64,000 nucleotides of DNA from contig NZ_BSDR01000001.1 of assembly GCF_027925305.1 (NCBI RefSeq), forward strand, positions 895,001 through 959,000. The letters are read 5' to 3'. Source of the stretch: Desulforhabdus amnigena (GTDB taxonomy: Bacteria > Desulfobacterota > Syntrophobacteria > Syntrophobacterales > Syntrophobacteraceae). The translations under genes and the position numbers were made by a program. Positions 1-64,000 of this stretch are shown here, piece by piece. The notes under the pieces were generated by a model. That model was given only the letters and a program-made list of their open reading frames with translations. It did not search any database and was not told where the DNA came from. How positions within the stretch are numbered: the first letter of the stretch is position 1; each line of letters starts with the position of its first letter.

Positions 1-498
1 GAAAAGCCGGATACAGCTCTGAGAAAAGTCGTTATGGAAATGGAATACGGCGAATACATCAAATCCATCGCAGAGAACGAAGAAGACGTCATAAGCCGTA
101 TGGAAAATATCAAGCAAATGATCTACGATGCGTCGCAAAAAGATTCCATTGCAAGCTACCTGGAAGATGCCGCACTCATCAGGGATGATCAGGATACCGC
201 AGACAAGAAGAATGGAATCAGGCTCTCCACGATTCATGCTGCCAAAGGGCTGGAATTCAAGGTGGTTTTCGTCGTCGCACTCGAAGAGGGCATTCTGCCG
301 CATGGTCGATCGTTTGATGCCCGGGATGAAAAAAAGCATGATGAAGGTATCGAGGAAGAACGGCGTCTCATGTATGTGGCCATGACCAGGGCCTCGGACT
401 ATCTCCATCTTACCTCTTCCAGAACGCGAAGGGGGGAAGCAACGATAGAAAGCCGTTTTCTCGATGAAATTCCGGAAGATCTTCAGGACAGACAGTAA
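1..498 (+). CDS. UvrD/PcrA-type ATP-dependent DNA helicase, C-terminal fragment
   Basis: Superfamily 1 3'-5' DNA helicase of the UvrD/Rep/PcrA type, which unwinds DNA in repair and replication restart. The reading frame is open to the first base of the window, so the N-terminal part (Walker A, domains 1A and 1B) lies upstream; about 165 codons are visible. Seen directly: motif V region STIHAAKGLEFKVVFV and motif VI EEERRLMYVAMTRA, which complete the ATPase site in domain 2A. The protein ends 20-25 residues after the motif VI strand, so the long Tudor-like tail of PcrA is absent. UvrD, Rep and PcrA cannot be separated from this fragment. The next gene starts 44 bases downstream on the same strand. 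Confidence 0.9.
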   Translation, partial: EKPDTALRKVVMEMEYGEYIKSIAENEEDVISRMENIKQMIYDASQKDSIASYLEDAALIRDDQDTADKKNGIRLSTIHAAKGLEFKVVFVVALEEGILPHGRSFDARDEKKHDEGIEEERRLMYVAMTRASDYLHLTSSRTRRGEATIESRFLDEIPEDLQDRQ

Positions 499-542
499 AT
501 TTTTGAGCTTATTTTGAATTCCAGGCTTACAAAAAAACGAAT

Positions 543-1589
543 GTGGTGAGCCTGGAAGGGAAGAATAAGGTCAAGGATAGGTTTTTTGAGTTTTTAAGGG
601 AGTCTCGTGTGCCGCTTCTTGTTTCCACTTCTTACCAGCCCCCTTTTGTTCTTCAAAATGGTCATTTTCAGACAATCTTTCCCAGCCTTTTCCGCAGGGT
701 GCGAGACGTTTCCTATCATCGCATCAGGATCTCAACTCCAGATGATGATTTCATCGACCTGGATCGCGCTTCCGTTGGGGGCGACAAACTTGGAGTGATC
801 GCTCATGGGTTGGAGGGAAGTTCCTGCCGCAGCTATGTTTTGGGAATGGTGCAGGCTTTGAATGCCCAAGGATGGGATGCTGTAGCATGGAATTTCAGAG
901 GATGCAGTGGAGAGCCCAATCGCCAGATCAGATTTTATCACAGTGGGGATACGGATGACCTCAATACCGTGCTCAAGGAAATTCTGAACAGGTTCGACTA
1001 CCGCCACATCGCCTTGATTGGATTCAGTATGGGCGGGAATGTGATTCTGAAATTTCTGGGAGAATATTCGGCACGCATGCACCCCTCCATCAAGGCGGGT
1101 ATCGCATTCTCCGTTCCTTGCGATTTGGCATCCGCTGCTCACAAGTTGAAGCAACCTTCAAATCTCATTTACATGAAGCGGTTTCTCCTGAATCTACACG
1201 AAAAAATACGTATAAAAATGAAACAGTTTCCTGGTCGAATCGATGATAAGGGCTACCACCTCATTCACAGTTTTAAAGAGTTCGATGAGCGTTATACGGC
1301 ACCTCTCCATGGATTTGAAAGCGCGGAGGATTATTGGGAGAAGTCCAGCAGCAAGGGGTTTTTGCATCGCATTTCAATCCCTGTTCTGATGGTGAACGCT
1401 CTGGATGATCCATTTCTCTCCTCTTCGTGTTATCCTTATGAAGAAGCTTTGAATAATCCCTGTTTTTTCCTGGAAGCCCCCAGGTTTGGTGGGCACGTGG
1501 GATTTATGGGATATGGGAATGGCGGGAATCGATACTGGTCGGAAACACGCACCGTACAATTCTTGAAGAACCAATGCAATTGGAAATAA
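543..1589 (+). CDS. YheT-family alpha/beta hydrolase
   Basis: Predicted cytoplasmic alpha/beta-hydrolase of the YheT (UPF0017/COG0429) family; members are putative esterases whose substrate is unknown. Seen: the family hallmark NGHFQTI near residues 39-45, the oxyanion-region HGLEGSS (88-94), nucleophile elbow GFSMGGN with Ser162, a likely acid in ALDDPF and the catalytic His in GGHVGF near the C-terminus. The length of 348 residues is slightly longer than the usual 320-340. The start is a GTG at 543; a second GTG follows directly, and no strong ribosome-binding site separates them, so the exact N-terminus is uncertain. It sits 44 bases behind the helicase and could be co-transcribed, but nothing links the functions. 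Confidence 0.88.
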   Translation: MVSLEGKNKVKDRFFEFLRESRVPLLVSTSYQPPFVLQNGHFQTIFPSLFRRVRDVSYHRIRISTPDDDFIDLDRASVGGDKLGVIAHGLEGSSCRSYVLGMVQALNAQGWDAVAWNFRGCSGEPNRQIRFYHSGDTDDLNTVLKEILNRFDYRHIALIGFSMGGNVILKFLGEYSARMHPSIKAGIAFSVPCDLASAAHKLKQPSNLIYMKRFLLNLHEKIRIKMKQFPGRIDDKGYHLIHSFKEFDERYTAPLHGFESAEDYWEKSSSKGFLHRISIPVLMVNALDDPFLSSSCYPYEEALNNPCFFLEAPRFGGHVGFMGYGNGGNRYWSETRTVQFLKNQCNWK

Positions 1590-1690
1590 AACTCCAAATG
1601 ATTGGCGGGCCAGGTTGAAAGTCGCACTAATCACGCCTTCAAATGATATATATGGCGCATACATGTCGTTATTGTGGCGTTATTTTATCT

Positions 1691-1706
1691 ATTATGGCGC
1701 GATAAT
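1691..1706 (+). promoter_or_regulatory. Imperfect inverted repeat, candidate activator-binding site
   Basis: Sixteen bases in which 7 of 8 position pairs are complementary (arms ATTAT and ATAAT around a GGCGCG core). It lies about 80 bases upstream of the -24 element of the sigma-54 promoter at 1785, the distance range where bacterial enhancer-binding proteins bind. Which activator would bind is unknown; the assignment is inference from position and symmetry. Confidence 0.3.
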
Positions 1707-1784
1707 GGCGATGAAATTTAAAGGGGGGGCTGGGGTTGAGCAAATAATATTTGTAATATTAATATCTTAAAATTTATTTCGAGG

Positions 1785-1801
1785 TTGGCATTCATGTTGC
1801 A
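1785..1801 (+). promoter_or_regulatory. Sigma-54 (-24/-12) promoter
   Basis: The sequence TTGGCA-N6-TTGCA fits the sigma-54 consensus: GG at 1787-1788 and GC at 1799-1800 are exactly 10 bases apart. The predicted start of transcription is about base 1812. No protein gene follows on this strand; the transcript would meet a strong terminator after about 70 bases. Confidence 0.65.
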
Positions 1802-1811
1802 AAACTTCATA

Positions 1812-1880
1812 AACAAATATGAAAGAAAACTCTTTCCTCCTCTTAAAACCAGTCGGTCTGCCCCACCGACTGGTTTTTTT
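1812..1880 (+). ncRNA. Candidate sigma-54-dependent small regulatory RNA, about 70 nt
   Basis: Defined by a promoter match ending at 1801 and a rho-independent terminator ending at 1880. The predicted RNA starts A-rich, then forms a small hairpin (GAAAGA, loop AAAC, TCTTTC; 1821-1836), leaves a single-stranded pyrimidine stretch CTCCTCTT (about 1837-1844) whose UCCUCC core (1835-1840) can pair with Shine-Dalgarno sequences, and ends in the terminator stem. This architecture of promoter, short hairpin, C/U-rich seed and terminator is typical of trans-acting small RNAs. I do not recognise it as a named family. Its existence as a transcript is inference. Confidence 0.5.
1845..1880 (+). terminator. 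Rho-independent terminator
   Basis: Perfect stem AAAACCAGTCGGT / ACCGACTGGTTTT closing a 7-base C-rich loop (CTGCCCC), followed by a T tract on the plus strand. It is 255 bases past the YheT gene stop but only about 45 bases past the sigma-54 promoter, so it suits the small transcript better. On the minus strand only four Ts would follow the stem, so it is a weak candidate for tex. Confidence 0.8.
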
Positions 1881-1890
1881 ATTCAGGAAA

Positions 1891-1908
1891 GGCTTCTTTT
1901 TTGAAGCC
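1891..1908 (-). terminator. Small hairpin, possible weak tex terminator
   Basis: GGCTTC / GAAGCC stem with a 6-base homopolymer loop, followed on the minus strand by TTTCC. It lies 170 bases beyond the tex stop codon, and the T run is short, so termination here is doubtful. Confidence 0.25.
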
Positions 1909-2080
1909 GTAGAATCCCGCCATACCTGCTTTCTCCAATGAACCGGAAACACCGTTGTTTAACCGAAATCACCTTAAGTCTCCTTCCGGTCGATATAGTT
2001 GTTTGTGGTATAGTTCACGTTCCTGCGAATAGCTCTTTTCCCATACGAAGTTCCCCGTCTACATTTTCTTGAAGACAGCC

Positions 2081-4342
2081 TCAAAGGGATTGTTGAATCC
2101 CCCTTTGTTTTTTTTTCTGTGATATCTTTTCGTGGTATTTTTGTGTGGAAGGCTGCGGAACATTCTTCGGAGTCTTACGGTCCGGTTTGTCCTTTGATTT
2201 ATTATCTCCCTGGTTCTTCATGGAAAGAGCGATGCGTTTTCTTTGATGATCCACATCGAGAACGGTGACCATCACCTGCTGGTGTACGCGCACTACCTGG
2301 CCGGGATCTTTTATAAAGTAGTCGCAAAGTTCGCTCACGTGAACCATCCCGTCGCGGTGAACACCAATGTCTACAAATGCTCCGAATGCAGTGACATTCG
2401 TGACGATGCCTGGCAACCTCATGCCGGGCTGCAGGTCATCGATGCTCTCAATTCCTGGTGCAAAGGAAAAGGGTTCAAAGGTTTTCCGAGGATCTCTACC
2501 AGGTTTGGCCAGTTCCTGTAGAATGTCGTTCAAAGTGGGCATCCCCACATCCTTGGTGACATAGCGCGACAGATCGATCTTCTGCCTGAGGCTTTCATCA
2601 CGCATGAGGTCGGAGACGGAGCATTTGAGATCCTTCGCCATGGTTTCAACGATGGGATACGATTCGGGATGGACGGCGCTGGAATCGAGGGGATTCGAGC
2701 CTCCGCGAATGCGCAAAAAACCGGCGGCCTGCTGGTACCCCTTGGGTCCAAGGCGGGGAACTCTCTTGAGTTCTGCGCGAGATTCAAAGGGGCCCTTCTC
2801 GTTCCGGTATGCCAGGATATTTTTCGCCAGCTGAGGTCCAAGTCCTGAAACGTAAGTGAGCAACTGTGCGCTGGCGGTGTTGACCTCAACACCTACACTG
2901 TTCACACAACTCATGACCACATCGTCAAGGCTTTTCTTGAGTTCGCCCTGATCCACATCGTGTTGATACTGCCCCACCCCGATGGACTTGGGATCTATTT
3001 TGACCAGCTCCGCCAGCGGGTCCATGAGACGCCGCCCGATGGAAACGGCTCCACGAACTGTCAGGTCATGATCGGGAAATTCTTCCCGAGCAATGGCGGA
3101 AGCCGAATAAATGGATGCCCCACTCTCATCCACCATGACGATCTGAACGTCTGCAGGAAGCCCCAATTTCCGAACAAAGGATTCCGTTTCCCTTCCCGCC
3201 GTACCGTTTCCAATGGCGATGGCTTCTGTTTTAAACTGGCGCACCATGGCCACGATCCGCTCTACCGCCTTGGCCGCTGCCTGATCTCCCGTATGAGGGT
3301 AAATGGTTTCATTGTGAAGAAGTTTCCCCTGAGGATCCAGGCATACCACCTTACAGCCGGTCCGGAACCCCGGGTCGATGGCCATCACCTTTTTGGATCC
3401 CAAAGGGGCGGCCATGAGCAGGTGCCGCAAGTTGTCCACAAAAATGGCAATGGCATCCCGGTCTGCACGCACTTTGGTCTCCTGTTTGATTTCCGTTTCC
3501 AGGGAAGGAGCCAGCAGTCGGCGATAACTGTCATGGAGGGCCAATCGGACCTGTTGAGAAGCAGGCGAATCCCCCTTTAAAAAAAGAGATTCCAGAATGG
3601 CAAGAGCTTCTTCCTCAGGTGGGAGAATATGGAGGGAAAGAAACCCTTCACGCTCGCCACGACGCATTGCAAGCACGCGATGCGATGGAGCCTGGCCGAC
3701 TGATTCTTCCCAGTCGTAGTAATCACGGTACTGGATGCCTTGGGCTTCTTTTCCCGGAAGAACCTTGGCTCGAAACTGACCTTTCCGGGAAAACAAGTTA
3801 CGCAGATGAGCACGGGTTTCGGTATTTTCGTTGGCCCACTCGGCAATGATGTCGCGGGCCCCTGAAAGAGCATCATCTACCGAGGAAACACCTTTCTCCT
3901 CGTCGAGGTACCGGCGAGCCTCAACGTCCGGATCCAGACCCGGCTCCTGGTCGAAGAGCTTCTGTGCAAGGGGTTCAAGTCCCTTTTCTTTGGCGATGGT
4001 AGCTCGAGTCCGACGCTTGGGGCGGTAGGGTAGATAGAGATCTTCCAAAACGGCAAGGGAATCGGCCTTGAGGACCTTGAGGTTCAGATCGTTCGTCAAC
4101 TTTCCCGTCTCGGCAAGGGATTTCAGGATCGCCTCGCGTCGTTTATCGAGAGCTTCAAGTTGAGCGAGACGATCACGGATAGCCACAATCTGAGTTTCAT
4201 CCAGAGATCCTGTGGCTTCCTTGCGGTATCGCGCGATAAATGGAACCGTTGCTCCATCTTCAAAGAGCTGCAGAGTAGCCTGGATCTGATGGGGGGCGAG
4301 TTGAAGCTCCTTTGAAATAATGGAAATGTACTGCTCGTTCAT
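2081..4342 (-). CDS. tex: Tex-family RNA-binding transcription accessory protein
   Basis: Cytoplasmic nucleic-acid-binding protein related to yeast Spt6, thought to act in transcription and RNA handling. Seen in order: N-terminal Tex region with GATVPFIARYRKEATG; YqgF/RuvC-like domain with AIDPGFRTGCK; paired helix-hairpin-helix motifs (TYVSGLGPQLAKNILAYR and KRVPRLGPKGYQQAAGFLRI); and a C-terminal S1 domain from PGIVTNVTAFGAFVDIG to KRIALSMK, followed by a lysine-rich tail. The length of 753 residues is normal. I chose ATG at 4342 because AAGGAAG lies just upstream; the frame also extends to a TTG at 4357 that would bury this site. Single gene, convergent with the upstream YheT region and divergent from the YcaO gene. 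Confidence 0.96.
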   Translation of the reverse strand: MNEQYISIISKELQLAPHQIQATLQLFEDGATVPFIARYRKEATGSLDETQIVAIRDRLAQLEALDKRREAILKSLAETGKLTNDLNLKVLKADSLAVLEDLYLPYRPKRRTRATIAKEKGLEPLAQKLFDQEPGLDPDVEARRYLDEEKGVSSVDDALSGARDIIAEWANENTETRAHLRNLFSRKGQFRAKVLPGKEAQGIQYRDYYDWEESVGQAPSHRVLAMRRGEREGFLSLHILPPEEEALAILESLFLKGDSPASQQVRLALHDSYRRLLAPSLETEIKQETKVRADRDAIAIFVDNLRHLLMAAPLGSKKVMAIDPGFRTGCKVVCLDPQGKLLHNETIYPHTGDQAAAKAVERIVAMVRQFKTEAIAIGNGTAGRETESFVRKLGLPADVQIVMVDESGASIYSASAIAREEFPDHDLTVRGAVSIGRRLMDPLAELVKIDPKSIGVGQYQHDVDQGELKKSLDDVVMSCVNSVGVEVNTASAQLLTYVSGLGPQLAKNILAYRNEKGPFESRAELKRVPRLGPKGYQQAAGFLRIRGGSNPLDSSAVHPESYPIVETMAKDLKCSVSDLMRDESLRQKIDLSRYVTKDVGMPTLNDILQELAKPGRDPRKTFEPFSFAPGIESIDDLQPGMRLPGIVTNVTAFGAFVDIGVHRDGMVHVSELCDYFIKDPGQVVRVHQQVMVTVLDVDHQRKRIALSMKNQGDNKSKDKPDRKTPKNVPQPSTQKYHEKISQKKKQRGIQQSL

Positions 4343-4611
4343 ATCTTCCTTTCCCAATACAGGACAAAGTTTTTCAGTGCAGGAAATGTTTTATAAGGCA
4401 TAGCTCATTCAAAGTATTCGGGTCTATCATTCCACCTCTATTTTGTAAATGATCCATCATGATAAGGATGCGAAAGTTCTCGACCCGCACAGCAGTTTTG
4501 TCGTACATAAATCCAGCGAAAGCAAAAGACGGCAAACCCTGGAGACCGGCCCAGCAGCAGGATATTTGGGCTGAGGGGACATTCATTTATTGTATAAAAT
4601 GAGGAGTTTTC

Positions 4612-6336
4612 ATGAACAATGAGACTGTACCTGCAAGTACTCAAATGCACTACGAACTGCGGCTGACAACTACGGCCTCCGGTGTGGGATATTTCGCATG
4701 CTGCCCAGCGGAGGAAACAGTTTTCAACGATTACATCGAATACTTGAGGTCCCATCCTTTTGACGAGTTTATGCACAAGCATTTGATGGAATCCCTCTCC
4801 GTCCTGAAAGAGGAAAAAATCCGGGACATGATCAAGAAAGCCGGGAAGGACGATCCGGTTTTCTTGTCTCTTTTGTATGAGGTTTGCCATATCTATGAAA
4901 AATTCACTGTATTACGAAAGCTTTTTGAATCGGAAGATCTGAAAGAGCTGAGTTCGTATACTCCCCTCATCCATATTCGATCGGACCGTTTAGAGGATCA
5001 GGCTCTCCATTTCAAATGGATTCAATTATTTGAGGAAAATATCAACGAGCACAAATCCATCCCCTCTCCCCAATCCATCGGCCTGCCCTTTCCGTTTGCA
5101 GAAAGGGAGCTTCTCTCGGATTCCAGGCATGTTGTTTCCATCAAAACAGTCTCCGATGGCATTCCAAAATCTTCGACTCAGCACTCGGACTCCCTCCCCT
5201 CTTTTGAAGAAACCGCACAAAAAGCTCTGGAAAAACTTCAAAAAACCGGGGTGCTGGGCGGCACGGAAATGCGGCATGCATCTTCCCTGAGCCCTTATGC
5301 CCTATTTCGACAGTGGAACATCAACCATGCAGTGCGCAACGGCCGGCATGATTATACCCTCCGTGGCGTGCAGACAAGCTATGGGCGAGGGCTTTCACTG
5401 CCAATGGCAAGGGCTTCTTATTCCATGGAAATAGTGGAACGGTGTTCAGCCTTTGCCGATTTTGGTCCGGAAGGGGTTCTCGGGTACGTGAAGGGGTATC
5501 CCCTTACCTACGCTTCTTATGAAGAGCTTGCAGGAGGAACGACCGCTGTTCTTGATCCCAATACATTGTGCCTGGAAGTTCCCTATGAAAATAGTCCCCT
5601 GTACTGGCTGGAGGGAGAGTATCGCGATGAAGACGGCCTTCATCCGATCCTCGTTCCGGCTCAGTGTGTCTTTCTTTTCTGTAATCTCGATGAAATCAGT
5701 CTCTTCAGCGGCCTCGGGTCCACCGGTCTGGCTTCGGGCAATACCATGGAACAGGCCAAGGTGAGTGCTCTTTTGGAAGTGCTGGAACGTGATGCTGAAG
5801 GGGTGACGCTCTATGATCCTTCGCGATGCTTCAGGATCGAGGCAAACGATGCGGTGCTGAGTCCTCTCCTGGCTGGATATCGCGCGAAGGGAATCCACAT
5901 TCAATTTCAGAATATGACCTCTGAATTGGGAATACCATGCTACAAGTGTTTCGTCGTGGGGTCCGAGGGGCAAATCATCAAGGGCACCAGTGCACATCCG
6001 GATGGAAGACGCGCTCTCGTTTCCGCTTTGACGGAAACGCCTTATCCTTTCCCGTACGGACCCCCATCCGCTTCAGGCCCCGATGGACTACCCGTAGTGC
6101 GCTTTCAGGATATTCCCAATTATTCCAGAGGCGACTACAGGGAAGATCTGGCCCTCTTGGAAGGGGTTCTGATGGCCAACGGGTATCGCCCTATTTACGT
6201 CGACCTGACGCGTGAGGATCTTGGCCTGCCCGTGGTGAAAGCCATTGTCCCGGGATTAGAGTTTATGGCGGATTTTGATCGCTTCTCGCGCGTCAGCCCT
6301 CGCCTATTTGCTGATTATTTGAATTTGTTCCGTTAA
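4612..6336 (+). CDS. YcaO-domain protein (ATP-dependent backbone-amide activating family)
   Basis: YcaO proteins use ATP to phosphorylate amide carbonyls and make azolines, thioamides or amidines; some act in ribosomal or enzyme maturation. The domain covers roughly residues 220-570. ATP/Mg-binding signatures are visible: S269-x3-E273-x2-E276-R277 in ASYSMEIVER, ALLEVLERDAEG with E389 and E392, and ALVSALTET further on. Residues 1-200 form an extension, partly low in recognisable motifs, that I cannot assign. The C-terminus (YLNLFR) lacks the proline-rich end typical of azoline-forming members. No TfuA, dehydrogenase, precursor peptide or E1-like partner is adjacent, so it is an orphan. GAGGAG lies 6-8 bases before the ATG. 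Function is unknown; the thioamidation or cyclodehydration role is family-level only. Confidence 0.85.
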   Translation: MNNETVPASTQMHYELRLTTTASGVGYFACCPAEETVFNDYIEYLRSHPFDEFMHKHLMESLSVLKEEKIRDMIKKAGKDDPVFLSLLYEVCHIYEKFTVLRKLFESEDLKELSSYTPLIHIRSDRLEDQALHFKWIQLFEENINEHKSIPSPQSIGLPFPFAERELLSDSRHVVSIKTVSDGIPKSSTQHSDSLPSFEETAQKALEKLQKTGVLGGTEMRHASSLSPYALFRQWNINHAVRNGRHDYTLRGVQTSYGRGLSLPMARASYSMEIVERCSAFADFGPEGVLGYVKGYPLTYASYEELAGGTTAVLDPNTLCLEVPYENSPLYWLEGEYRDEDGLHPILVPAQCVFLFCNLDEISLFSGLGSTGLASGNTMEQAKVSALLEVLERDAEGVTLYDPSRCFRIEANDAVLSPLLAGYRAKGIHIQFQNMTSELGIPCYKCFVVGSEGQIIKGTSAHPDGRRALVSALTETPYPFPYGPPSASGPDGLPVVRFQDIPNYSRGDYREDLALLEGVLMANGYRPIYVDLTREDLGLPVVKAIVPGLEFMADFDRFSRVSPRLFADYLNLFR

Positions 6337-6472
6337 GAATTCGAAAGAACTTTTCCTGTTGAGACGGAGGAAATAGAAGGCAGATGGAATTCTATTTTAT
6401 CTTATGATTTCAAATAATTTTTTGTATTGAAAACCAGCGGATGGATTTTTAGTTCGATATCGCTTTTTCTTC

Positions 6473-6500
6473 TTGCCTTTTTCTATTTAGAGTTTATTTT
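6473..6500 (+). promoter_or_regulatory. Possible sigma-70 promoter of the cold-shock gene
   Basis: TTGCCT and TATTTT separated by 16 bases, about 150 bases before the cold-shock start codon. It would give a leader of roughly 140 nt. Only a loose match to consensus. Confidence 0.3.
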
Positions 6501-6538
6501 AAATCCCTAAAGAAAAGGGGTTCGATATGTAGGGTTAT

Positions 6539-6585
6539 ACGAGGAATCGGTCTTTCGCCTTATAGAGCGGTTTCAGGGTAGCTCG
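6539..6585 (+). promoter_or_regulatory. Conserved cold-shock leader element, copy 1
   Basis: The block AATCGGTCT...CGCCTTA...AGAGC...GGTTTCA here matches, with small indels, a block at 21224-21270 upstream of the other cold-shock gene. In both places it lies about 60-110 bases before the start codon, probably within the 5' untranslated RNA. Long structured leaders that change fold with temperature are known for enterobacterial cspA; equivalence is inference. Confidence 0.5.
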
Positions 6586-6647
6586 AAATAACGCGCCAAG
6601 AAGAGAAGTGCAGGTTGTAAAGAACACAGTTGAGAAAGGATTTAGAA

Positions 6648-6848
6648 ATGGCGGAAGGTCGAGTAAAGTGGTTCAATGATCAAAAGGGTTATGGTTTTAT
6701 CGAAGCCGATTCTGGAAAGGATGTCTTTGTTCATCATACTTCCATCCAGGGTCAGGGTTTCAAGTCTTTGAGCGAAGGTCAAAGGGTGGCTTTTGATGAA
6801 GAGCAAGGCGCTAAAGGGCCTCAGGCGGTTAACGTGAGGAAGCTTTAG
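6648..6848 (+). CDS. Cold-shock domain protein (CspA family)
   Basis: Small cytoplasmic single-stranded nucleic-acid-binding protein, an RNA chaperone type. All 66 residues form one cold-shock domain: RNP1 KGYGFIE and RNP2 DVFVHHT are intact, and the C-terminus [10 protein letters not shown] is typical. The start [10 protein letters not shown] is set by AAAGGA upstream and by the paralogue at 21326; an in-frame TTG at 6630 would add six residues and is unlikely. It has its own leader element and terminator, so it is probably monocistronic. The closest relative in the window is the second cold-shock protein, differing mainly in the middle of the domain. Confidence 0.96.
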
Positions 6849-6885
6849 TCGATATATTCTTTAGAATCTTCAGTATGCAATGTGA

Positions 6886-6916
6886 AGCCGAGGCAGGTCC
6901 TCGGCTTTTCTGTTTT
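6886..6916 (+). terminator. Rho-independent terminator of the cold-shock gene
   Basis: Perfect AGCCGAGG / CCTCGGCT stem with a 5-base loop, followed by a T-rich tract, 38 bases after the stop codon. Confidence 0.85.
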
Positions 6917-7106
6917 CAGGGATACCGAAAATCGGCAGAGCAGGAGTCTTTGCTTTTCAATACTCCATTTTGCCCAAACGCTTTCCACCTCTCCTTGCAA
7001 AGGGCCATCCTCTATTTAAAGCCGATTTTGACGGCTGTTTTCTGGGGCAACGCATTCGTTGCCGGCCGAGTGACGGGTGGCGAGAACAGCTCAATAGAGC
7101 GTCACC

Positions 7107-7427
7107 TCAATAGTGAACCGCCAGCCAGATTGTTTCTTCAGCGGGATCAGTCCATTCAACGCGATGCCTTCTGTGTGAAGGAATATTGATATAGTCGCCG
7201 GCCTCCAGGCTGATCATTGTATCACTGCCTTCAAAACGCAGGCGAGCCCTCCCTTTAATGACAAGGACCCATTCATTTTGCTGTTGATCGTACCAATACC
7301 CTTCGGGTGAGGCATGCCCCAGGGAAATGATCCTCTCGATCTTTACCTCCCTGGTTTGGATCAAGCTTTCAAAACATTCGTTTTCAAGAGATTTAGGAAC
7401 TTCCGACAGGATATTTTTGACTTCCAT
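7107..7427 (-). CDS. Small single-domain cupin protein
   Basis: A 106-residue cupin of the small beta-barrel type. Seen: NEWVLVIKGRARLRFEG (motif 1 region) and GDYINIPSHRRHRVEW (motif 2 region), which together supply the usual metal or ligand pocket. Motif 1 is degenerate: the HxH pair is missing while a Glu (E in NEWV) remains, so metal binding is uncertain. The N-terminus (EVKNILSEVPKSLENECFE) matches stand-alone cupins found beside unrelated genes. The ribosome-binding site is weak. No operon partner; it is convergent with the cold-shock gene. Function unknown. Confidence 0.85.
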   Translation of the reverse strand: MEVKNILSEVPKSLENECFESLIQTREVKIERIISLGHASPEGYWYDQQQNEWVLVIKGRARLRFEGSDTMISLEAGDYINIPSHRRHRVEWTDPAEETIWLAVHY

Positions 7428-7604
7428 TTCAATTTAAATTCCATAGGTAGTGTGGGTAGTATGTGGTTAATATTGCTTTTGGGGGTAATTTTACCGATGT
7501 CCCTTCCCGTAAAAGCGGGGATGAACATCGGCAACGGTAGGAAATGAAAATAAGAGGAAACCGCACAATCTACCACTTCGTAAAAAGCTCGGCAGAATGT
7601 TGAT

Positions 7605-8357
7605 TTAATCCCTCAAAGTAAATTTCCAGGAACAATACCACTCTTCAGGATGGGGGTCGGGCGGGCAACCAATGCATTCCGTTTCGATGCGCGGGTCTAT
7701 GTAACTGGCAAAAAAGGGATACTCCACCATGCCCCCTGATTTGCAGGGGTAATCCTGAAGTCCTTTACGTTTTCGCGCTACTTGCACTCGGCATTCTTCC
7801 ATTCTGAATATAAAACTTTTTGCATCCACATCTTCGATGGACTGTTTATTGATTCGCGCATACATGCGAAAAGCGAGAGCCGTTTTCAATCCATCCAATC
7901 CACCCAGTTCAGGAATCCCAAGCAGTTCCTTGATCCTGTGAGCCTCGTAAGGTGAAAACCTCGACCAGCACGTATCATTGCAGCGTTTCGCAGTGTCCAT
8001 TCCAAACTGCTTTTCCACAGCCTGGAACCAGACTCCGTCGTTGGCCAGCCAGTTGACGCAAATGGCATCGAGCAGTTTCAAAAGATCCTGCCTTCCCATG
8101 TTCCTCAAAGCCTTCGGAACTCCGTCTTCCACTTCAATATCCAGTACCTTGGCAAGCCTGTTGAACATGATGCTCCACGAAAGATCACCGGCGACCGTTT
8201 CAATGGCAGCCGCTTTCTTCATTCCCAACTGGTATTCCACTTCCCTGAACCAGCTTCCATAATGTATCAAAGTGCGCCGAAATCCCTCCATGACCCACTG
8301 AACCAACTCCGGTTGAGACAGATCATCAAACACCTTCGGCTGAGATTGACTGGACAT
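7605..8357 (-). CDS. DUF6125-like conserved cytosolic protein
   Basis: I recognise it only as resembling a family annotated DUF6125 in anaerobic deltaproteobacteria; the function is unknown. The 250-residue protein contains an internal duplication: residues 34-74 (GSWFREVEYQLGM...) and 108-148 (GVWFQAVEKQFGM...) align along their length, each pairing an aromatic motif with a helix that ends in a Leu-Gly or Leu-Asp-Ile step. The C-terminus carries clustered cysteines (ECIGCPPDPHPEEWYCSW) plus others at C223-type spacing upstream, suggesting metal or Fe-S binding, though this is inference. The start ATG at 8357 has AGGAGAAG close upstream; a longer frame to 8543 encodes unlikely sequence. Stand-alone gene. 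Confidence 0.75.
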   Translation of the reverse strand: MSSQSQPKVFDDLSQPELVQWVMEGFRRTLIHYGSWFREVEYQLGMKKAAAIETVAGDLSWSIMFNRLAKVLDIEVEDGVPKALRNMGRQDLLKLLDAICVNWLANDGVWFQAVEKQFGMDTAKRCNDTCWSRFSPYEAHRIKELLGIPELGGLDGLKTALAFRMYARINKQSIEDVDAKSFIFRMEECRVQVARKRKGLQDYPCKSGGMVEYPFFASYIDPRIETECIGCPPDPHPEEWYCSWKFTLRD

Positions 8358-8841
8358 TTCTTCTCCTTGTTGTTGAGCCGGCTGATTGCAAGGCCTTAGA
8401 CTTTTTTTCACACATTTCCATACATTCCGGGGCTCCGAATGGACGTGAATGGGTGAGAAGGTCTTCATTTCGGCCGGCATGTTAGGTTGGAAAAGGAACG
8501 CACAAGCACACTCTCTCAAGAGGAGGACACACGGAGAGACCAATAGAAAAGTACCGCCTCTATCTTGAGAAAATTTTACTCATAATAGATAAGATCGTGT
8601 CTGAAGATCAAGGAAAATGGCAGGAGATGATCTCGGAGGAGATCTTGGGTTGGCGTAGCATCAGCTCTTTGTTCCGGTCGGCACGGCATCGAGGGTTCGC
8701 AAAAAACATACGTCTCCATCACAGGGTGAGTGAAACCCTTTTCTTGCCCATCCCGCGAGAGAGGGGACTTCCCGCGCAGGGCGGTGGGCAATGCTCGGTT
8801 TTTGCCCACCCTGCACAGTGGAAGCCCTTTTAGTTGACGTA
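8358..8841. other. Intergenic region between the DUF6125-like gene and glnA
   Basis: About 480 bases with no convincing gene. Several short frames exist on both strands but lack ribosome-binding sites or recognisable sequence. The only clear structure is the hairpin at 8776-8814 near the end of glnA. The promoter of the DUF6125-like gene should lie here but I cannot point to it. Confidence 0.5.
8776..8814 (-). terminator. Strong hairpin downstream of glnA
   Basis: GGTGGGCAA / TTGCCCACC stem extended by GCAGG / CTGC past a bulge, about 30 bases beyond the glnA stop codon. There is no T tract on the minus strand, so it may be an mRNA 3'-end stabiliser or factor-dependent terminator rather than an intrinsic one. 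Confidence 0.5.
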
Positions 8842-10254
8842 TCAGATGTCGTAATACAGTTTGAATTCATGGGGATGAGGACGCATACGGAGCGGATCTA
8901 CCTCGTTCTCGCGTTTGTATGAGATCCACTTTTGGATAACGTCGTCGGTGAAGACATCGCCCTTGAGGAGGTACTCGTGATCGTTTTCCAAGGACTTGAG
9001 AGCTTCATCGAGTGACCCGGGGGTAGAAGGCACATTGGCAAGTTCTTCAGGAGTCATGGAGTAGATATCACGATCCAAGGGCTGGCCGGGATCGATTCTG
9101 TTTTGGATACCATCCAGAGCGGCCATCAGGATAGCACTGAAAGCGAGGTAACCATTGCAGGACGGATCCGGGAAGCGCACTTCGATACGTTTCAGTTTGG
9201 GTGAAGCGGAATACATGGGGATACGCAAGGATGCGCTGCGGTTACGGCTGGAGTAAGCGAGATTCACCGGTGCTTCGTAACCAGGCACAAGCCTTTTGTA
9301 TGAATTGGTCGTCGGGTTGGTGAAAGCACAGAGAGATGCTGCGTGTTTGAGAATACCACCGGCCGCATAAAGAGCCATTTCACTCAGACCTGCATACTTA
9401 TCGCCGGCAAAAAGCGGTGTGCCGTCCTTCCAAATACTAACGTGAACATGCATGCCGGAACCATTGTCGCCGAAAAGAGGCTTGGGCATGAAGGTTGCCG
9501 TCTTTCCATTGCGAAAAGCAACATTCTTCACTACATATTTGTACCACTGCAGATTGTCGGCCATTTTTACCAAAGTAGCAGCCTTCATATCGATCTCTGC
9601 CTGACCGGCGGTAGCGACTTCGTGGTGCTGGCATTCCACGGTCAATCCCACCTTTTGCATCATCAGTACCATTTCGGTGCGAAGGTCCTGCTGTGAGTCG
9701 ACAGGCGGAACAGGAAAATAACCCTCTTTATGGCGCGGTTTGTAGCCCAGATTGGGATTTTCAACACGACCGGTATTCCAGGTGCCTTCAATGGAGTCGA
9801 TAAAATAGTAGCCGTACTGGCAGGCTCCATCATAGCGAATATCATCAAAAATGAAGAACTCCGCTTCAGGACCGAACCAGGCCATGTCACCAATGCCGGT
9901 GAACTTCAGATATTCCTCGGCCTTTTGAGCGATGTGGCGGGGGTCGCGAGTATATCTTTCCTTGGTAACAGGGTCTGCAACGTTACAAATCATGGTAAGG
10001 GTGGGAACCGCCATGAAAGGATCCATTTTTGCGGTTTCCGGATCGGGAATGACGAGCATATCACTGGCATTGATGGGCTGCCATCCGCGAATGCTGGATC
10101 CGTCAAAGCCGTAGCCATTTTCAAAATCGGATTCACTCAACTCTTCAATTGGATTTGTAAAATGTTGCCAAGTTCCAAGGAAATCCATAAACTTGAGATC
10201 AACCATCTTAGCGCCCTGCTCCTTGGCAAAGGCGAGTACTTCACTCGGGGTCAT
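8842..10254 (-). CDS. glnA: Glutamine synthetase type I
   Basis: Makes glutamine from glutamate, ammonia and ATP in the cytoplasm; a dodecamer of GSI subunits. 470 residues, normal for GSI. Seen: N-terminal beta-grasp ([15 protein letters not shown]), [10 protein letters not shown] latch, catalytic metal ligands in [10 protein letters not shown] and [13 protein letters not shown], the ammonia-site loop [17 protein letters not shown], and RSASLRIP. Near the C-terminus DIYSMTPEE aligns with the adenylylation loop of GSI-beta enzymes, so the Tyr may be modified by GlnE, which is not in this window. I chose ATG at 10254 because AGGAGG precedes it by 8 bases; the frame continues to 10338 but that stretch contains the sigma-54 promoter. 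Last gene of the nitrogen cluster. Confidence 0.98.
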
Positions 10255-10634
10255 ATCATTGCCTCCTTTGGATTCGTTCAAACCTAGTTGTTTTTGAAAA
10301 GTCAAAATCACCAAAAGCAATTCTCTTGCCAAAAGCATAAAAAAACATTCAGGTATTCAATTTTATAAGATTATTTTTTGTTGCTTTCATCATACTGCCC
10401 GATTCGTGCAGGAAGTGATTCAGGGATAGATTATAAAGATGAACAAAAATGAACCCTCAACCTAGTAAGTGTTCATAAAAATGAAGGTCCTTCCTGAAGA
10501 GATAAGATAATAAACAGTTAATAAACAATGTGTTAGCTATGTTTGGTAAGGGGAAAGAAGGGTATACAAAATTGTAACATATGTTGCCTTTGATTGTGCC
10601 GTCCATCAGAAAACGTGCTTTTCGGAAGCGATTT
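10255..10634. other. Intergenic region with glnA promoter
   Basis: 380 bases between glnD and glnA. It holds the glnA ribosome-binding site, a sigma-54 promoter (10316-10332) and about 300 bases of A+T-rich DNA upstream, where activator sites would be expected. I see no clear inverted repeat of the NtrC or NifA type there. A short frame at 10581 on the plus strand is the antisense of glnD and is not called. Confidence 0.6.
10316..10332 (-). promoter_or_regulatory. Sigma-54 promoter of glnA
   Basis: Read on the minus strand, TTGGCA-N6-TTGCT with GG (10330-10329) and GC (10318-10317) exactly 10 bases apart. Predicted transcription start about 10305, giving a 51-base leader before the glnA ATG. 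Glutamine synthetase genes are classic sigma-54 targets activated by NtrC-type proteins, and a sigma-54 activator gene lies in the same cluster. Confidence 0.75.
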
Positions 10635-13238
10635 TCAGCATGTCACGGCAAGGCATTCCAACAAACTTTGTCTTATTCTTTCATGAAGGTCAAAATCCAT
10701 CAATTTATTGCCGCTAAGATCGGTGACGTAAAAAACATCCGTAACCTGGGCTCCCGGCGTAGAGATTTTGGCCAGTTGGATGGATACTTGGAGATTATAA
10801 AGCGTATTGGCGATGGAGTGCAACACGCCTGGCCGGTCCCATGTATACACCTCGATAATGGTGTAGAAATCCGAAGCATCCTCGTCGACCAGGACACGGT
10901 CTTCCTTGCGCGGGAGACACTTGGGCTGTAAAAGAGAAGGTTTTCGCCTGGTTGCCAGCAGTTCATCCAAATACGAACGGTTTTCAAGGACCTTCCCAAA
11001 GTCACTCTTGATTTTTTCCCAGAGTTCATCGGCACGCAATGGATCCGGCAACCGTTCCAGGATGAGGATATCCAGTGCAATCCCGGACTCTCTGGTGAAA
11101 ATATCTGCCGAAAGAATATTCAACCCTCTTGCCCAGAGGATGCCTGTTATGATGGCAAACAAACCGGGGCGGTCCCTGGTGGCAAATGTGACCTCCCACA
11201 TACTTCCTTCCATCTGCCGCGCATGAAATGCCAGAGCGCGCTCACCGTCCAGTTCCCTCTCCATATGGTAATGCCGCTTGATGGCCTCGGGGGCCTGGGA
11301 AAGAAGATAGCGAAAAGAAAGCTTTTCGAGCCACTGAGCGACCTTCAGTTTCTCCGACTCGGATTCAAAATGTTCGAGGACCTTTTGCTGCACGACTGCA
11401 GATCTTTCCTGCAAGTCCTCTCCCTTCCAATCCCCACGGAGGAGCAGTCGATCCACCTTGGCCCAGAGTTCTCTCAGCAGGGAAGCCTTCCATGTATTCC
11501 AGGCACCAGGGCCTGTCGAGCGCGAGTCGGCAATGGTGAGAAGATAGAGCAGGTGCAACCGTTCCCTCTCTTTCACTTCAATGGCGCAGCCGAGTATGGG
11601 TTTTTCATCCATGAGATCACGTTTGAGAGCCGTCTCTGCAAGAATGAGATGATGCCTGATGAGAAAAATCAGCAAGTCGCCCTCTTCTTCTGAAAGATGC
11701 AGCCGTTCGGCAATATCTTTGGCCATTACGGCGCCCCGCTCCGCATGATTCTTGCCTTTCCCTTTGCCGATATCATGGATCAGCGCTGCGAGGTAGAGGA
11801 TGCGACGGTGCTTTATCTGTTCAAAAACGTTTTTCAGCCTGAGTCCCAAAAGTGATTCGTCCTCATCCTGTTCCATGCGATGCAATTGACGTACGGTGCG
11901 CAAGAGGTGTTCATCCACCGTATACAAATGATAAACATCATGCTGGACCCGGTAACGCACTGCGGCAAACTCAGGTAGAAACACATCCAGAAAACCTGTC
12001 TCCAGCATCACCTTGAGCACACGAAAAGCGTTCTTATCGTCAAGCAGGATATCGAAAAACTGTTTGATGGTTTCCCGATCTCTGCGCACCGCATCCGTAA
12101 ATGCGCTCAAGTTTTCACGGATGACCTGTCCTGCCTGGTGATGAAAATGGGCGTCAGATTGCGCTGCCTGCCAGAAAAACTGCATGAGGAGCCCCGGACG
12201 TTTTTTGACCCATTCCGGTTCCATAAAATGAAGATGCCTGCCTTCCAGCAGGAACGGCCCCGGGAGAATTCGCTTGTGGAGACCAAGCCTTGGGATTTTT
12301 CTTTGAGCTTCTTCCAAACGTTCGAGGAAAAAAGAGGTGGTGCGCCGAATGCGTGCAGTATGACGATAGTAGAGTCTCATGAAAGCTTCTACTGCAGAGC
12401 CTTGAAGTCCATCCATGCAGCCGATGCGCGCAGCGATCTGCTCCTGTTCCGGGAAAAGGAGCTGATCCTGTCGACGTCCCGTCAACTGGTGAAGTTGCAA
12501 CCGCACACGCCACAGGAAATCATAAGCCTGTTCGATCCACAGTTTCTCCTGCGGAGTGAGCCATTCATGCGCAATCATGGCATCAAAAGAAGGATTTTGA
12601 AAATAGACGGCCCCTGCCCATCGCATGAGATGGCAATCCCTCAATCCGCCAACCCCTTCCTTGATGTGAGGTTCTAAAAGATAAGAACTTTCGCCGTACT
12701 GCACGAGGCGGCCTTCACGATATTGAAGCAAATTTTGAAGAAATCGCCGCCGACTTTGTGTTCCAAAGCTCTTGCTGTAGGATTTGCGCCAATCTTTGAA
12801 AAGCTGGGAATCTCCAGCGATCAGTTCGGCTTCGAGATGATTGGTAAGGATGGTAAAATCTTCATTGACCAGACGTTTCACCGCCGAGACGGAAGCTGTG
12901 ACATGACCTACTTCAAATCCATTGTCCCAGAGTCCATAAACGATTTCCCGCACTACATCCTGGAGAACCTGAGGAAGACGCTTCTGATAGAGAAAGAGAA
13001 GGTCCAAATCGGAAGCGAAACTCAACTCTCCGCGCCCGAATCCCCCTACAGCGGCAAGAGCCCATCCTGCTTCAGGCAAGGATTCGGCATTGAAAGCTTT
13101 GGCTAGATTCTCCCGAAAGTGCTGTGCATAGGTGCGGGCAGCAAGCAATCCGGGAACGTCATTCCGACACATTTGGAGAAACGTCTGGCGGATTTCTTTC
13201 AATCGTTGGAAGAGAAGATTAAAACGTTGCTGGGCCAT
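10635..13238 (-). CDS. glnD: Bifunctional PII uridylyltransferase / uridylyl-removing enzyme
   Basis: Glutamine sensor that uridylylates PII protein when nitrogen is short and removes the group when glutamine is high. 867 residues, normal length. Domains in order: nucleotidyltransferase with VGGFGRGELSFASDLDL (G65-G66-x-G68-R69, metal ligands D77 and D79); PII-uridylyltransferase helical region; HD domain with ALIHDIGKGKGKNHAERG, the UMP-removing site; and two C-terminal ACT domains beginning at TFATRDRPGLFAIITG and YTWDRPGVLHSIANTL, which bind glutamine. AGAGGA lies before the ATG. It follows glnB by 131 bases on the same strand, so sensor and target are genetic neighbours. Confidence 0.97.
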   Translation of the reverse strand: MAQQRFNLLFQRLKEIRQTFLQMCRNDVPGLLAARTYAQHFRENLAKAFNAESLPEAGWALAAVGGFGRGELSFASDLDLLFLYQKRLPQVLQDVVREIVYGLWDNGFEVGHVTASVSAVKRLVNEDFTILTNHLEAELIAGDSQLFKDWRKSYSKSFGTQSRRRFLQNLLQYREGRLVQYGESSYLLEPHIKEGVGGLRDCHLMRWAGAVYFQNPSFDAMIAHEWLTPQEKLWIEQAYDFLWRVRLQLHQLTGRRQDQLLFPEQEQIAARIGCMDGLQGSAVEAFMRLYYRHTARIRRTTSFFLERLEEAQRKIPRLGLHKRILPGPFLLEGRHLHFMEPEWVKKRPGLLMQFFWQAAQSDAHFHHQAGQVIRENLSAFTDAVRRDRETIKQFFDILLDDKNAFRVLKVMLETGFLDVFLPEFAAVRYRVQHDVYHLYTVDEHLLRTVRQLHRMEQDEDESLLGLRLKNVFEQIKHRRILYLAALIHDIGKGKGKNHAERGAVMAKDIAERLHLSEEEGDLLIFLIRHHLILAETALKRDLMDEKPILGCAIEVKERERLHLLYLLTIADSRSTGPGAWNTWKASLLRELWAKVDRLLLRGDWKGEDLQERSAVVQQKVLEHFESESEKLKVAQWLEKLSFRYLLSQAPEAIKRHYHMERELDGERALAFHARQMEGSMWEVTFATRDRPGLFAIITGILWARGLNILSADIFTRESGIALDILILERLPDPLRADELWEKIKSDFGKVLENRSYLDELLATRRKPSLLQPKCLPRKEDRVLVDEDASDFYTIIEVYTWDRPGVLHSIANTLYNLQVSIQLAKISTPGAQVTDVFYVTDLSGNKLMDFDLHERIRQSLLECLAVTC

Positions 13239-13369
13239 GAGATCCTCTCAAAAAGTGCGGGTAGTGAGTGCAAAATCGAATGATCAATATGACCGAAGAT
13301 TCACCCCCATTGAGTAAAAAAAGTCCGTTTTAGAATCGGATAAACGATTGCTTTCCGTTGCCGCAATTC

Positions 13370-13753
<384 letters not shown>

Positions 13754-15412
13754 TCAGCGTCCGGAGGGCATGCGCCCTTCTCTGTACCCATGCGCAATAG
13801 GGTTGCGCCTCCCCATGCCAAAAGCCTTGGTAGTCACCCGGATGATGGGTGGAGCCTGCCATCGTTTATATTCGTTGCTGTCTACACGATTGATCACCCA
13901 TCGGACGAGCTTTTCGTCCCACCCCCTGGAGAATATCTCTTCGGCCGGCAAACGTTCTTCAACATAAGCTGCCAAAATGCCGTCTAAAACATCGTAGGGT
14001 GGCAGAGTGTCCTGGTCTTTCTGGTCCGGACGCAACTCGGCCGAAGGAGCGCGCACCAGACTGCGTTCGGGTATCCATTCATGGATTTCATTCAATTTAT
14101 AAGCCAATTCATAAACCAGTGTTTTGGGAACATCTCCCAGGAGCGCCAGCCCCCCGTTCATGTCCCCATAAAGGGTGCAGTATCCCACAGCCATTTCCGA
14201 TTTATTTCCCGTACTGAGCAGAAGCCGGTTAAATTTGTTGGAAATGGCCATCAGAATCATTCCCCGGATGCGCGCCTGAAGATTTTCTTCCGTTACATCG
14301 GGGGGAAAGCCTTCAAAAACGGGAGCGAGGGACTGCAAGGCCGAATCGAAAAGACGCCCAATGGGAACTTCGTGAAAAGAGATACCCAGTCGCTTCGACA
14401 AAACACGTGCATCCTCGAGACTCTCCGGAGCATTGTAGGGACCCGGCATGGCGACTCCCATGACATTTTCCCTTCCGAGAGCCATCACGGCCAGGCACGC
14501 AGTCAGTGCGGAATCGACACCGCCACTCAACCCCAGAACGGCTTTCTTGAAACCACATTTGGATGCGTAATCCTTGAGCCCCAGGATCAGCGCTTCAATC
14601 ACTTCACTTGCTTTATCAAGGTTCGATTCATGGAGATCTCCCCGAAGGGTTTCCGTATCATAGACAATCAGATCTTCCTTGAAATCATACCCGCAGGCAA
14701 CCTGCCGTCCTGACTGATCCCACACCATACTGTGGCCATGGAAGACCAGTTGATCATTGCCTCCCACTTGGTTGACATAAACAACCTGCATATTGGATTG
14801 CGTTGCATGCTGCTTGAGAAGTTCACTCACCCATACCGCTTTTCCCACGTGGTAGGGCGAAGCCGATATATTGATGAGAATCTCCACCGAGGCTTGCTGC
14901 AGTTCACAAATGGGATCACAATGGTAAAGGGGACGTGGAAGATACTCCTTAACGTTCCAGATATCTTCACAGATTGTGAGGCCAAGGCGCGCTCCCTTGT
15001 AATCCACCCAGGTCGTCTTCTTGCCCGGTTCAAAATAGCGCTCTTCGTCAAAAACATCGTATGAGGGAAGCAGTCGTTTGTGCGCACAAGCCACCAAAGC
15101 ACCATCGTCAAAAAAGAGGGCGGAATTATGATAAGGCTTACCCGGGCCGTCTTTGTTTTCAGCAACAGCCCCGACGATGACCCCGATTCCCTTGCTCGCT
15201 TCCTGAATTTCCTGCCAGTAGGGCTTGCTGGCAAGGACAAAGCTGGGTTTATCCAAGAGATCCCGTGGCGGATAGCCCAGAAGGGCGAGTTCCGGGAACA
15301 CAACCAAATCGCATTGTTTCCTTCGAGACTGCTCGATAAAATCACGGATTTTTGCCGCATTTCCAGCAAAATCACCAATATATGGATTCATTTGAGCTAA
15401 TGCTATACGCAT
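13754..15412 (-). CDS. nadE: Glutamine-dependent NAD+ synthetase
   Basis: Last step of NAD biosynthesis: amidates nicotinic acid adenine dinucleotide using glutamine and ATP. 552 residues, two domains. N-terminal nitrilase-type glutaminase with catalytic triad E41 (VFPELALLGYPP), K112 (AHKRLLPSYDVFDE) and C148 (GLTICEDIWN). C-terminal synthetase with the pyrophosphatase P-loop LSGGVDSA at 296-302 and STGNKSEMAVGY. I chose ATG at 15412 (MRIALAQMNP), the family start; the frame extends 22 codons further without support. It lies between the sigma-54 activator (90-base gap) and glnB (45-base gap), tying glutamine use for NAD to the nitrogen cluster. Confidence 0.96.
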   Translation of the reverse strand: MRIALAQMNPYIGDFAGNAAKIRDFIEQSRRKQCDLVVFPELALLGYPPRDLLDKPSFVLASKPYWQEIQEASKGIGVIVGAVAENKDGPGKPYHNSALFFDDGALVACAHKRLLPSYDVFDEERYFEPGKKTTWVDYKGARLGLTICEDIWNVKEYLPRPLYHCDPICELQQASVEILINISASPYHVGKAVWVSELLKQHATQSNMQVVYVNQVGGNDQLVFHGHSMVWDQSGRQVACGYDFKEDLIVYDTETLRGDLHESNLDKASEVIEALILGLKDYASKCGFKKAVLGLSGGVDSALTACLAVMALGRENVMGVAMPGPYNAPESLEDARVLSKRLGISFHEVPIGRLFDSALQSLAPVFEGFPPDVTEENLQARIRGMILMAISNKFNRLLLSTGNKSEMAVGYCTLYGDMNGGLALLGDVPKTLVYELAYKLNEIHEWIPERSLVRAPSAELRPDQKDQDTLPPYDVLDGILAAYVEERLPAEEIFSRGWDEKLVRWVINRVDSNEYKRWQAPPIIRVTTKAFGMGRRNPIAHGYREGRMPSGR

Positions 15413-15502
15413 TTCGATTGACTTCCTAGTTTGAGGTATGAAAAACGGTCCATCGTCTTCAAAAAAAGAGCCGTGCAAAAGGTATCACAAATTTAAGGAG
15501 CA

Positions 15503-17050
15503 TCAGGCTTTGGCGCGTGCTTTGCCGCTTGAGAGCTTCGTGCGAAACCTCTTGGGATCGACTCCGTATTTTTCGACTTTGTATTGAATGATCCTTTTGG
15601 TTGTTCCCAGCAACCGTGCCGCCTGAGATTGATTTCCATGGACATCTTTGAGAGCATCGGTGATGAGATCCCGTTCAAAGGCGCTCACCAACGCTTCCAG
15701 TTTTCCGCGACTCACGCTTTGCGTTCCCGTGGGTTTCATCTGGAGTGTGGGTGGTAAATGCCAGGCATCAATGGCCTCACCGGTAGCCAAAAGTACGGCG
15801 CGTTCAATACAATTTTCCAATTCCCGCACATTCCCCGGCCAGTGGTAGGACATGAGCATATCTATGGCCCCAGTCGAAATACGCTTGACCTCTTTTCCAA
15901 ATTCCTGAGCATATTTCTGAACAAAATAATCTGCCAGCAAAAGGATATCCGGTCCTCTTTCTCTCAAGGGTGGTAAAAAAATGGGGAAAACGTTGAGCCT
16001 ATAGTAAAGGTCGGAACGAAAATTTCCGTGGGCAACTTCCTGTTCGAGGTCCTTATTTGTTGCAGTGACGACTCGCACGTCGACTTTCACCATTCGTGAA
16101 GAACCCAAAGGCTGGAACTCGCGTTCCTGAAGCACACGCAACAGTTTTGCCTGAGCAATGGGGGACAATTCACCCACCTCATCCAGGAAGATGGTCCCGC
16201 CCTGTGCCTCTTCAAATCGGCCGCGCCTGCGCGTGACTGCCCCAGTAAATGCCCCCTTCTCGTGTCCGAAGAGTTCACTTTCAAGGAGTGAATCCGGCAT
16301 GGCGGCACAATTTACCTGGACCAAAGGCCCCTTGCGTCGCCGGCTATTTTCATGAATCGCTTTGGCTACCAGCTCTTTCCCCGTCCCGGTTTCCCCATTG
16401 ATCAACACGGTGGTGTTCGTATCCGCCACTTGGTCGATGAGTCGAAGAACTTCCTGGATCACTTTAGATCGGCCGATAATGTTGGTGGTAGGGCGCCTGG
16501 CTTCGGCCAGCATGCGTCGCAATCTGCGATTTTCTTCTTCAACCACACGAAAATGAACCACTTTACCCAGGAGTTCTGCCACCGAACTCAAAATCTGGAC
16601 CTCTTTTTCAAGGTTCTCCACCTGGTGAGCCAGTTTATCTGCGGAAAGTACACCCACGACTTTGCCCTGATAGAAAATGGGAACGCACAGGAATGCCAGT
16701 TCCGCACGATTCAGGGATTTACGCGCCCCTGTACGGTCGAGAAACAGGGTTTCCTTTCCCAGATTGGCGATCGCCATGGGGCGCCCCGTTTGAGCCACCT
16801 TTCCTGTGATTCCCTCGCCTGGCTGGTAAGAAATCTCCCCCGTTCCCACCTCAACACCCCGGGCCACATCCAACCAGGCTTCACCCGTTTGAAGGTCAAG
16901 GATGGAAATCATGCCTCGTTCCATACCCAGCCACGTACTAAGAATACCCAGGGTTTGAAGGAGTTGATCTTTAAGCTCCCCCGTTATGGCAAGCACTCGA
17001 GCGATTTCGTGCAAAGCTCTCAATTCCAAATAGCTGTAATTTTCTGTCAT
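15503..17050 (-). CDS. NifA-like sigma-54-dependent transcriptional activator
   Basis: Bacterial enhancer-binding protein that opens promoters with sigma-54 RNA polymerase. About 515 residues in three parts: N-terminal GAF sensor (about 10-165), central AAA+ domain with Walker A GETGTGKE (219-226), sigma-54-contacting loop GAFTGA (266-271), Walker [12 protein letters not shown] and the arginine-finger region; and a C-terminal Fis-type helix-turn-helix, [20 protein letters not shown]. This GAF-AAA-Fis order is that of NifA, but the inter-domain cysteines of oxygen-sensitive NifA are not evident, and no nif genes are in view. ATG at 17050 is preceded in frame by a GTG at 17053; AAGGAGAAGG lies 13 bases upstream. 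Likely regulator of nearby sigma-54 promoters such as that of glnA, by inference. Confidence 0.93.
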
Positions 17051-17759
17051 CACTGATAATATGCCTTCTCCTTCCCCTTATTTTTGAACTTCCTTCATAC
17101 CGCATTACGACAAAAATGTCACCAAATACTTCAAGAATCAGAAAACAAATATCCTCCCTCTATGGGCCCAATCCATGGAGAGTCAATAATGTCAACGCAT
17201 AATGCAGGTCTTATGAAATTAAAATCAACGCTATAATTTTAGTACAAAAGTGTTTCATTTTAAACTGCATTCCATTTTTGTTCATCCATTCTCCCCAGGG
17301 AGACAACTTCGGCTAGTCCTCTCCGCCAACCCGATAGAAAAGGAGGGAGACAGGAGAGATGTGGTCCTGTGGCGTCCGGACAGTCTATATTGAAGTATAC
17401 ATACCGCTCCGGCGGCAAAAGATTCGCACGTGCCAACAAGACCATATTTTTTAAGGAGTCAAGGTATTTTTAAAAAGACTTGTAAAGCACAGTGACAATC
17501 TTTAAGTATTTTTCCGTAGGGGGCTTGATGTTTACACTTTGGCAAGAGGAAATTTGTGAAATTTTCGGCTTGAAAAGAATTCTTCGAGGCTTCCCTTGCT
17601 CCCCTCTAAGAGCCTATCCAAAAACCTACCTCGGCAGCAGCCCCCCCCTTTAATTCCCCCCTCAAGGGGGACCAAGGGGTGTGTCGCAAAGTCCACAGGT
17701 GGCTTCTGGATAGGTTCTAAATAGCAGGGGACAATGGGAAACTATCCAAAGTAAATTGC
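17051..17759. other. Intergenic region upstream of the sigma-54 activator, with MITE-like repeat
   Basis: About 710 bases with no convincing gene. It should contain the activator promoter; none is clear. The part near 17609-17718 is bounded by a 12-base imperfect inverted repeat (separate entry). A 61-codon frame at 17260-17445 has no recognisable sequence and is not called. Confidence 0.55.
17609..17718. repeat. 110-bp element with terminal inverted repeats, MITE-like
   Basis: Ends AGAGCCTATCCA (17609-17620) and TGGATAGGTTCT (17707-17718) are inverted repeats matching at 11 of 12 positions. The interior contains long C and G runs (CCCCCCCC, CCCCCC, GGGGG, GGGG) that can fold back. No coding potential. 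Such short elements are often non-autonomous derivatives of insertion sequences; no obvious target duplication was seen. Confidence 0.45.
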
Positions 17760-19343
17760 CTAATTTTGTTCAAATCCCGATAAATGTTCAGGCTTGAGCA
17801 AATCAAAGACCGTCTTAACCGGGTTGAAGGTGGTCCTGGGCACTTCAACTATCACCGTGATCCAGTCAGCCATCGACCCATTCCATAGGCCGGGAAGTTC
17901 CAATGCTTTGAGTTCCCTGCCTTCCTTGAACTTCCTGGAGATGAAAACGGTTTCCGGATCCACGTAATATCCCAGGTTAAATGGTTTTCCTTCGTAGTCG
18001 CGTACGCCACAAACCAAGTCCACTGGATTGAAATGTGTGGACGACATCCAAATCTGTTCCTGGTCCGATTGACTGAAATCTACTTGAGCCTTTTCCACAA
18101 TCTGCAAAGAGAGGGTTCCGTTTTTATTTTCCACCCAGAAAGGAGCTCCTCCGGGTTCACCTACATTACGCACCACTCCACACACTCTTATGGGACGATT
18201 GAGTTTGCGTAAGAGTAAATCCCTTCGCTTTTCCAAAGGCATATATTCATATGTTTCCGGAAAACGAATCGAGAGCCTTTCCCGTGCAAAGGAAGCCGCC
18301 TTTTCCACATCGGATTCGGAAGATTCCTGCTTGAGCTTTCGAATGGTATCGAAAACCAAATTCTGAATTTCAACGAGGTAACCTCCTAAAATCCGTTTCC
18401 ATACGACGGTATCTTCCTTTAAATTGTCAGGGACCACATTGTCCACATTTTTAATGAATATCAGATCTCCCTGAAGGTCGTTGAGATTCTCCAGAAGGGC
18501 TCCGTGGCCTGCGGGCCTGAAAAGTAGATGTCCGTGCCGATCCCTGAAGGGGCGATTGAACATATCCACAGCAATAGTGTTTGTGGAGGGTTTTTGATAA
18601 GAAAAGTCGATGGAGTAATGCATTTCAAAACGATTTTCATAGCAGCCCTCTACGACATCCAGAAGTTCGAGAAATCTCTGCTCGTGCTCGGGAGAAACGG
18701 TAAAATGAAGACAACACACACCATTTCCATTGCCCAAATAATCGGCCGCTTCTACAAGATGTTCTTCGAAAGCCGTTCGGGACCCGTTCTTATACCGATG
18801 GAATTTCAACAATCCTTTTGGTAGGGAACTGTAGTTGAGCCCATAATCCGTGAGAAGATACTCTAAGATTGTAAGAAAACGGCGCTCTCTGACGAGCATA
18901 TCCAGATCAAAGCCATCTCGTGCAAGAACATCCTCCAAATCGTCAATAAAGGGGAAGTGAAAAAGTTCTTCTACAAATCGAATGAAATCACAGGCTACCG
19001 CGACCCCTTGTCCGGCTCTTCGCTGGAGTTCATTGAACTCAAGGAACTGTGGCATATGATAAATCTGCATGAGTGATTGGAACATGCGAGTCGCAGCACC
19101 GGAGGCAGGGACGAATTTCAAAAACCGGCCTTTACGGGCTGCTTCAAAATGAAGCTGAAGATACCTGTCTTTTTCCGATGCTGGAATGATCTGGATGCCG
19201 TTGCCGAGAACGCAAGCGTGTTTCAAATGGACGAAGTAGGAAGATTTTTCAAAAATTTCAATTTGACGCCTGACCTGTTCTTCAGTGATTCCCAAAGATT
19301 CCATCTGCAGATAATCAGCATCAATAAAAGAAAAACCCTTCAT
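17760..19343 (-). CDS. DUF4301-like protein with nucleotidyltransferase-like motifs
   Basis: 527 residues. I recognise the family (DUF4301) from FVPASGAATRMFQSLM near residue 80 and the overall layout; the biochemical role is not established. Two segments, RPAGHGALLENLNDLQGDL and IFIKNVDNVVPDNLKED, resemble parts of the UDP-sugar pyrophosphorylase fold, where a Gly-rich loop and an IKNxDN motif bind the nucleotide and metal, so sugar-nucleotide chemistry is a reasonable guess but only that. The start at 19343 (MKGFSFIDADYLQ) has GGAG upstream; the frame runs on to 19400 without support. Stand-alone gene on the minus strand, 236 bases after the SurA-like gene on the same strand. Confidence 0.8.
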   Translation of the reverse strand: MKGFSFIDADYLQMESLGITEEQVRRQIEIFEKSSYFVHLKHACVLGNGIQIIPASEKDRYLQLHFEAARKGRFLKFVPASGAATRMFQSLMQIYHMPQFLEFNELQRRAGQGVAVACDFIRFVEELFHFPFIDDLEDVLARDGFDLDMLVRERRFLTILEYLLTDYGLNYSSLPKGLLKFHRYKNGSRTAFEEHLVEAADYLGNGNGVCCLHFTVSPEHEQRFLELLDVVEGCYENRFEMHYSIDFSYQKPSTNTIAVDMFNRPFRDRHGHLLFRPAGHGALLENLNDLQGDLIFIKNVDNVVPDNLKEDTVVWKRILGGYLVEIQNLVFDTIRKLKQESSESDVEKAASFARERLSIRFPETYEYMPLEKRRDLLLRKLNRPIRVCGVVRNVGEPGGAPFWVENKNGTLSLQIVEKAQVDFSQSDQEQIWMSSTHFNPVDLVCGVRDYEGKPFNLGYYVDPETVFISRKFKEGRELKALELPGLWNGSMADWITVIVEVPRTTFNPVKTVFDLLKPEHLSGFEQN

Positions 19344-19415
19344 GAAATGACTCCATTGGACTTTTCGTCTGTCATTAATGTTTGTGTGGCAACGATTCAA
19401 AGTGGCGGGAGACAG

Positions 19416-19440
19416 GGGAGGAACGCTGACCGTTCCTCCC
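19416..19440 (-). terminator. Perfect 10-bp hairpin between foldase and DUF4301 genes
   Basis: GGGAGGAACG and CGTTCCTCCC are exact inverted repeats around a 5-base loop. It lies 140 bases after the SurA-like gene stop and about 70 bases before the DUF4301 start. There is no T run on the minus strand. It may terminate with a protein factor, stabilise the upstream mRNA, or be a protein-binding site. Confidence 0.4.
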
Positions 19441-19579
19441 TGCCGTGGAAATCTGACGACTCAGACGCGATAAGACGAATGAGCCGTGAACTGATCATTC
19501 ATGACAACCGGAGATCGCTACTGCTATCGAAAAGTTTCAGCTTACTTACGCCAGTCAGTCGCGACATGCATGAGAGGAC

Positions 19580-20647
19580 CTACCTTAGAAAGACCTCGAT
19601 CTTGGCCTGTGTTTTGAGTTGATCCACATAGGCAGTCAGTTCTTTGTTGACTTTTTCCTGCTTCAGGTGCTGCTCAATCTTGGACTTGATTTCATCGTAG
19701 GGAGTGACGCCGGCTTCTTTCTTATCCGTCACCTTGATCAGGTGATAGCCAAACTGGGTTTCAACAATATCGCTCACATCACCCGGTTTCAAAGCAAATG
19801 CCGCATCCTCGAAAGGCCCCACCATCTGACCTCGTTGGAAGAAATCCAAATCGCCTCCATTGGCACTGCTTGGACACTCAGAAACCTCTTTGGCCACAGC
19901 AGCAAAATCCTCGCCCTTCTTGATACGTTCCTGAACGGCTACAATTTTTTCCTTAGCTTTTGCCTTCTCTTCAGGAGTGGCTTTCTGATCTACCTTGATA
20001 AGAATATGACTGGCTCGAACCATCTCAGGAGCTTTGAAAAGATCGGGATTTCCATCATAAAACGCCTTTATCTCCTCCGGAGTAATCGTCACCTTATCGG
20101 AAACCTTTTCGTCGATCATTTTCTTGATGGCCATATCCTGTGCGAACTGTTCTTTGAGCTTATCCTCAGTAAGATTCATTTTCTTGAGGGTACTCACAAA
20201 TTCAGTCTCATTGGGGAACCTTTTCTTCAGGGTATCCATCTGCGCGCTTACTTCAGCAGGATCTACCTTAATGCCAAGCTTCTGACTTTCCTGTCTCAAC
20301 AGTTCACGACTGATAAGACTATCCAGAACCTTTTTTTTCATTTCTGCCAGTTTTGCCGCATCAGGGGCTTGCCCCGTCATGCTCATTTGCCTTTCATAAC
20401 GGTTCATTTCCGAGTCGAGTTCCGCCATGTATATGATGGTTCCATTCACTGATGCGGCCGGCTCTTTTTTGACATCCTTTGTATCATTAACGGCATCTTT
20501 CTTACCATCTTTTTCCCCAGCCGCTTTCTCCTTGGAGGCTGTTTCCTTTTGGGGACTCTTCTCTTTTGCAAAAGCAAAGGGAGTTGAAATGGCCAAAACG
20601 AAAGAAATAGTTAACAATAAGATCCATGTCGCGGTTCGTTGCCTCAT
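19580..20647 (-). CDS. Exported SurA/PrsA-like peptidyl-prolyl isomerase
   Basis: Envelope foldase of the parvulin type, expected to help outer-membrane or secreted proteins fold. 355 residues. Seen: basic start MRQR, hydrophobic segment, and signal-peptidase I site after AFA at about residue 27; a charged Lys/Glu-rich linker (28-65); SurA-like N-terminal chaperone region (VNGTIIYMAELDSEMNRYE, LISRELLRQESQKLG); one rotamase domain from ASHILIKVDQ to FGYHLIKVTD; and a helical C-terminus. No lipobox cysteine, so it is probably periplasmic rather than a lipoprotein. GAGGAG lies 9 bases before the ATG. SurA has two rotamase domains; this has one, as in PpiC/PrsA-type proteins common in deltaproteobacteria. 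Confidence 0.92.
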   Translation of the reverse strand: MRQRTATWILLLTISFVLAISTPFAFAKEKSPQKETASKEKAAGEKDGKKDAVNDTKDVKKEPAASVNGTIIYMAELDSEMNRYERQMSMTGQAPDAAKLAEMKKKVLDSLISRELLRQESQKLGIKVDPAEVSAQMDTLKKRFPNETEFVSTLKKMNLTEDKLKEQFAQDMAIKKMIDEKVSDKVTITPEEIKAFYDGNPDLFKAPEMVRASHILIKVDQKATPEEKAKAKEKIVAVQERIKKGEDFAAVAKEVSECPSSANGGDLDFFQRGQMVGPFEDAAFALKPGDVSDIVETQFGYHLIKVTDKKEAGVTPYDEIKSKIEQHLKQEKVNKELTAYVDQLKTQAKIEVFLR

Positions 20648-20890
20648 ACGATAAAGCTCCTCAATTTAATCATCGAAAAACTGACCCATGAGGACCAATA
20701 TTAACCCTCATGAGTCCCACGTGTCCCTTTCCGGTCAAGACGAGCGACATGGCCCAATCGGGACAACAACCGGCATCCGGCAAACATTTCTTACCAGATA
20801 ACCGGCAAATTTAATCATTTAAATCCTTAATAGTCAAACAAAGTCTTCAGCGACATTGAAATACATTACCCCCATGATCGGAACGGCCAC

Positions 20891-21000
20891 AACGAAAAAT
20901 GAAAGGCAAAGAGATGCAGGGCAATACGGAAAGTGGGAAACGCTTTTGAAAAGTGATATTACCATGAGGAGCCATGAATTTGAGCTTTTTTTTCATATAG
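20891..21000. repeat. Dispersed intergenic repeat, copy at 20.9 kb
   Basis: About 105 bases that align with 40863-40968: both begin AACGAAAAA, share AAAGAGATGCA-GGCAATA-GGAAAG-GGGAA and TTTTTGAAAAG, and end TTTTTCATATA. The copies differ by scattered substitutions and short indels. Both lie upstream of plus-strand genes. No coding potential. Confidence 0.6.
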
Positions 21001-21223
21001 TAAAGATAGAAATCAAACCAAAGGTATGACGGTAAGAGGAGAACAGTAAAACTCATTGAACCAAATTGCCCTCTTCAAACCACTCGGCACTGTTCAATAA
21101 CGTCCCGATAAGCGCATGTGTATTGAGAATGCTTACATTTTTCTGTTGCATTTTGCATTAGAAAAGGCTAAAAAATTTAACTATAGTTATATAGCGAGTT
21201 GGGCCTCATTTTTGGACTCTGTA

Positions 21224-21270
21224 CACGAAATCGGTCTCGCCTTAGAGCTAAACGGTTTCAAAGTCCCTCT
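21224..21270 (+). promoter_or_regulatory. Conserved cold-shock leader element, copy 2
   Basis: Shares AATCGGTCT-CGCCTTA-GAGC-GGTTTCA with the leader at 6539-6585. Relative to the start codon the distance is similar (about 55-100 bases). Outside this block the two upstream regions are not obviously alike, so the block is likely under selection. Confidence 0.5.
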
Positions 21271-21325
21271 TTAATGGCTGTCCCGACAAGCAGCAGGTCA
21301 ATGAGTCAACATAAGGAGAAGGAAT

Positions 21326-21529
21326 ATGGCGGAAGGCCGAGTAAAGTGGTTCAATGAGAAGAAAGGCTATGGTTTTATTGAAACAGATGCTCAGGGCGAC
21401 GTGTTTGTCCACTATAGTGCTATCGATGGCTCCGGGTTCCGTACCCTTGCTGAGGGGGAATCCGTTCGATTTGATGTGGAACAGGGTTCAAAAGGGCCTC
21501 AAGCGGTCAATGTAAAAAGGCTACAGTAA
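21326..21529 (+). CDS. Cold-shock domain protein (CspA family), second copy
   Basis: 67-residue single cold-shock domain, RNA/ssDNA-binding. RNP1 KGYGFIE and RNP2 DVFVHYS are intact. It differs from the 6648 gene product mainly at [20 protein letters not shown] versus the corresponding segment, and is otherwise nearly identical, so the two are recent or constrained paralogues. AAGGAGAAGGAAT before the ATG is a strong ribosome-binding site. Own leader and terminator, so likely monocistronic. Confidence 0.96.
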
Positions 21530-21577
21530 GTTCTTTTCATTGCACGACATACCACGCGACATACAATGAACAGTTGC

Positions 21578-21608
21578 AAGGCCGGAATCTCCGGCCTTTT
21601 TGTTTTTT
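21578..21608 (+). terminator. Rho-independent terminator of the second cold-shock gene
   Basis: Perfect AAGGCCGGA / TCCGGCCTT stem with a 3-base loop, then a T-rich tract, 48 bases past the stop codon. Confidence 0.85.
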
Positions 21609-21641
21609 AGAGGTTGATTCACTTCCTTCAAACAGGAGCTG

Positions 21642-22793
21642 TCAGGGACTCTTTTGCCCATCTTCAAGGCTCTCAAAGGGCAATGTATAATGAGCACGTA
21701 GTTTTTGCATGACTGTCTCGGCAACCTCACGTTGTTTTTTTCCATGAAACTTGATGTAGTGATATACGGGCACGACCTCATATCCGCGGATAAGCTTGTG
21801 CTCTCCCCCGAACCCCGGATCCATCATGGCATACCCTTCACGGATTGCATACTCGATAGGATAATAATAACAAGTCGCAAAATGCAGGAAAGGAATCTCC
21901 TCGTAGCATCCCCAATATCTGCCGTACAGCGTGCTTCCTTTGTAATAAAACAAAGCCATAGCAAGCTTTTTACCTGACTGAGTCGCCACAGAGAAACTAC
22001 ATCTGTGCCGGAAATTCTTCTCCAAAAGTTGGAAAAAATCCCTGTTAAGGAAAGGCCTTATGTCCCTCCCCATATGTTTGATCCATGTCTGTAGATACAA
22101 ATCATACATTTCTTCATAATAGGATTCAGGAACTTCCGTACCCGGAATCATACGTATCTCTATGTCCTGCTGACGTACTGTCCGTAATTCTCTTTTGATT
22201 TTTGTCCTGCGGCTGGACTTAAATGACAAGAGATAATCGTCAAAGGTCCTGAAATTTCGATTGAACCAAAGGTAGTATTTATTTTTGATCGCTATATACC
22301 CGTTTCCCACAAAGAGGGATCGCATTTCGAGTGTGGAATCCGAAAGAAAATAAATACGGCTGGTCGCGAATCCCTTGGACGAGCAAAAGAAATCGATGTA
22401 TTGCAGGATCTGCTTATAGATCTTAAAAGTCGCAATTCCCTTCGAATGCAGGAATTGATATCCTGGAACCGGTGTGAAAGGGACAGTACCCAAAACTCCA
22501 ACATGATAAGGTATGCCTGTCAGTTCGGTAAGGAATTCCAGCAACCCCCCGTCTCCAAATTCAACCCAGGCGCGGTCGCGTATATAGAGAGGAGCAATAG
22601 CAATTGGTTCCTCGTCCCAGTAGGCGACAATGTGGAAGGGGCGATATCCTCCTTCTTCCGATACAGAACCCGACTTCTCAAGGGCATAAAGATATTCCCA
22701 ATCCATCAGCGGACTGGCGTCGGCAGCTAATCGATTCCACATGTGTTTGTCAATATCCTCCACCCGGGAAAAAGTTTCGAATCGAACCGACAT
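21642..22793 (-). CDS. COG3146-type GNAT-fold protein (DUF482 family)
   Basis: 383-residue protein of the COG3146 group (often annotated peptidoglycan biosynthesis or GNAT-family acyltransferase). Seen: MDWEYLYALEKSG near residue 25 with Gly/Ser-rich surroundings; HIVAYWDEEPIAIAPLYI, a GNAT-like strand pair; the C-terminal GNAT-like half with FSVATQSGKKLAMALFYY, LYGRYWGCYEEIPFLHFATC and YYPIEYAIREGYAMMDPGFGGEHKL. Members are thought to be related to Fem-type aminoacyl transferases, but the substrate is unknown. I start at ATG 22793 with GAGGGCGG upstream; an ATG ten codons earlier (22823) is also possible. Stand-alone, convergent with the cold-shock gene. Confidence 0.82.
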   Translation of the reverse strand: MSVRFETFSRVEDIDKHMWNRLAADASPLMDWEYLYALEKSGSVSEEGGYRPFHIVAYWDEEPIAIAPLYIRDRAWVEFGDGGLLEFLTELTGIPYHVGVLGTVPFTPVPGYQFLHSKGIATFKIYKQILQYIDFFCSSKGFATSRIYFLSDSTLEMRSLFVGNGYIAIKNKYYLWFNRNFRTFDDYLLSFKSSRRTKIKRELRTVRQQDIEIRMIPGTEVPESYYEEMYDLYLQTWIKHMGRDIRPFLNRDFFQLLEKNFRHRCSFSVATQSGKKLAMALFYYKGSTLYGRYWGCYEEIPFLHFATCYYYPIEYAIREGYAMMDPGFGGEHKLIRGYEVVPVYHYIKFHGKKQREVAETVMQKLRAHYTLPFESLEDGQKSP

Positions 22794-23313
22794 AGCCGCC
22801 CTCATTCGTAAATTTTTGGACATCGCCTTCTGATGGAAAAGGTCATATCAGACTTCTTTAATAGTGGCCAATGTCGATCTTTGTCTAGAGATATTTACGT
22901 ACAAGAAGGATGGAGAAATGCATTCTCACCAATGAGTGGTTGAAGAATTCCTCCGACGTTGCAACCATTTCAAGTCATCTCATGCTCCAAGATATTGTTC
23001 TCAATACATAGAGGAACGATACGAGCGTGCGGGCGATCTGCTCCTGTCAATGCGATCCTCTGTCAATCTTTACAAAGTGTTGAGATGAAACCGCATGAGA
23101 TTTCTTGTTGCGATATACTTAAAAGGTTGTATGTTGACTATTGTAATAGTTTTGCAGCAACTGACATAAAGCTTCAAACTTTAAAAAACCCCCTTTTGAC
23201 AAACACGAGTTCGCGAGCAAAGTGGTATTCTTGAAATGAAACTCGAAGTCACTGAAACCATTAAAAGTCACTCCATTGGTGTTATTCAGGAGTGAAGTGG
23301 GAGGAGATTTTCT
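22794..23313. other. Intergenic region without recognised features
   Basis: About 520 bases between divergent genes. I see short frames only, none with a ribosome-binding site and recognisable sequence, no tRNA, no terminator and no clear repeat. Promoters for both flanking genes are expected here. GGGAGGAG just before 23314 is the ribosome-binding site of the dipeptidase. Confidence 0.5.
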
Positions 23314-24684
23314 ATGATTCCTCAAGAAATTCTAAACAAAATGGATGGAAATCGTCGGCGATATGTGGATGAGTTATTGAGTTTCCTGCGTATTCCCAGT
23401 GTGAGCACCTATTCTCAAAACGCACCCGATGTTCGACGTGCAGGTGAGTGGATTTTGAATCATCTCAAGAGACTTGGATTTCAAGCTAAAATTTACTCCA
23501 CAGCAGGACATCCCATTGTTTTGGGCGAACGCTGTGAAATGCCGGGCCGCCCCACCCTCCTCATTTATGGGCATTATGATGTTCAACCCCCGGAACCCAT
23601 CGACGAATGGCGTACCCCCCCGTTCAACCCCGTCATACAGGATGGATATGTATATGGTCGTGGCGCAACGGATGATAAAGGGCAGTTTTTTACCTATCTC
23701 AAAGCCATCGAAGCCGTTCTTGCCGTCGAATCCAAACTCCCCATCAATGTAAAAGTGCTTGTAGAAGGAGAGGAGGAAATTGGGAGCCCTAACCTTGTGC
23801 CTTTTCTGAAGTCACGAGCAGACGATCTGAAGGCGGACGCTGTCGCTATTTCCGACGGTTCACAATTCACGCATGGAATTCCCGCCATAACTTATAGTTT
23901 AAGGGGATTATCCTATCTGCAACTCGAGATCCAGGGGCCTCGTTTTGATCTCCATTCCGGGGTGTTTGGCGGAGTCATCACAAACCCGGTACAAGCTCTT
24001 TCAGACATTATCAGCAAACTCAAAAAAGACGATGGCACGGTAGCTATACCGGGATTCTATGATAATGTATTACCACTTGAAAAATGGGAAAGAGATGAAA
24101 TGGCCAACCTGCAGTTTGATGAAGACAGCCTCAAAGCCTACCTGGGAGTGCAAGAGTTGACGGGAGAGGAAGGCTACACCCCCCTGGAACGCAAATCGGC
24201 TCGTCCCACCCTGGACGTCAACGGGATCTGGGGAGGCTTTGCGGGTGAAGGCGCCAAGACCATCATTCCAGCCAAAGCCGGTGCAAAAATAAGCATGCGC
24301 CTGGTGCCCAACCAGAGGTCGGAACGAATCAACCGTCTGTTTCGAGAATTCATCCATTCCATTACGCCACGGGGTGTTACGGTGAACATAACGGAATTGC
24401 ATGGGGCTGATCCCGTTCTAGTTTCCCGCGACGAAAAAAATGTTCAGGCGGCAGCAAAAGCCATTGAAACGGGTTTTGGGAAATCTCCTGTTTTCATCCG
24501 CGAAGGGGGGTCGATACCCATTGTGAATCTCCTCAAGGAGGTTTTGGGATTTGAAAGCATTCTGCTTTTGGGATGGGGTAGTCCAGATGATGGTGCACAC
24601 TCCCCCAATGAACGTTTTCTGCTGGATGACTTTCACCGCGGCATTCGATCCGCTGCGGCCTTACTCTACGAACTGGCACTTTAG
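23314..24684 (+). CDS. M20-family metallodipeptidase
   Basis: Zinc-dependent cytoplasmic peptidase of family M20 (dipeptidase/ArgE/CPG2 clan). 456 residues. Metal and catalytic residues are visible: H87 and D89 in YGHYDVQPPEP, D120 in GRGATDDKG, the general base E153 and E154 in VEGEEEIGSPN, a later ligand in AISDGSQF, and the C-terminal His in DDGAHSPNERF. The dimerisation lid domain lies between about residues 205 and 330. The PPEP, WRTPPFNP and GRGATDDKGQ motifs are those of the dipeptidases related to carnosinase and beta-Ala-Xaa dipeptidase, not of DapE. GGGAGGAG lies upstream of the ATG. Single gene. Confidence 0.93.
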   Translation: MIPQEILNKMDGNRRRYVDELLSFLRIPSVSTYSQNAPDVRRAGEWILNHLKRLGFQAKIYSTAGHPIVLGERCEMPGRPTLLIYGHYDVQPPEPIDEWRTPPFNPVIQDGYVYGRGATDDKGQFFTYLKAIEAVLAVESKLPINVKVLVEGEEEIGSPNLVPFLKSRADDLKADAVAISDGSQFTHGIPAITYSLRGLSYLQLEIQGPRFDLHSGVFGGVITNPVQALSDIISKLKKDDGTVAIPGFYDNVLPLEKWERDEMANLQFDEDSLKAYLGVQELTGEEGYTPLERKSARPTLDVNGIWGGFAGEGAKTIIPAKAGAKISMRLVPNQRSERINRLFREFIHSITPRGVTVNITELHGADPVLVSRDEKNVQAAAKAIETGFGKSPVFIREGGSIPIVNLLKEVLGFESILLLGWGSPDDGAHSPNERFLLDDFHRGIRSAAALLYELAL

Positions 24685-24790
24685 AGGGCGCTTGTATGAA
24701 GAACAATGTCCCCGGTTGTCACAGGCACATCGAAAACGGCTGGCGGATCATACTTTCTAAAGAGCGCTTCTCTCCAATAGTGAACAATCC

Positions 24791-24821
24791 ATCCGGCACA
24801 GCTCATCTTGCTCTGCCGGAT
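24791..24821. terminator. Hairpin between convergent genes
   Basis: ATCCGGCA and TGCCGGAT are perfect 8-base inverted repeats around a 15-base loop, placed between the dipeptidase and the convergent CoA-transferase operon. No T run follows on either strand, so it is only a possible terminator. Confidence 0.35.
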
Positions 24822-24949
24822 GAGTCATATAAAAATCAAAAATAATCACCGACATAGCTTGCCGAAACAATAAGAATCGAAGTGATTGAGGGTCGGTTCA
24901 TGTGCATACCCACTACAGTCCACAACAAACCGCCACAAAATGAAGGCTT

Positions 24950-25720
24950 TTAACTGAGGTAAAAGCTGGTTGGGTCAAGGTCTCTCAGGATTGTCAATTC
25001 ATCTTCGGATGGTTCTTCCGTCTCTTTTACATCGTGAGCTACATCCAGGTCAAAAGAACAGTTGGCCCTGATTTTTTCCACCGATTGTCCCGGAAAGTAT
25101 TCGGACAGATACATTTCTTTGGTATGGCTATCAAATTTATAGACCCCCATTGTGCTCACGACAACAGACGGGCCATTTCCCTGCATGTCCAAGCGTTCTC
25201 TCGCCCCAGGGCCGTCAAGGAAGCCGGGTGCCGACAGGTAATCGACCCGCTCCACAAAACGTTTGGGATCCTGCGGAATAATGGCCAAAATCCTTTTGCC
25301 GCAGGCAGCCATATCACTTGCTCCTCCGCTTCCCGCAAAATAAGTGAAGGTCTCCGGCTTATTCCAGTTCCCCACTCCAGTAGAATTGATGTTTCCGTAT
25401 TTATCGATCTGCGCTCCGCCAATAAACGCGACATCCACCTCGCCACGCTGAAGGGCAGCCATGGTCGCGAGCATTCCAAAGGTTCCATCGCCCTTACAGA
25501 ATAATGCGGGGTCATCCACCGTGATGGCTAACCCGGGAGGAGGAGTCGCCCTGATAGAACCTCCCTCCGTAAACAGAATGATATTTTTTGCATGAGTGGC
25601 CATAGCAAAGCCGATAACCAAAAGGGGCAATCCGACTCCAGCGAAGACAACCTCACCGTCGATAATTTCTTGCGCACATCGAATGACCATCAGTTCGGTC
25701 GGTTTAAAATTGCCGGTCAT
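24950..25720 (-). CDS. Class I CoA-transferase, beta subunit (glutaconate CoA-transferase type), copy 1
   Basis: Smaller subunit of a heteromeric family I CoA-transferase that moves CoA between carboxylic acids through a glutamyl-CoA thioester. 256 residues. Seen: early FAGVGLPLLVIGFAMATHAKN fold strand, TEGGS with E52 as candidate catalytic glutamate (equivalent to the active-site Glu of GctB), and AFIGGAQIDKYGNINST. The C-terminal EEPSEDELTILRDLDP is shared with the paralogue at 27371. It lies 20 bases after the alpha gene on the same strand, so the pair is one operon. Substrate is unknown; fatty or aromatic acid CoA transfer is plausible in this kind of anaerobe. Confidence 0.88.
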   Translation of the reverse strand: MTGNFKPTELMVIRCAQEIIDGEVVFAGVGLPLLVIGFAMATHAKNIILFTEGGSIRATPPPGLAITVDDPALFCKGDGTFGMLATMAALQRGEVDVAFIGGAQIDKYGNINSTGVGNWNKPETFTYFAGSGGASDMAACGKRILAIIPQDPKRFVERVDYLSAPGFLDGPGARERLDMQGNGPSVVVSTMGVYKFDSHTKEMYLSEYFPGQSVEKIRANCSFDLDVAHDVKETEEPSEDELTILRDLDPTSFYLS

Positions 25721-25740
25721 TGGTGTCCTTAAAGCCTGTC

Positions 25741-26733
25741 TTATCCCCTGATGTGCATATCTGTGTACGGAGGCACCCCTTCCCAGATATTGGGGTCGTG
25801 ATACCCATAGTCGACTTCCATCTGGGGCTTGAAGCCTAAAATGGGCTTTAGCCTTTCCAGAGCTTCCTGACCAAATGTATTGACATATTTTTGTATATAA
25901 GCCTTATGATCCTTTACACCATAGATCCATTCATTCAGGAAGTGCGGAACGATTTCCTTTTTCTTCATGTACTTTCCTTGATATTGTGCAAATCGAACAT
26001 CAAGACCGTAAAAGCCGCGACAAGCCGAAGGATGAGCTCCCCATGGGCATGGCACAACAGCCAGGGTCTTATAGTAGGGGATCAGGGTTCGGTCCGGATC
26101 GCTCCTCACCATTTCCGGATCTACAATTTCTTCCGCAGTCACAATGACGCCCCGTTTGCTTCCCATAGCCCCATGCTGATCTCCATTCCCGTGGGTCCCC
26201 CAGGCCACGACATTGCCAAGATGGTCGGCACGCTGGGCGTGGATAAGGGCTACGTCTGCGCGCCAGGCGCGAACTACTGTGATCGGCTTGCCGGTAAAAG
26301 GGTCGTCGATAATCCTGACATCAGCGCTATTGTATTTGACCACATCTGTGCCGATATTTCCTCGAACCGGGAAAAAGGGCACCCCAAGATACCCGGCCAT
26401 GAGCGCGCCGGTCGCTCCGAAATTTGAAATGTCGTGTCTTTTCAGTTCCCCATCCTGAAAAGCGCGTTGGATTGCATGAGGAGCCCTGGCACACCAGTTC
26501 ATAGCCCACGCAAGATGCATTTCGTCGATGCAACCGGCAGCCACCAGGAGATCCAATCCCCCCGCATCTGTAGAGGTGCTGAGAATATTGAGGTGTTTCT
26601 TTCTTTGCCGGATAATTTCGTAAGTCAATGCCATGGGGACCATGATTTGAAATCCACCATAGTAAAGAGTGTCCCCCTCGAGGATGAATTTGGACACCGC
26701 TTCCTTGAGTGTCATCCTTTTGTCTACGCTCAC
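25741..26733 (-). CDS. Class I CoA-transferase, alpha subunit (glutaconate CoA-transferase type), copy 1
   Basis: Larger subunit partner of the 24950 gene. 330 residues. Seen: RMTLKEAVSKFILEGDTLYYGGFQ near the N-terminus, the typical GctA entry, and later RAWRADVALIHAQRADHLGNVVAWG, the CoA-transferase glycine/aspartate-rich fold region. I chose GTG at 26733 because AAGGA lies just upstream and it gives the family-like start; the frame runs on to 26763. Compared with the 28206 paralogue it is shorter at the N-terminus. Together with the beta gene it forms a two-gene operon; promoter not identified in the 640 bases upstream. Confidence 0.86.
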   Translation of the reverse strand: MSVDKRMTLKEAVSKFILEGDTLYYGGFQIMVPMALTYEIIRQRKKHLNILSTSTDAGGLDLLVAAGCIDEMHLAWAMNWCARAPHAIQRAFQDGELKRHDISNFGATGALMAGYLGVPFFPVRGNIGTDVVKYNSADVRIIDDPFTGKPITVVRAWRADVALIHAQRADHLGNVVAWGTHGNGDQHGAMGSKRGVIVTAEEIVDPEMVRSDPDRTLIPYYKTLAVVPCPWGAHPSACRGFYGLDVRFAQYQGKYMKKKEIVPHFLNEWIYGVKDHKAYIQKYVNTFGQEALERLKPILGFKPQMEVDYGYHDPNIWEGVPPYTDMHIRG

Positions 26734-27370
26734 AAGTTCCTTCTCCGTCCTGCAAAAACACACGAAATAACTGTAATCATTTTATGAAAGAAACAGGTGC
26801 GACTTTCCACGCGCAAGAGATAGATATCTCAACATTTCCTCTTATTGACAGTTTTGTGAGTTCACTGACCATGCACAGATATTTGGGCACGAAAGAACTG
26901 TTCTGCTCTTTGCCAGCTGCTTTTTCACTCAGGGGGATTCTTTTGCCGGGGACGTAAAATGATATCCGCACAAGATGGATATCGAGGTTGCCGGAATCCA
27001 CTGCATAAAATGCCTATAGCAGGATTTTCTCCCAGGCGAAAAACATGCTTCAGAGCGGTAAAAGGAATCTATCCTTAGGGACCTATCCTTTGGATCCAGC
27101 GGGGCAGAGCGAATCGCATTGGCAGAAAGGGCACAGAGGGATTTCACGCTCTGTCCATACCAATCGTCGCATAGCAAAACAGAGGGAAAACATGGGGAGA
27201 ATGAGACATGGGAATTTCAAGAAGAAGAAGAAACGGACAGCATTTGCCTATCGCATTGGTAAAATCACCCGCCAAAATTGTTCGAAACCATGCAACATCA
27301 TGTGCTATTTGGACAAACGGATAAAACGAAGGCCCTTTGATCCAATCAAAAGGCCTTCCAAAATCAACAG
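26734..27370. other. Intergenic region between the two CoA-transferase operons
   Basis: About 640 bases. The right part holds the terminator of the upstream operon (27321-27358). The rest should contain the promoter of the copy 1 operon; I see no sigma-54 match and no clear -10/-35 pair. An imperfect CACAGAG...CTCTGT repeat near 27130-27158 resembles the dispersed palindrome family. No gene is supported. Confidence 0.5.
27321..27358 (-). terminator. Rho-independent terminator of CoA-transferase operon 2
   Basis: On the minus strand GAAGGCC-TTTTGAT pairs with ATCAAAG-GGCCTTC around a TGG loop and is followed by GTTTTAT. It begins about 12 bases after the stop codon of the beta gene. Confidence 0.75.
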
Positions 27371-28156
27371 TTACTTTTGAACTTTTTTCTTTAAAAAGTA
27401 TCCGTCCTTGTCGATTACATCCCTCAGAAGGCTCAAATCATGATCGCTGGGCTCAACCATTTCCTTCACAACGGGAGGAATGACCAACTCGAAACTCACC
27501 TTCTCCTGAATATCCTTAGGGGTGAGGCCGGGTTTTACTTCTAGAAGCATCATGCGGCGGGTTTTTTCATCAAAGCCGAACAGCGCCTGGTTCGTAATGA
27601 CACGATACGGCCCCGAACCCATGACGCCCGCCTTCTCACGATAATCGGGAGAACCGTCGCCAAAACCGATACTCGTCAGAAAGTCCACCTTATTGACAAA
27701 TCTTCTCTTTTCGAGAGCCATAATGGCGATGGTTTTCTCGCAATTGGCCGCCATGGCACCCGCACCACCGCTTCCGGGGAAACGGATGGTAGGCTTGTCG
27801 TAATTAGCCCCTTCCATGGTGGAACAGATATTCCCATACATGTCGATTTGTGCGCCACCGATGAAAGCGTAATCGGAAAAACCTCTCTGAGTCAACTCAA
27901 ACGCACTGCACAATCCCTTCAGGAACATTGCCTTGCGGGCAGCGCGTGTATCACCAACGGACAAGGGCATTCCCATATCCAATACGGGAGCCAATGAACC
28001 GGCTTCATAGATCATGTACAGGTTGGGAGCATGGGTAAGTTGCGCATGCATGGCGGCAATGATCGGCAGACCCGTACCAACGAAAACAATCTTCTCGTCT
28101 TCCAAAACCCTCGAGCCAGTGTAGGCGATCATTTCCATATCACTATATTCTGGCAT
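27371..28156 (-). CDS. Class I CoA-transferase, beta subunit, copy 2
   Basis: 261 residues; paralogue of the 24950 product with the same layout. Seen: FVGTGLPIIAAMHAQLTHAPN, candidate catalytic E51 in MIYEAGSLAP, AFIGGAQIDMYGNICST, GSGGAGAMAANCEKT and C-terminal MVEPSDHDLSLLRDVID. The EAGS segment is close to the E-S/A-G catalytic motif of glutaconate CoA-transferase. It begins 49 bases downstream of the alpha gene on the same strand and is followed by a strong terminator, so the operon is alpha-beta. Function relative to copy 1 is unknown; both could act on different acyl groups in a syntrophic or fermentative lifestyle. Confidence 0.88.
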   Translation of the reverse strand: MPEYSDMEMIAYTGSRVLEDEKIVFVGTGLPIIAAMHAQLTHAPNLYMIYEAGSLAPVLDMGMPLSVGDTRAARKAMFLKGLCSAFELTQRGFSDYAFIGGAQIDMYGNICSTMEGANYDKPTIRFPGSGGAGAMAANCEKTIAIMALEKRRFVNKVDFLTSIGFGDGSPDYREKAGVMGSGPYRVITNQALFGFDEKTRRMMLLEVKPGLTPKDIQEKVSFELVIPPVVKEMVEPSDHDLSLLRDVIDKDGYFLKKKVQK

Positions 28157-28205
28157 TCTATTATCCCCCTTAAACTTTAGAGTTTACTTGATATGATCAT
28201 TGAAA

Positions 28206-29267
28206 TTAGACGATGATGGGCTGTCCTTCATCCATAGCACGCAACTTCTTCAGCGTCTTGTAGCCTGCAGCCTTCTCGAGATAGTCGTCGAACGTTTCAC
28301 AGCCAAAAATATACTCATCGTAGTACTTCTTAAGGGGTTCCTTGTCTCCTGTCTTTCTGAACTCTTCACCAAGACTACGGAACATCTTGATGTGCTCCAT
28401 ATCGAACCAGTAATGACCATAAGACGCGCCGGGGTAGCTGGCAAAAGGCTGCTCGATGACTGCATCCACCGCGGGATAGGGAATTTCCGTCAGGTTGGGA
28501 TACTGCCTGATGGAATCGGCCGAAATGACTTTTTCAGTGGTCATGATGGTATGACATGCAGCCATGGCAATTTCAGGACACGTGCAGAGCGCACCGAAGA
28601 GGCGGGCATTTCCGTACATATCGCAGGCCGTGGCGTTGATGATGGCAAGGTCGGGATAGCAAGCAGGCAGCAGGTAGACGTTTTTCTTGGTGAAAGGGCA
28701 CTCGATCATCTTTCCGCGGTTGACGAGCTCCATATCGGACCCACCATGGTCACGGATGGGAATAAACGGAAGCCCCATGGACGCGGCTTTGAACCTTACG
28801 GACATGCCATAATTGGTATAATCGTCCACCTCAATAATGCCATTGGTGGTCAAGTATCTAAAAAGGGGAGCGATTCCAATAATTTCATAACCCCACCAGG
28901 CCAATTCAACGCGTTTGATGGAAACCCGGTCGGGATCAATAATCATGGCACCTGCAAGCAACTCCGCACAAATCGAATTGGATTGCATGGAAAGAGTCAG
29001 GTCCCTGGCACCCTTGCGAATGATCTCATGAACGATAGCGACGGGCACCCTTGTATTGACGAACCCACCGATACCAAGGTTCATTCCATCCTTTACATAC
29101 TTACCGACCGCTTCCTTGAGCGTGGTCCTCTTATCGCGAAGACCGTGCGGTTTGTTGACCACGATCTTTCTTGCTTCATCAGGGGTCGGCCCCCAATACT
29201 CGAAGATTTTCTCTTTGTAGTTGAGCTTGGAAACTTCCTTGATCTTAGAGTTGACATTGTTTAGCAA
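28206..29267 (-). CDS. Class I CoA-transferase, alpha subunit, copy 2
   Basis: 353 residues. Seen: DKRTTLKEAVGKYVKDGMNLGIGGF, VPVAIVHEIIRKGARDLTLS, and central ELAWWGYEIIGIAPLFRY. I place the start at TTG 29267: AGGAGG is 6 bases upstream, there is no good ATG nearby, and the remaining frame to 29345 is not protein-like. The protein has about 45 residues before the RTTLKEAV motif, longer than copy 1. It is the first gene of the operon. The upstream 213 bases separate it from an IS110-family element, which does not interrupt it. Confidence 0.86.
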   Translation of the reverse strand: MLNNVNSKIKEVSKLNYKEKIFEYWGPTPDEARKIVVNKPHGLRDKRTTLKEAVGKYVKDGMNLGIGGFVNTRVPVAIVHEIIRKGARDLTLSMQSNSICAELLAGAMIIDPDRVSIKRVELAWWGYEIIGIAPLFRYLTTNGIIEVDDYTNYGMSVRFKAASMGLPFIPIRDHGGSDMELVNRGKMIECPFTKKNVYLLPACYPDLAIINATACDMYGNARLFGALCTCPEIAMAACHTIMTTEKVISADSIRQYPNLTEIPYPAVDAVIEQPFASYPGASYGHYWFDMEHIKMFRSLGEEFRKTGDKEPLKKYYDEYIFGCETFDDYLEKAAGYKTLKKLRAMDEGQPIIV

Positions 29268-29570
29268 TTTTGTCCTCCTTTTGAAACAGCCTCTTTTGCA
29301 GCGAAGAGAGTTTTCAGAGATGGAACGTTTGCGATTGTCCCTCATGCCAGTGGGAAATTGCGCCTATCACTTGCCTTGGAAATTGCTAAATGAGCCTCTT
29401 CCCTCCTTTCCGATGATTCTTTAGGAATTAGGAATGCAAATAAAACAAGTAATATAGTGTAAGAAACAGTAAATTAATCTTACCGTGAAAGTACTATGAG
29501 CTCTCGGGAACAGTCCACCATCTCCGCTTTTGGGCGGATTGAAAAAAACCTGAGTTGTGGTAAGGTCTGT

Positions 29571-30791
29571 TCAGATCGCAGTGGGCAGCATATGGTACTG
29601 GCGCAAAGCCGCGATCCATCGAGGAGCATTGCGCTGAACCATCAGCTCTTTGTAATCCACCTGTGAATCTCGATAAGGTACCCTGCGACTGAGCAGAATG
29701 AAAACGATTTTCAGAATCTTATGAGCCAAAGCAATAATGGCGCGCTTGTGTCCCCGGCGTATGACAAGCCCCGAATACTTGCTTTGGAACATGCTTTTGG
29801 TACGACGTGCGGCATTGGCCATTTCGCACAACAGTCGTCGTACATATGGGTTGCCCTTGCGAATGCGACCGCTTTTTCGCTTTCCGGCGGATTCGTTATT
29901 GCCAGGGCAGACCCCGGCCCACGAGGCCAGACGCTGTGGGGAGCCGAAGGCCTCCATGTCCAGTCCGATCTCGACGATCAACATAGCCGCACCCACGGCA
30001 TCGATTCCAGGTATGGTCTGGAGAAGGTCCAGAGCCCAGCGGTGAGACTCCAGTTCAGCCAGCAATTGGGTGTCGAATCGAGCGATACGGGCCTCGAGCT
30101 CACGGATGTGCTGGAGGATTTCGCGCAGGACGAATCGATGGGCGGGAGTCAAATCGCCATCGAGTGCGTCGAGCAACTCCTCGGGAGTGGCTTTGAGCCT
30201 GGAGTTGGCAAACTCCAGCGCCTGCAGGGGTGTTCCGCCCTCGATCAAACATTCGATCATATGCCGGGCGGCTTGACCGTGAATATCACTGACCACCACG
30301 GAAAGACGTATTCCGCCATCCGTGAGGACTTTATGAAGCCTGTTCTTTTCACTGGCAAGCATCCCAACCAGCTTCTGTCTCTCACGGGAAATCAGACGGA
30401 GGTTTCCCAGTTCTTCTGGAGGAATGAAGCTCCCGCGAAGCAGGCCGCAACGGGCCAGCATGGCCAGCCAGCGACTGTCGGCCACATCCGTTTTGCGACC
30501 GGGAACCTGCTTGACGTGTCGGGCATTGACAACGGCGGCAACGATTCCCTCGCGTTCCAAGGCCGAGTAGATGCTCTTCCAGTAGATGCCCGTGCTCTCC
30601 ATGACCACAATTTCGGGGTTGGCGTCTCTGGCCCACCTGGCCAAAGCTCGCCGATCCCGCTTAAACGTACCGAAAGTCAGTGTTTCCGTGTGGATCGATC
30701 CGTCTTCCTGTTCCGCAATCAGACAGGCCGTCACATGCTTTTGATGAACATCAAGGCCTATAGCGCTCTTGTGGATCGGTTCCAGTTCCAT
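29571..30791 (-). CDS. IS110-family DEDD transposase (copy A)
   Basis: 406 residues; recombinase that joins DNA with a RuvC-like DEDD domain and a C-terminal serine domain. Seen: D14 in IGLDVHQKHV, E65 in MESTGIYW, D102 and D105 in KTDVADSRWL, giving the DEDD set; then helical spacer and the transposase IS116/IS110/IS902 domain with TIPGIDAVGAAMLIVEIG and ASWAGVCPGNNESAGKRKSG, where S301 is the likely nucleophilic serine. No frameshift or stop, so probably active. Translation is identical to copy B. Family members use a structured non-coding RNA (bridge RNA) made from an element end. Confidence 0.95.
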   Translation of the reverse strand: MELEPIHKSAIGLDVHQKHVTACLIAEQEDGSIHTETLTFGTFKRDRRALARWARDANPEIVVMESTGIYWKSIYSALEREGIVAAVVNARHVKQVPGRKTDVADSRWLAMLARCGLLRGSFIPPEELGNLRLISRERQKLVGMLASEKNRLHKVLTDGGIRLSVVVSDIHGQAARHMIECLIEGGTPLQALEFANSRLKATPEELLDALDGDLTPAHRFVLREILQHIRELEARIARFDTQLLAELESHRWALDLLQTIPGIDAVGAAMLIVEIGLDMEAFGSPQRLASWAGVCPGNNESAGKRKSGRIRKGNPYVRRLLCEMANAARRTKSMFQSKYSGLVIRRGHKRAIIALAHKILKIVFILLSRRVPYRDSQVDYKELMVQRNAPRWIAALRQYHMLPTAI

Positions 30792-30996
30792 GTCCTCGAC
30801 TCCTCCTGTAAAATGTATGTTGAGATGGCGAGGACATGTTTCGAATCAACCTGCGGGTGCCCGGCACCCGTGGCCCTATTACCGTGCGCTCTCTATAGAA
30901 GCAATCCGGGGTGCGATGCGAAACAATGGGTCTCGTTAGCTGACTGGGTCCAAGCCACGTATTCACTTGCGCGACCTCGCCCTCGCCAGCTCCCTT
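30792..30996 (-). ncRNA. 5' non-coding end of IS110 element, candidate bridge-RNA region (copy A)
   Basis: 205 bases upstream of the transposase. In IS621-like elements the bridge RNA that pairs with target and donor DNA comes from this end. Structure seen: CGGGTGCC / GGCACCCG perfect hairpin, and TGTCCTCG / CGAGGACA inverted repeat near the transposase start. The target- and donor-binding loops cannot be defined by eye. Role inferred from family knowledge. Confidence 0.35.
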
Positions 30997-31086
30997 TACC
31001 GTGAAAGTACTATGAGCTCTCGGGAACAGTCCACCATCTCCGCTTTTGGGCGGATTGAAAAAAACCTGAGTTGTGGTAAGGTCTGT

Positions 31087-32307
31087 TCAGATCGCAGTGG
31101 GCAGCATATGGTACTGGCGCAAAGCCGCGATCCATCGAGGAGCATTGCGCTGAACCATCAGCTCTTTGTAATCCACCTGTGAATCTCGATAAGGTACCCT
31201 GCGACTGAGCAGAATGAAAACGATTTTCAGAATCTTATGAGCCAAAGCAATAATGGCGCGCTTGTGTCCCCGGCGTATGACAAGCCCCGAATACTTGCTT
31301 TGGAACATGCTTTTGGTACGACGTGCGGCATTGGCCATTTCGCACAACAGTCGTCGTACATATGGGTTGCCCTTGCGAATGCGACCGCTTTTTCGCTTTC
31401 CGGCGGATTCGTTATTGCCAGGGCAGACCCCGGCCCACGAGGCCAGACGCTGTGGGGAGCCGAAGGCCTCCATGTCCAGTCCGATCTCGACGATCAACAT
31501 AGCCGCACCCACGGCATCGATTCCAGGTATGGTCTGGAGAAGGTCCAGAGCCCAGCGGTGAGACTCCAGTTCAGCCAGCAATTGGGTGTCGAATCGAGCG
31601 ATACGGGCCTCGAGCTCACGGATGTGCTGGAGGATTTCGCGCAGGACGAATCGATGGGCGGGAGTCAAATCGCCATCGAGTGCGTCGAGCAACTCCTCGG
31701 GAGTGGCTTTGAGCCTGGAGTTGGCAAACTCCAGCGCCTGCAGGGGTGTTCCGCCCTCGATCAAACATTCGATCATATGCCGGGCGGCTTGACCGTGAAT
31801 ATCACTGACCACCACGGAAAGACGTATTCCGCCATCCGTGAGGACTTTATGAAGCCTGTTCTTTTCACTGGCAAGCATCCCAACCAGCTTCTGTCTCTCA
31901 CGGGAAATCAGACGGAGGTTTCCCAGTTCTTCTGGAGGAATGAAGCTCCCGCGAAGCAGGCCGCAACGGGCCAGCATGGCCAGCCAGCGACTGTCGGCCA
32001 CATCCGTTTTGCGACCGGGAACCTGCTTGACGTGTCGGGCATTGACAACGGCGGCAACGATTCCCTCGCGTTCCAAGGCCGAGTAGATGCTCTTCCAGTA
32101 GATGCCCGTGCTCTCCATGACCACAATTTCGGGGTTGGCGTCTCTGGCCCACCTGGCCAAAGCTCGCCGATCCCGCTTAAACGTACCGAAAGTCAGTGTT
32201 TCCGTGTGGATCGATCCGTCTTCCTGTTCCGCAATCAGACAGGCCGTCACATGCTTTTGATGAACATCAAGGCCTATAGCGCTCTTGTGGATCGGTTCCA
32301 GTTCCAT
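31087..32307 (-). CDS. IS110-family DEDD transposase (copy B)
   Basis: Identical in translation to the copy A enzyme (406 residues; D14, E65, D102, D105 and S301 all present), intact. The coordinates are offset by exactly 1516. See copy A for motifs. With two intact identical genes in tandem, transposase dosage may be raised, and recombination between copies could excise one unit. Confidence 0.95.
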   Translation of the reverse strand: MELEPIHKSAIGLDVHQKHVTACLIAEQEDGSIHTETLTFGTFKRDRRALARWARDANPEIVVMESTGIYWKSIYSALEREGIVAAVVNARHVKQVPGRKTDVADSRWLAMLARCGLLRGSFIPPEELGNLRLISRERQKLVGMLASEKNRLHKVLTDGGIRLSVVVSDIHGQAARHMIECLIEGGTPLQALEFANSRLKATPEELLDALDGDLTPAHRFVLREILQHIRELEARIARFDTQLLAELESHRWALDLLQTIPGIDAVGAAMLIVEIGLDMEAFGSPQRLASWAGVCPGNNESAGKRKSGRIRKGNPYVRRLLCEMANAARRTKSMFQSKYSGLVIRRGHKRAIIALAHKILKIVFILLSRRVPYRDSQVDYKELMVQRNAPRWIAALRQYHMLPTAI

Positions 32308-32512
32308 GTCCTCGACTCCTCCTGTAAAATGTATGTTGAGATGGCGAGGACATGTTTCGAATCAACCTGCGGGTGCCCGGCACCCGTGGCCCTATTACCG
32401 TGCGCTCTCTATAGAAGCAATCCGGGGTGCGATGCGAAACAATGGGTCTCGTTAGCTGACTGGGTCCAAGCCACGTATTCACTTGCGCGACCTCGCCCTC
32501 GCCAGCTCCCTT
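32308..32512 (-). ncRNA. 5' non-coding end of IS110 element, candidate bridge-RNA region (copy B)
   Basis: Same sequence as 30792-30996. Here the upstream neighbour is host DNA (the 50-base repeat), not another element end, so if a promoter is built across the joined ends it would exist for copy A but not for copy B. Confidence 0.35.
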
Positions 32513-32612
32513 TATACCACCTTTCATCATCAGGGGTGCCGCGAACATCTCGGCATGAACGTTATACCACCTTTCATCATCAGGGGTGCCGCGAACATCT
32601 CGGCATGAACGT
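32513..32612. repeat. Two perfect 50-bp tandem repeats
   Basis: Units 32513-32562 and 32563-32612, each starting TATACCACC and ending GGCATGAACGT, are identical. The first unit begins exactly at the end of IS110 copy B. No coding frame is credible. Confidence 0.9.
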
Positions 32613-32841
32613 TAGCTGTGATAAAGATTGCTTGATGTCGTCTTCCGTGACGATATTGCTTCCGTACTAGTTGCCACACCGTACTAAGAATATTTCCACA
32701 GACAGAGAGATCGAGAAGAGAGATTGGAGGCAACCCATTCCTATATATATTTTGATCGACTCAAATTAGAAAAACCGCAAACTCTTTCGCAAGAGTAAAG
32801 AATATGAACTCTAACGGCGAAAATCTCCTACCATGCAGGAC

Positions 32842-32854
32842 TAGGGCGTCCAAA
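32842..32854. repeat. Left terminal inverted repeat of the 1902-bp IS
   Basis: TAGGGCGTCCAAA, exact inverted match to 34731-34743. Preceded by the target duplication ATGCAGGAC at 32833-32841. Confidence 0.9.
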
Positions 32855-32947
32855 TCGGCGAACGCCCATTGACTGGTTTTTGACCCCCGGCACTGGGAAG
32901 CAATGCTCCTACCATTCTAAAATGGCCCATGTGTGGGCATTTTGCGC

Positions 32948-34550
32948 CTAGCCATGCCCTGTTTGACACTGTAGCTGCGGGCCATGGGTTTCCTTGTAAG
33001 ATATTGGAATATATAGTATTTTTCCGTTATTTTCCCGGTTTTTGGCACTGGCAATGAGTTTGAGGTGAGTCCCAGCCTGCTCTGTGCTCAAGCTCTCGAG
33101 ACGGTCAGGATGTGGGAGCACCTCTCGTCTCTGTTTGACCAAAGAGGTGAAGCGGCCAGTGATCTGCTGCTCTTCGGCAACGCTGATCTTGATCACCTGC
33201 TCCGCTTCGGCCCGGGTGGGAGTGCCGCACAGGGCGGGCAGGCGAAGGGCGATACGATTGGCATCCTTGATCTCTCCCGTGCCGTGAAACTTTCCCAGTC
33301 CGAAGAGCGACTCGATTGGATCGGAGGTCACTGGCAGACCGATATGATCCAGACCAAGCTTGGCAGCGATTTGGAGTTGGTTTTGCAGGTAGGCGACGAA
33401 CTCACGACGAACAGGGCTTGAGCCGATGGCCTGGATAAATGGCTCGCACTGGGCTATCGTGGAGTGACTTAGCCCTCGAGCCTTGAAAATCTTCTGGCAC
33501 TCGAGCAGTGGTACGGCATCGTCTCGGAATCGCTTGATGAAAGCCCTGCATGAGGGCAGCCGGTCCAGACAAGCTCGCAGCTTTGAGAGGGTGGAGCCCT
33601 TCCGGGCACCTCCGGCAGGAGAGAGTCTGAGCAGTTGTTCTGCCCATCTGATAAGGCGGTGCACATTCATAAAGCGCGCTTTGGTCTGCACCTTCGGGGG
33701 AGCCAGGCACGCGAGCACCGTCTGCTTGAGCTTGCCCGAGACCCGGCCACAGGCAGAAAGGAAGGTTTCGAAGAGCGGATGATCCTGATACCACCACTTG
33801 AGCAGATTGGCAATGACATGGGAGATGTCGTCAATGCACGGGCTTGCCAGTCCTTGCGCACCGAGTAGGTGGATGGCTTTCTGCAAATCGGTGCCTCCGT
33901 CTTTGAGGTAAGCAGCCGGGCGTCCCGCTGAGGCGATGAGGCGATCGAGGAAGGCCGCAATAGACTCACCCGTCCAGGAATCGGCCACTGATACCGCCAT
34001 GCAATGGAGATCTTGAAGCCCGGGGGCAACTGGACAGAGTTGATGGTGATGAGCGTTGAGAGCCAGGACAGTCAGAATCTTACCCGTTCCCAGACCAATG
34101 CTCATGTCGATCATCCAGATAAGTCCGTTACAAAACGGTGCCTTCGCCACTGGCAGCCCCTGTAGCATCGGGGCGGACCGGATGCGCACCAGAGAGAGCC
34201 TGGTCACCCAGTTGATGATGGTCTGTGGACAAGGGACTTTTTTTTAAACCCATGGCTCCCATCATTATGCCCAACACCCGGCTCACGGCCCGGAACCCGA
34301 TGCGAGCCACCACAAACAGCTGCAGGGCCAAGAAGACCAGATCCACCTTGCTCTGGAGGACAATCACCCGTTCCTGGCTCTCCAGTTGGTGTACACGAGC
34401 CCGGCTCTCCTTGAGCTCTTTTTTGAACTTGTCGCGCTCCGCCTTGACTCGGGCCAGCTCTTTGCTCTGGTAGCGGTTCTTCTCAGCTCTGCACGCGGCT
34501 TTCTGTTTCCAGTTATCCCGGCTCCTTTTGTATCTGGTCTCCGGACTCAT
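32948..34550 (-). pseudogene. DDE transposase gene split by a frame change at an A8 run
   Basis: The first part (from ATG 34550, MSPETRYKRSRDNWKQ) is a coiled-coil-like basic region followed by a hydrophobic segment and IMMGAMGLKK; the second part, in another frame, begins near VTRLSLVRI and carries the catalytic core: LIWMIDMSIGLG (first D), YLKDGGTDLQKAI (second D), and DPIESLFGLGKFHG (E). The frames join at eight As on the minus strand (T8 at 34238-34245): reading one A fewer restores a continuous protein. It may be a real inactivating frameshift, a sequencing error, or programmed slippage on the A run, as some insertion sequences use. Length if joined is about 533 residues. Confidence 0.7.
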
Positions 34551-34730
34551 AGCGCACCCGCCCACCGAGATGCGCCGCCGCTGCCACTGAGGATGTGTAT
34601 TTTGATCATTGTACTTACCTCCCGGATTATGGCTGATAAAATCCAGGTTATCGTACAACTGTGGACACAACCTGTCCAACACTTATGTGGCCCAAATCCC
34701 GAGCACTAAAATCAGCCCTCAGAGGCCATT

Positions 34731-34743
34731 TTTGGACGCCCTA
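34731..34743. repeat. Right terminal inverted repeat of the 1902-bp IS
   Basis: TTTGGACGCCCTA, exact inverted match to 32842-32854. Followed by the second copy of ATGCAGGAC at 34744-34752. Confidence 0.9.
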
Positions 34744-35180
34744 ATGCAGGACCTTGTGTTGTCAACGAAAAAACCCTTTAAACAAGGGGAACAAAAAAGG
34801 AAAAATTTTTTATTCATTGATTTTAATTCAAAAGAAAAGTTCTCAAGAACCATACAATAAATATAAACTTCAAAAAGATTTGCAACATCTTCAATGTATC
34901 TACGCGCCCGATGGTTAGATGAGACTCAGATATTAGACAATGGTGAGTTGTAAGGAACGTGTAAACTGTTGTCTTCAGAATGCTGTGAAAAAGGGCTGGT
35001 CGCCCGGTTCAAAAAATATTCGCATCGATATTATGCTTATGATTCCAGTCTTTTCAAAAGAGCCGCATCCCAAAAAGAACCTTTCAACCAATGAAAGTGA
35101 AGAGTTTTTGCTTGATGTTTTTCAATGACCGTGATAGTTGATACTCTGTTTTGACCGCGAAGGTTGATTATCAAATGTGC
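34744..35180. other. Region between the insertion sequence and tRNA-His
   Basis: About 440 A+T-rich bases. Apart from the target duplication at its left edge I see no gene; a 62-codon frame at 34940 lacks family-like sequence. Joined with 32613-32832 across the insertion it would be one uninterrupted intergenic region before the IS arrived. Confidence 0.5.
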
Positions 35181-35255
35181 GGTGGGTGTAGCTCAATTGG
35201 TTAGAGCACTGGGTTGTGGCCCCAGAGGCTGTCGGTTCAAGTCCGATCACTCACC
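35181..35255 (+). tRNA. tRNA-His (GTG anticodon)
   Basis: Full cloverleaf by eye: acceptor GTGGGTG / CACTCAC with one G-T pair, D arm GCTC...GAGC, anticodon stem CTGGG / CCCAG enclosing TTGTGGC (anticodon GTG, histidine), variable AGGCT, T arm GTCGG-TTCAAGT-CCGAT. An extra G at -1 (35181) opposite C73 (35255) is the histidine identity signature. CCA is not encoded. A strong terminator follows at 35280. Confidence 0.97.
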
Positions 35256-35279
35256 CCTCACTCAAATGAATCATGCCAG

Positions 35280-35306
35280 GGACCGCTGTTGCGGTCCTTT
35301 TTTTTT
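35280..35306 (+). terminator. Rho-independent terminator after tRNA-His
   Basis: GGACCGC / GCGGTCC stem, TGTT loop and nine Ts, 25 bases after the tRNA. It separates the tRNA from uvrB. Confidence 0.9.
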
Positions 35307-35397
35307 CCGTTCGACTGTTTTAAAATTTTTTAAAATGGCTCAATTTCAGTCCATTTTGTCAAACAGTGGGCAACACAAGAGGGAATCATTTACGTCC

Positions 35398-37410
35398 ATG
35401 AAACCTTTCATTCTCAGAAGCGACTGGCAGGCAACGGGAGATCAGCCCCAAGCTGTCGAAAAGCTGGTTGCGGGCATCCGTAGTGGAGTCAAAGAACAAA
35501 CCCTTCTCGGAGTCACGGGGTCGGGAAAAACATACACCATGGCTCACGTGGTTGCACAAGTGCAAAAACCGACGCTTGTTATGGCCCCCAACAAAACCCT
35601 TGCCGCACAGCTTTATGGAGAATTCAAGTCGTTTTTTCCCGAAAACGCCGTTGAATATTTTGTCTCTTATTATGACTATTACCAGCCCGAAGCCTATCTG
35701 CCCCAAACAGACACTTATATTGCAAAAGATGCATCCATCAATGAAACCATTGATAAAATGCGTCATTCGGCGACACGTTCTCTCCTCGAAAGAAACGATG
35801 TCATTATTGTGGCAAGCGTTTCCTGTATTTATGGTCTGGGTTCTCCCGAAACCTACCAGGGAATGCTCCTTTCGCTGCAGACGAATATGGAGATTTCTCG
35901 GGAACAGGTATTGAGGAAACTTGTCGAAATTCAATATGAACGCAATGACATCGACTTTCATCGCGGAACCTTTCGAGCCCGCGGTGATGTTCTGGAGATT
36001 TTCCCCGCCTATGAAGAAGAGCGGGCGATTCGCGTTGAGTTCTTTGGGGATGAAATCGAGAGCATCAAGGAGATAGATCCTCTCACGGGGAGAACTTTCC
36101 GGGTATTGGAAAAAATTGCCATCTATCCAGGCACTCACTATGTCACCGATCGAGGAAAGTTGGAGAAAGCCATTTTGGCCATCAAGGATGAACTGTCGGA
36201 ATCCCTGGAAGATTTCTACCGCCGCGGCAAACTCATCGAGGCACAGCGCATCGAAGAGCGAACCCGGCTGGATATGGAAATGCTTCTCGAGTTGGGCTAC
36301 TGCAGCGGTATCGAAAATTACTCGAGATACCTCGATGGGCGCAAAGCCGGCGAGCCTCCCCCTACCCTCCTTTCATATTTTCCCGACGACTGGCTTCTTC
36401 TCATCGATGAAAGTCACATCACCATCCCGCAGGTGCGCGGCATGTACCGAGGCGACCGGGCCAGAAAAGAGACTCTTGTCAATTTTGGCTTCAGGTTGCC
36501 TTCGGCTCTCGATAACCGGCCTTTGAATTTTGAAGAGTTCGAGGCGAAGATCAATCAGGTGATCTACGTATCTGCAACGCCAGGACCTTATGAACTCTCC
36601 CGAACGGTCGGGCATGTGGCTGAACAGATCATTCGCCCAACAGGCCTCATAGACCCCAAAATCGAGGTGCGTCCTGCCGATTTCCAGGTAGACAATCTCA
36701 TCGGAGAGATTCGAAAAAGAGTGGCTGCCCGACAACGCGTGCTCGTAACGACGCTCACCAAGCGCATGGCGGAAGATCTCAGCGAGTACCTGACGGAGTT
36801 GAATATAAGAGTCCGGTATATGCATTCCGATATCAGTACTCTTGATCGCATCGAAATTGTGAGAGACCTTCGGTTGGGCGAGTACGACGTTTTGGTCGGG
36901 ATCAACCTGCTGCGGGAAGGATTGGATATTCCAGAAGTTTCCCTGGTGGCGGTACTCGATGCGGACAATGAAGGTTTTCTCCGTTCCGAACGCTCTCTCA
37001 TTCAAACAGCGGGACGGGCAGCGAGAAATGTGGACGGAATGGTCATTTTATATGGCAACCGCGTGACGGAATCCATGCGCCGTGCGATAGAAGAGACAGA
37101 ACGACGCAGGCGGATTCAAATGGCCTATAACGCCGAACATCAGATTGAGCCTCAGACCATCCGTAAAGAAATCGGGGACGTCATGGCCGAATACAGGGAA
37201 CCGGATCTCAGCCCCTCACAGGAATGGATACTGGAGGAATCCCAGGAAATTCTTAATGCCCTCCCTTCGGCGGACTCTATTGACGAGCACATCAAACATC
37301 TGGAGAAGTTGATGAAGGAAGCTGCACAGGAGCTTGAATTTGAGAAGGCAGCCTTGATGCGGGATCAAATCAAGCGCCTACGCCAACATCAACTCTTAAC
37401 GCTCGGATAA
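35398..37410 (+). CDS. uvrB: Excinuclease ABC subunit B
   Basis: DNA-damage recognition subunit of nucleotide excision repair; receives DNA from UvrA and recruits UvrC. 670 residues, standard. Seen: [20 protein letters not shown] family start; Walker A GVTGSGKT (38-45); beta-hairpin [18 protein letters not shown] that clamps DNA; helicase motifs including LLIDESH and SATPGPYEL; motif [11 protein letters not shown]; and the C-terminal UVR domain [20 protein letters not shown] that binds UvrC. The frame stays open back through the tRNA to 35164, but the ATG at 35398 gives the correct family start. The ribosome-binding site is weak and far (GAGGGA). Stand-alone. Confidence 0.98.
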
Positions 37411-37477
37411 GAATATTTTCAATATATCCAGGGGCGAAAAGATGCATGGACAAGGCATGGGTTTCAGGAAAGAAAGT

Positions 37478-38416
37478 TCAGCAAGGCAGCGGACCGAATT
37501 GGACTTCATACCTTCGGCAGAAGCTTCCCCATCTCATAAAATGCTCCTGAGTGCCATACTGTTCAACGGCATAGGCGGCTGCGACCGCTCCCATCTGACA
37601 ACAGACTTCCCATGGCATTTTCATACTCCACCCCTTCAGCAACCCTGCACGAAAAGCATCGCCGGCGCCAGTGGGATCCAGAACCTCATGAACGGGAACA
37701 GCTGGAATCAGCGTTTTTTCACCTTGCTGATCCAGAATGCAGCCTTCAGGACCTCTTGTAGTGACCACCATTTGAACATGCTGATAAAGCATTTTCAGAG
37801 ACCACCCTGTCATCTGCAAAAACAGGGAAAGCTCATAATCATTTGAAATAAAACAAAGCGCTCCGTGCACGGCCTCCCGGAGTTCATTTCCTTGCCAGAT
37901 ATTGAGGCTTTGTCCCGGATCAAAGAAAAAAGCCTTGCCGGCGCTTCGCGCTAAATCCGCCAAAGACATCATGTCTGTTTTATTGCCAGGGCCTATGAAA
38001 ATCATCAAGTCCGTTTCCATCTCTTTAAACGGAGGCAGCTCCGATTCATAAGCCATTGCGCCTGGGTTGAAAGCGGTAATCTGATTGTCGTCCAGGTCCG
38101 TCGTGATGTATGCTCCCGCCGTGAGAACGCCTGGGATCTTTTTGATCCAATCCATGGGCAATTGGTTTTTTGATAGCCACTGTTCGTAGCGGTCGAAGTC
38201 TTCGCCTGCGGTGGCCACGATGTAAGGCCTTTCTTCGAGTAAGGCCAGAGTGTAGGCAATATTTCCGGCGGTTCCTCCGAATTTCTCAACTAATCCATTG
38301 ATATTAAAGCAAACATTTAAGACATGAATTTTCTCCGGTAGGATATGATCTGCAAAATGTCCAGGAAAGTCCATAATTCGGTCGTAGGCCAATGAGCCGG
38401 AAATGAAAATTCGCAT
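37478..38416 (-). CDS. PfkB-family carbohydrate or nucleoside kinase
   Basis: Ribokinase-fold kinase that phosphorylates a sugar or nucleoside hydroxyl with ATP. 312 residues. Seen: GGTAGNIAYTLALLEERP (substrate-side motif), AGEDFDRYEQWL, and the PfkB signature 2 DPTGAGDAFRAGLLKGW, where the Asp is the catalytic base. The sequence style (ISGSLAYDRIMDFPGHF, FNINGLVEKFGG) is like the adenosine-kinase-like proteins annotated carbohydrate kinase in deltaproteobacteria. I chose ATG 38416 with GGGAGAAG upstream; the frame extends to 38530. Divergent from the exported protein gene 103 bases away. Substrate unknown. Confidence 0.9.
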   Translation of the reverse strand: MRIFISGSLAYDRIMDFPGHFADHILPEKIHVLNVCFNINGLVEKFGGTAGNIAYTLALLEERPYIVATAGEDFDRYEQWLSKNQLPMDWIKKIPGVLTAGAYITTDLDDNQITAFNPGAMAYESELPPFKEMETDLMIFIGPGNKTDMMSLADLARSAGKAFFFDPGQSLNIWQGNELREAVHGALCFISNDYELSLFLQMTGWSLKMLYQHVQMVVTTRGPEGCILDQQGEKTLIPAVPVHEVLDPTGAGDAFRAGLLKGWSMKMPWEVCCQMGAVAAAYAVEQYGTQEHFMRWGSFCRRYEVQFGPLPC

Positions 38417-38518
38417 CTTTTCTTCTCCCTTATCGATTGAGGATATCTGTACTATTGATTTGAAATCTTCTATACTCGAAACCATTGATATGGGTAAAGT
38501 CAAAAAAAGGATGAAAAA

Positions 38519-39269
38519 ATGATGATTCAATGCGATGAACGGAAGATCTATTTGTCTTGTATGATGGTTATTTTTTCATTGGTGGTGGCAATTTCTACAG
38601 CGTGGGGCGGTTCCATGCGAATCAACATGAAAGACGGTACGTTCGTTGATGTACCCTACTTTTGGGAAGAAAACGGCGAGTACAAGTTCGAAATGGCTGG
38701 CGGAGAGGCAGGGGTACCCAAATCCCAAGTAACATCGGTGCAAGAGGTTGTCATATCTAAAGAATTTGATCCTGAAGTTTTGATCGAAGATCCTCAAGGG
38801 ACATCAGGGACCGGCCAGGAAAAAGCCCTCCAGGAAATCATCGACACAAAGTTTTCTTCAAAAAGCGGGGGGGGAAAAGCTGGATCCGGAAGAAAGCCTG
38901 AAGCTGCTGAAAATGGTCGGAGCAGGGGGTAAAGGAATTGCCCCGTCCAAAGAACGTGTCTTTGGGCCCTCTTTCATGGTTGAAGGTGACTTTGCCGAGC
39001 TGGTGAAGAAAGATGAAAATGATGTCACTCTTGTCGTCAGAAATGTCATCAGCAGTCGGAACAATCTCAAGGGACATTCCATCAATCTCGTCCTCTATGA
39101 TGGAGAGGGGAATGTGATTCAGACAAAACCATGCGAAGTCATTGAACTGGATATAGACCCAAAAACAATGAAAACATTGGGCCTTGGAGGAAATCTGTAT
39201 TGCGTCATGGGCAGTATCAAACCTGATTCGCGAATCAAGCGCTACGAAATCTCATCCAACCAAAGGTAG
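38519..39269 (+). pseudogene. Exported hypothetical protein, frame interrupted at a G8 tract
   Basis: Two overlapping frames read as one gene. Part 1 (38519-38932) starts with a signal-like N-terminus (LSCMMVIFSLVVAISTAWG), then a short beta-rich segment (MRINMKDGTFVDVPYFWEE) resembling SH3-like or YgdI/YgdR-type exported modules. Part 2 continues as KLDPEESLKLLKMVGAGGKG and FMVEGDFAELVKKDENDVTL in another frame. The frames meet at GGGGGGGG (38867-38874): one G fewer gives a continuous protein of about 250 residues. Function unknown. It may be a phase-variable gene, a genuine pseudogene or a base-calling error. AAAGGA before the ATG is an acceptable ribosome-binding site. Confidence 0.65.
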
Positions 39270-39390
39270 GGAGGACGATCTCAACCGGCAAATGTTCCTG
39301 CAGCGATTTTGGAAAGGTTGGTCTTTTCAAAGCCTTCGGCGGGAAACATGCCAGCTTGTTTCCGTAAAAATCAGCGTCGTGGATTGTCTT

Positions 39391-39678
39391 CTAATTTCTT
39401 TTCAGTACGACAATCGTGGCACCCCACCCTCCTTGGAGGGCACCGGCCTGTCGGATGTTTGAAACCAAAGGGTGCTTGTGCAAAATGGAGTGCACTCTTT
39501 TTCGGAGTGTTCCGCTTCCCTTTCCATGAATGATCAGGACTTCATGAAATTCTTTCACAAGAGCAGCTTCCAAATAATCGTCCAGAAGCTCTTTCACCTC
39601 TTCCGGACGAAATGTGTGTAGATCCAATGTATCTTCAATGGGCACCACCACCGGCTCTTCGAGACTGTGTTCATCCAT
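39391..39678 (-). CDS. Smr-domain protein
   Basis: 95-residue small MutS-related domain protein. Seen: LDLHTFRPEEVKELLDDYL (LDLHG-like motif 1) and VLIIHGKGSGTLRKRVHSIL (HGxG motif), then GWGATIVVLK near the end. Stand-alone Smr proteins can be endonucleases in RNA or DNA quality control. The LDLH and HGKGSG catalytic-region residues are present, so nuclease activity is possible. It starts 10 bases after the glycosyltransferase gene stop on the same strand, so they are probably co-transcribed, without an obvious functional link. Confidence 0.9.
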   Translation of the reverse strand: MDEHSLEEPVVVPIEDTLDLHTFRPEEVKELLDDYLEAALVKEFHEVLIIHGKGSGTLRKRVHSILHKHPLVSNIRQAGALQGGWGATIVVLKRN

Positions 39679-39688
39679 ATCACTCTCC

Positions 39689-40780
39689 TTACAGACGGCT
39701 CAAAATGGCTCGGGCGCAAACTTCGGCTCCGTCGCTTCTGACCTTGCTCTCTAAACGCGGCAATGCATCGAGGGCCGTGATGGCAGGTTCCCATTCGCCT
39801 GCATAAAAATCTTCTAATGGCAGGAAAAAAGTGGCAAGATGACGTCTCATTTCATCTACCAATATATCGTATTCCGGGAAAAAACCTCGGTCGGTGAAAA
39901 TAACCGGAGTTCCCTGAACCAGACAGTCCGAAACAATTCCATAGCCGGGCTTGGTGATCACCGCGTCCATGGCTGCCACAACGTCCGCATAGGAAAGGTT
40001 AAATGCATCCAGGCAACGAGAATTGCCGAAATGGAAGCTCAGGGGCTTTTTGTAAAAAAAGAGAGCATTGTCTATTCTTTCGAGATTTCTTTGTGCTTTT
40101 TCATCCAGATGCAGGTGGGCAAATGAAATCAAGCAGGCCTTTTTGCCCGGTTCGCATCCCAGGATTTTTCGGGTCTTTTCCGGGTCTCTTGTGGATTTGC
40201 GTGCCACCAAAGGGACATCTTCGATATGAGGACATGCCGAACAGTCTCCATGCATGGGCAGCTGAAGGAAATGACCGCATGCCCCATATGATTCGCGTAT
40301 CCAGCGAACCAGAGGGCTCCATCGGGAATCGGATTGAGCATATGCCTGGTAGATCCAGTCCCAGGTAAAATTGCTCATGCCCAGTGAAGGAACGCCATAT
40401 TCCGATGCCGCCAGAAAGGGAAGAAAAGGAATGTCGCAAACAATTTCATCGACCTGCTCGCTTTCAAGAAATGCAATTTCTTCGTTTATCAGAGATTCTC
40501 TGCTCTCGTAGAGCTCCTCCAGTACTTTCAAGGATACATCCAGATCAAAACGCAGGCTGTCTTTCTGCACCAGGCCGAGATCGAGGCGCTTTCTGCGTAT
40601 GGGAAGAGATCTCCCAACGTTTTCGTCGACGAGGAACTGTGGAAGGTCGGAAACCACGATAACATCTACAGAGTCACTCATGAGATATAATTGCCGGATC
40701 ACCTCAAGGGAACGCACTGCATGTCCAAACCCATGGGGGGTTATATAATAAGCCAGAATCCTACGTTTCTTTGTTTTCAT
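39689..40780 (-). CDS. GT-B-fold glycosyltransferase-like protein
   Basis: 363 residues. The N-terminus AYYITPHGFGHAVRSLEVIRQL is the GH-rich donor/acceptor loop of GT-B enzymes (MurG-like) and of the N-terminal half of plant L-arabinokinase. Later VCDIPFLPFLAASEYGVPSLGMS and the donor-site region DAVITKPGYGIVSDCLVQGTPVIF with GFFPEY, typical of UDP-sugar binding in this class. No signal peptide, so cytoplasmic. It overlaps neither neighbour and precedes the Smr gene by 10 bases. Acceptor and sugar are unknown; it lies several kilobases from the polysaccharide locus and may not belong to it. Confidence 0.82.
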   Translation of the reverse strand: MKTKKRRILAYYITPHGFGHAVRSLEVIRQLYLMSDSVDVIVVSDLPQFLVDENVGRSLPIRRKRLDLGLVQKDSLRFDLDVSLKVLEELYESRESLINEEIAFLESEQVDEIVCDIPFLPFLAASEYGVPSLGMSNFTWDWIYQAYAQSDSRWSPLVRWIRESYGACGHFLQLPMHGDCSACPHIEDVPLVARKSTRDPEKTRKILGCEPGKKACLISFAHLHLDEKAQRNLERIDNALFFYKKPLSFHFGNSRCLDAFNLSYADVVAAMDAVITKPGYGIVSDCLVQGTPVIFTDRGFFPEYDILVDEMRRHLATFFLPLEDFYAGEWEPAITALDALPRLESKVRSDGAEVCARAILSRL

Positions 40781-41099
40781 CGGGGGGCACCTGTGGCCAG
40801 CAGCTACAGCGGTTACAATCGTTCATCATCTTTTCTTTAACTCCCATCACGCGGCGGGTTAAAACGAAAAAAAAGAGATGCAAGGCAATAAGGAAAGCGG
40901 GAAGAGTTTTTGAAAAGCGATGTTATCATGAGCTATGAGCTATGAGCCATGAGCCATTTTTCATATAAAAGATTAGCTTATTCACTGTATGTGGTCAAGG
41001 GGAGAGAAAAGATGTAAATTTTGTGAACTTCATGAGCGTCATTGCCTGTTTAAGCTTTTATGGTGAGAGAACTTTCCTGTACACGAGAGGAGATGATCT
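40781..41099. other. Intergenic region with dispersed repeat
   Basis: About 320 bases between divergent genes, mostly occupied by the repeat at 40863-40968 with its heptamer array. The ribosome-binding site of the next gene (GAGGAG, about 7 bases before the ATG) is at the right end. No gene. Confidence 0.55.
40863..40968. repeat. Dispersed intergenic repeat, copy at 40.9 kb, with heptamer array
   Basis: Aligns with 20891-21000 (see there). This copy contains four consecutive ATGAGCT/ATGAGCC heptamers at 40928-40955 that the other copy has only once in part, so the array expanded here. Confidence 0.6.
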
Positions 41100-43046
41100 A
41101 TGGGATCAGTGAAAGTCACTTTTCAACCAGAAAACAAAACGATTGAGGCGCAGTGCGGGGAAACCCTCATGGATGTTGCATCGCGCGGCAATATAGACAT
41201 CAATAACCTCTGCGGAGGTCAAGGAGTGTGCGGTAAGTGCCGCGTCAAAATTCTCAAGGGAAAAGTGAAATTCCTGAGCAAACAGATTGGCTTTCTCGAA
41301 AAGGGAGAGATCGAATCCGGCTACATGCTCGCATGTCAAACCGAAGTGCGAGATGAGGACATTGAAGTCTTCATTCCTATAAACTCACGCAAAGAAGAAG
41401 AACGCATTCTGACCACCGATCAACTCCTGAACTATGGAGCTCCCGCTCCTCTCGAAAAAGGACCCGATTTCGTCAAAATTCCCTATTTTTCACCTCTTTG
41501 TCAAAAGCTCTATCTTGAACTGTCCGAACCCACCTTGACCGATAGCGTTTCCGACCTTGACCGGATTTATCGAGAAATCAGAAAGAGGCTTCCCGACTTT
41601 CAGATTCAGGCCCATTTTTCCGTCCTATGGGGACTGGCATCCCTCCTGCGCAAGAACGACTGGAAGACAACGGCGACTCTACATCTTCGAGACCTTAATT
41701 GTCCTCACATCCGAAATATTGAAGCGGGCAACACAAGCGCTCAAAATTATGGGGTAGCGGTGGACGTGGGCACAACGACGATTGTGGCACAGCTGATCGA
41801 TCTTCGAACCGGAACCGTTATAGGTGTCGAGGGAAGCCTCAACCGCCAGGCCCGCTACGGTGAAGACGTCATATCCAGAATGATTTTTGCCTGTACCCGT
41901 GGTGGATTGCAGCCTCTGACAGAAGCCGTTATCACAACAATCAATTCCCTGGTGCAGTCCATCAGCGAAAAAGCGCGGATAAGCATGGAGGATATCACCT
42001 GTTTTGTAGCCTCCGGCAATACAACGATGACCCATCTTCTTCTGGGCCTTGAACCTTGCCACATACGCCTCCAGCCATATATCCCCACGGCAAATCGTTT
42101 TCCCCCTTTCCAGACTGCAGAAATCGGTCTTAAAGGACATTCTAAAGCACTCCTTCACTGCATGCCCTGTGTCAGCAGTTACGTTGGTGGAGATATCACT
42201 GCAGGAGTTCTCGCTTGCGGAATGAACGATCAGCCTGAAGTTAGCGCATTGATCGATGTGGGTACTAACGGGGAAATCGTCATTGGAAACAGTGAATGGT
42301 TGGTCTGCTGTTCAGCATCTGCCGGTCCCGCTTTTGAAGGAGGAGGAATCAAGTGTGGAATGCGAGCCACCAAGGGCGCCATTGAAAAGATCATTCTCTC
42401 TGGGAAAAAACTTGAATACACTGTCATCGGAGAAAGCAAGCCCCGCGGCATATGTGGCTCCGGCTTGATAGATCTCCTGGCTGAACTGGTGGCTGAAGAG
42501 GTGATCGACCAAAGAGGCAAATTCATTCAATTCGATCACCCCCATGTACGATTCACAAACGAAGTGGCCGAGTTTGTCCTGGCCGAAGGCGAAGAGACAG
42601 AAACGGGAGAGGCGGTGGTCGTTACGGAGGATGACATCGCAAACCTCATCAAGAGCAAAGGTGCAATTCTTGCCGCCATGAAAGTGCTTTTGGAAAACTT
42701 TGACATGAGCTTCAACGATTTGCAACATATCTATGTTGCAGGGGGGTTTGGCGCACACCTGGATATTGAAAAAGCCATTTTCATAGGCCTCCTTCCCGAT
42801 ATCCCCAAAGATCGCATTCGCTTTATCGGAAACAGCTCCCTCGCCGGTTCCCGCTTTGCTCTGCTCTCTTCTCATGCATTCGCCAAAGCCGAAGCCATCG
42901 CGAAGCAAATGACTTATTTCGAGTTATCCGTTCACCCGGAGTTCATGAATGAATTCGTGGCATCCCTCTTCCTGCCGCACACTCATATGGAACTCTTTCC
43001 TTCGGTAGAACAGAAGTTGAATCAGAGGAAAAAAGTCTCCAAATGA
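41100..43046 (+). CDS. Corrinoid-protein reductive activator-like protein (2Fe-2S plus ASKHA domain)
   Basis: 648 residues. N-terminal plant-type 2Fe-2S domain with C38, C44, C47 (NLCGGQGVCGKCRVK) and C79 in YMLACQT. Middle linker, then a large ASKHA-type ATPase: VAVDVGTTTIVAQLIDLRTG (phosphate 1), VASGNTTMTHLLLG, YVGGDITAGVLACG, ALIDVGTNGEIVIGN (phosphate 2) and YVAGGFGAHLDIEKAIFIG (adenosine). This is the RACo/RamA/DUF4445 architecture that returns inactive cob(II)alamin in methyltransferase corrinoid proteins to cob(I) using ATP. No corrinoid protein or methyltransferase gene is adjacent, so the partner is unknown. GAGGAG precedes the ATG. Confidence 0.93.
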   Translation: MGSVKVTFQPENKTIEAQCGETLMDVASRGNIDINNLCGGQGVCGKCRVKILKGKVKFLSKQIGFLEKGEIESGYMLACQTEVRDEDIEVFIPINSRKEEERILTTDQLLNYGAPAPLEKGPDFVKIPYFSPLCQKLYLELSEPTLTDSVSDLDRIYREIRKRLPDFQIQAHFSVLWGLASLLRKNDWKTTATLHLRDLNCPHIRNIEAGNTSAQNYGVAVDVGTTTIVAQLIDLRTGTVIGVEGSLNRQARYGEDVISRMIFACTRGGLQPLTEAVITTINSLVQSISEKARISMEDITCFVASGNTTMTHLLLGLEPCHIRLQPYIPTANRFPPFQTAEIGLKGHSKALLHCMPCVSSYVGGDITAGVLACGMNDQPEVSALIDVGTNGEIVIGNSEWLVCCSASAGPAFEGGGIKCGMRATKGAIEKIILSGKKLEYTVIGESKPRGICGSGLIDLLAELVAEEVIDQRGKFIQFDHPHVRFTNEVAEFVLAEGEETETGEAVVVTEDDIANLIKSKGAILAAMKVLLENFDMSFNDLQHIYVAGGFGAHLDIEKAIFIGLLPDIPKDRIRFIGNSSLAGSRFALLSSHAFAKAEAIAKQMTYFELSVHPEFMNEFVASLFLPHTHMELFPSVEQKLNQRKKVSK

Positions 43047-43120
43047 ATCGGAAACAAACCGCACCATACCTTCTGGAGTGCTTTCACACCTCCTTGCCTG
43101 ATTCCTGCGTGGCAGTTCAC

Positions 43121-43193
43121 CGCAGAAGACAAAGAGAGTGCAGGGAATAAGGAGAATTCAAAACTGCCTGTTTTCCTCTCGCTCTGCGACATC
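43121..43193. repeat. Degenerate palindromic intergenic repeat, copy at 43.1 kb
   Basis: CGCAGAAGACAAAGAG-type left half and CTCTCGCTCTGCG-type right half around a short AT-rich centre. It aligns loosely with 57644-57709 and 56754-56820 and shares the core AAAGAGAGTGCAGGGAATAAGGA with the 20.9-kb and 40.9-kb repeats. Confidence 0.5.
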
Positions 43194-43226
43194 TGCAATA
43201 TGCCAAGGGGATGATGAGAGAATGTC

Positions 43227-43919
43227 ATGTCAAAAAATCAGGTGATCTTCTTCGATATCGGGCAAACCCTTGTGACCGGCAGAGAAAAATCTGCACGACG
43301 TTTACTGGGAGACCGCCTCAAATTGACGGAAAAAGAAACCAAACGGGTTGGAAAACTGATCATGACTCACTACGCGGAAAATCCCATGCACCTCTTGGAA
43401 CCTCTGGAAACGCTTTTGCCTTATCGCCAATCATCTGAACTCCTCACCGCCCTGGAAGCGATTTGGCACGACCAAATAGAGAGCGTCAAAGAGATTTCCG
43501 GAGCTTCCCTGATTTTGAAATCACTGCGTCGAATGGGTTACAGACTGGGGGTTATCTCAAACATCTGGCACCCCTTTTACGAAGGGTTGTGTCGGAACTG
43601 CCCGGCAATCATAGAGCTTTTGGATTACCACCTGTTGAGTTATCGTGAGGGATGCAAGAAACCGTCATTGGGCATTTTTGAGCAAGCGATAAAGAGAACC
43701 GGGGAGAGGGATTGTTTATGCTGGATGGTGGGAGATTCTTATGAACTGGATATGGAACCCGCTCAACGAGTTGGCATGAAAACCCTGTGGGTACTCAATC
43801 GTCCGGAAAAAGAAAGGTCCGTTTTGGCCCGGATTCTAAGGAGCGAGAAACAAGCTCCGGACTGGGTGGTGGAAAATCTGTATGGAATTCTAGATTTTTT
43901 CCAGGGGAAAGGATTGTGA
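43227..43919 (+). CDS. HAD-superfamily hydrolase, subfamily IA-like
   Basis: 230 residues. Seen: motif I FFDIGQTLV (D10, T14), helical cap (about 20-95), motif II VISNIWHP (Ser), motif III region CKKPSLGIFEQAI with Lys, and motif IV MVGDSYELDM (Asp). In motif I the second Asp of DxDxT is replaced by Gly (DIGQT), as occurs in some HAD members; this can weaken phosphatase activity, so the reaction is uncertain. It is followed after 3 bases by the lipase gene, so the two form an operon. Substrate unknown. Confidence 0.88.
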   Translation: MSKNQVIFFDIGQTLVTGREKSARRLLGDRLKLTEKETKRVGKLIMTHYAENPMHLLEPLETLLPYRQSSELLTALEAIWHDQIESVKEISGASLILKSLRRMGYRLGVISNIWHPFYEGLCRNCPAIIELLDYHLLSYREGCKKPSLGIFEQAIKRTGERDCLCWMVGDSYELDMEPAQRVGMKTLWVLNRPEKERSVLARILRSEKQAPDWVVENLYGILDFFQGKGL

Positions 43920-43922
43920 ACA

Positions 43923-44792
43923 ATGATAGGTTTTTTCCTTGTTGTACTGCTGATATCGGGAATGATGTTTCTTTCATTATCCCTTCTTACATATGCATTT
44001 TTTTGGTATGAAACCGCAAATACTTCCTACCGCAATTGTTTGGACCGTCTTTCCGGGGGAAAGACTAAATTCTGGCTCGCCAGCGGAATTTTTTCAAGTT
44101 GTCTGAGTCTCTTTCTGGTAGCGATTTTTTATCCCGCCGGATTCTGCAAAAGGCTCTGGCATCCGGAAGCGGATACACATTGTCATTTTCCCCCTGTCAT
44201 TCTAGTTCACGGCATCTACCACAATCCGGCGGCCTGGACCTTGTACCACTGGTGGCTGAAGCGCGCAGGCTTCAAGAACGTATATGCATTCAGCTACAAT
44301 AGTTGGCACTCCAACTTTGATGAATGCCTGCAACAATTGAATACATTCGTGAAAAAAATCTGTTTTCTTTTACCGGGAAGGAAAGTGATCCTGTTGGGAC
44401 ACAGTCTTGGAGGGCTTTTGTGCCGGGCATATGCGGACGCAACAGACATGCAGAGCGATGTGGCTGCCGTCATTACTTTGGGAACTCCACACCAGGGAAG
44501 CAAAATGGCCGTCTTAGGCTTGGGAAGGCTTGTGAAAAACCTGGCCTACAGAGGCCCTCTTATTGAAGAGATGGAGCAGTGTTCCCCCAATCCAGACATT
44601 CCCCGTGTAGCGTTTTATTCCCCCGTTGACAATATGGTCTTGCCCAATGAAGCGCTTCGAAGCCGTTGCCCAACATGGTCTCACCAGAGAATTTCCCCTA
44701 TAAGTCACGTGGCGGTACTCTTTCATCGTCCAACAGCAAAGCAGATTATGGAATACATCAAAAATTATGAAGAAAAATGGACAATTTGTTAA
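43923..44792 (+). CDS. Membrane-anchored lipase-like alpha/beta hydrolase
   Basis: 289 residues. The N-terminus has two hydrophobic segments (about 4-30 and 54-72), so it is probably membrane-anchored with the catalytic domain outside or at the membrane face. Seen: VHGIYHNPAAW (oxyanion region, H96-G97), nucleophile elbow LLGHSLGGLL with S161, TLGTPHQGSKM typical of triacylglycerol lipases, DNMVLPNEA (candidate Asp) and HVAVLFHRP (candidate His). It begins 4 bases after the HAD gene stop. Acts probably on an ester lipid; substrate unknown. Convergent with the polysaccharide locus. Confidence 0.85.
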   Translation: MIGFFLVVLLISGMMFLSLSLLTYAFFWYETANTSYRNCLDRLSGGKTKFWLASGIFSSCLSLFLVAIFYPAGFCKRLWHPEADTHCHFPPVILVHGIYHNPAAWTLYHWWLKRAGFKNVYAFSYNSWHSNFDECLQQLNTFVKKICFLLPGRKVILLGHSLGGLLCRAYADATDMQSDVAAVITLGTPHQGSKMAVLGLGRLVKNLAYRGPLIEEMEQCSPNPDIPRVAFYSPVDNMVLPNEALRSRCPTWSHQRISPISHVAVLFHRPTAKQIMEYIKNYEEKWTIC

Positions 44793-44848
44793 TGAACCGG
44801 ATCTGCTGAAAGATCATCCCCTGCCCTTGTATGATCTGGACTGCAAAA

Positions 44849-46762
44849 TCACAAGACACAGTCCGTCTCTTGTGGCGTATATTCAGGAACGATTTGGTGC
44901 AATTTTTGCCTTATCAGGCAACCATCATGCCTTGATTTCATTTCACACAATTCTCTCACTTTTTCACAAATCAGCTTCTTGTATTCCACAGGACCTCCGC
45001 GACCATTTCCACTTGCCTGGAGCACCATGATCTTGTCGTGGTTGGTATTCACGATTCCCTCCCCGACGGTAATGAGTTCCTCATAGAGTTTTTCTCCTTC
45101 TCTCAACCCTGTAAAAATAATAGGAATATCTTTTTCCGGCTCCTTCCCCGAAAGCCTTATCAAATCCTTGGCCATATCGGCAATTTTCACAGGAGTGCCC
45201 ATTTTCAAAATAAAGATCTCTCCTCCCTTTCCCATAGAACCCGCCTGCAAAATAAGCCGGACTGCTTCGGGAATGGTCATAAAATAGCGGGTCACTTCCG
45301 GGTGGGTTATGGTCACTGGTCCTCCTTGTTCTATTTGTCTTCGGAATAGTGGAATCACAGACCCGGAAGAACCCACTACATTGCCGAATCGAACCGCCAT
45401 AAAACGGGTTTTGGTATCCTTATACGATTGCAACAAGAGTTCAGTGATGCGTTTGCTGGCGCCCATCACGTTCGTTGGCCGTACCGCCTTGTCCGTAGAT
45501 ACCAAAACGAACCGTTCGGCTTCATACTTCACCGCAGCTTCCATGACCACCCAGCTTCCCAGAATATTGTTGGAAATGGCTTCCCACGGATTCTTTTCAA
45601 GCATCGGAACATGCTTGTAGGCAGCCGCATGAAAAATTACTTGTGGCCGGTACTTCTGAAACAGATCTTCCATTAGGGCTTCATCCTGGACTTTTCCGAG
45701 AACCGCATGATAAGCATGAAAATGCCTCTCGTGATGGAGCTCCATCTGGATATGGAAAAGATTTTCCTCACTGGCGTCCAGCAAAACAAGCTCGCGTGGA
45801 TTGAATCTTATGGACTGTCGACAAAGTTCGGAACCAATCGATCCGCCGCATCCCGTGATCAAAACCGTACGATCCGCCAGATAGTCACAAATCCCTGTTA
45901 GATCTAGGTGAACGGGCTGACGCCCTAAAAGGTCTTCATAGTTGACATCCCGTAGAGCTTTTATTTTCACTTTACCGTCTATAATCTCTGCAATTCCAGG
46001 AAGGGTTTTGTAAGGTACATCGCAAGCCTTACAAGCTTCTACGATCCTGCGCATCTCCTGCCCGCTGGCGGAAGGAGTCGCTATGAAGATTTCCTGAATT
46101 CCATATTGTTCTACCACCGCAGGAAGATCAGCAACCGATCCGAGCACAGGCACGCTGTGTACGGATCGCCCGATCTTGGTTGGATCATCGTCAAGAAAAC
46201 CGGCAACAGCATAGCGAAGGTGTGGGTTGTCGAATATTTCTCGAAGTATCTTTTCTCCGGAATTGCCTGCACCTATGATTAGGACGCGCTTCGATCCTTT
46301 TCGCCCCTTTATCATGCCAGGAAGATAAAAGCCATAAAAGAGCTTCATGTCGCTACGATAAGCAAAGACGGTGCGAATAGTTATCCGCAATCCCCCTGCA
46401 AGAAGAAAAGTGAGGAGCCCATCCAAAAGGATTACCGACCGGGAAGTATGAGGGAAATTGGGAGAGAAGAAAGTAATAGCCATGATCAAAACAGTAGAAA
46501 CCGCCGTAGCTTTGGGCAGACGCCAAAAATCTCCCAGGCTCGAATAGCGCCACATTCCGCGATAAAGTCCAAAAGTGTAAAAGACCGCCAATTTGAGAAA
46601 AGGTGAATAGAGAAAGGCTTCTTTCATTTGAGCCATATTATTGGGACTGAGCTCAAATTCAAAACGAAGATAATAGGCCAGTGTCAGAGCTGCCTGAAAT
46701 GCAATGGCATCGGCAAAAAGCATTGCATATAGTTTTGGATTTTTCCATTGGGACCAAATCAT
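44849..46762 (-). CDS. Polysaccharide biosynthesis nucleoside-diphosphate-sugar dehydratase (CapD/WbpM type)
   Basis: 637 residues, inner-membrane. Four hydrophobic segments in the first 140 residues, then a CoA-binding-like Rossmann module (RVLIIGAGNSGEKILREI), and the C-terminal short-chain dehydrogenase: TVLITGCGGSIGSELCRQ (NAD-binding), then LVSTDKAVRPTNVMGASKR. In the last motif the Tyr of YxxxK is replaced by Met, as in WbpM-type UDP-GlcNAc 4,6-dehydratases, where the chemistry is still supported. The product is a 4-keto-6-deoxy sugar nucleotide for the O unit. It is the last gene at the left end of the locus on the minus strand. Confidence 0.93.
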   Translation of the reverse strand: MIWSQWKNPKLYAMLFADAIAFQAALTLAYYLRFEFELSPNNMAQMKEAFLYSPFLKLAVFYTFGLYRGMWRYSSLGDFWRLPKATAVSTVLIMAITFFSPNFPHTSRSVILLDGLLTFLLAGGLRITIRTVFAYRSDMKLFYGFYLPGMIKGRKGSKRVLIIGAGNSGEKILREIFDNPHLRYAVAGFLDDDPTKIGRSVHSVPVLGSVADLPAVVEQYGIQEIFIATPSASGQEMRRIVEACKACDVPYKTLPGIAEIIDGKVKIKALRDVNYEDLLGRQPVHLDLTGICDYLADRTVLITGCGGSIGSELCRQSIRFNPRELVLLDASEENLFHIQMELHHERHFHAYHAVLGKVQDEALMEDLFQKYRPQVIFHAAAYKHVPMLEKNPWEAISNNILGSWVVMEAAVKYEAERFVLVSTDKAVRPTNVMGASKRITELLLQSYKDTKTRFMAVRFGNVVGSSGSVIPLFRRQIEQGGPVTITHPEVTRYFMTIPEAVRLILQAGSMGKGGEIFILKMGTPVKIADMAKDLIRLSGKEPEKDIPIIFTGLREGEKLYEELITVGEGIVNTNHDKIMVLQASGNGRGGPVEYKKLICEKVRELCEMKSRHDGCLIRQKLHQIVPEYTPQETDCVL

Positions 46763-46834
46763 CGAAGAAGAATCCCCCTAAGATGTCATGAACTCCGGGA
46801 ATGTTCATGACATGATTAATTCTGTCGAGAGGTG

Positions 46835-48055
46835 CTAAAATTTTTTCACATACTTCTTCATCTCTTTGATGCGCTCTTCGTTTTCGGGATTTTGGGATGA
46901 TTTTACGATAAACTCCAAAAAAAAGGCCAGAAGTGTGAAGAAAAACAGAGCGAGACCAGTCGCCAGGATAACCATAAGGCCTTTTCTGGGTTTAGCAGGC
47001 TTTTCTGGGGGAGTGGCTTTATAGATAACCTGTATGATTGCGGCTTCATTGGCTTCTTGCACCTTAGCCGCCTCAAACTGTTTGGCGTACATTTCATAAA
47101 GAGCTTCATTGTATTTGAGGTCACGCATTTTCCTAATGTATTCTTTGCCCAAACCAGGAATCTGCTCAGTTGGAATCAAGATGTTTTGCGATCCTGTCCC
47201 TTGTTTTTCCTCGAGTTTTTTTAACTGGTCCTTCAAAGCGCTCAATTCCTGTTCCGCTTTCCTCAAATCTGGATTGTTGACAGTGGCATATCCCCTCATA
47301 ACGTTTATTTGCACTTCCCTTGCCGCAATTTGGGTCATTAGGCCAGCAATACTCTGCATAACAGCCGTAGCTTGAGTGTCGATATTGATAGCTCCAGTAC
47401 TCTGTTGAAAGTTCATAAGCGATTCTTCCGCCTGACTAAGCGATTCATGAGCCTTGCGAAGTTGTTCCTCGAAGAAAAGACGATTCTTGCTGGCCTCCGT
47501 AACTGCAAGAGTATCCAGAAGTTTTTTCAGTTCTTCAACAAACTGGTTGGCCATATCCGAAGCGAACTTCGCATCACGATCTTCAACGGAGACGGAAAGG
47601 ATGCCGCTTTTACTGTCGATTTCCGCAATTAGGATATCATCTATGAGGATTTTGGAAGCATCTTCCTTGGTTTTCGCATCATAACGCTTCATTAGATCGA
47701 ATCGATCAATGATAGGGTAGAGTATGGCTTGGCTCTGCAACAGACCGACATAGAGATCTCCAGAAGTCGTGGGCGCCGCTGCTCCCAGAACTAGGCCGGC
47801 CGTACCTCCCAGTGCACCTAAGAGTTGTGCCGCCGTTGAAGAACTGTTTTGCTGAGGAGGCATGATTTTGGTTGTGGCTAAAAATTTGGGCGTCATCATA
47901 TAGGCAAACACGATCGTCATGATAATCGTGACGGCAGTCCCAACAATGATAAGTCGCTTTCGTTTTAACAGAACGATAAAAAAATCCAAGTAATGAGTTT
48001 TTTCCTCGGGTTCGACGGATTCGAGTTGTGCAATATCCATTTGCAGAGAGTCCAT
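46835..48055 (-). CDS. Wzz-type polysaccharide chain-length determinant
   Basis: 406 residues. Wzz/Lpp-type copolymerase with one membrane segment near the N-terminus (RKRLIIVGTAVTIIMTIVFAYMM) and one near the C-terminus (KGLMVILATGLALFFFTLLAFF), with a long periplasmic coiled-coil-rich region between (about 70-365), including LAVTEASKNRLFFEEQLRKA. PEKPAKPRKG just before the second segment is the family Pro-rich signature. No kinase domain. Controls modal O-polysaccharide length with Wzy. Gene follows the WecA-type gene by about 100 bases. Confidence 0.92.
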   Translation of the reverse strand: MDSLQMDIAQLESVEPEEKTHYLDFFIVLLKRKRLIIVGTAVTIIMTIVFAYMMTPKFLATTKIMPPQQNSSSTAAQLLGALGGTAGLVLGAAAPTTSGDLYVGLLQSQAILYPIIDRFDLMKRYDAKTKEDASKILIDDILIAEIDSKSGILSVSVEDRDAKFASDMANQFVEELKKLLDTLAVTEASKNRLFFEEQLRKAHESLSQAEESLMNFQQSTGAINIDTQATAVMQSIAGLMTQIAAREVQINVMRGYATVNNPDLRKAEQELSALKDQLKKLEEKQGTGSQNILIPTEQIPGLGKEYIRKMRDLKYNEALYEMYAKQFEAAKVQEANEAAIIQVIYKATPPEKPAKPRKGLMVILATGLALFFFTLLAFFLEFIVKSSQNPENEERIKEMKKYVKKF

Positions 48056-48155
48056 GAAGTAATCCTGATTTTACATCTAAATAAGGAAAAATGCTCTTTT
48101 CTGCTCGCGCAAGAAAGCGCAGTGCTTTACCTCTTTTCGCGATGAGTACAACAGG

Positions 48156-49220
48156 TTAAGAATCATCGACCGGAAACAATGAAGCATCCTGCTCTCGCTG
48201 GACGACATATCTCCAAAGTGTGAAACATGCAGATGGAACAAAAAAAACTATCGCATACCCACTCCATACAAATCCTTGAATCTGAAATAAAGCGAGAACA
48301 GAACCGACGGCAGCTAATGTCATATAAAGCAAAGATACGCCACGGTGATTGTGACTGGCAATGACCATGCGCTGGTAAAGATGAGAGCGGTGAGCATTGA
48401 AAATATTTTCTCTTTTGCATAGACGCCGGATAACGGTGAAAAAGGTGTCAAAAACAAAGGGCCATACAATGAGAAGGGCCGTCACGGCAAGGTCGTATCT
48501 CAGGTAAACTTTCTGGACAAAAGAACCGAACATGACGGGCAGAACCGCAAAAGTAAATCCCAGGAAAGAACTGCCCACATCTCCCATGAATATTTCAGCG
48601 GGCGGCCAATTGTGACAAAGAAACCCCAGACTGCTTGCAGCCAACAGGAGCCCGAATATCGTAAAAAAGGGTTGAGCATTCAATGTCCCTATGGCAGCCC
48701 AGGCCAGACCTGCAACGACAGCCTGCCCTCCCGCTATGCCATCAATTCCATCCATAAAGTTATAAGCGTTCGTCAAGCCTACAATCCATAAATACGTCAG
48801 CAGGATTCCGAACCGACCTATGGAGATGGTTCCCATGATAGGAATATGGATCACATCAAAATATCCAAAATACCCCATTGCCAGGAGAGCTGCCAGGGAG
48901 TGAACAACAAAACGCACTCGATTCGAAAGTGAATGCAGATCATCGAACCAGCTAACGGCAGCAACTAAAAGAGCAGCAATAGAATAGAGCAAAAGCTGAA
49001 CCCTTCCATCAAAGGAGCTCAAAGCCATGAAAGAGTAAATCCACAGTCCGGTCAGCGTGACTACCACGATGGCCAGTCCGCCTCCACGCGGCGTCGGAAC
49101 ACTATGAGAGCTTCTCTCATTGGGAACGTCCGTCAAAAACTTGCTGAACTTCCTCTTGATAAAAGAGACAGCCAGACAACTAAATACAAAGCTTACCAGA
49201 AAAAAGGAGAAAAACATCAT
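48156..49220 (-). CDS. Polyprenyl-phosphate sugar-1-phosphate transferase (WecA/MraY family)
   Basis: 354 residues, multispanning (about 10 segments). Initiates polysaccharide by moving a sugar-1-phosphate from a UDP-sugar to undecaprenyl phosphate. Signature acidic motifs seen: SWFDDLHSLSNRVRF, TNAYNFMDGIDGIAGGQ and ICMGDVGSSFLGF-type (IFMGDVGSSFLGF), plus RSHLYQRMV. This is the WecA/WbcO/TagO subfamily rather than MraY because of the loop lengths and context. It overlaps the epimerase gene by 4 bases, so they are translationally coupled. Confidence 0.92.
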   Translation of the reverse strand: MMFFSFFLVSFVFSCLAVSFIKRKFSKFLTDVPNERSSHSVPTPRGGGLAIVVVTLTGLWIYSFMALSSFDGRVQLLLYSIAALLVAAVSWFDDLHSLSNRVRFVVHSLAALLAMGYFGYFDVIHIPIMGTISIGRFGILLTYLWIVGLTNAYNFMDGIDGIAGGQAVVAGLAWAAIGTLNAQPFFTIFGLLLAASSLGFLCHNWPPAEIFMGDVGSSFLGFTFAVLPVMFGSFVQKVYLRYDLAVTALLIVWPFVFDTFFTVIRRLCKRENIFNAHRSHLYQRMVIASHNHRGVSLLYMTLAAVGSVLALFQIQGFVWSGYAIVFFVPSACFTLWRYVVQREQDASLFPVDDS

Positions 49221-50224
49221 TTCTGCCCAACTGTCAACGAGAGTCCTTCATCTACGGTAAAAGGAGAAAACCAGTTCAAAGAGGTTCGAATGCAACGGCT
49301 ATCAACGGCCAGAGATCCCAGAAGACGCTCGATAACGCCCCCATTGAGTACGAAAGGCTTTAAAGCGATTCTTTCCATGAAATCCCCCAACCACCCCCCC
49401 ATTTTTAGTAAATTGGAAGGAACAGGCAGCAATCTGGCCGGGCAATTCATGTGTTCAGCAATCCTTCGTATGAGATCGGGGGTAGACAGATCTTCACCGT
49501 CGCTTACAAGGAAAACTCTGTTTACCGCATTGAGTCTCTCAAGGCCAGCAACAATCGCATCGACCAGGTTTCCCACAAACAGAAAGCTGCGCCGATTCCT
49601 GACCCCTCCAAAGGGCAAAGGGAACCCGGATTTCACCAACCGGATCAATCGTTCCATGTTCCCAGGGTTACCCGGTCCATACACTAGAGTGGGCCGAAGA
49701 ATCGTCCACGCCATGGTACTTCCTTGGGCAAGTTCGACCAAAAGCCTTTCCGCTTTCAGCTTGCTGCAGCCATACGGAGTATTAGGGCGGCAGGGTGAAT
49801 CTTCGTCGAGAACCTCATCGCTGAGGCTCGTCATGGCACCGATCGAACTGATAAAGACAAATCGTTTGACACCGCTCCTGATGGACTGCTCTGCAAGATT
49901 TCCCGTTCCCTCCACGTTCACTCGAAAAAATTCCCTTTCTGGATCGGGCGATTTATCGTGAAGAATATGAGCCCTGGCAGCCAGATGCACAACAGCTGCA
50001 ACTCCCTCCAGAGATCTTTGCCACTCGGTCTTTCCATCCACCTCACCCACCACAACGGGAGTCATATTTGCCCGTAAGGCGGATTCGGAAAATCTGAGCT
50101 GCAGCACATCAAAGGTTTGCTGGTTTCTTACGGCGGCCTTGACATGCCATCCCCTTTCAAGAAGGAGTGGAATCAAATGTCGTGCGACAAAGCCGGATGC
50201 GCCGGTAACCAAAATAGTTTTCAT
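49217..50224 (-). CDS. NAD-dependent epimerase/dehydratase (UDP-sugar 4-epimerase-like)
   Basis: 335 residues. Extended short-chain dehydrogenase: ILVTGASGFVARHLIPLL (NAD-binding), FVFISSIGAMTS (catalytic Ser region), and YGCSKLKAERLLVELA (YxxxK with Tyr and Lys). Sequence style is like WbpV/Gne-type enzymes beside WecA-family genes, where C4 epimerisation of a UDP-HexNAc supplies the initiating sugar. I chose ATG 50224, matching the family start; the frame extends to 50281. It overlaps the initiating transferase by 4 bases. Confidence 0.9.
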   Translation of the reverse strand: MKTILVTGASGFVARHLIPLLLERGWHVKAAVRNQQTFDVLQLRFSESALRANMTPVVVGEVDGKTEWQRSLEGVAAVVHLAARAHILHDKSPDPEREFFRVNVEGTGNLAEQSIRSGVKRFVFISSIGAMTSLSDEVLDEDSPCRPNTPYGCSKLKAERLLVELAQGSTMAWTILRPTLVYGPGNPGNMERLIRLVKSGFPLPFGGVRNRRSFLFVGNLVDAIVAGLERLNAVNRVFLVSDGEDLSTPDLIRRIAEHMNCPARLLPVPSNLLKMGGWLGDFMERIALKPFVLNGGVIERLLGSLAVDSRCIRTSLNWFSPFTVDEGLSLTVGQK

Positions 50225-50366
50225 AGTTGTCCGTCGGAATAAACTGCACACTTGATTGACGCCCGATTTACTCTTGTGCAAACCGGTGATCGAGTGGGCA
50301 GCGGATAGGTGCGTTTTTGTGTTCGGTTCAGTTTCTTACTCAATCGACCTTCAGACACGGGAACCC

Positions 50367-51527
50367 TTACGATTCAAGCTTTCTTTGCAACAACATTTCA
50401 TAGATTCTTTCAATATTATGGACCATATGGTCTGCATCGAAGAGCCGCCGCGTCAGCGCTCTACCGTTTGCCCCAACTCGCCCCCCCTCCTCCGGGTGAT
50501 CCAGAACATAGCTCAACTGAGCGGCAAGTTCTTCAACATTGCCGGGCGAAAAAAGAAAGCCTGTTTCATTGTGGAGAACAATTTCCGGGATGCCATGAAT
50601 ATTTGGGACAACAACAGGAATCCCCAACAACATTGCCTCGGTCATACTGCGCCCTAACCCTTCCCATAAGGACGACAAAGAGAAGATATCTGAAACTTTA
50701 AGGATTTCAGGAATATCCGATCTAGATCCCAAAAACATAACCTTGTCGGCTATCTCGAGTCGCCGAGCCTGAGCCTTCAAGGACTCTTCCAGTTCTCCTT
50801 CGCCGGCAAAAATCAACAAAGTGTTGCGATGGATCTCGATCACTTTCGAAAACGCCTGAATGAGGTAATAAGGGGCCTTCTGCGGATCCAACCGTCCTAC
50901 CATCACGATGGTCCGCCACCCTTCGGGGATCCCGAGCTGTCTTCGAGTTTCAGCGAGATCGCACGGACGGTCAAGCTTAGCAAAATCAATGCCGCTGTAC
51001 ACCGTTTGGCACGCATCTTCATGGACAAGACCGAGTCCGATGGCTTCCATCCGGTTCCGCTCGCTGACCGTGATATAGAAATCTCCCATTTCTCTGCAAG
51101 CGCGCTCTATGTTAATAAAAAGATTGCGCTTCCAGGGAGACATGAAATCATGAAAAGAAAAAGAGTGAATCGTATGCACCGTGACGGGCACATGCGCCAT
51201 CCGCGCGGCAAATCGGCCGAGGATTCCGGCCTTTGAACTGTGAGTATGCACTATATCGTAACGCTCTTTACGAATCAGACTCAAAATATCACGAAAAGCC
51301 TTCAAATCGCAAACAGGATGGATCGGATTCACAAGATTTGGAACCGAATGGAAACAATCGGCATACTCTCGGCCCAGCTTGCTCCATACACCCTCTGGGT
51401 TTGATGCCAGGTGGACTGTATATCGACTTCGATCATGCTTTTTAACAGTCTGGAGGGTGTTATCCTGTGCACCTCCAACGATCATACGAGTAATTAAATG
51501 TAAAACCTTTACTTTCCGGACAGACAA
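50367..51527 (-). CDS. Glycosyltransferase family 4
   Basis: 386 residues, cytoplasmic GT-B retaining glycosyltransferase. Seen: N-terminal VLHLITRMIVGGAQDNT (acceptor loop with GGA), DIVHTHSSKAGILGRFAA, hinge VSERNRMEA, TIVMVGRLDPQKAPYYLIQAF, and donor site SSLWEGLGRSMTEAMLLGIPVV with the EGLGRSMTEAM signature (E-x7-E). The start is TTG 51527 with AGGAGG 10 bases upstream; there is no in-frame ATG before the essential first strand. Adds one sugar to the lipid-linked unit; sugar unknown. Confidence 0.9.
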   Translation of the reverse strand: MSVRKVKVLHLITRMIVGGAQDNTLQTVKKHDRSRYTVHLASNPEGVWSKLGREYADCFHSVPNLVNPIHPVCDLKAFRDILSLIRKERYDIVHTHSSKAGILGRFAARMAHVPVTVHTIHSFSFHDFMSPWKRNLFINIERACREMGDFYITVSERNRMEAIGLGLVHEDACQTVYSGIDFAKLDRPCDLAETRRQLGIPEGWRTIVMVGRLDPQKAPYYLIQAFSKVIEIHRNTLLIFAGEGELEESLKAQARRLEIADKVMFLGSRSDIPEILKVSDIFSLSSLWEGLGRSMTEAMLLGIPVVVPNIHGIPEIVLHNETGFLFSPGNVEELAAQLSYVLDHPEEGGRVGANGRALTRRLFDADHMVHNIERIYEMLLQRKLES

Positions 51528-51695
51528 GGGAATGGAGCCTCCTGGTAATATTCGCTACAGAGACGTAAAGGGCACAGAACAACAGGCCTCGATATCGAAG
51601 CCTGTCTTAAAAACATAACCTCAAAGCCACTCTCTGCGCACTCGGTGCTTCCATGGTGAACAATTGCGCATCCTGAATATCATGGATAGAAAACG

Positions 51696-53150
51696 TTAAT
51701 TGAAGTATCCCAAAGACTCCAAACGCTTTTTTATTTCGTCCGACATGTGAGCTTCTTCCCTCAAGGCACCTTCTCCCTCCCGAACCTCTTTCCATTTCCG
51801 GGCTTTTTCCTTCAACTCTCGATACACATCCGGCTCGGATTCCAACAAGTTATGAATCTCATGAGGATCTTGCGAAACAGCATAGAGCTCATCCCGCCCA
51901 TCAGAGGCCATGATCAGTTTCCAGTCCTTGGTGCGAATGGAAAAAAGGCTTCTGTCATATTTCTTGAAATCTCCGTTGGGATAGCGCCTGAAGATCGCCT
52001 CCATCGTCGGCTGAGGCCCCAGATATTCAGAAACGGCAAAACGATCGCTTTCCTCATGGAGGAGACTCACCCCCTGAGTTTCCTGTTTCCACTCATCGGT
52101 TTTCAGAATCTCCTGAATAGTGGGGAAGAGATCCAGCGTCTGCACGATACGATCTGACCGTTTCGCACGTTCAAAGGCTTCCGGGTATCGAATGATCAGG
52201 GGTACTTTCAGGAGCGTATCGTAGAGACAATACTGATGGTCCATAAGATTGTGTTCAACAAGATTTTCCCCATGATCACTGGTGAGAATCAACATCGTAT
52301 TGTCAAGAAGGCCATTTTGTTTGAGGAACTCATAGACTTCACCAATTCGGTGATCCAGATACGCAAGCTCTCCATCATACAAGGCTGTAAGCACCTCCCG
52401 ATCCCGGCTTCCCATGGGAACAAGCCCCCCCATATACGCCCATGCATCCTGGTTGACAGTTCCGGCTTCCTGTAAAGAAGCGTCTGCGGGCAAAAACTTG
52501 CCAAAATAGGGTTCGGGGGCTTTATAAATCAAGTGAGATTCGAGGTAGTTCACAAAAAGGAAAAAAGGTTGTGATCCCTTGAGCCCCCCTCCCATGTAGC
52601 TTTTCAAAAGACGATTGATTCTTCTCGCTCCATAGTCATACCTTCGCCAGAAGAACTTACCGTAAATACCGTTTATGATATTCGTAATCGGGTCGCCGCG
52701 AAGAAAAAGTTTAGCGGCATTCATGTATTTGTCCGCCCCCTTCGCTGACGGTGCGGCTAAATCGGTGTCGCACTGAACCAATTGCCAGAGGTTGATAAAC
52801 TCATCAAACCCCTTGTCGAAACCAAAACTTTTGCTTATCCAGCTGTTATTGGAGATAGCGATGGTTTTATATCCATTTTCCTTGAGATATTGAGGCAAAG
52901 TATAGATGCCGGTATCAAGAAATTTATGTCTCTCATGGCATCCATGGTCTGACGGGCACAGTCCCGTAAAGATGGATGCATGAGACGGCAAAGTCCATGG
53001 GGAAGAAGAAATAGCATTTTCAAACAGGATTCCCTCGTTCGCTATGCGATCAATGTTGGGAGTCGTTCGCTTCCCGTACCCATAGCAGGAAAAATTGTGA
53101 GCACGTGCCGTATCCAAAACAATGAAAACAATATTGGGGCCCTTAAGCAT
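51696..53150 (-). CDS. Sulfatase-fold enzyme lacking the formylglycine motif
   Basis: 484 residues, alkaline-phosphatase superfamily. Seen: N-terminal NIVFIVLDTARAHNFSCYGY (metal ligand D13), SSSPWTLPSHASIFTG, where sulfatases carry CxPxR, and LTSDHGENLVEHN (metal ligands). In the C/S-x-P-S-R position this protein reads T53-L-P-S-H57, so the residue to be oxidised to formylglycine is Thr and the Arg is His: it is probably not a classic sulfatase but a phosphatase, phosphotransferase or phosphodiesterase with a Thr nucleophile. No signal peptide. It ends KKRLESLGYFN, a tail also seen in two other proteins here. It overlaps the Wzy gene by 8 bases. Confidence 0.85.
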   Translation of the reverse strand: MLKGPNIVFIVLDTARAHNFSCYGYGKRTTPNIDRIANEGILFENAISSSPWTLPSHASIFTGLCPSDHGCHERHKFLDTGIYTLPQYLKENGYKTIAISNNSWISKSFGFDKGFDEFINLWQLVQCDTDLAAPSAKGADKYMNAAKLFLRGDPITNIINGIYGKFFWRRYDYGARRINRLLKSYMGGGLKGSQPFFLFVNYLESHLIYKAPEPYFGKFLPADASLQEAGTVNQDAWAYMGGLVPMGSRDREVLTALYDGELAYLDHRIGEVYEFLKQNGLLDNTMLILTSDHGENLVEHNLMDHQYCLYDTLLKVPLIIRYPEAFERAKRSDRIVQTLDLFPTIQEILKTDEWKQETQGVSLLHEESDRFAVSEYLGPQPTMEAIFRRYPNGDFKKYDRSLFSIRTKDWKLIMASDGRDELYAVSQDPHEIHNLLESEPDVYRELKEKARKWKEVREGEGALREEAHMSDEIKKRLESLGYFN

Positions 53151-54594
53151 TCAATTGCCTCCGTATAGGTATATTCACGTAAGAATGCCTCGTGATGTAA
53201 ATCATAGCAGGAAAAAGGAGAAAAATATCTATAGCGGTAAACAACATAAAATGTGAGATGTTTCCACCTATAAGGTTTGGAAGATAAACAAAGAAAAGGG
53301 AATATAAGATGACTGCACAAGGATTTGTGCGATCGCGATCCATATAATCTTGAAATATCCTAATAAAAACTCCAAGGATAAACATTCCATAACCAATTCC
53401 AACGATATGGAAATTTAAAAAAAGCTCTCCAATGAGCGTTATAGGGATACCTGACCCTTGAGCAAGCACACTTGGGAAAAAGGTTTGCATAAAAAGTGTA
53501 CCTCCCCCTATCAACTTTAGGCCAAAAGCTTTTGGCCAATCAGCAGGGAGAAATTTAAAAGGAATACTTAAGAATGTTTTGCCGTATTGAAAATCGAGTT
53601 GATCTTTCATTCCTTTAATTACGAGGATGAAATTGTCGACACGATCTAAGTTCCTTTTAAGCATGAAATCAAGCAAAAAGTTTTTTGAAGCTTCAATATT
53701 TTGTGCGGAGGTAATTTGTTGAAATAAAAAATGATAGGCAAGATCAAACAAAATACTAACTACTCCCAAAAAGCATATTATGTAAAAAATAATTTGTTTG
53801 ATTTCTATTCTTTTCTTTAAATAATTATAAATAATTAAACACATAAGAACCGGATATACGAGGCGCCCTCTTCCACCAAGCTTAAGCATAAGAATGGTAT
53901 ATACTGGAAGATATATCCAGAAAGATCTTTTTAAAAGTTTATTATTTAAGACTATACTACCAGTAAATAATAGAATAAGACATATACGCAGAGAAAGAAT
54001 TCCTAGAAAAGCATATTTGTTTTCATCTTCAACCAATTGCGAGCGTGGTCCAGTCGGCTCTGCAGAGTGCATAAGAATGATATAAGAAATTAGGCCAGAA
54101 AACAGGCAAAGCCAAAGTACAATAATCAGTCGCCTACGATCCCATTTTTTGGGGAGAATCGGTAAGCTGTTTGCAATCCAAGCTCCCAAAGAAGATCGAT
54201 ATCCAATAAAAGCGAAGATCACGGCAACAATGACAAACGAGAGTGCTTTGGAGAGCAAATCACCTTTCTGAGAAAGAGTTGCCGAAAAGTCAGCAATATC
54301 ATAATGAAGATAGAATATTATAAATAATGGTTTGGCTACGTAAAAAGTAAAAATAACTAATAAAAACATGTTAAATATAGATAAATAATTAAAGTTACTA
54401 TCTATATAGATTAAATTATAGAGAAACAGCACAAATAAAATAATGATCAAAAAAATAACGATAACTATAGGAGTATCAAAACTCCATGAAGAGGAAAAAC
54501 TTGCTACAAAACCGCTCAAAATGAACGCGGGAACAATAATTATCAAAAATTGTTCTCGTAAAAAAAACAATAATTTTTGTAAGTTTTTCATCAT
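53143..54594 (-). CDS. O-antigen polymerase-like membrane protein (Wzy)
   Basis: 483 residues with about 11-12 hydrophobic segments (for example IIIVPAFILSGFVASFSSSW, VIVIFLIIILFVLFLYNLIY) and a long hydrophilic segment (about 280-400) with ILVIKGMKDQLDFQYGKTFL, the expected large periplasmic loop of Wzy/O-antigen polymerases. No conserved short motif is expected in this family, so the call rests on topology, position between Wzx-type and GT genes, and low G+C. A+T-rich relative to neighbours. It overlaps the sulfatase-fold gene by 8 bases. A different multispanning transporter cannot be excluded. Confidence 0.75.
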   Translation of the reverse strand: MMKNLQKLLFFLREQFLIIIVPAFILSGFVASFSSSWSFDTPIVIVIFLIIILFVLFLYNLIYIDSNFNYLSIFNMFLLVIFTFYVAKPLFIIFYLHYDIADFSATLSQKGDLLSKALSFVIVAVIFAFIGYRSSLGAWIANSLPILPKKWDRRRLIIVLWLCLFSGLISYIILMHSAEPTGPRSQLVEDENKYAFLGILSLRICLILLFTGSIVLNNKLLKRSFWIYLPVYTILMLKLGGRGRLVYPVLMCLIIYNYLKKRIEIKQIIFYIICFLGVVSILFDLAYHFLFQQITSAQNIEASKNFLLDFMLKRNLDRVDNFILVIKGMKDQLDFQYGKTFLSIPFKFLPADWPKAFGLKLIGGGTLFMQTFFPSVLAQGSGIPITLIGELFLNFHIVGIGYGMFILGVFIRIFQDYMDRDRTNPCAVILYSLFFVYLPNLIGGNISHFMLFTAIDIFLLFPAMIYITRHSYVNIPIRRQLNA

Positions 54595-54608
54595 AAGTTA
54601 ATTTCAAT

Positions 54609-56693
54609 CTAGTAGACCAAAACTACTTCGTATGACTTTGCCTTAATTGAAACGGGAAGACTCGAATTGCTTAACATCCCGTGCTTTCCTGAAACAGTGT
54701 CATACTGAAATTTTCTGGCTTGGACTCCAAGAACGCCCAGATCGAACTTCACATTTATAGTTTCGTCATTGTCGCTCATGTTCATTATAAACAGCAGCAT
54801 ACTTCCATCGGGTTTCTTATAGAAGGATACTTTAGCTTTATCCGGTTGCTCAATACTGACGCCCGGTTGAGTTCCCCAATAAGGGTAGAAGACAGAACCG
54901 TCCAACCCAAAGTCCTTACGCATTTTCCAGACCTTATAATGCTCCAAAGCATTAGGGTCCTTTTTGTCTGCAAAATCCAACCAATTGAATCGCGGCATCA
55001 CCCCATGAAGGAGTGCAAGCGCTGCCGTTTCATTAGCTGATACTGGGCTCTTGTCGGCTTTGGTCATATAAATGGTCGGTATGCCATACTGGTATCCCAT
55101 ATAAGAAGCTCTGAACTCATCCAAGGAGACCCCGCCTAAAGGAAGAGAAGCTAGCCATCCAAAATAACCTTTCCTGTACCTCCTGAGCGTTGCCTCTCCA
55201 GCCCAGCGGAAATCACAAAAAGATAGTGAAGGCACGAAAGGCGACCCTACGTGGGCAAGAATAATACCGTCTCTCTTTGGACTCATATGAAAAAGATGAT
55301 ATAAGCGACGCAAAAGGTCTCTCGTTTCAGCAATTGGATAGGTAGGATGATTATTTCCATCAGAATCGGTGACTCCATGTCCGTGTCTTTTGTTCTCACA
55401 AGGGAAAATCATTCCAGTTCCATCGAGCATGACTCCATCGATGTCATATTCGCGAATCATCTGTTGAATATTATAAACTAGAAAGTCAGAAAAAAATCTA
55501 TTTGCATCGACCAGCACTGATCGTGCAGGAGGTGCATCTCGCTTTTTTGAATCCCTTTTAGGCTCAATAACCATTTTTTCCCCGTAATTTGGCCATTCGG
55601 GAGCAGCCATGGAGAGCATGTTTCCAATATAAACGATGACTTTCAGGTTTCTATTATGTGCTTCTTGGATAAAGCGCTTCAAAGGCTTGGCGTTCCTATT
55701 CTCGAACGTTCCAGGATAACCTTGCAGTTCGGTCCACATCTGATGAATCACAATTATCTTCAACCCCTTCTGAACAGCTTTATCCAAATCATCAGGGCTC
55801 AGCCATCTCAAAGCCATTGCTGCGGAAGCTGCTTGTGCCGTACTGAATGTACTATACTGTTGAAAAGAGGGGAATGGTTTTACCGGGGTTGCAATCACTC
55901 CAAACTTAAAAGTGATCTCTTTTTGGGGACTATAGTTTTTGCCAATAATATGAACAAATAGTGAAACCGTATCACCACTGCGTTTGATTTCGATGACTCG
56001 ATCCCTATTAGAGATGGACCATCCCTCCATGCTTTCAGAAAACCATTGAATTCCAACACTTTCATTGCCTAACCATATAGCTGGAGAAAAAGGTCCAAAC
56101 CATCCTTCATCAGGGAGAGCACCACCTTTAAAGTCAGTCTCTTTATTAATGCTGTTAATATCATAAGGAGGTTTTTCGAGATAATGATGTGTAAAAAGAG
56201 AAACAAATTCTTTTTTTAGAGGTATTTCAATATGGCAGTCATTTATTGTCAAATTTGCGATTGGAGTAATCGTAAAATCAACTTGCGTGAAACCATCATA
56301 CTCTATATTAGTTCTAGTTATTGTTTTAAAGCTTTTGCTATTATACTCTGACTTAACAATGACTTTATTGTTTTTTATGGTTTCAAACTGAAACTTTGCT
56401 GGTGAAAAATCAACCCATTCATTATTGACCTTTAATTTTATTTTTATTGGATCTTGAAGTATTTTATTCCCATTAATAGAAATATTTGACATTAAAGCTT
56501 CATTTGAAATCTCATAATCACGCCCAGTTAGTTTTACAATATTCTTATTGATTTCTATCTTTTGCCATGGATCAAGAACATCGTCTGTCATTGCTATATT
56601 ATTGTCAATCCATACCGGATTATCTAATCCCAAAACATTATTCGAAGATATAAAAAGTAACGAAATTATTAACCAAACAATATAATTTTTCAT
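54609..56693 (-). CDS. Exported glycoside-hydrolase-like protein (TIM-barrel, DUF6067-like)
   Basis: 694 residues. Signal peptide: MKNYIVWLIISLLFISSNNVLG, cleavage near residue 22. Residues about 25-300 are beta-rich; then a TIM-barrel-like part with IIVIHQMWTELQGYPGTF, LKVIVYIGNMLSMAAPEW, EYDIDGVMLDGTGMIF (D in MLDG is a candidate nucleophile, as in clan GH-D/GH31-like folds) and IILAHVGSPFVPS; the end is a beta-sandwich (SMLLFIMNMSDNDETINVKF). I recall DUF6067-type glycoside hydrolase domains with this look. An exported glycosidase in the O-antigen locus could trim or remodel the polymer. The N-terminal half is A+T-rich, the barrel less so, hinting at mosaic origin. The gene starts 15 bases before Wzy. 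Confidence 0.72.
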   Translation of the reverse strand: MKNYIVWLIISLLFISSNNVLGLDNPVWIDNNIAMTDDVLDPWQKIEINKNIVKLTGRDYEISNEALMSNISINGNKILQDPIKIKLKVNNEWVDFSPAKFQFETIKNNKVIVKSEYNSKSFKTITRTNIEYDGFTQVDFTITPIANLTINDCHIEIPLKKEFVSLFTHHYLEKPPYDINSINKETDFKGGALPDEGWFGPFSPAIWLGNESVGIQWFSESMEGWSISNRDRVIEIKRSGDTVSLFVHIIGKNYSPQKEITFKFGVIATPVKPFPSFQQYSTFSTAQAASAAMALRWLSPDDLDKAVQKGLKIIVIHQMWTELQGYPGTFENRNAKPLKRFIQEAHNRNLKVIVYIGNMLSMAAPEWPNYGEKMVIEPKRDSKKRDAPPARSVLVDANRFFSDFLVYNIQQMIREYDIDGVMLDGTGMIFPCENKRHGHGVTDSDGNNHPTYPIAETRDLLRRLYHLFHMSPKRDGIILAHVGSPFVPSLSFCDFRWAGEATLRRYRKGYFGWLASLPLGGVSLDEFRASYMGYQYGIPTIYMTKADKSPVSANETAALALLHGVMPRFNWLDFADKKDPNALEHYKVWKMRKDFGLDGSVFYPYWGTQPGVSIEQPDKAKVSFYKKPDGSMLLFIMNMSDNDETINVKFDLGVLGVQARKFQYDTVSGKHGMLSNSSLPVSIKAKSYEVVLVY

Positions 56694-56753
56694 ATACTTA
56701 TCTTTTTCATATAATAATATTTAGTATCTTTTTTATGACAAATCTTCTCTTGA

Positions 56754-56820
56754 TCACGGAGATGCCACAAAAAAGGAAAATAGCCAATTTTTAAAATTTC
56801 CTTATTCTCTGCAACTCTCT
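56754..56820. repeat. Degenerate palindromic intergenic repeat, copy at 56.8 kb
   Basis: TCACGGAGATGCCAC... and ...CTCTGCAACTCTC halves; aligns with 57644-57709 (TCACAGAGATCGC...CTGCGCATCTGT). It lies in the gap between the hydrolase and methyltransferase genes. Confidence 0.5.
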
Positions 56821-56835
56821 CCAGGAATCCTGACT

Positions 56836-57624
56836 TTAGCCCGTTTTTCTTGCAAAATAGGTAATAAAGGGATTTAATTTCGGAAACAATTTGAACATGG
56901 ACGCAGGTATGCGAGATAATCTATACCTTCCTCTAAAGATAAGTTTTTCAACATTGAACCCTACTTTATTGAGAAACTTAACCACCTCATCGCTCGTATA
57001 TTCTCGAACATGCCCCATGTGACCGAGTTTATCTAACTTTTCATACTCCTCAAAAATATCTCCAGAGCTTGAAAAAGCCTGATTCTTAAATAAAAAATTA
57101 ATTATTCCTTTTAACGACCTAAGATTGGGGGTTGATAAGAGAAGTATGCCTGATGGTTTTAAAACCCTTAGAACTTCAGACATTGTGAAGATTGGATTTA
57201 TGCGCAAGTGCTCGAAAAGTTCATTGAAAACAGATAAATCATATGAGTTGTCTTCGATAGGTAAACGCTGTCTTTCAATATCACATTTAATTATATTAAT
57301 ATTTAAAGATTTAATAGTAGAATTAAATCGTTCTGGAGCAATATCAATACCTGTAACTTGATAACCTGTTTTTACTAACGCATTCGTTAGTAATAATGGA
57401 ACTGATCCAAATTCTAAAATGTTTTTATCAATATCAATATTATTTTTTATGATGTCGAGATCAAATGCAATTCTAGTTTTCTGATTTTGGACGTATGAAT
57501 TAAGCCAGCTATAAAGAATAGCCTTTTCTGGTTTAATGTCAATGATACTATTCTCAATAAGTTGAATAGATGCTATTTTCGGCTTAAATGCTTCACATTC
57601 AATTATCAAGTCATTCCCCCCCAA
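56836..57624 (-). CDS. Class I SAM-dependent methyltransferase
   Basis: 262 residues as read. Seen: ILEFGSVPLLLTNALVKTGY (motif I, acidic-Gly region, with an atypical EFGSVP loop in place of ExGxGxG), VTGIDIAPERFN (motif II acidic), NSYDLSVFNELFEHL (motif IV) and LKPSGILLLSTPNLRSL. Class I Rossmann-fold; the target could be a sugar hydroxyl or the lipid unit, given the location. The start is unclear: TTG at 57624 has no ribosome-binding site. If the G7 tract there had one base fewer, the frame would begin at ATG 57640 with MDKDYIGGNDL, so the 5' end may be frameshifted. Confidence 0.8.
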   Translation of the reverse strand: MGGNDLIIECEAFKPKIASIQLIENSIIDIKPEKAILYSWLNSYVQNQKTRIAFDLDIIKNNIDIDKNILEFGSVPLLLTNALVKTGYQVTGIDIAPERFNSTIKSLNINIIKCDIERQRLPIEDNSYDLSVFNELFEHLRINPIFTMSEVLRVLKPSGILLLSTPNLRSLKGIINFLFKNQAFSSSGDIFEEYEKLDKLGHMGHVREYTSDEVVKFLNKVGFNVEKLIFRGRYRLSRIPASMFKLFPKLNPFITYFARKTG

Positions 57625-57643
57625 TATAATCTTTATCCATTCA

Positions 57644-57709
57644 TCACAGAGATCGCAAAAAATAAAGAAAATTCAAAAATCGGCTGCTTTCCCCTTTCTG
57701 CGCATCTGT
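57644..57709. repeat. Degenerate palindromic intergenic repeat, copy at 57.7 kb
   Basis: TCACAGAGATCGC...CTTTCTGCGCATCTGT, an imperfect palindrome just upstream of the methyltransferase start on the minus strand. It pairs with the copy at 56754-56820, so the methyltransferase gene is bracketed by two copies. Confidence 0.5.
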
Positions 57710-57846
57710 ATAATTTATGGATATGCAAAGGCGTGAATGGCTATTGTTTTATTTCTCCATATAAATATTCAAAATCGCATGCCATGGATATCGTGACCTC
57801 CTCGGCCTGTCGCTTGAAGACTGCACAGTCTGTGGTCCCCTGGGCA

Positions 57847-58770
57847 TTATGTCCTCTGTCGAAGAAAAATCTTATCTTTCAAAAAGCAAATGATACCCTT
57901 CACATTGCCAATAGCCAATCCATATCTTCGTTTACCCATCATGCCAAGCACATATCCCACCATTGCCCAGATGAAGCACGTAAGATTCTTGGCATTTACT
58001 TCACCATGTTCGTCGAATATCCGGCATCGATTGTAGGTTTGTTTAAAACCGGTATCCATCAACCCTTCACGTCCTGCAGGTGAATGGAAATGATAAAGCT
58101 TGGCCGCAGGCGTGATAAGCAATTTATATTTCCTAGAAACCCTCCACCCAAATTCGACATCTTCGAGTGCAGTTCGTCCCCCTTGGGATTCGCGAAAAGC
58201 AAATTCCTGTAAAACCCGTTTTCGAAAACAAGAAGTACCGCAACTCACCCAATCAACAAAAGTTTCTCGGTTCAGACCATCGAAGCCCGTTTGAAACGCC
58301 CAGGGTAAAATGCGCCCATGCTGTCCATTATCCTGAAGAAAAAATCTTCTGAGTGCCTTTTCGAAAAGAGTCTTATGATGGCGATTTATTACAACACCAC
58401 AGACTATACCTATTTCGCCATTTTCATCTCTGTTAAATACAGCCATAACCGCATCAAGGAAATTTTCTGTAAGGACTGTATCATCATCTAAAATCAGAAT
58501 GAAGTCACAAGACGCTAATGTTTTTGTAAGATTTTTGGATGCCGCAGTACTTGGCCGATCTTTTTTAAAATATTTGAAATTTGTATGAGCTTCAACGAGT
58601 TCTCTGAAAGGTCTCTCGTTCAAATGGCCGTCATCAATCACGATGATTTCTTCAGGCAAAGATGCCTGGCTTAAAATTGATTCGATGCATCTCCTCAAAT
58701 CGTCAGGCCTGTCTTTTGTCGGAATGCAGACAGAAACGGGAACGCGGGGACGATTAACTCTGGACATCAT
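57847..58770 (-). CDS. Glycosyltransferase family 2
   Basis: 307 residues, GT-A fold. Seen: VPVSVCIPTKDRPDDLRRCI, SILSQASLPEEIIVIDDG (first Asp), KNLTKTLASCDFILILDDDT (DxD at DDD, metal/nucleotide) and WVSCGTSCFRKRVLQEFAF, ALEDVEFGWRVSRKYKLL (acceptor side ED). Inverting transfer of one sugar from a nucleotide sugar. The C-terminus (IWAMVGYVLGMMGKRRYGL) is hydrophobic, possibly a membrane-contacting tail. It overlaps the phosphodiesterase-type gene by 4 bases, so they are coupled. Confidence 0.92.
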   Translation of the reverse strand: MMSRVNRPRVPVSVCIPTKDRPDDLRRCIESILSQASLPEEIIVIDDGHLNERPFRELVEAHTNFKYFKKDRPSTAASKNLTKTLASCDFILILDDDTVLTENFLDAVMAVFNRDENGEIGIVCGVVINRHHKTLFEKALRRFFLQDNGQHGRILPWAFQTGFDGLNRETFVDWVSCGTSCFRKRVLQEFAFRESQGGRTALEDVEFGWRVSRKYKLLITPAAKLYHFHSPAGREGLMDTGFKQTYNRCRIFDEHGEVNAKNLTCFIWAMVGYVLGMMGKRRYGLAIGNVKGIICFLKDKIFLRQRT

Positions 58771-60290
58771 AGGTATCCCAAGCTCTTAAGTTGGTCCTCA
58801 ATTTCACTTTTTTCAGACTCCGCCTTTTCTGGTTGAGGAGTGAAATTAGCTGCAGAAAATAGATCAGAACATTCTTTTTTGGGCATTGGATCAAAAGCGA
58901 TATCCTGCAAATCCATTATGGTATTAGGCACAGAAAATATATTTGCAGGCATTTCAAAATCATCAAGGCTTTTATCCATTATTATAATTCCATCTTTATG
59001 GTGCATTCCTACCTGTTGTTTCAAAACGATTGGGGGTTCAATAAAAGACTTCCCACTGGGAATAGTACCTATGGCCTTGATTCCATTAGAAAATACTATC
59101 TTATAAACAGCATTTCCTCGGCCTTCTACCTTACTGATCTCATTCACAATTCGTTGCCCCTCTGGATCTAGGATCAATTCAATTTCCCCAAGAACTTTTT
59201 TCACAACTTCTTCTGAATTATTAATAAAATGGGCAAAAGCAATATTGGTAGCATTTGTTTCCACAAATACGGTAGATTTTTCATAGTTTATTACTGAATT
59301 CAAAAACTGATTGGTAGCATTTTCAGATTTTCTACTATATTTAATTGAAGATCTATATTTATATAAAAGTGGAAGATCAAAAACTTTCTTAATACATGAT
59401 ATTAATAGTCTCTTAATATCCTTATTTAACACCAAATAGCCCTTTTTAAAAAGCCAATTATTGATTTTAATATTATATATACACCTCTGAAATCCATGAT
59501 CTGAGAGTATTATTATTGAAAATCCTTTTTCTCTTCCTTTTTTAATGAGAACAGATAAATCTTTATCTAAATTTGCATAAAATTTAGCGACCTTGTCGAA
59601 ATCCTCCACAGTATGTTGAGGGTCTGAAGGGTCGATACAGTGCCAGAGATAATGCTGGACGACATCAGTCTCCTGAATATGAACCATAAAGACATCCCAT
59701 GGTTCCTTCTCCAAGAGATATCGGGCGAGCCGAGTCTTTTGCGACATCGTCTTCATCCATCGGGATACCATATCCTCGATCTTCATTCCCATTTCACTGG
59801 CGCCTATACCACTCTGCATGACCTCGAAATCTGGTATCTTTTCAAATAGTTCACTCTTAAATTCTTCCGGGAAGGTGAATTCCGTCTTTGAGGATGGAAC
59901 AGGAAATCCTGATACAAGAATGCCATTGATTGGAAAGGGGGGATAGGTTAAAGGAAGATTCAAAATACAAACTCTTTTTTTGTGTTCAGACAATATATCC
60001 CAAATACGCTTTACAGAAAGATTCGTTGAAAAAAGAATATTGCTTTGAAATCTTCCATCTTTCATTTGAAGTTCTTTGAACCCCAAAACATGATGGTCCT
60101 CGGGCGATAATCCTGTTTGAAAACTTGTCCAAGCGGAAGGAGTTATGGGAGGTTCGGTGGAGGTCAACACTTGAGCACGGCCATTTTCTATCTCAGCTTG
60201 AAGTGTTGGCATGTGACCATGTGCAATCATGGTATTTAAAATAGTCCATGAGGCACCGTCCAGCCCGATCACCATAGTTTTCTTAGCCAT
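58767..60290 (-). CDS. Alkaline-phosphatase-superfamily phosphodiesterase-like enzyme, A
   Basis: 507 residues. Seen: TMVIGLDGASWTIL (D11, metal), PPITPSAWTSFQTG with T50 as likely nucleophile, HVLGFKEL and IIILSDHGFQRCIYNIKINNW (metal ligands). This is the type I phosphodiesterase/nucleotide pyrophosphatase group of the superfamily. No signal peptide, so probably cytoplasmic. C-terminus EKSEIEDQLKSLGYL carries the LGY tail shared with two neighbours. AGGAGC upstream of the ATG. It overlaps the GT2 gene and leaves 1 base to the Wzx gene. Substrate unknown; a phosphodiester in a sugar nucleotide or lipid-linked intermediate is possible. Confidence 0.83.
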   Translation of the reverse strand: MAKKTMVIGLDGASWTILNTMIAHGHMPTLQAEIENGRAQVLTSTEPPITPSAWTSFQTGLSPEDHHVLGFKELQMKDGRFQSNILFSTNLSVKRIWDILSEHKKRVCILNLPLTYPPFPINGILVSGFPVPSSKTEFTFPEEFKSELFEKIPDFEVMQSGIGASEMGMKIEDMVSRWMKTMSQKTRLARYLLEKEPWDVFMVHIQETDVVQHYLWHCIDPSDPQHTVEDFDKVAKFYANLDKDLSVLIKKGREKGFSIIILSDHGFQRCIYNIKINNWLFKKGYLVLNKDIKRLLISCIKKVFDLPLLYKYRSSIKYSRKSENATNQFLNSVINYEKSTVFVETNATNIAFAHFINNSEEVVKKVLGEIELILDPEGQRIVNEISKVEGRGNAVYKIVFSNGIKAIGTIPSGKSFIEPPIVLKQQVGMHHKDGIIIMDKSLDDFEMPANIFSVPNTIMDLQDIAFDPMPKKECSDLFSAANFTPQPEKAESEKSEIEDQLKSLGYL

Positions 60291-60291
60291 T

Positions 60292-61803
60292 TTATGCTCC
60301 TAATCTAAAAGCAAACTTTTGCTTGATAAGATTCCAAATATATTGCTCATCTTCATCAACTCCAGTAAATCGCGTGTATATCAAAAAAATCCCCAAAACA
60401 ATGAACACATTAAGCATAAGTTGCCCAATTGGGAGCAAATTCACTTTTTGAGTAAGAAGCAACAATACTGTTGCCATAATCGCTGGAACTATGGTTTTTA
60501 AATAATTAATTCCATAGGGTTGCATTTTATAAAAAATATAAACCTGCATAAGTCTTAATATATTGCTAAAAATCACTGAGGTTGCAGTTGCTATTGCAGC
60601 ACCCATACAGCCAAGGCTGGGAATTAAAATTAAATTAAGTGTAAAATTTACAAAGAATAAACCAATAGAATTATAAAATTCAATTTTTTGTTTTCCTGTC
60701 ATGATAAGGGTAAAACCAACCCCACCTGTTATAGAGTTAATAAATTGAGCAAGTGTAAAAATAATAACAACAGGTATTCCTTTATTTACAAAATCACTTC
60801 CAAAAATCATCAGTATCTCTTTAGCAGAAAAAATCAAAATCAAAGAGACAGGCAAAGCTAATGTATAAGCCCAACGGGTGGTTGTCTTAAAAATATGATT
60901 CAATCTTGCAAATTCCCCATGCTGATACAATGAAGCAGCAATGGGCGCATAAATTGAGTTGCAAGCACCTAGGAATACAGGAAGGATCAGAGGAATTTCT
61001 GATGCAGCCTTAAAAATTCCAACATCTTGTGAAGTCTTCATTATCCCAAGCATTATTGTATCCATCCAGGAAATAAGTAAATAAAGGAAACTACTGAATA
61101 GCAGCGGGATAGAATACGTTATTAAGGCTTTGACTTGATAGTCCGATTTGATAGTTTTGTCTTTAATCTCTGGGAATAACTTTGTAATTAATATCAGTGC
61201 AACCAATAGCGCAACGCTATAGGATGCAATGTACCCGTAAATAATGCCAACAAGACCCAATCCAAAGAAAATAGAGAGTGAAATGAATAAGAGATTCAGA
61301 GTAGGCTGGATGATATCTCTGATCAATACTGCATATTTCGTTGTGTGAAAACCTTGAGATGCGTTTGCAACGACCATCATCGATGACATAAAAGGCACAG
61401 ATAACGAGAGTTTTATTATGATGTTTTCAAGTCCCGGTTTATGGAAAACAAACTTTGCTAGAAAACCGGCGAAAAGATAAAGGATAAGTCCCAAAAAAAT
61501 TCCGCTACCGAAGGAAATACAAAAAGAGCTTATCAAAATTCCTTTCAGACGGCTCTGATCGTTCTTCCGGTATAATGCCACAAAACGCATCGAACCAGTA
61601 TGAAGCCCTAGACGAGAAATCAAATCAGTTATCTTCATCGCCATAATAGCCAGCATGTACAAACCGAAAGCTTCTACACCGAGAAAACGCGCAGCGATTA
61701 CCTGATAGAGGAACCATCCCCCCCTACCGACTATGGCTCCAGCAAAACTCAGCGCAGAGCCGCGAGCAATCTTCTTGATATCCTTGTGTTCGTTTGTTTC
61801 CAT
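60292..61803 (-). CDS. Polysaccharide flippase (Wzx/MATE-like)
   Basis: 503 residues, about 12-14 hydrophobic segments, MVF-type exporter. Seen: GSALSFAGAIVGRGGWFLYQVIAARFLGVEAFGLYMLA, the family start with the polar first segment and RFLGVEAFGLY; later ALPVSLILIFSAKEILMIFG and IPSLGCMGAAIATATSVI. Moves lipid-linked oligosaccharide to the periplasmic face for Wzy. A+T-rich. I use ATG 61803; an in-frame TTG adjoins it. Gap of 1 base to the phosphodiesterase-like gene A and about 20 to B, so all are one transcription unit. Confidence 0.93.
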   Translation of the reverse strand: METNEHKDIKKIARGSALSFAGAIVGRGGWFLYQVIAARFLGVEAFGLYMLAIMAMKITDLISRLGLHTGSMRFVALYRKNDQSRLKGILISSFCISFGSGIFLGLILYLFAGFLAKFVFHKPGLENIIIKLSLSVPFMSSMMVVANASQGFHTTKYAVLIRDIIQPTLNLLFISLSIFFGLGLVGIIYGYIASYSVALLVALILITKLFPEIKDKTIKSDYQVKALITYSIPLLFSSFLYLLISWMDTIMLGIMKTSQDVGIFKAASEIPLILPVFLGACNSIYAPIAASLYQHGEFARLNHIFKTTTRWAYTLALPVSLILIFSAKEILMIFGSDFVNKGIPVVIIFTLAQFINSITGGVGFTLIMTGKQKIEFYNSIGLFFVNFTLNLILIPSLGCMGAAIATATSVIFSNILRLMQVYIFYKMQPYGINYLKTIVPAIMATVLLLLTQKVNLLPIGQLMLNVFIVLGIFLIYTRFTGVDEDEQYIWNLIKQKFAFRLGA

Positions 61804-61822
61804 CAACAGATATCTGCTCTAT

Positions 61823-63109
61823 TTAATCTGCTATTTTAAGGTGGGCCGAAAGAACGGCGGCGATGTTTTCTATCTTTGGATTGTTGGGCATTTCCCCCTC
61901 AGATAGAAAAAAATGTGCATCGTCGTAGGTGTGCATGCCTTTGAAATGAGTAGTACCAAACAATGAGGGTTTATTGAGCGCCCCTTTCAGGTCAAAGCCA
62001 TAATTGGGCAAAAGGTAAAGATCCGGGGCATCTTCTTTCAGTCCACCGTGAAAAATTTCATCCTTGAGATAAACTTCTTTTATAACCGGTTGGCCATCAA
62101 AGGTGATGGTCTTTAAACCTTGTGCAAGTTCCTCTACCAGTGTTCTGTAATCTGAAGCATTAACGCTTCCTTTGGCATACCTGCCGGAAGAATGAATATA
62201 AATTCTCGAAGGATCAAGACAAAAAGCCTTCACCCGGGAATCCATTCCTTTGAGCCCCTCTTGCCCCCCAAGATTCAGATATCCGTTCTCGACCAGCCAG
62301 GTATTCAAATAAACTTCTCTCTTTATGGTAGTAAAACCGTGGTCGGAACAGGTGAGGAAAACAGCATTGTCATCTACAGCTTTTTTTGCCATCTTTCCAA
62401 TAAACTGGTCCAGCTCTCGGTAGAACTTCTCGAATATATCAAAATGATTTCCCACCAGCGCTGAGTCAAAAAAGAAATGGTGCATACGGTCCGTTTCCGT
62501 CACCGTACCGATAAATAATTGCCACTCTTCATGATCGTAAAGATATTCAATCGCTTGAATTCTCTTTCGAAAGGTTTTAAAAAGGTCTTCAAAGAAGGCC
62601 TCCGGATTTTCGGCAGCAAGCCTGGCATTGACATCCAATCGGTATTCGATCGAACGAAGATAATTGTAGACACTCTCCGGATAAGTGGCTTTTTTAAGAT
62701 CCAAAGCCACGAAGCCGCTTACTACCACACCATTCATGGGCCTCGCAGGATAGGTCTGGGGAATATTGATGGCGACTGTTTTGATATTTTCTTTATCCCA
62801 GAAGGGCATTTCCTTAAGGGATGCAAAGTTAGGGAAAATATAATCATAACTTTGCTTATTGATTTCCATGAAGCCAAAGATACCGTGTTCTGCGGGATTT
62901 TTGCCGGTCATAAAGTTGGTCCAGGCAACGGAGGATACTTCCGGCAGGCTGGATTTCATCCTGGCGAGTTGCCCTGTCTGACACAGCCTGGCAAATTCGG
63001 GCATGATCCCTCGATCCATATATTCCCTGATAAGACTGTAGGGTACACCGTCCAAACCGATGACCACTGCCTTGGGATTTTTTCTCTTTTTCTTGAATGC
63101 GCCAAACAT
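61823..63109 (-). CDS. Alkaline-phosphatase-superfamily phosphodiesterase-like enzyme, B
   Basis: 428 residues, paralogue of gene A. Seen: AVVIGLDGVPYSLIREYM (D20), PEVSSVAWTNFMTGKNPAEHG where S59 sits at the nucleophile position, and VFLTCSDHGFTTIKREVYLNT (metal ligands). No signal peptide; the N-terminus begins MFGAFKKKRKN, basic. Unlike A it ends NIAAVLSAHLKIAD, without the LGY tail. AAGGAGA before the ATG. Substrate unknown. The two copies may act in sequence or be alternative specificities. Confidence 0.83.
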   Translation of the reverse strand: MFGAFKKKRKNPKAVVIGLDGVPYSLIREYMDRGIMPEFARLCQTGQLARMKSSLPEVSSVAWTNFMTGKNPAEHGIFGFMEINKQSYDYIFPNFASLKEMPFWDKENIKTVAINIPQTYPARPMNGVVVSGFVALDLKKATYPESVYNYLRSIEYRLDVNARLAAENPEAFFEDLFKTFRKRIQAIEYLYDHEEWQLFIGTVTETDRMHHFFFDSALVGNHFDIFEKFYRELDQFIGKMAKKAVDDNAVFLTCSDHGFTTIKREVYLNTWLVENGYLNLGGQEGLKGMDSRVKAFCLDPSRIYIHSSGRYAKGSVNASDYRTLVEELAQGLKTITFDGQPVIKEVYLKDEIFHGGLKEDAPDLYLLPNYGFDLKGALNKPSLFGTTHFKGMHTYDDAHFFLSEGEMPNNPKIENIAAVLSAHLKIAD

Positions 63110-63118
63110 CGATTCTCC

Positions 63119-63943
63119 TTACATGTAGCCGAGTGCTCTCAATTGATCCATGACCTGCTCTTTATCCTGCCCTCTCCCAACGCGTTCCGGAGTGTTTTCC
63201 AGGTCCTGCATCCATGCAGGGATATCGGAGACCTTCCCAGTGGCACATCGGGCACCAAGAGAACGGTAGCCGTATTTATACAGGCTACAATAAGGGACGT
63301 CATATTTAAAAGTAGCTATCCAGATATCTCGTTCACTGAAATGGAGAATGGGATGCACCCTCGTATGGTCCGGATTGGTTCTGGGACTGAAATACTCTTC
63401 GTCTTTTCGGGCCGCCTGTTCATCCCATCTGATGGCAATAAAGAGGGCCTTGATGCCGTCGTTGATGATGAACTCCCTCATAGGGATCGTCTTCATCAAA
63501 TGGTTGCAAACCGTTGAGTCAGGCACAAAAGGAAAAGACTTTTCAGAAAAACCCATTTCCTGAAGCGCTTTCTGATTCGTTTCATTGAGGGATGCAACCT
63601 GCACTTCCTCACCTATGCCGTTGACTTTTGAACTCACATCGGAATTCTTGAGAATACGAATATTAAGAGACCACAATTTCTTTATATGGTTAACGAACTC
63701 CGTGATTTCGTCAAAGACGTCCCCTTCGTCTATGAACATACAGCAGGGAAGCTTAAGACCCATCTCCTCGCAAACCAGTTTGAAAAGCCATAGGCCCATG
63801 GTGCTGTCTTTGCCGCCAGTAATCGCTATGGCTATGTTTTCTATACCGTAACGGTCTATCGCTTCCTTTATGATCAACTTCGACTTTTCGACTTTCTGGT
63901 CGATGTGCAGACTCATCAGATCCTCTTTTGTCGCTAAATCCAT
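63119..63943 (-). CDS. PAPS-reductase/ATP-sulfurylase-like PP-loop protein
   Basis: 274 residues. PP-loop ATP pyrophosphatase: AITGGKDSTMGLWLF with TGGKDS (42-47), then ALFIAIRWDEQAARKDE, EYFSPRTNPDHTRVHPILHF, RDIWIATFKYDVPYCSLYKYGYRSLGARCAT, where YCSLYKYGYRSLG corresponds to the CysH/CysD C-terminal substrate region (C near 233 conserved). It is not typical CysH: the ECGLH-type active Cys end is absent. The ending DKEQVMDQLRALGYM shares the LGY tail with the sulfatase-fold and phosphodiesterase A proteins. AGGAGAAACGC precedes the ATG, and the locus continues beyond the window edge. A role in sulfate activation or another adenylyl-transfer is inferred. Confidence 0.78.
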   Translation of the reverse strand: MDLATKEDLMSLHIDQKVEKSKLIIKEAIDRYGIENIAIAITGGKDSTMGLWLFKLVCEEMGLKLPCCMFIDEGDVFDEITEFVNHIKKLWSLNIRILKNSDVSSKVNGIGEEVQVASLNETNQKALQEMGFSEKSFPFVPDSTVCNHLMKTIPMREFIINDGIKALFIAIRWDEQAARKDEEYFSPRTNPDHTRVHPILHFSERDIWIATFKYDVPYCSLYKYGYRSLGARCATGKVSDIPAWMQDLENTPERVGRGQDKEQVMDQLRALGYM

Positions 63944-64000
63944 GCGTTTCTCCTAACGATATCGACATCCAGTTTTTTGATTGGAAAGACCGGAGTTCTT

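Follow-up and report, generated by a model that had tools for sequence, protein, structure and literature searches.

A family-wide leader RNA of cold-shock genes in Syntrophobacteraceae-like bacteria, with a conserved block usually complementary to the csp start

Cold-shock mRNA leaders in model bacteria

Control of csp genes through the leader of their own mRNA is established in a few model bacteria. How do these leaders work? In Escherichia coli at 37 °C, the cspA mRNA forms a long helix between its 5′ UTR and the coding region, a form that the ribosome can access less well (PMC9947658). The Staphylococcus aureus cspA leader contains a 32-bp helix; RNase III cuts it, and as a result the mRNA is stabilised and its translation raised (PMC3386247). 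The proteins encoded by such genes also have sequence preferences of their own. For Bacillus subtilis CspB, a review reports a preference for d(GTCTTTG/C) and a crystal structure with GUCUUUA (PMC7825780).

Here we analyse a stretch of 64,000 nucleotides from Desulforhabdus amnigena (the window), in which two csp genes start at 6648 (csp1) and 21326 (csp2). The original prediction, made from the letters of the window, was that both genes are preceded, 60–110 bases before their start codons, by a block of about 45 bases with the same words in the same order, set in dissimilar surroundings and pointing to a selected RNA or DNA element, for instance a cold-responsive leader in a lineage for which few such leaders have been described. 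Is this block real, how far does it extend, and what could it be doing in front of a cold-shock gene?

The shared block and its hairpin

The common words (AATCGGTC, TCGCCTTA, AGAG/GAGC and CGGTTTCA) are present in identical order in both copies, at 6545-6575 and 21229-21260, and the predicted distance holds, with intervals lying 109–63 nt (copy 1) and 102–56 nt (copy 2) upstream of the starts. The pattern AATCGGTCN{0,3}TCGCCTTA has exactly two matches in the window (6545 and 21229) and none in 100 window shuffles. Local alignment of the csp1 and csp2 upstreams scores 22, which is reached by 0 of 2000 shuffled pairs (maximum 20); as one of 271 other window tiles, an AT-rich stretch (tile at 59368), also scores 22, the alignment score alone is merely suggestive and not decisive. 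That the block is real is settled by the identical words, along with the evidence from paralogous genes and from the relatives described below. What had been underestimated is its size. The shared block forms the upper part of a more extended structure, an imperfect hairpin close to the presumed 5′ end of the csp mRNAs (6519-6597 and 21198-21287). The surroundings had been called dissimilar, and the hairpin arms have indeed diverged between the copies, yet these arms belong to the element. The features of the two loci are as follows.

csp1 locus
6473-6500, + strand: possible csp1 promoter, TTGCCT (6473-6478), 16-nt spacer, TATTTT (6495-6500); read from the sequence, weak and missed by the promoter scan
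6519-6597, + strand: csp1 leader hairpin with helices GGU/GCC, CG/CG, UAU/AUA, GGGUUAU/GUAGCUC, GGAAUCG/CGGUUUC and UCU/AGA; single-sequence fold and 32-row consensus fold
6548-6559, + strand: CGGUCUUUCGCC, the block with the highest conservation, which includes GUCUUUC and is antisense to the csp1 start; letter counts in 61 members
6634-6640, + strand: csp1 Shine-Dalgarno-like GAAAGGA; from the sequence
6648-6848, + strand: csp1, cold-shock protein of 66 aa, locus L004; PF00313 match and translation
6650-6661, + strand: block target in csp1, GGCGGAAGGUCG, i.e. the G of AUG and codons 2–5; 12/12 pairs with the block
6884-6908, + strand: terminator-like hairpin 3′ of csp1; terminator scan

csp2 locus
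21159-21187, + strand: csp2 promoter-like TAGAAA-17-TATAGT; promoter scan
21198-21287, + strand: csp2 leader hairpin, of a subtype with outer stem GUUGGG/CCCGAC; single-sequence fold
21232-21241, + strand: conserved block as found before csp2, CGGUCUCGCC, with two U fewer than the csp1 block; from the sequence
21326-21529, + strand: csp2, cold-shock protein of 67 aa, locus L003; PF00313 match
21328-21339, + strand: csp2 start region, GGCGGAAGGCCG; 12/12 complementary to the csp1 block, with its own block through a 2-nt bulge
21578-21598, + strand: terminator-like hairpin 3′ of csp2; terminator scan

The csp1 hairpin has a single-sequence folding energy of −25.6 kcal/mol (z −2.0) and scores 81 bits against our covariance model R2, of which this copy is itself one row. 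For the csp2 hairpin the fold is −22.7 kcal/mol (z −0.72), the nhmmer E-value of 4e-10 comes from a profile in whose seed this leader sat, and R2, which was not trained on it, gives a weak partial match (18.0 bits, E 0.013 over 19 kb). This subtype, marked by an extended outer stem (GUUGRG/CCCGAC) with AAGC or GAGC after it, was seen in L017, L054, L134, L136, L169, L181 and at 21198-21287 of the window.

How widely is the element distributed? Five short csp genes are present in this genome, along with a single longer protein that contains a cold-shock domain. A sequence profile matches all five short genes, at about 150–40 nt upstream, and leaves the longer one without a match; all five were in the profile seed, so their E-values are partly circular. 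R2 contains three of the five leaders, which match it strongly, and matches the remaining two, L001 (20.4 bits, E 0.0032 over 19 kb) and L003, weakly and at the right place. The wider sample comprised 185 distinct upstreams, of which 173 precede short csp genes and 12 precede genes for longer proteins with a cold-shock domain, taken from this genome, 30 relatives and named contigs (the best 80 of 577 matches). These derive from 195 loci, after omission of nine duplicates or near-duplicates and of L184 (32 bases); three short csp matches at contig ends and five longer-protein matches lie outside the sample. At E ≤ 1e-3 the iterated profile places the element in 61 of the 173 short-csp upstreams and in 0 of the 12 longer-protein upstreams, with matches spanning about −161 to −26 relative to a point close to the start codon; divergent versions, such as those of L148 and L180, fall below this cut.

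The covariance model tells a similar story. With R2 at E ≤ 0.1 the element was found in 19/19 same-family genomes and in 1/12 other genomes of the order. Among the 31 genomes there were 52 hits, 50 of them located 31–58 nt before a cold-shock domain match on the same strand and the remaining two being reverse-strand echoes of true sites, with none elsewhere. A family search with R2 at E ≤ 0.01 found the element in 26/26 genomes. More than half of the short csp genes in the family genomes (49/82) have an R2 match. In a phylum-wide sample with stricter filters, R2 matched 8 of 395; six of these are from the same family, and both matches from other families have a csp gene directly 3′ of the element. 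The leader is thus conserved across one Syntrophobacteraceae-like family, whose members are sulfate-reducing or syntrophic. We are highly confident that it is a genuine leader RNA of csp genes, present throughout the family as a leader of its own and without a match in Rfam where tested.

The consensus hairpin consists of 27 pairs broken by mismatches and internal loops, and most of 54 single sequences (judged by eye), together with both window copies, fold into this common long hairpin. RNAalifold returned no pairs on the full 54-row alignment; on 32 rows hand-picked from the 54 for good alignment, it recovered the hairpin from a sequence-only alignment. In the hand-picked rows 83.0% of the cells are paired, compared with 33.7–50.4% when the partner is slid by 1–3 columns, and of 500 shuffles 4 reached the observed number of double-change cells, 16 the covariation score and 87 the number of pair types. 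Fitting to the model gave an alignment of 59 matches, 3 being echoes from the reverse strand; biased towards the modelled structure, it has 82.5% of its cells paired versus at most 47.6% when slid; double changes occur in 19/27 pairs, a number reached by 1/500 shuffles, and no shuffle in 500 reached the paired share or the covariation score. For 24 sequences outside the training of R2, 486 of 601 cells are paired.

Do these pairs belong to an RNA or to a DNA palindrome? Within-column shuffles of 56 rows lead to an expectation of 100 A-C and 264 G-U cells, against 72 and 253 observed. A-C mismatches are therefore avoided and G-U pairs are not, which favours RNA; the G-U share is the value given by the column make-up, so the G-U count alone is no proof. 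The prediction of a selected RNA or DNA element can accordingly be narrowed. An RNA leader is supported by family-wide conservation, by the fixed place before csp, by pairs kept through compensatory changes and by A-C cells being fewer than G-U cells, and we favour the view that the element acts as RNA. Its folding stability is unexceptional, the mean z of members being −0.92, compared with −1.02 and −1.00 for other csp upstreams and −0.32 for 11 controls. The best −10-like hexamer starts 53–45 nt before the AATCGG anchor in 39/61 members; this clustering suggests that the hairpin probably begins roughly ten bases into the mRNA.

Complementarity between the block and the csp start

When the csp1 leader is folded together with its coding start, the most conserved block pairs with the start. 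The interaction between CGGUCUUUCGCC (6548-6559) and GGCGGAAGGUCG (6650-6661) comprises 12/12 pairs, G-U counted, and within the + strand of the window the block has 12/12 targets nowhere but at the csp1 and csp2 starts; on both strands the target pattern has a third match, the block itself on the other strand, with 1.18 matches expected by chance. Across the 61 members, which were recruited through the block itself, the mean duplex energy is −15.45 kcal/mol, compared with −8.85 kcal/mol for shuffled block letters and −13.89 kcal/mol for swapped starts (0/5000 swaps as low; like all our swap tests, this one is inflated by kinship among the non-independent sequences). Fifteen later leaders, found by the model with a csp start after each and including L213, a duplicate of L046, average −15.33 kcal/mol versus −8.77 for shuffled blocks. 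In 11 of these 15, at most 2/200 shuffles do as well; for L221 and L224 the pairing is no stronger than with shuffled blocks (49/200 and 75/200). Over 75 members 796 of 900 block:start cells are paired, 51 members have at least 11 of the 12 pairs, and row swaps, subject to the same inflation, reach the observed paired cells in 8/1000 and the observed double changes in 3/1000 cases. Sliding the block by up to 4 columns against the start leaves at most 56.8% of the cells paired (first 61 members). The start is also the best target of the block within the gene in 18 of the 26 members with a full coding sequence. Where the codon before GAAGG is altered, matching block changes are found in L040/L047, L222, L179, L134 and, with an indel, L181. 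In L148 and L180, whose upstreams fall below the profile cut, the leader nonetheless stays complementary to a changed start (TTTTTCACC with GGTGGAAGG and CGCCTTTTCGCC with GGCGGAAGGGCG, respectively); both were chosen by their pairing and hence carry no weight as evidence.

Covariation in favour of the block:start pairing is mixed. Of 27 members with a deviating start, 14 have a block that pairs with it better than the consensus version would, and 13 have one that pairs less well. Most of the ACG/ACU carriers and the CCG/UCG subgroup have no compensation in the block, and a C-A mismatch at the first base of codon 2 is found in 8/75 members, one of them the mis-anchored L144. Swap tests were not significant on the gapless columns of the 61 members (154/2000), on the 15 later leaders (472/2000) or for the number of pair types in the 75 members (272/1000), and neither was the codon 4 wobble site (Fisher p 0.23). 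In this genome, block:start pairing is absent in L001 and partial in L002. The predicted probability of block:start pairing averages 0.45–0.49 at 10–50 °C, with L003 and L004 shifting in opposite directions, and equilibrium folding of the leaders, examined with the suggested cold response in mind, gives no consistent temperature trend.

Other shared or start-complementary csp upstreams came to light in the same sample. Five loci from another family of the same order (L022, L025, L026, L143 and L146) have in common a different csp leader; in L022, L025, L026 and L143 the leader sequence CGGTCTTCC is complementary to the csp start GGAAGGCCG (p 0.02–0.15 each). This leader may represent a remote variant of the same principle. 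In L076 and L078 the upstream CCATTTGTCAA is complementary to the start ATGGCAAATGG, which alone is not significant (p 0.07–0.09). Among upstreams without the element, shared sequences define further clusters, for example one of ten loci, mostly on Gammaproteobacteria or Proteobacteria contigs (L063, L079, L080, L081, L101, L103, L104, L105, L114 and L115), and one of six loci (L041, L048, L049, L053, L056 and L058). Such clusters in other lineages are possibly additional unlisted leaders.

A candidate switch, its rivals and the known systems

What might the block do? The computed results are that the element is conserved and fixed in position, that its hairpin shows compensatory changes and that, in most members, the block is complementary to the start; the mechanism that we propose is as follows. 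The mRNA probably begins roughly ten nucleotides 5′ of the hairpin, which is long and imperfect with about 27 pairs, the start site being placed there by the promoter-like hexamers. CGGUCUUUCGCC, in the 5′ strand of the hairpin top, has two possible partners, one within the hairpin and the other formed by its own start codon plus codons 2–5. If the hairpin folds first during transcription, the start would stay open; pairing of the block with the start would close it. In the cell, the two structures would alternate and thereby control translation, with the balance between them shifted by temperature, ribosomes or Csp protein as the presumed trigger. We put the probability that the block:start pairing is a working translation switch, in the manner of E. 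coli cspA, at about one half. A block matching the start of its own gene makes a concrete candidate switch, and leader and first codons may be tied together in evolution. As the csp2 start, too, is complementary to the csp1 block over its full length, leaders could act on several csp mRNAs. We consider it rather unlikely that such a start-codon antisense switch also acts across paralogues, with leaders or processed fragments closing several csp mRNAs. If it did, the csp set of the cell would be one RNA-linked feedback network, and the matching changes in several lineages would mean that leader and first codons evolve as one unit.

The main rival gives the same letters to a protein. Under Csp autoregulation, a Csp would bind single-stranded GUCUUUC at the hairpin top and feed back on its own mRNA. 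The CspB consensus is also given with G/T rather than G/C at its end. In the form d(GTCTTTG/C) it is resembled by the block, as is the crystallised GUCUUUA (PMC7825780); the aligned place holds GTCTTTC in 22/61 and ATCTTTC in 14/61 members, and the window Csp is similar to CspB chains of solved structure (3pf4 among the entries). A Csp site would also account for the stronger conservation of the block relative to the hairpin strand opposite it. However, the heptamer is predicted to be mostly paired (mean unpaired probability 0.19–0.24 in 55 members), E. coli CspA prefers a loose YYR motif (PMC9947658), and the 112 short-csp upstreams without the element have no excess of GTCTTT (2 versus 5.9 expected). 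We rejected GTCTTT as a general signal of csp leaders elsewhere, since no such signal is present in other lineages. Autoregulation by itself seems to us possible but doubtful, and Csp binding may combine with the start-pairing switch.

The remaining readings concern the helix, the ribosome-binding site and the DNA. Could the hairpin simply be a 5′-terminal stability or RNase III processing element of the S. aureus cspA type, where the helix governs decay and ribosome access and start pairing is secondary? The layout would be similar, with a few unpaired bases, a long helix and then the ribosome-binding site; this genome has an RNase III gene, and promoter-like hexamers lie shortly upstream of the hairpin in 39/61 members. 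Such a function leaves the conservation of the top strand and the match to the start codon unexplained, and the helix is disrupted by mismatches and internal loops; we hold it to be unlikely. Quite improbable is a simple RNA thermometer or anti-Shine-Dalgarno element gating the ribosome-binding site by temperature. The block does pair with Shine-Dalgarno regions better than letter-shuffled blocks (0/200 shuffles; 55 of 61 members), but own and swapped regions pair equally well, and the predicted Shine-Dalgarno accessibility barely shifts, from 0.48 at 15 °C to 0.55 at 37 °C. Shine-Dalgarno pairing was rejected as a specific function given the equivalence of own and swapped regions, and a thermometer by equilibrium folding given the absent trend. 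An operator or inverted-repeat protein site in the DNA close to the promoter would fit a partly palindromic element whose models weakly match its reverse strand, but few A-C and many G-U cells, the pairs that change in a compensatory way and a location 3′ of where transcription likely starts speak against it. This candidate was disfavoured by pair counts and position, and we regard it as very improbable.

Returning to the start-pairing switch and the leader that would carry it, how do they compare with described systems? Rfam 15 gave no csp-leader match in the window at the gathering threshold (copy 2 was examined at this threshold only), none for copy 1 at E up to 10, where two chance snoRNA matches appeared, and none for 6 relatives at E up to 1, where one chance microRNA match did; the Rfam family of the E. 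coli-type cspA leader is named cspA. The E. coli cold box is TGACGTACAGA, and as an exact word it occurs in 0/61 leaders. The literature searched, mostly at the level of abstracts, contains no account of such a csp leader in the Syntrophobacteraceae-like family, which together with the Rfam result agrees with the prediction that such leaders are little described.

The E. coli cspA leader is likewise a csp-gene leader, and the complementarity of 5′ UTR to coding region is strong here, with covariation that is mixed. Unlike in E. coli, a short 12-nt block is predicted to pair with the start codon, and equilibrium folding has no temperature trend. In S. aureus a long helix lies near the 5′ end of the csp mRNA with several unpaired bases before it and the ribosome site after it (PMC3386247), an arrangement that the leader described here would share. 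That helix is an almost perfect 32-bp one in a different lineage, compared with the 27 interrupted consensus pairs found here, and the available text on S. aureus cspA does not mention a start-antisense block (PMC3386247). By sequence, GUCUUUC at the hairpin top is a candidate site, near the consensus reported for CspB (PMC7825780); here the letters sit in a strand with weak pairing and correspond to the start codon as well. By the features tested a member of neither group, the leader resembles those of E. coli and S. aureus in outline.
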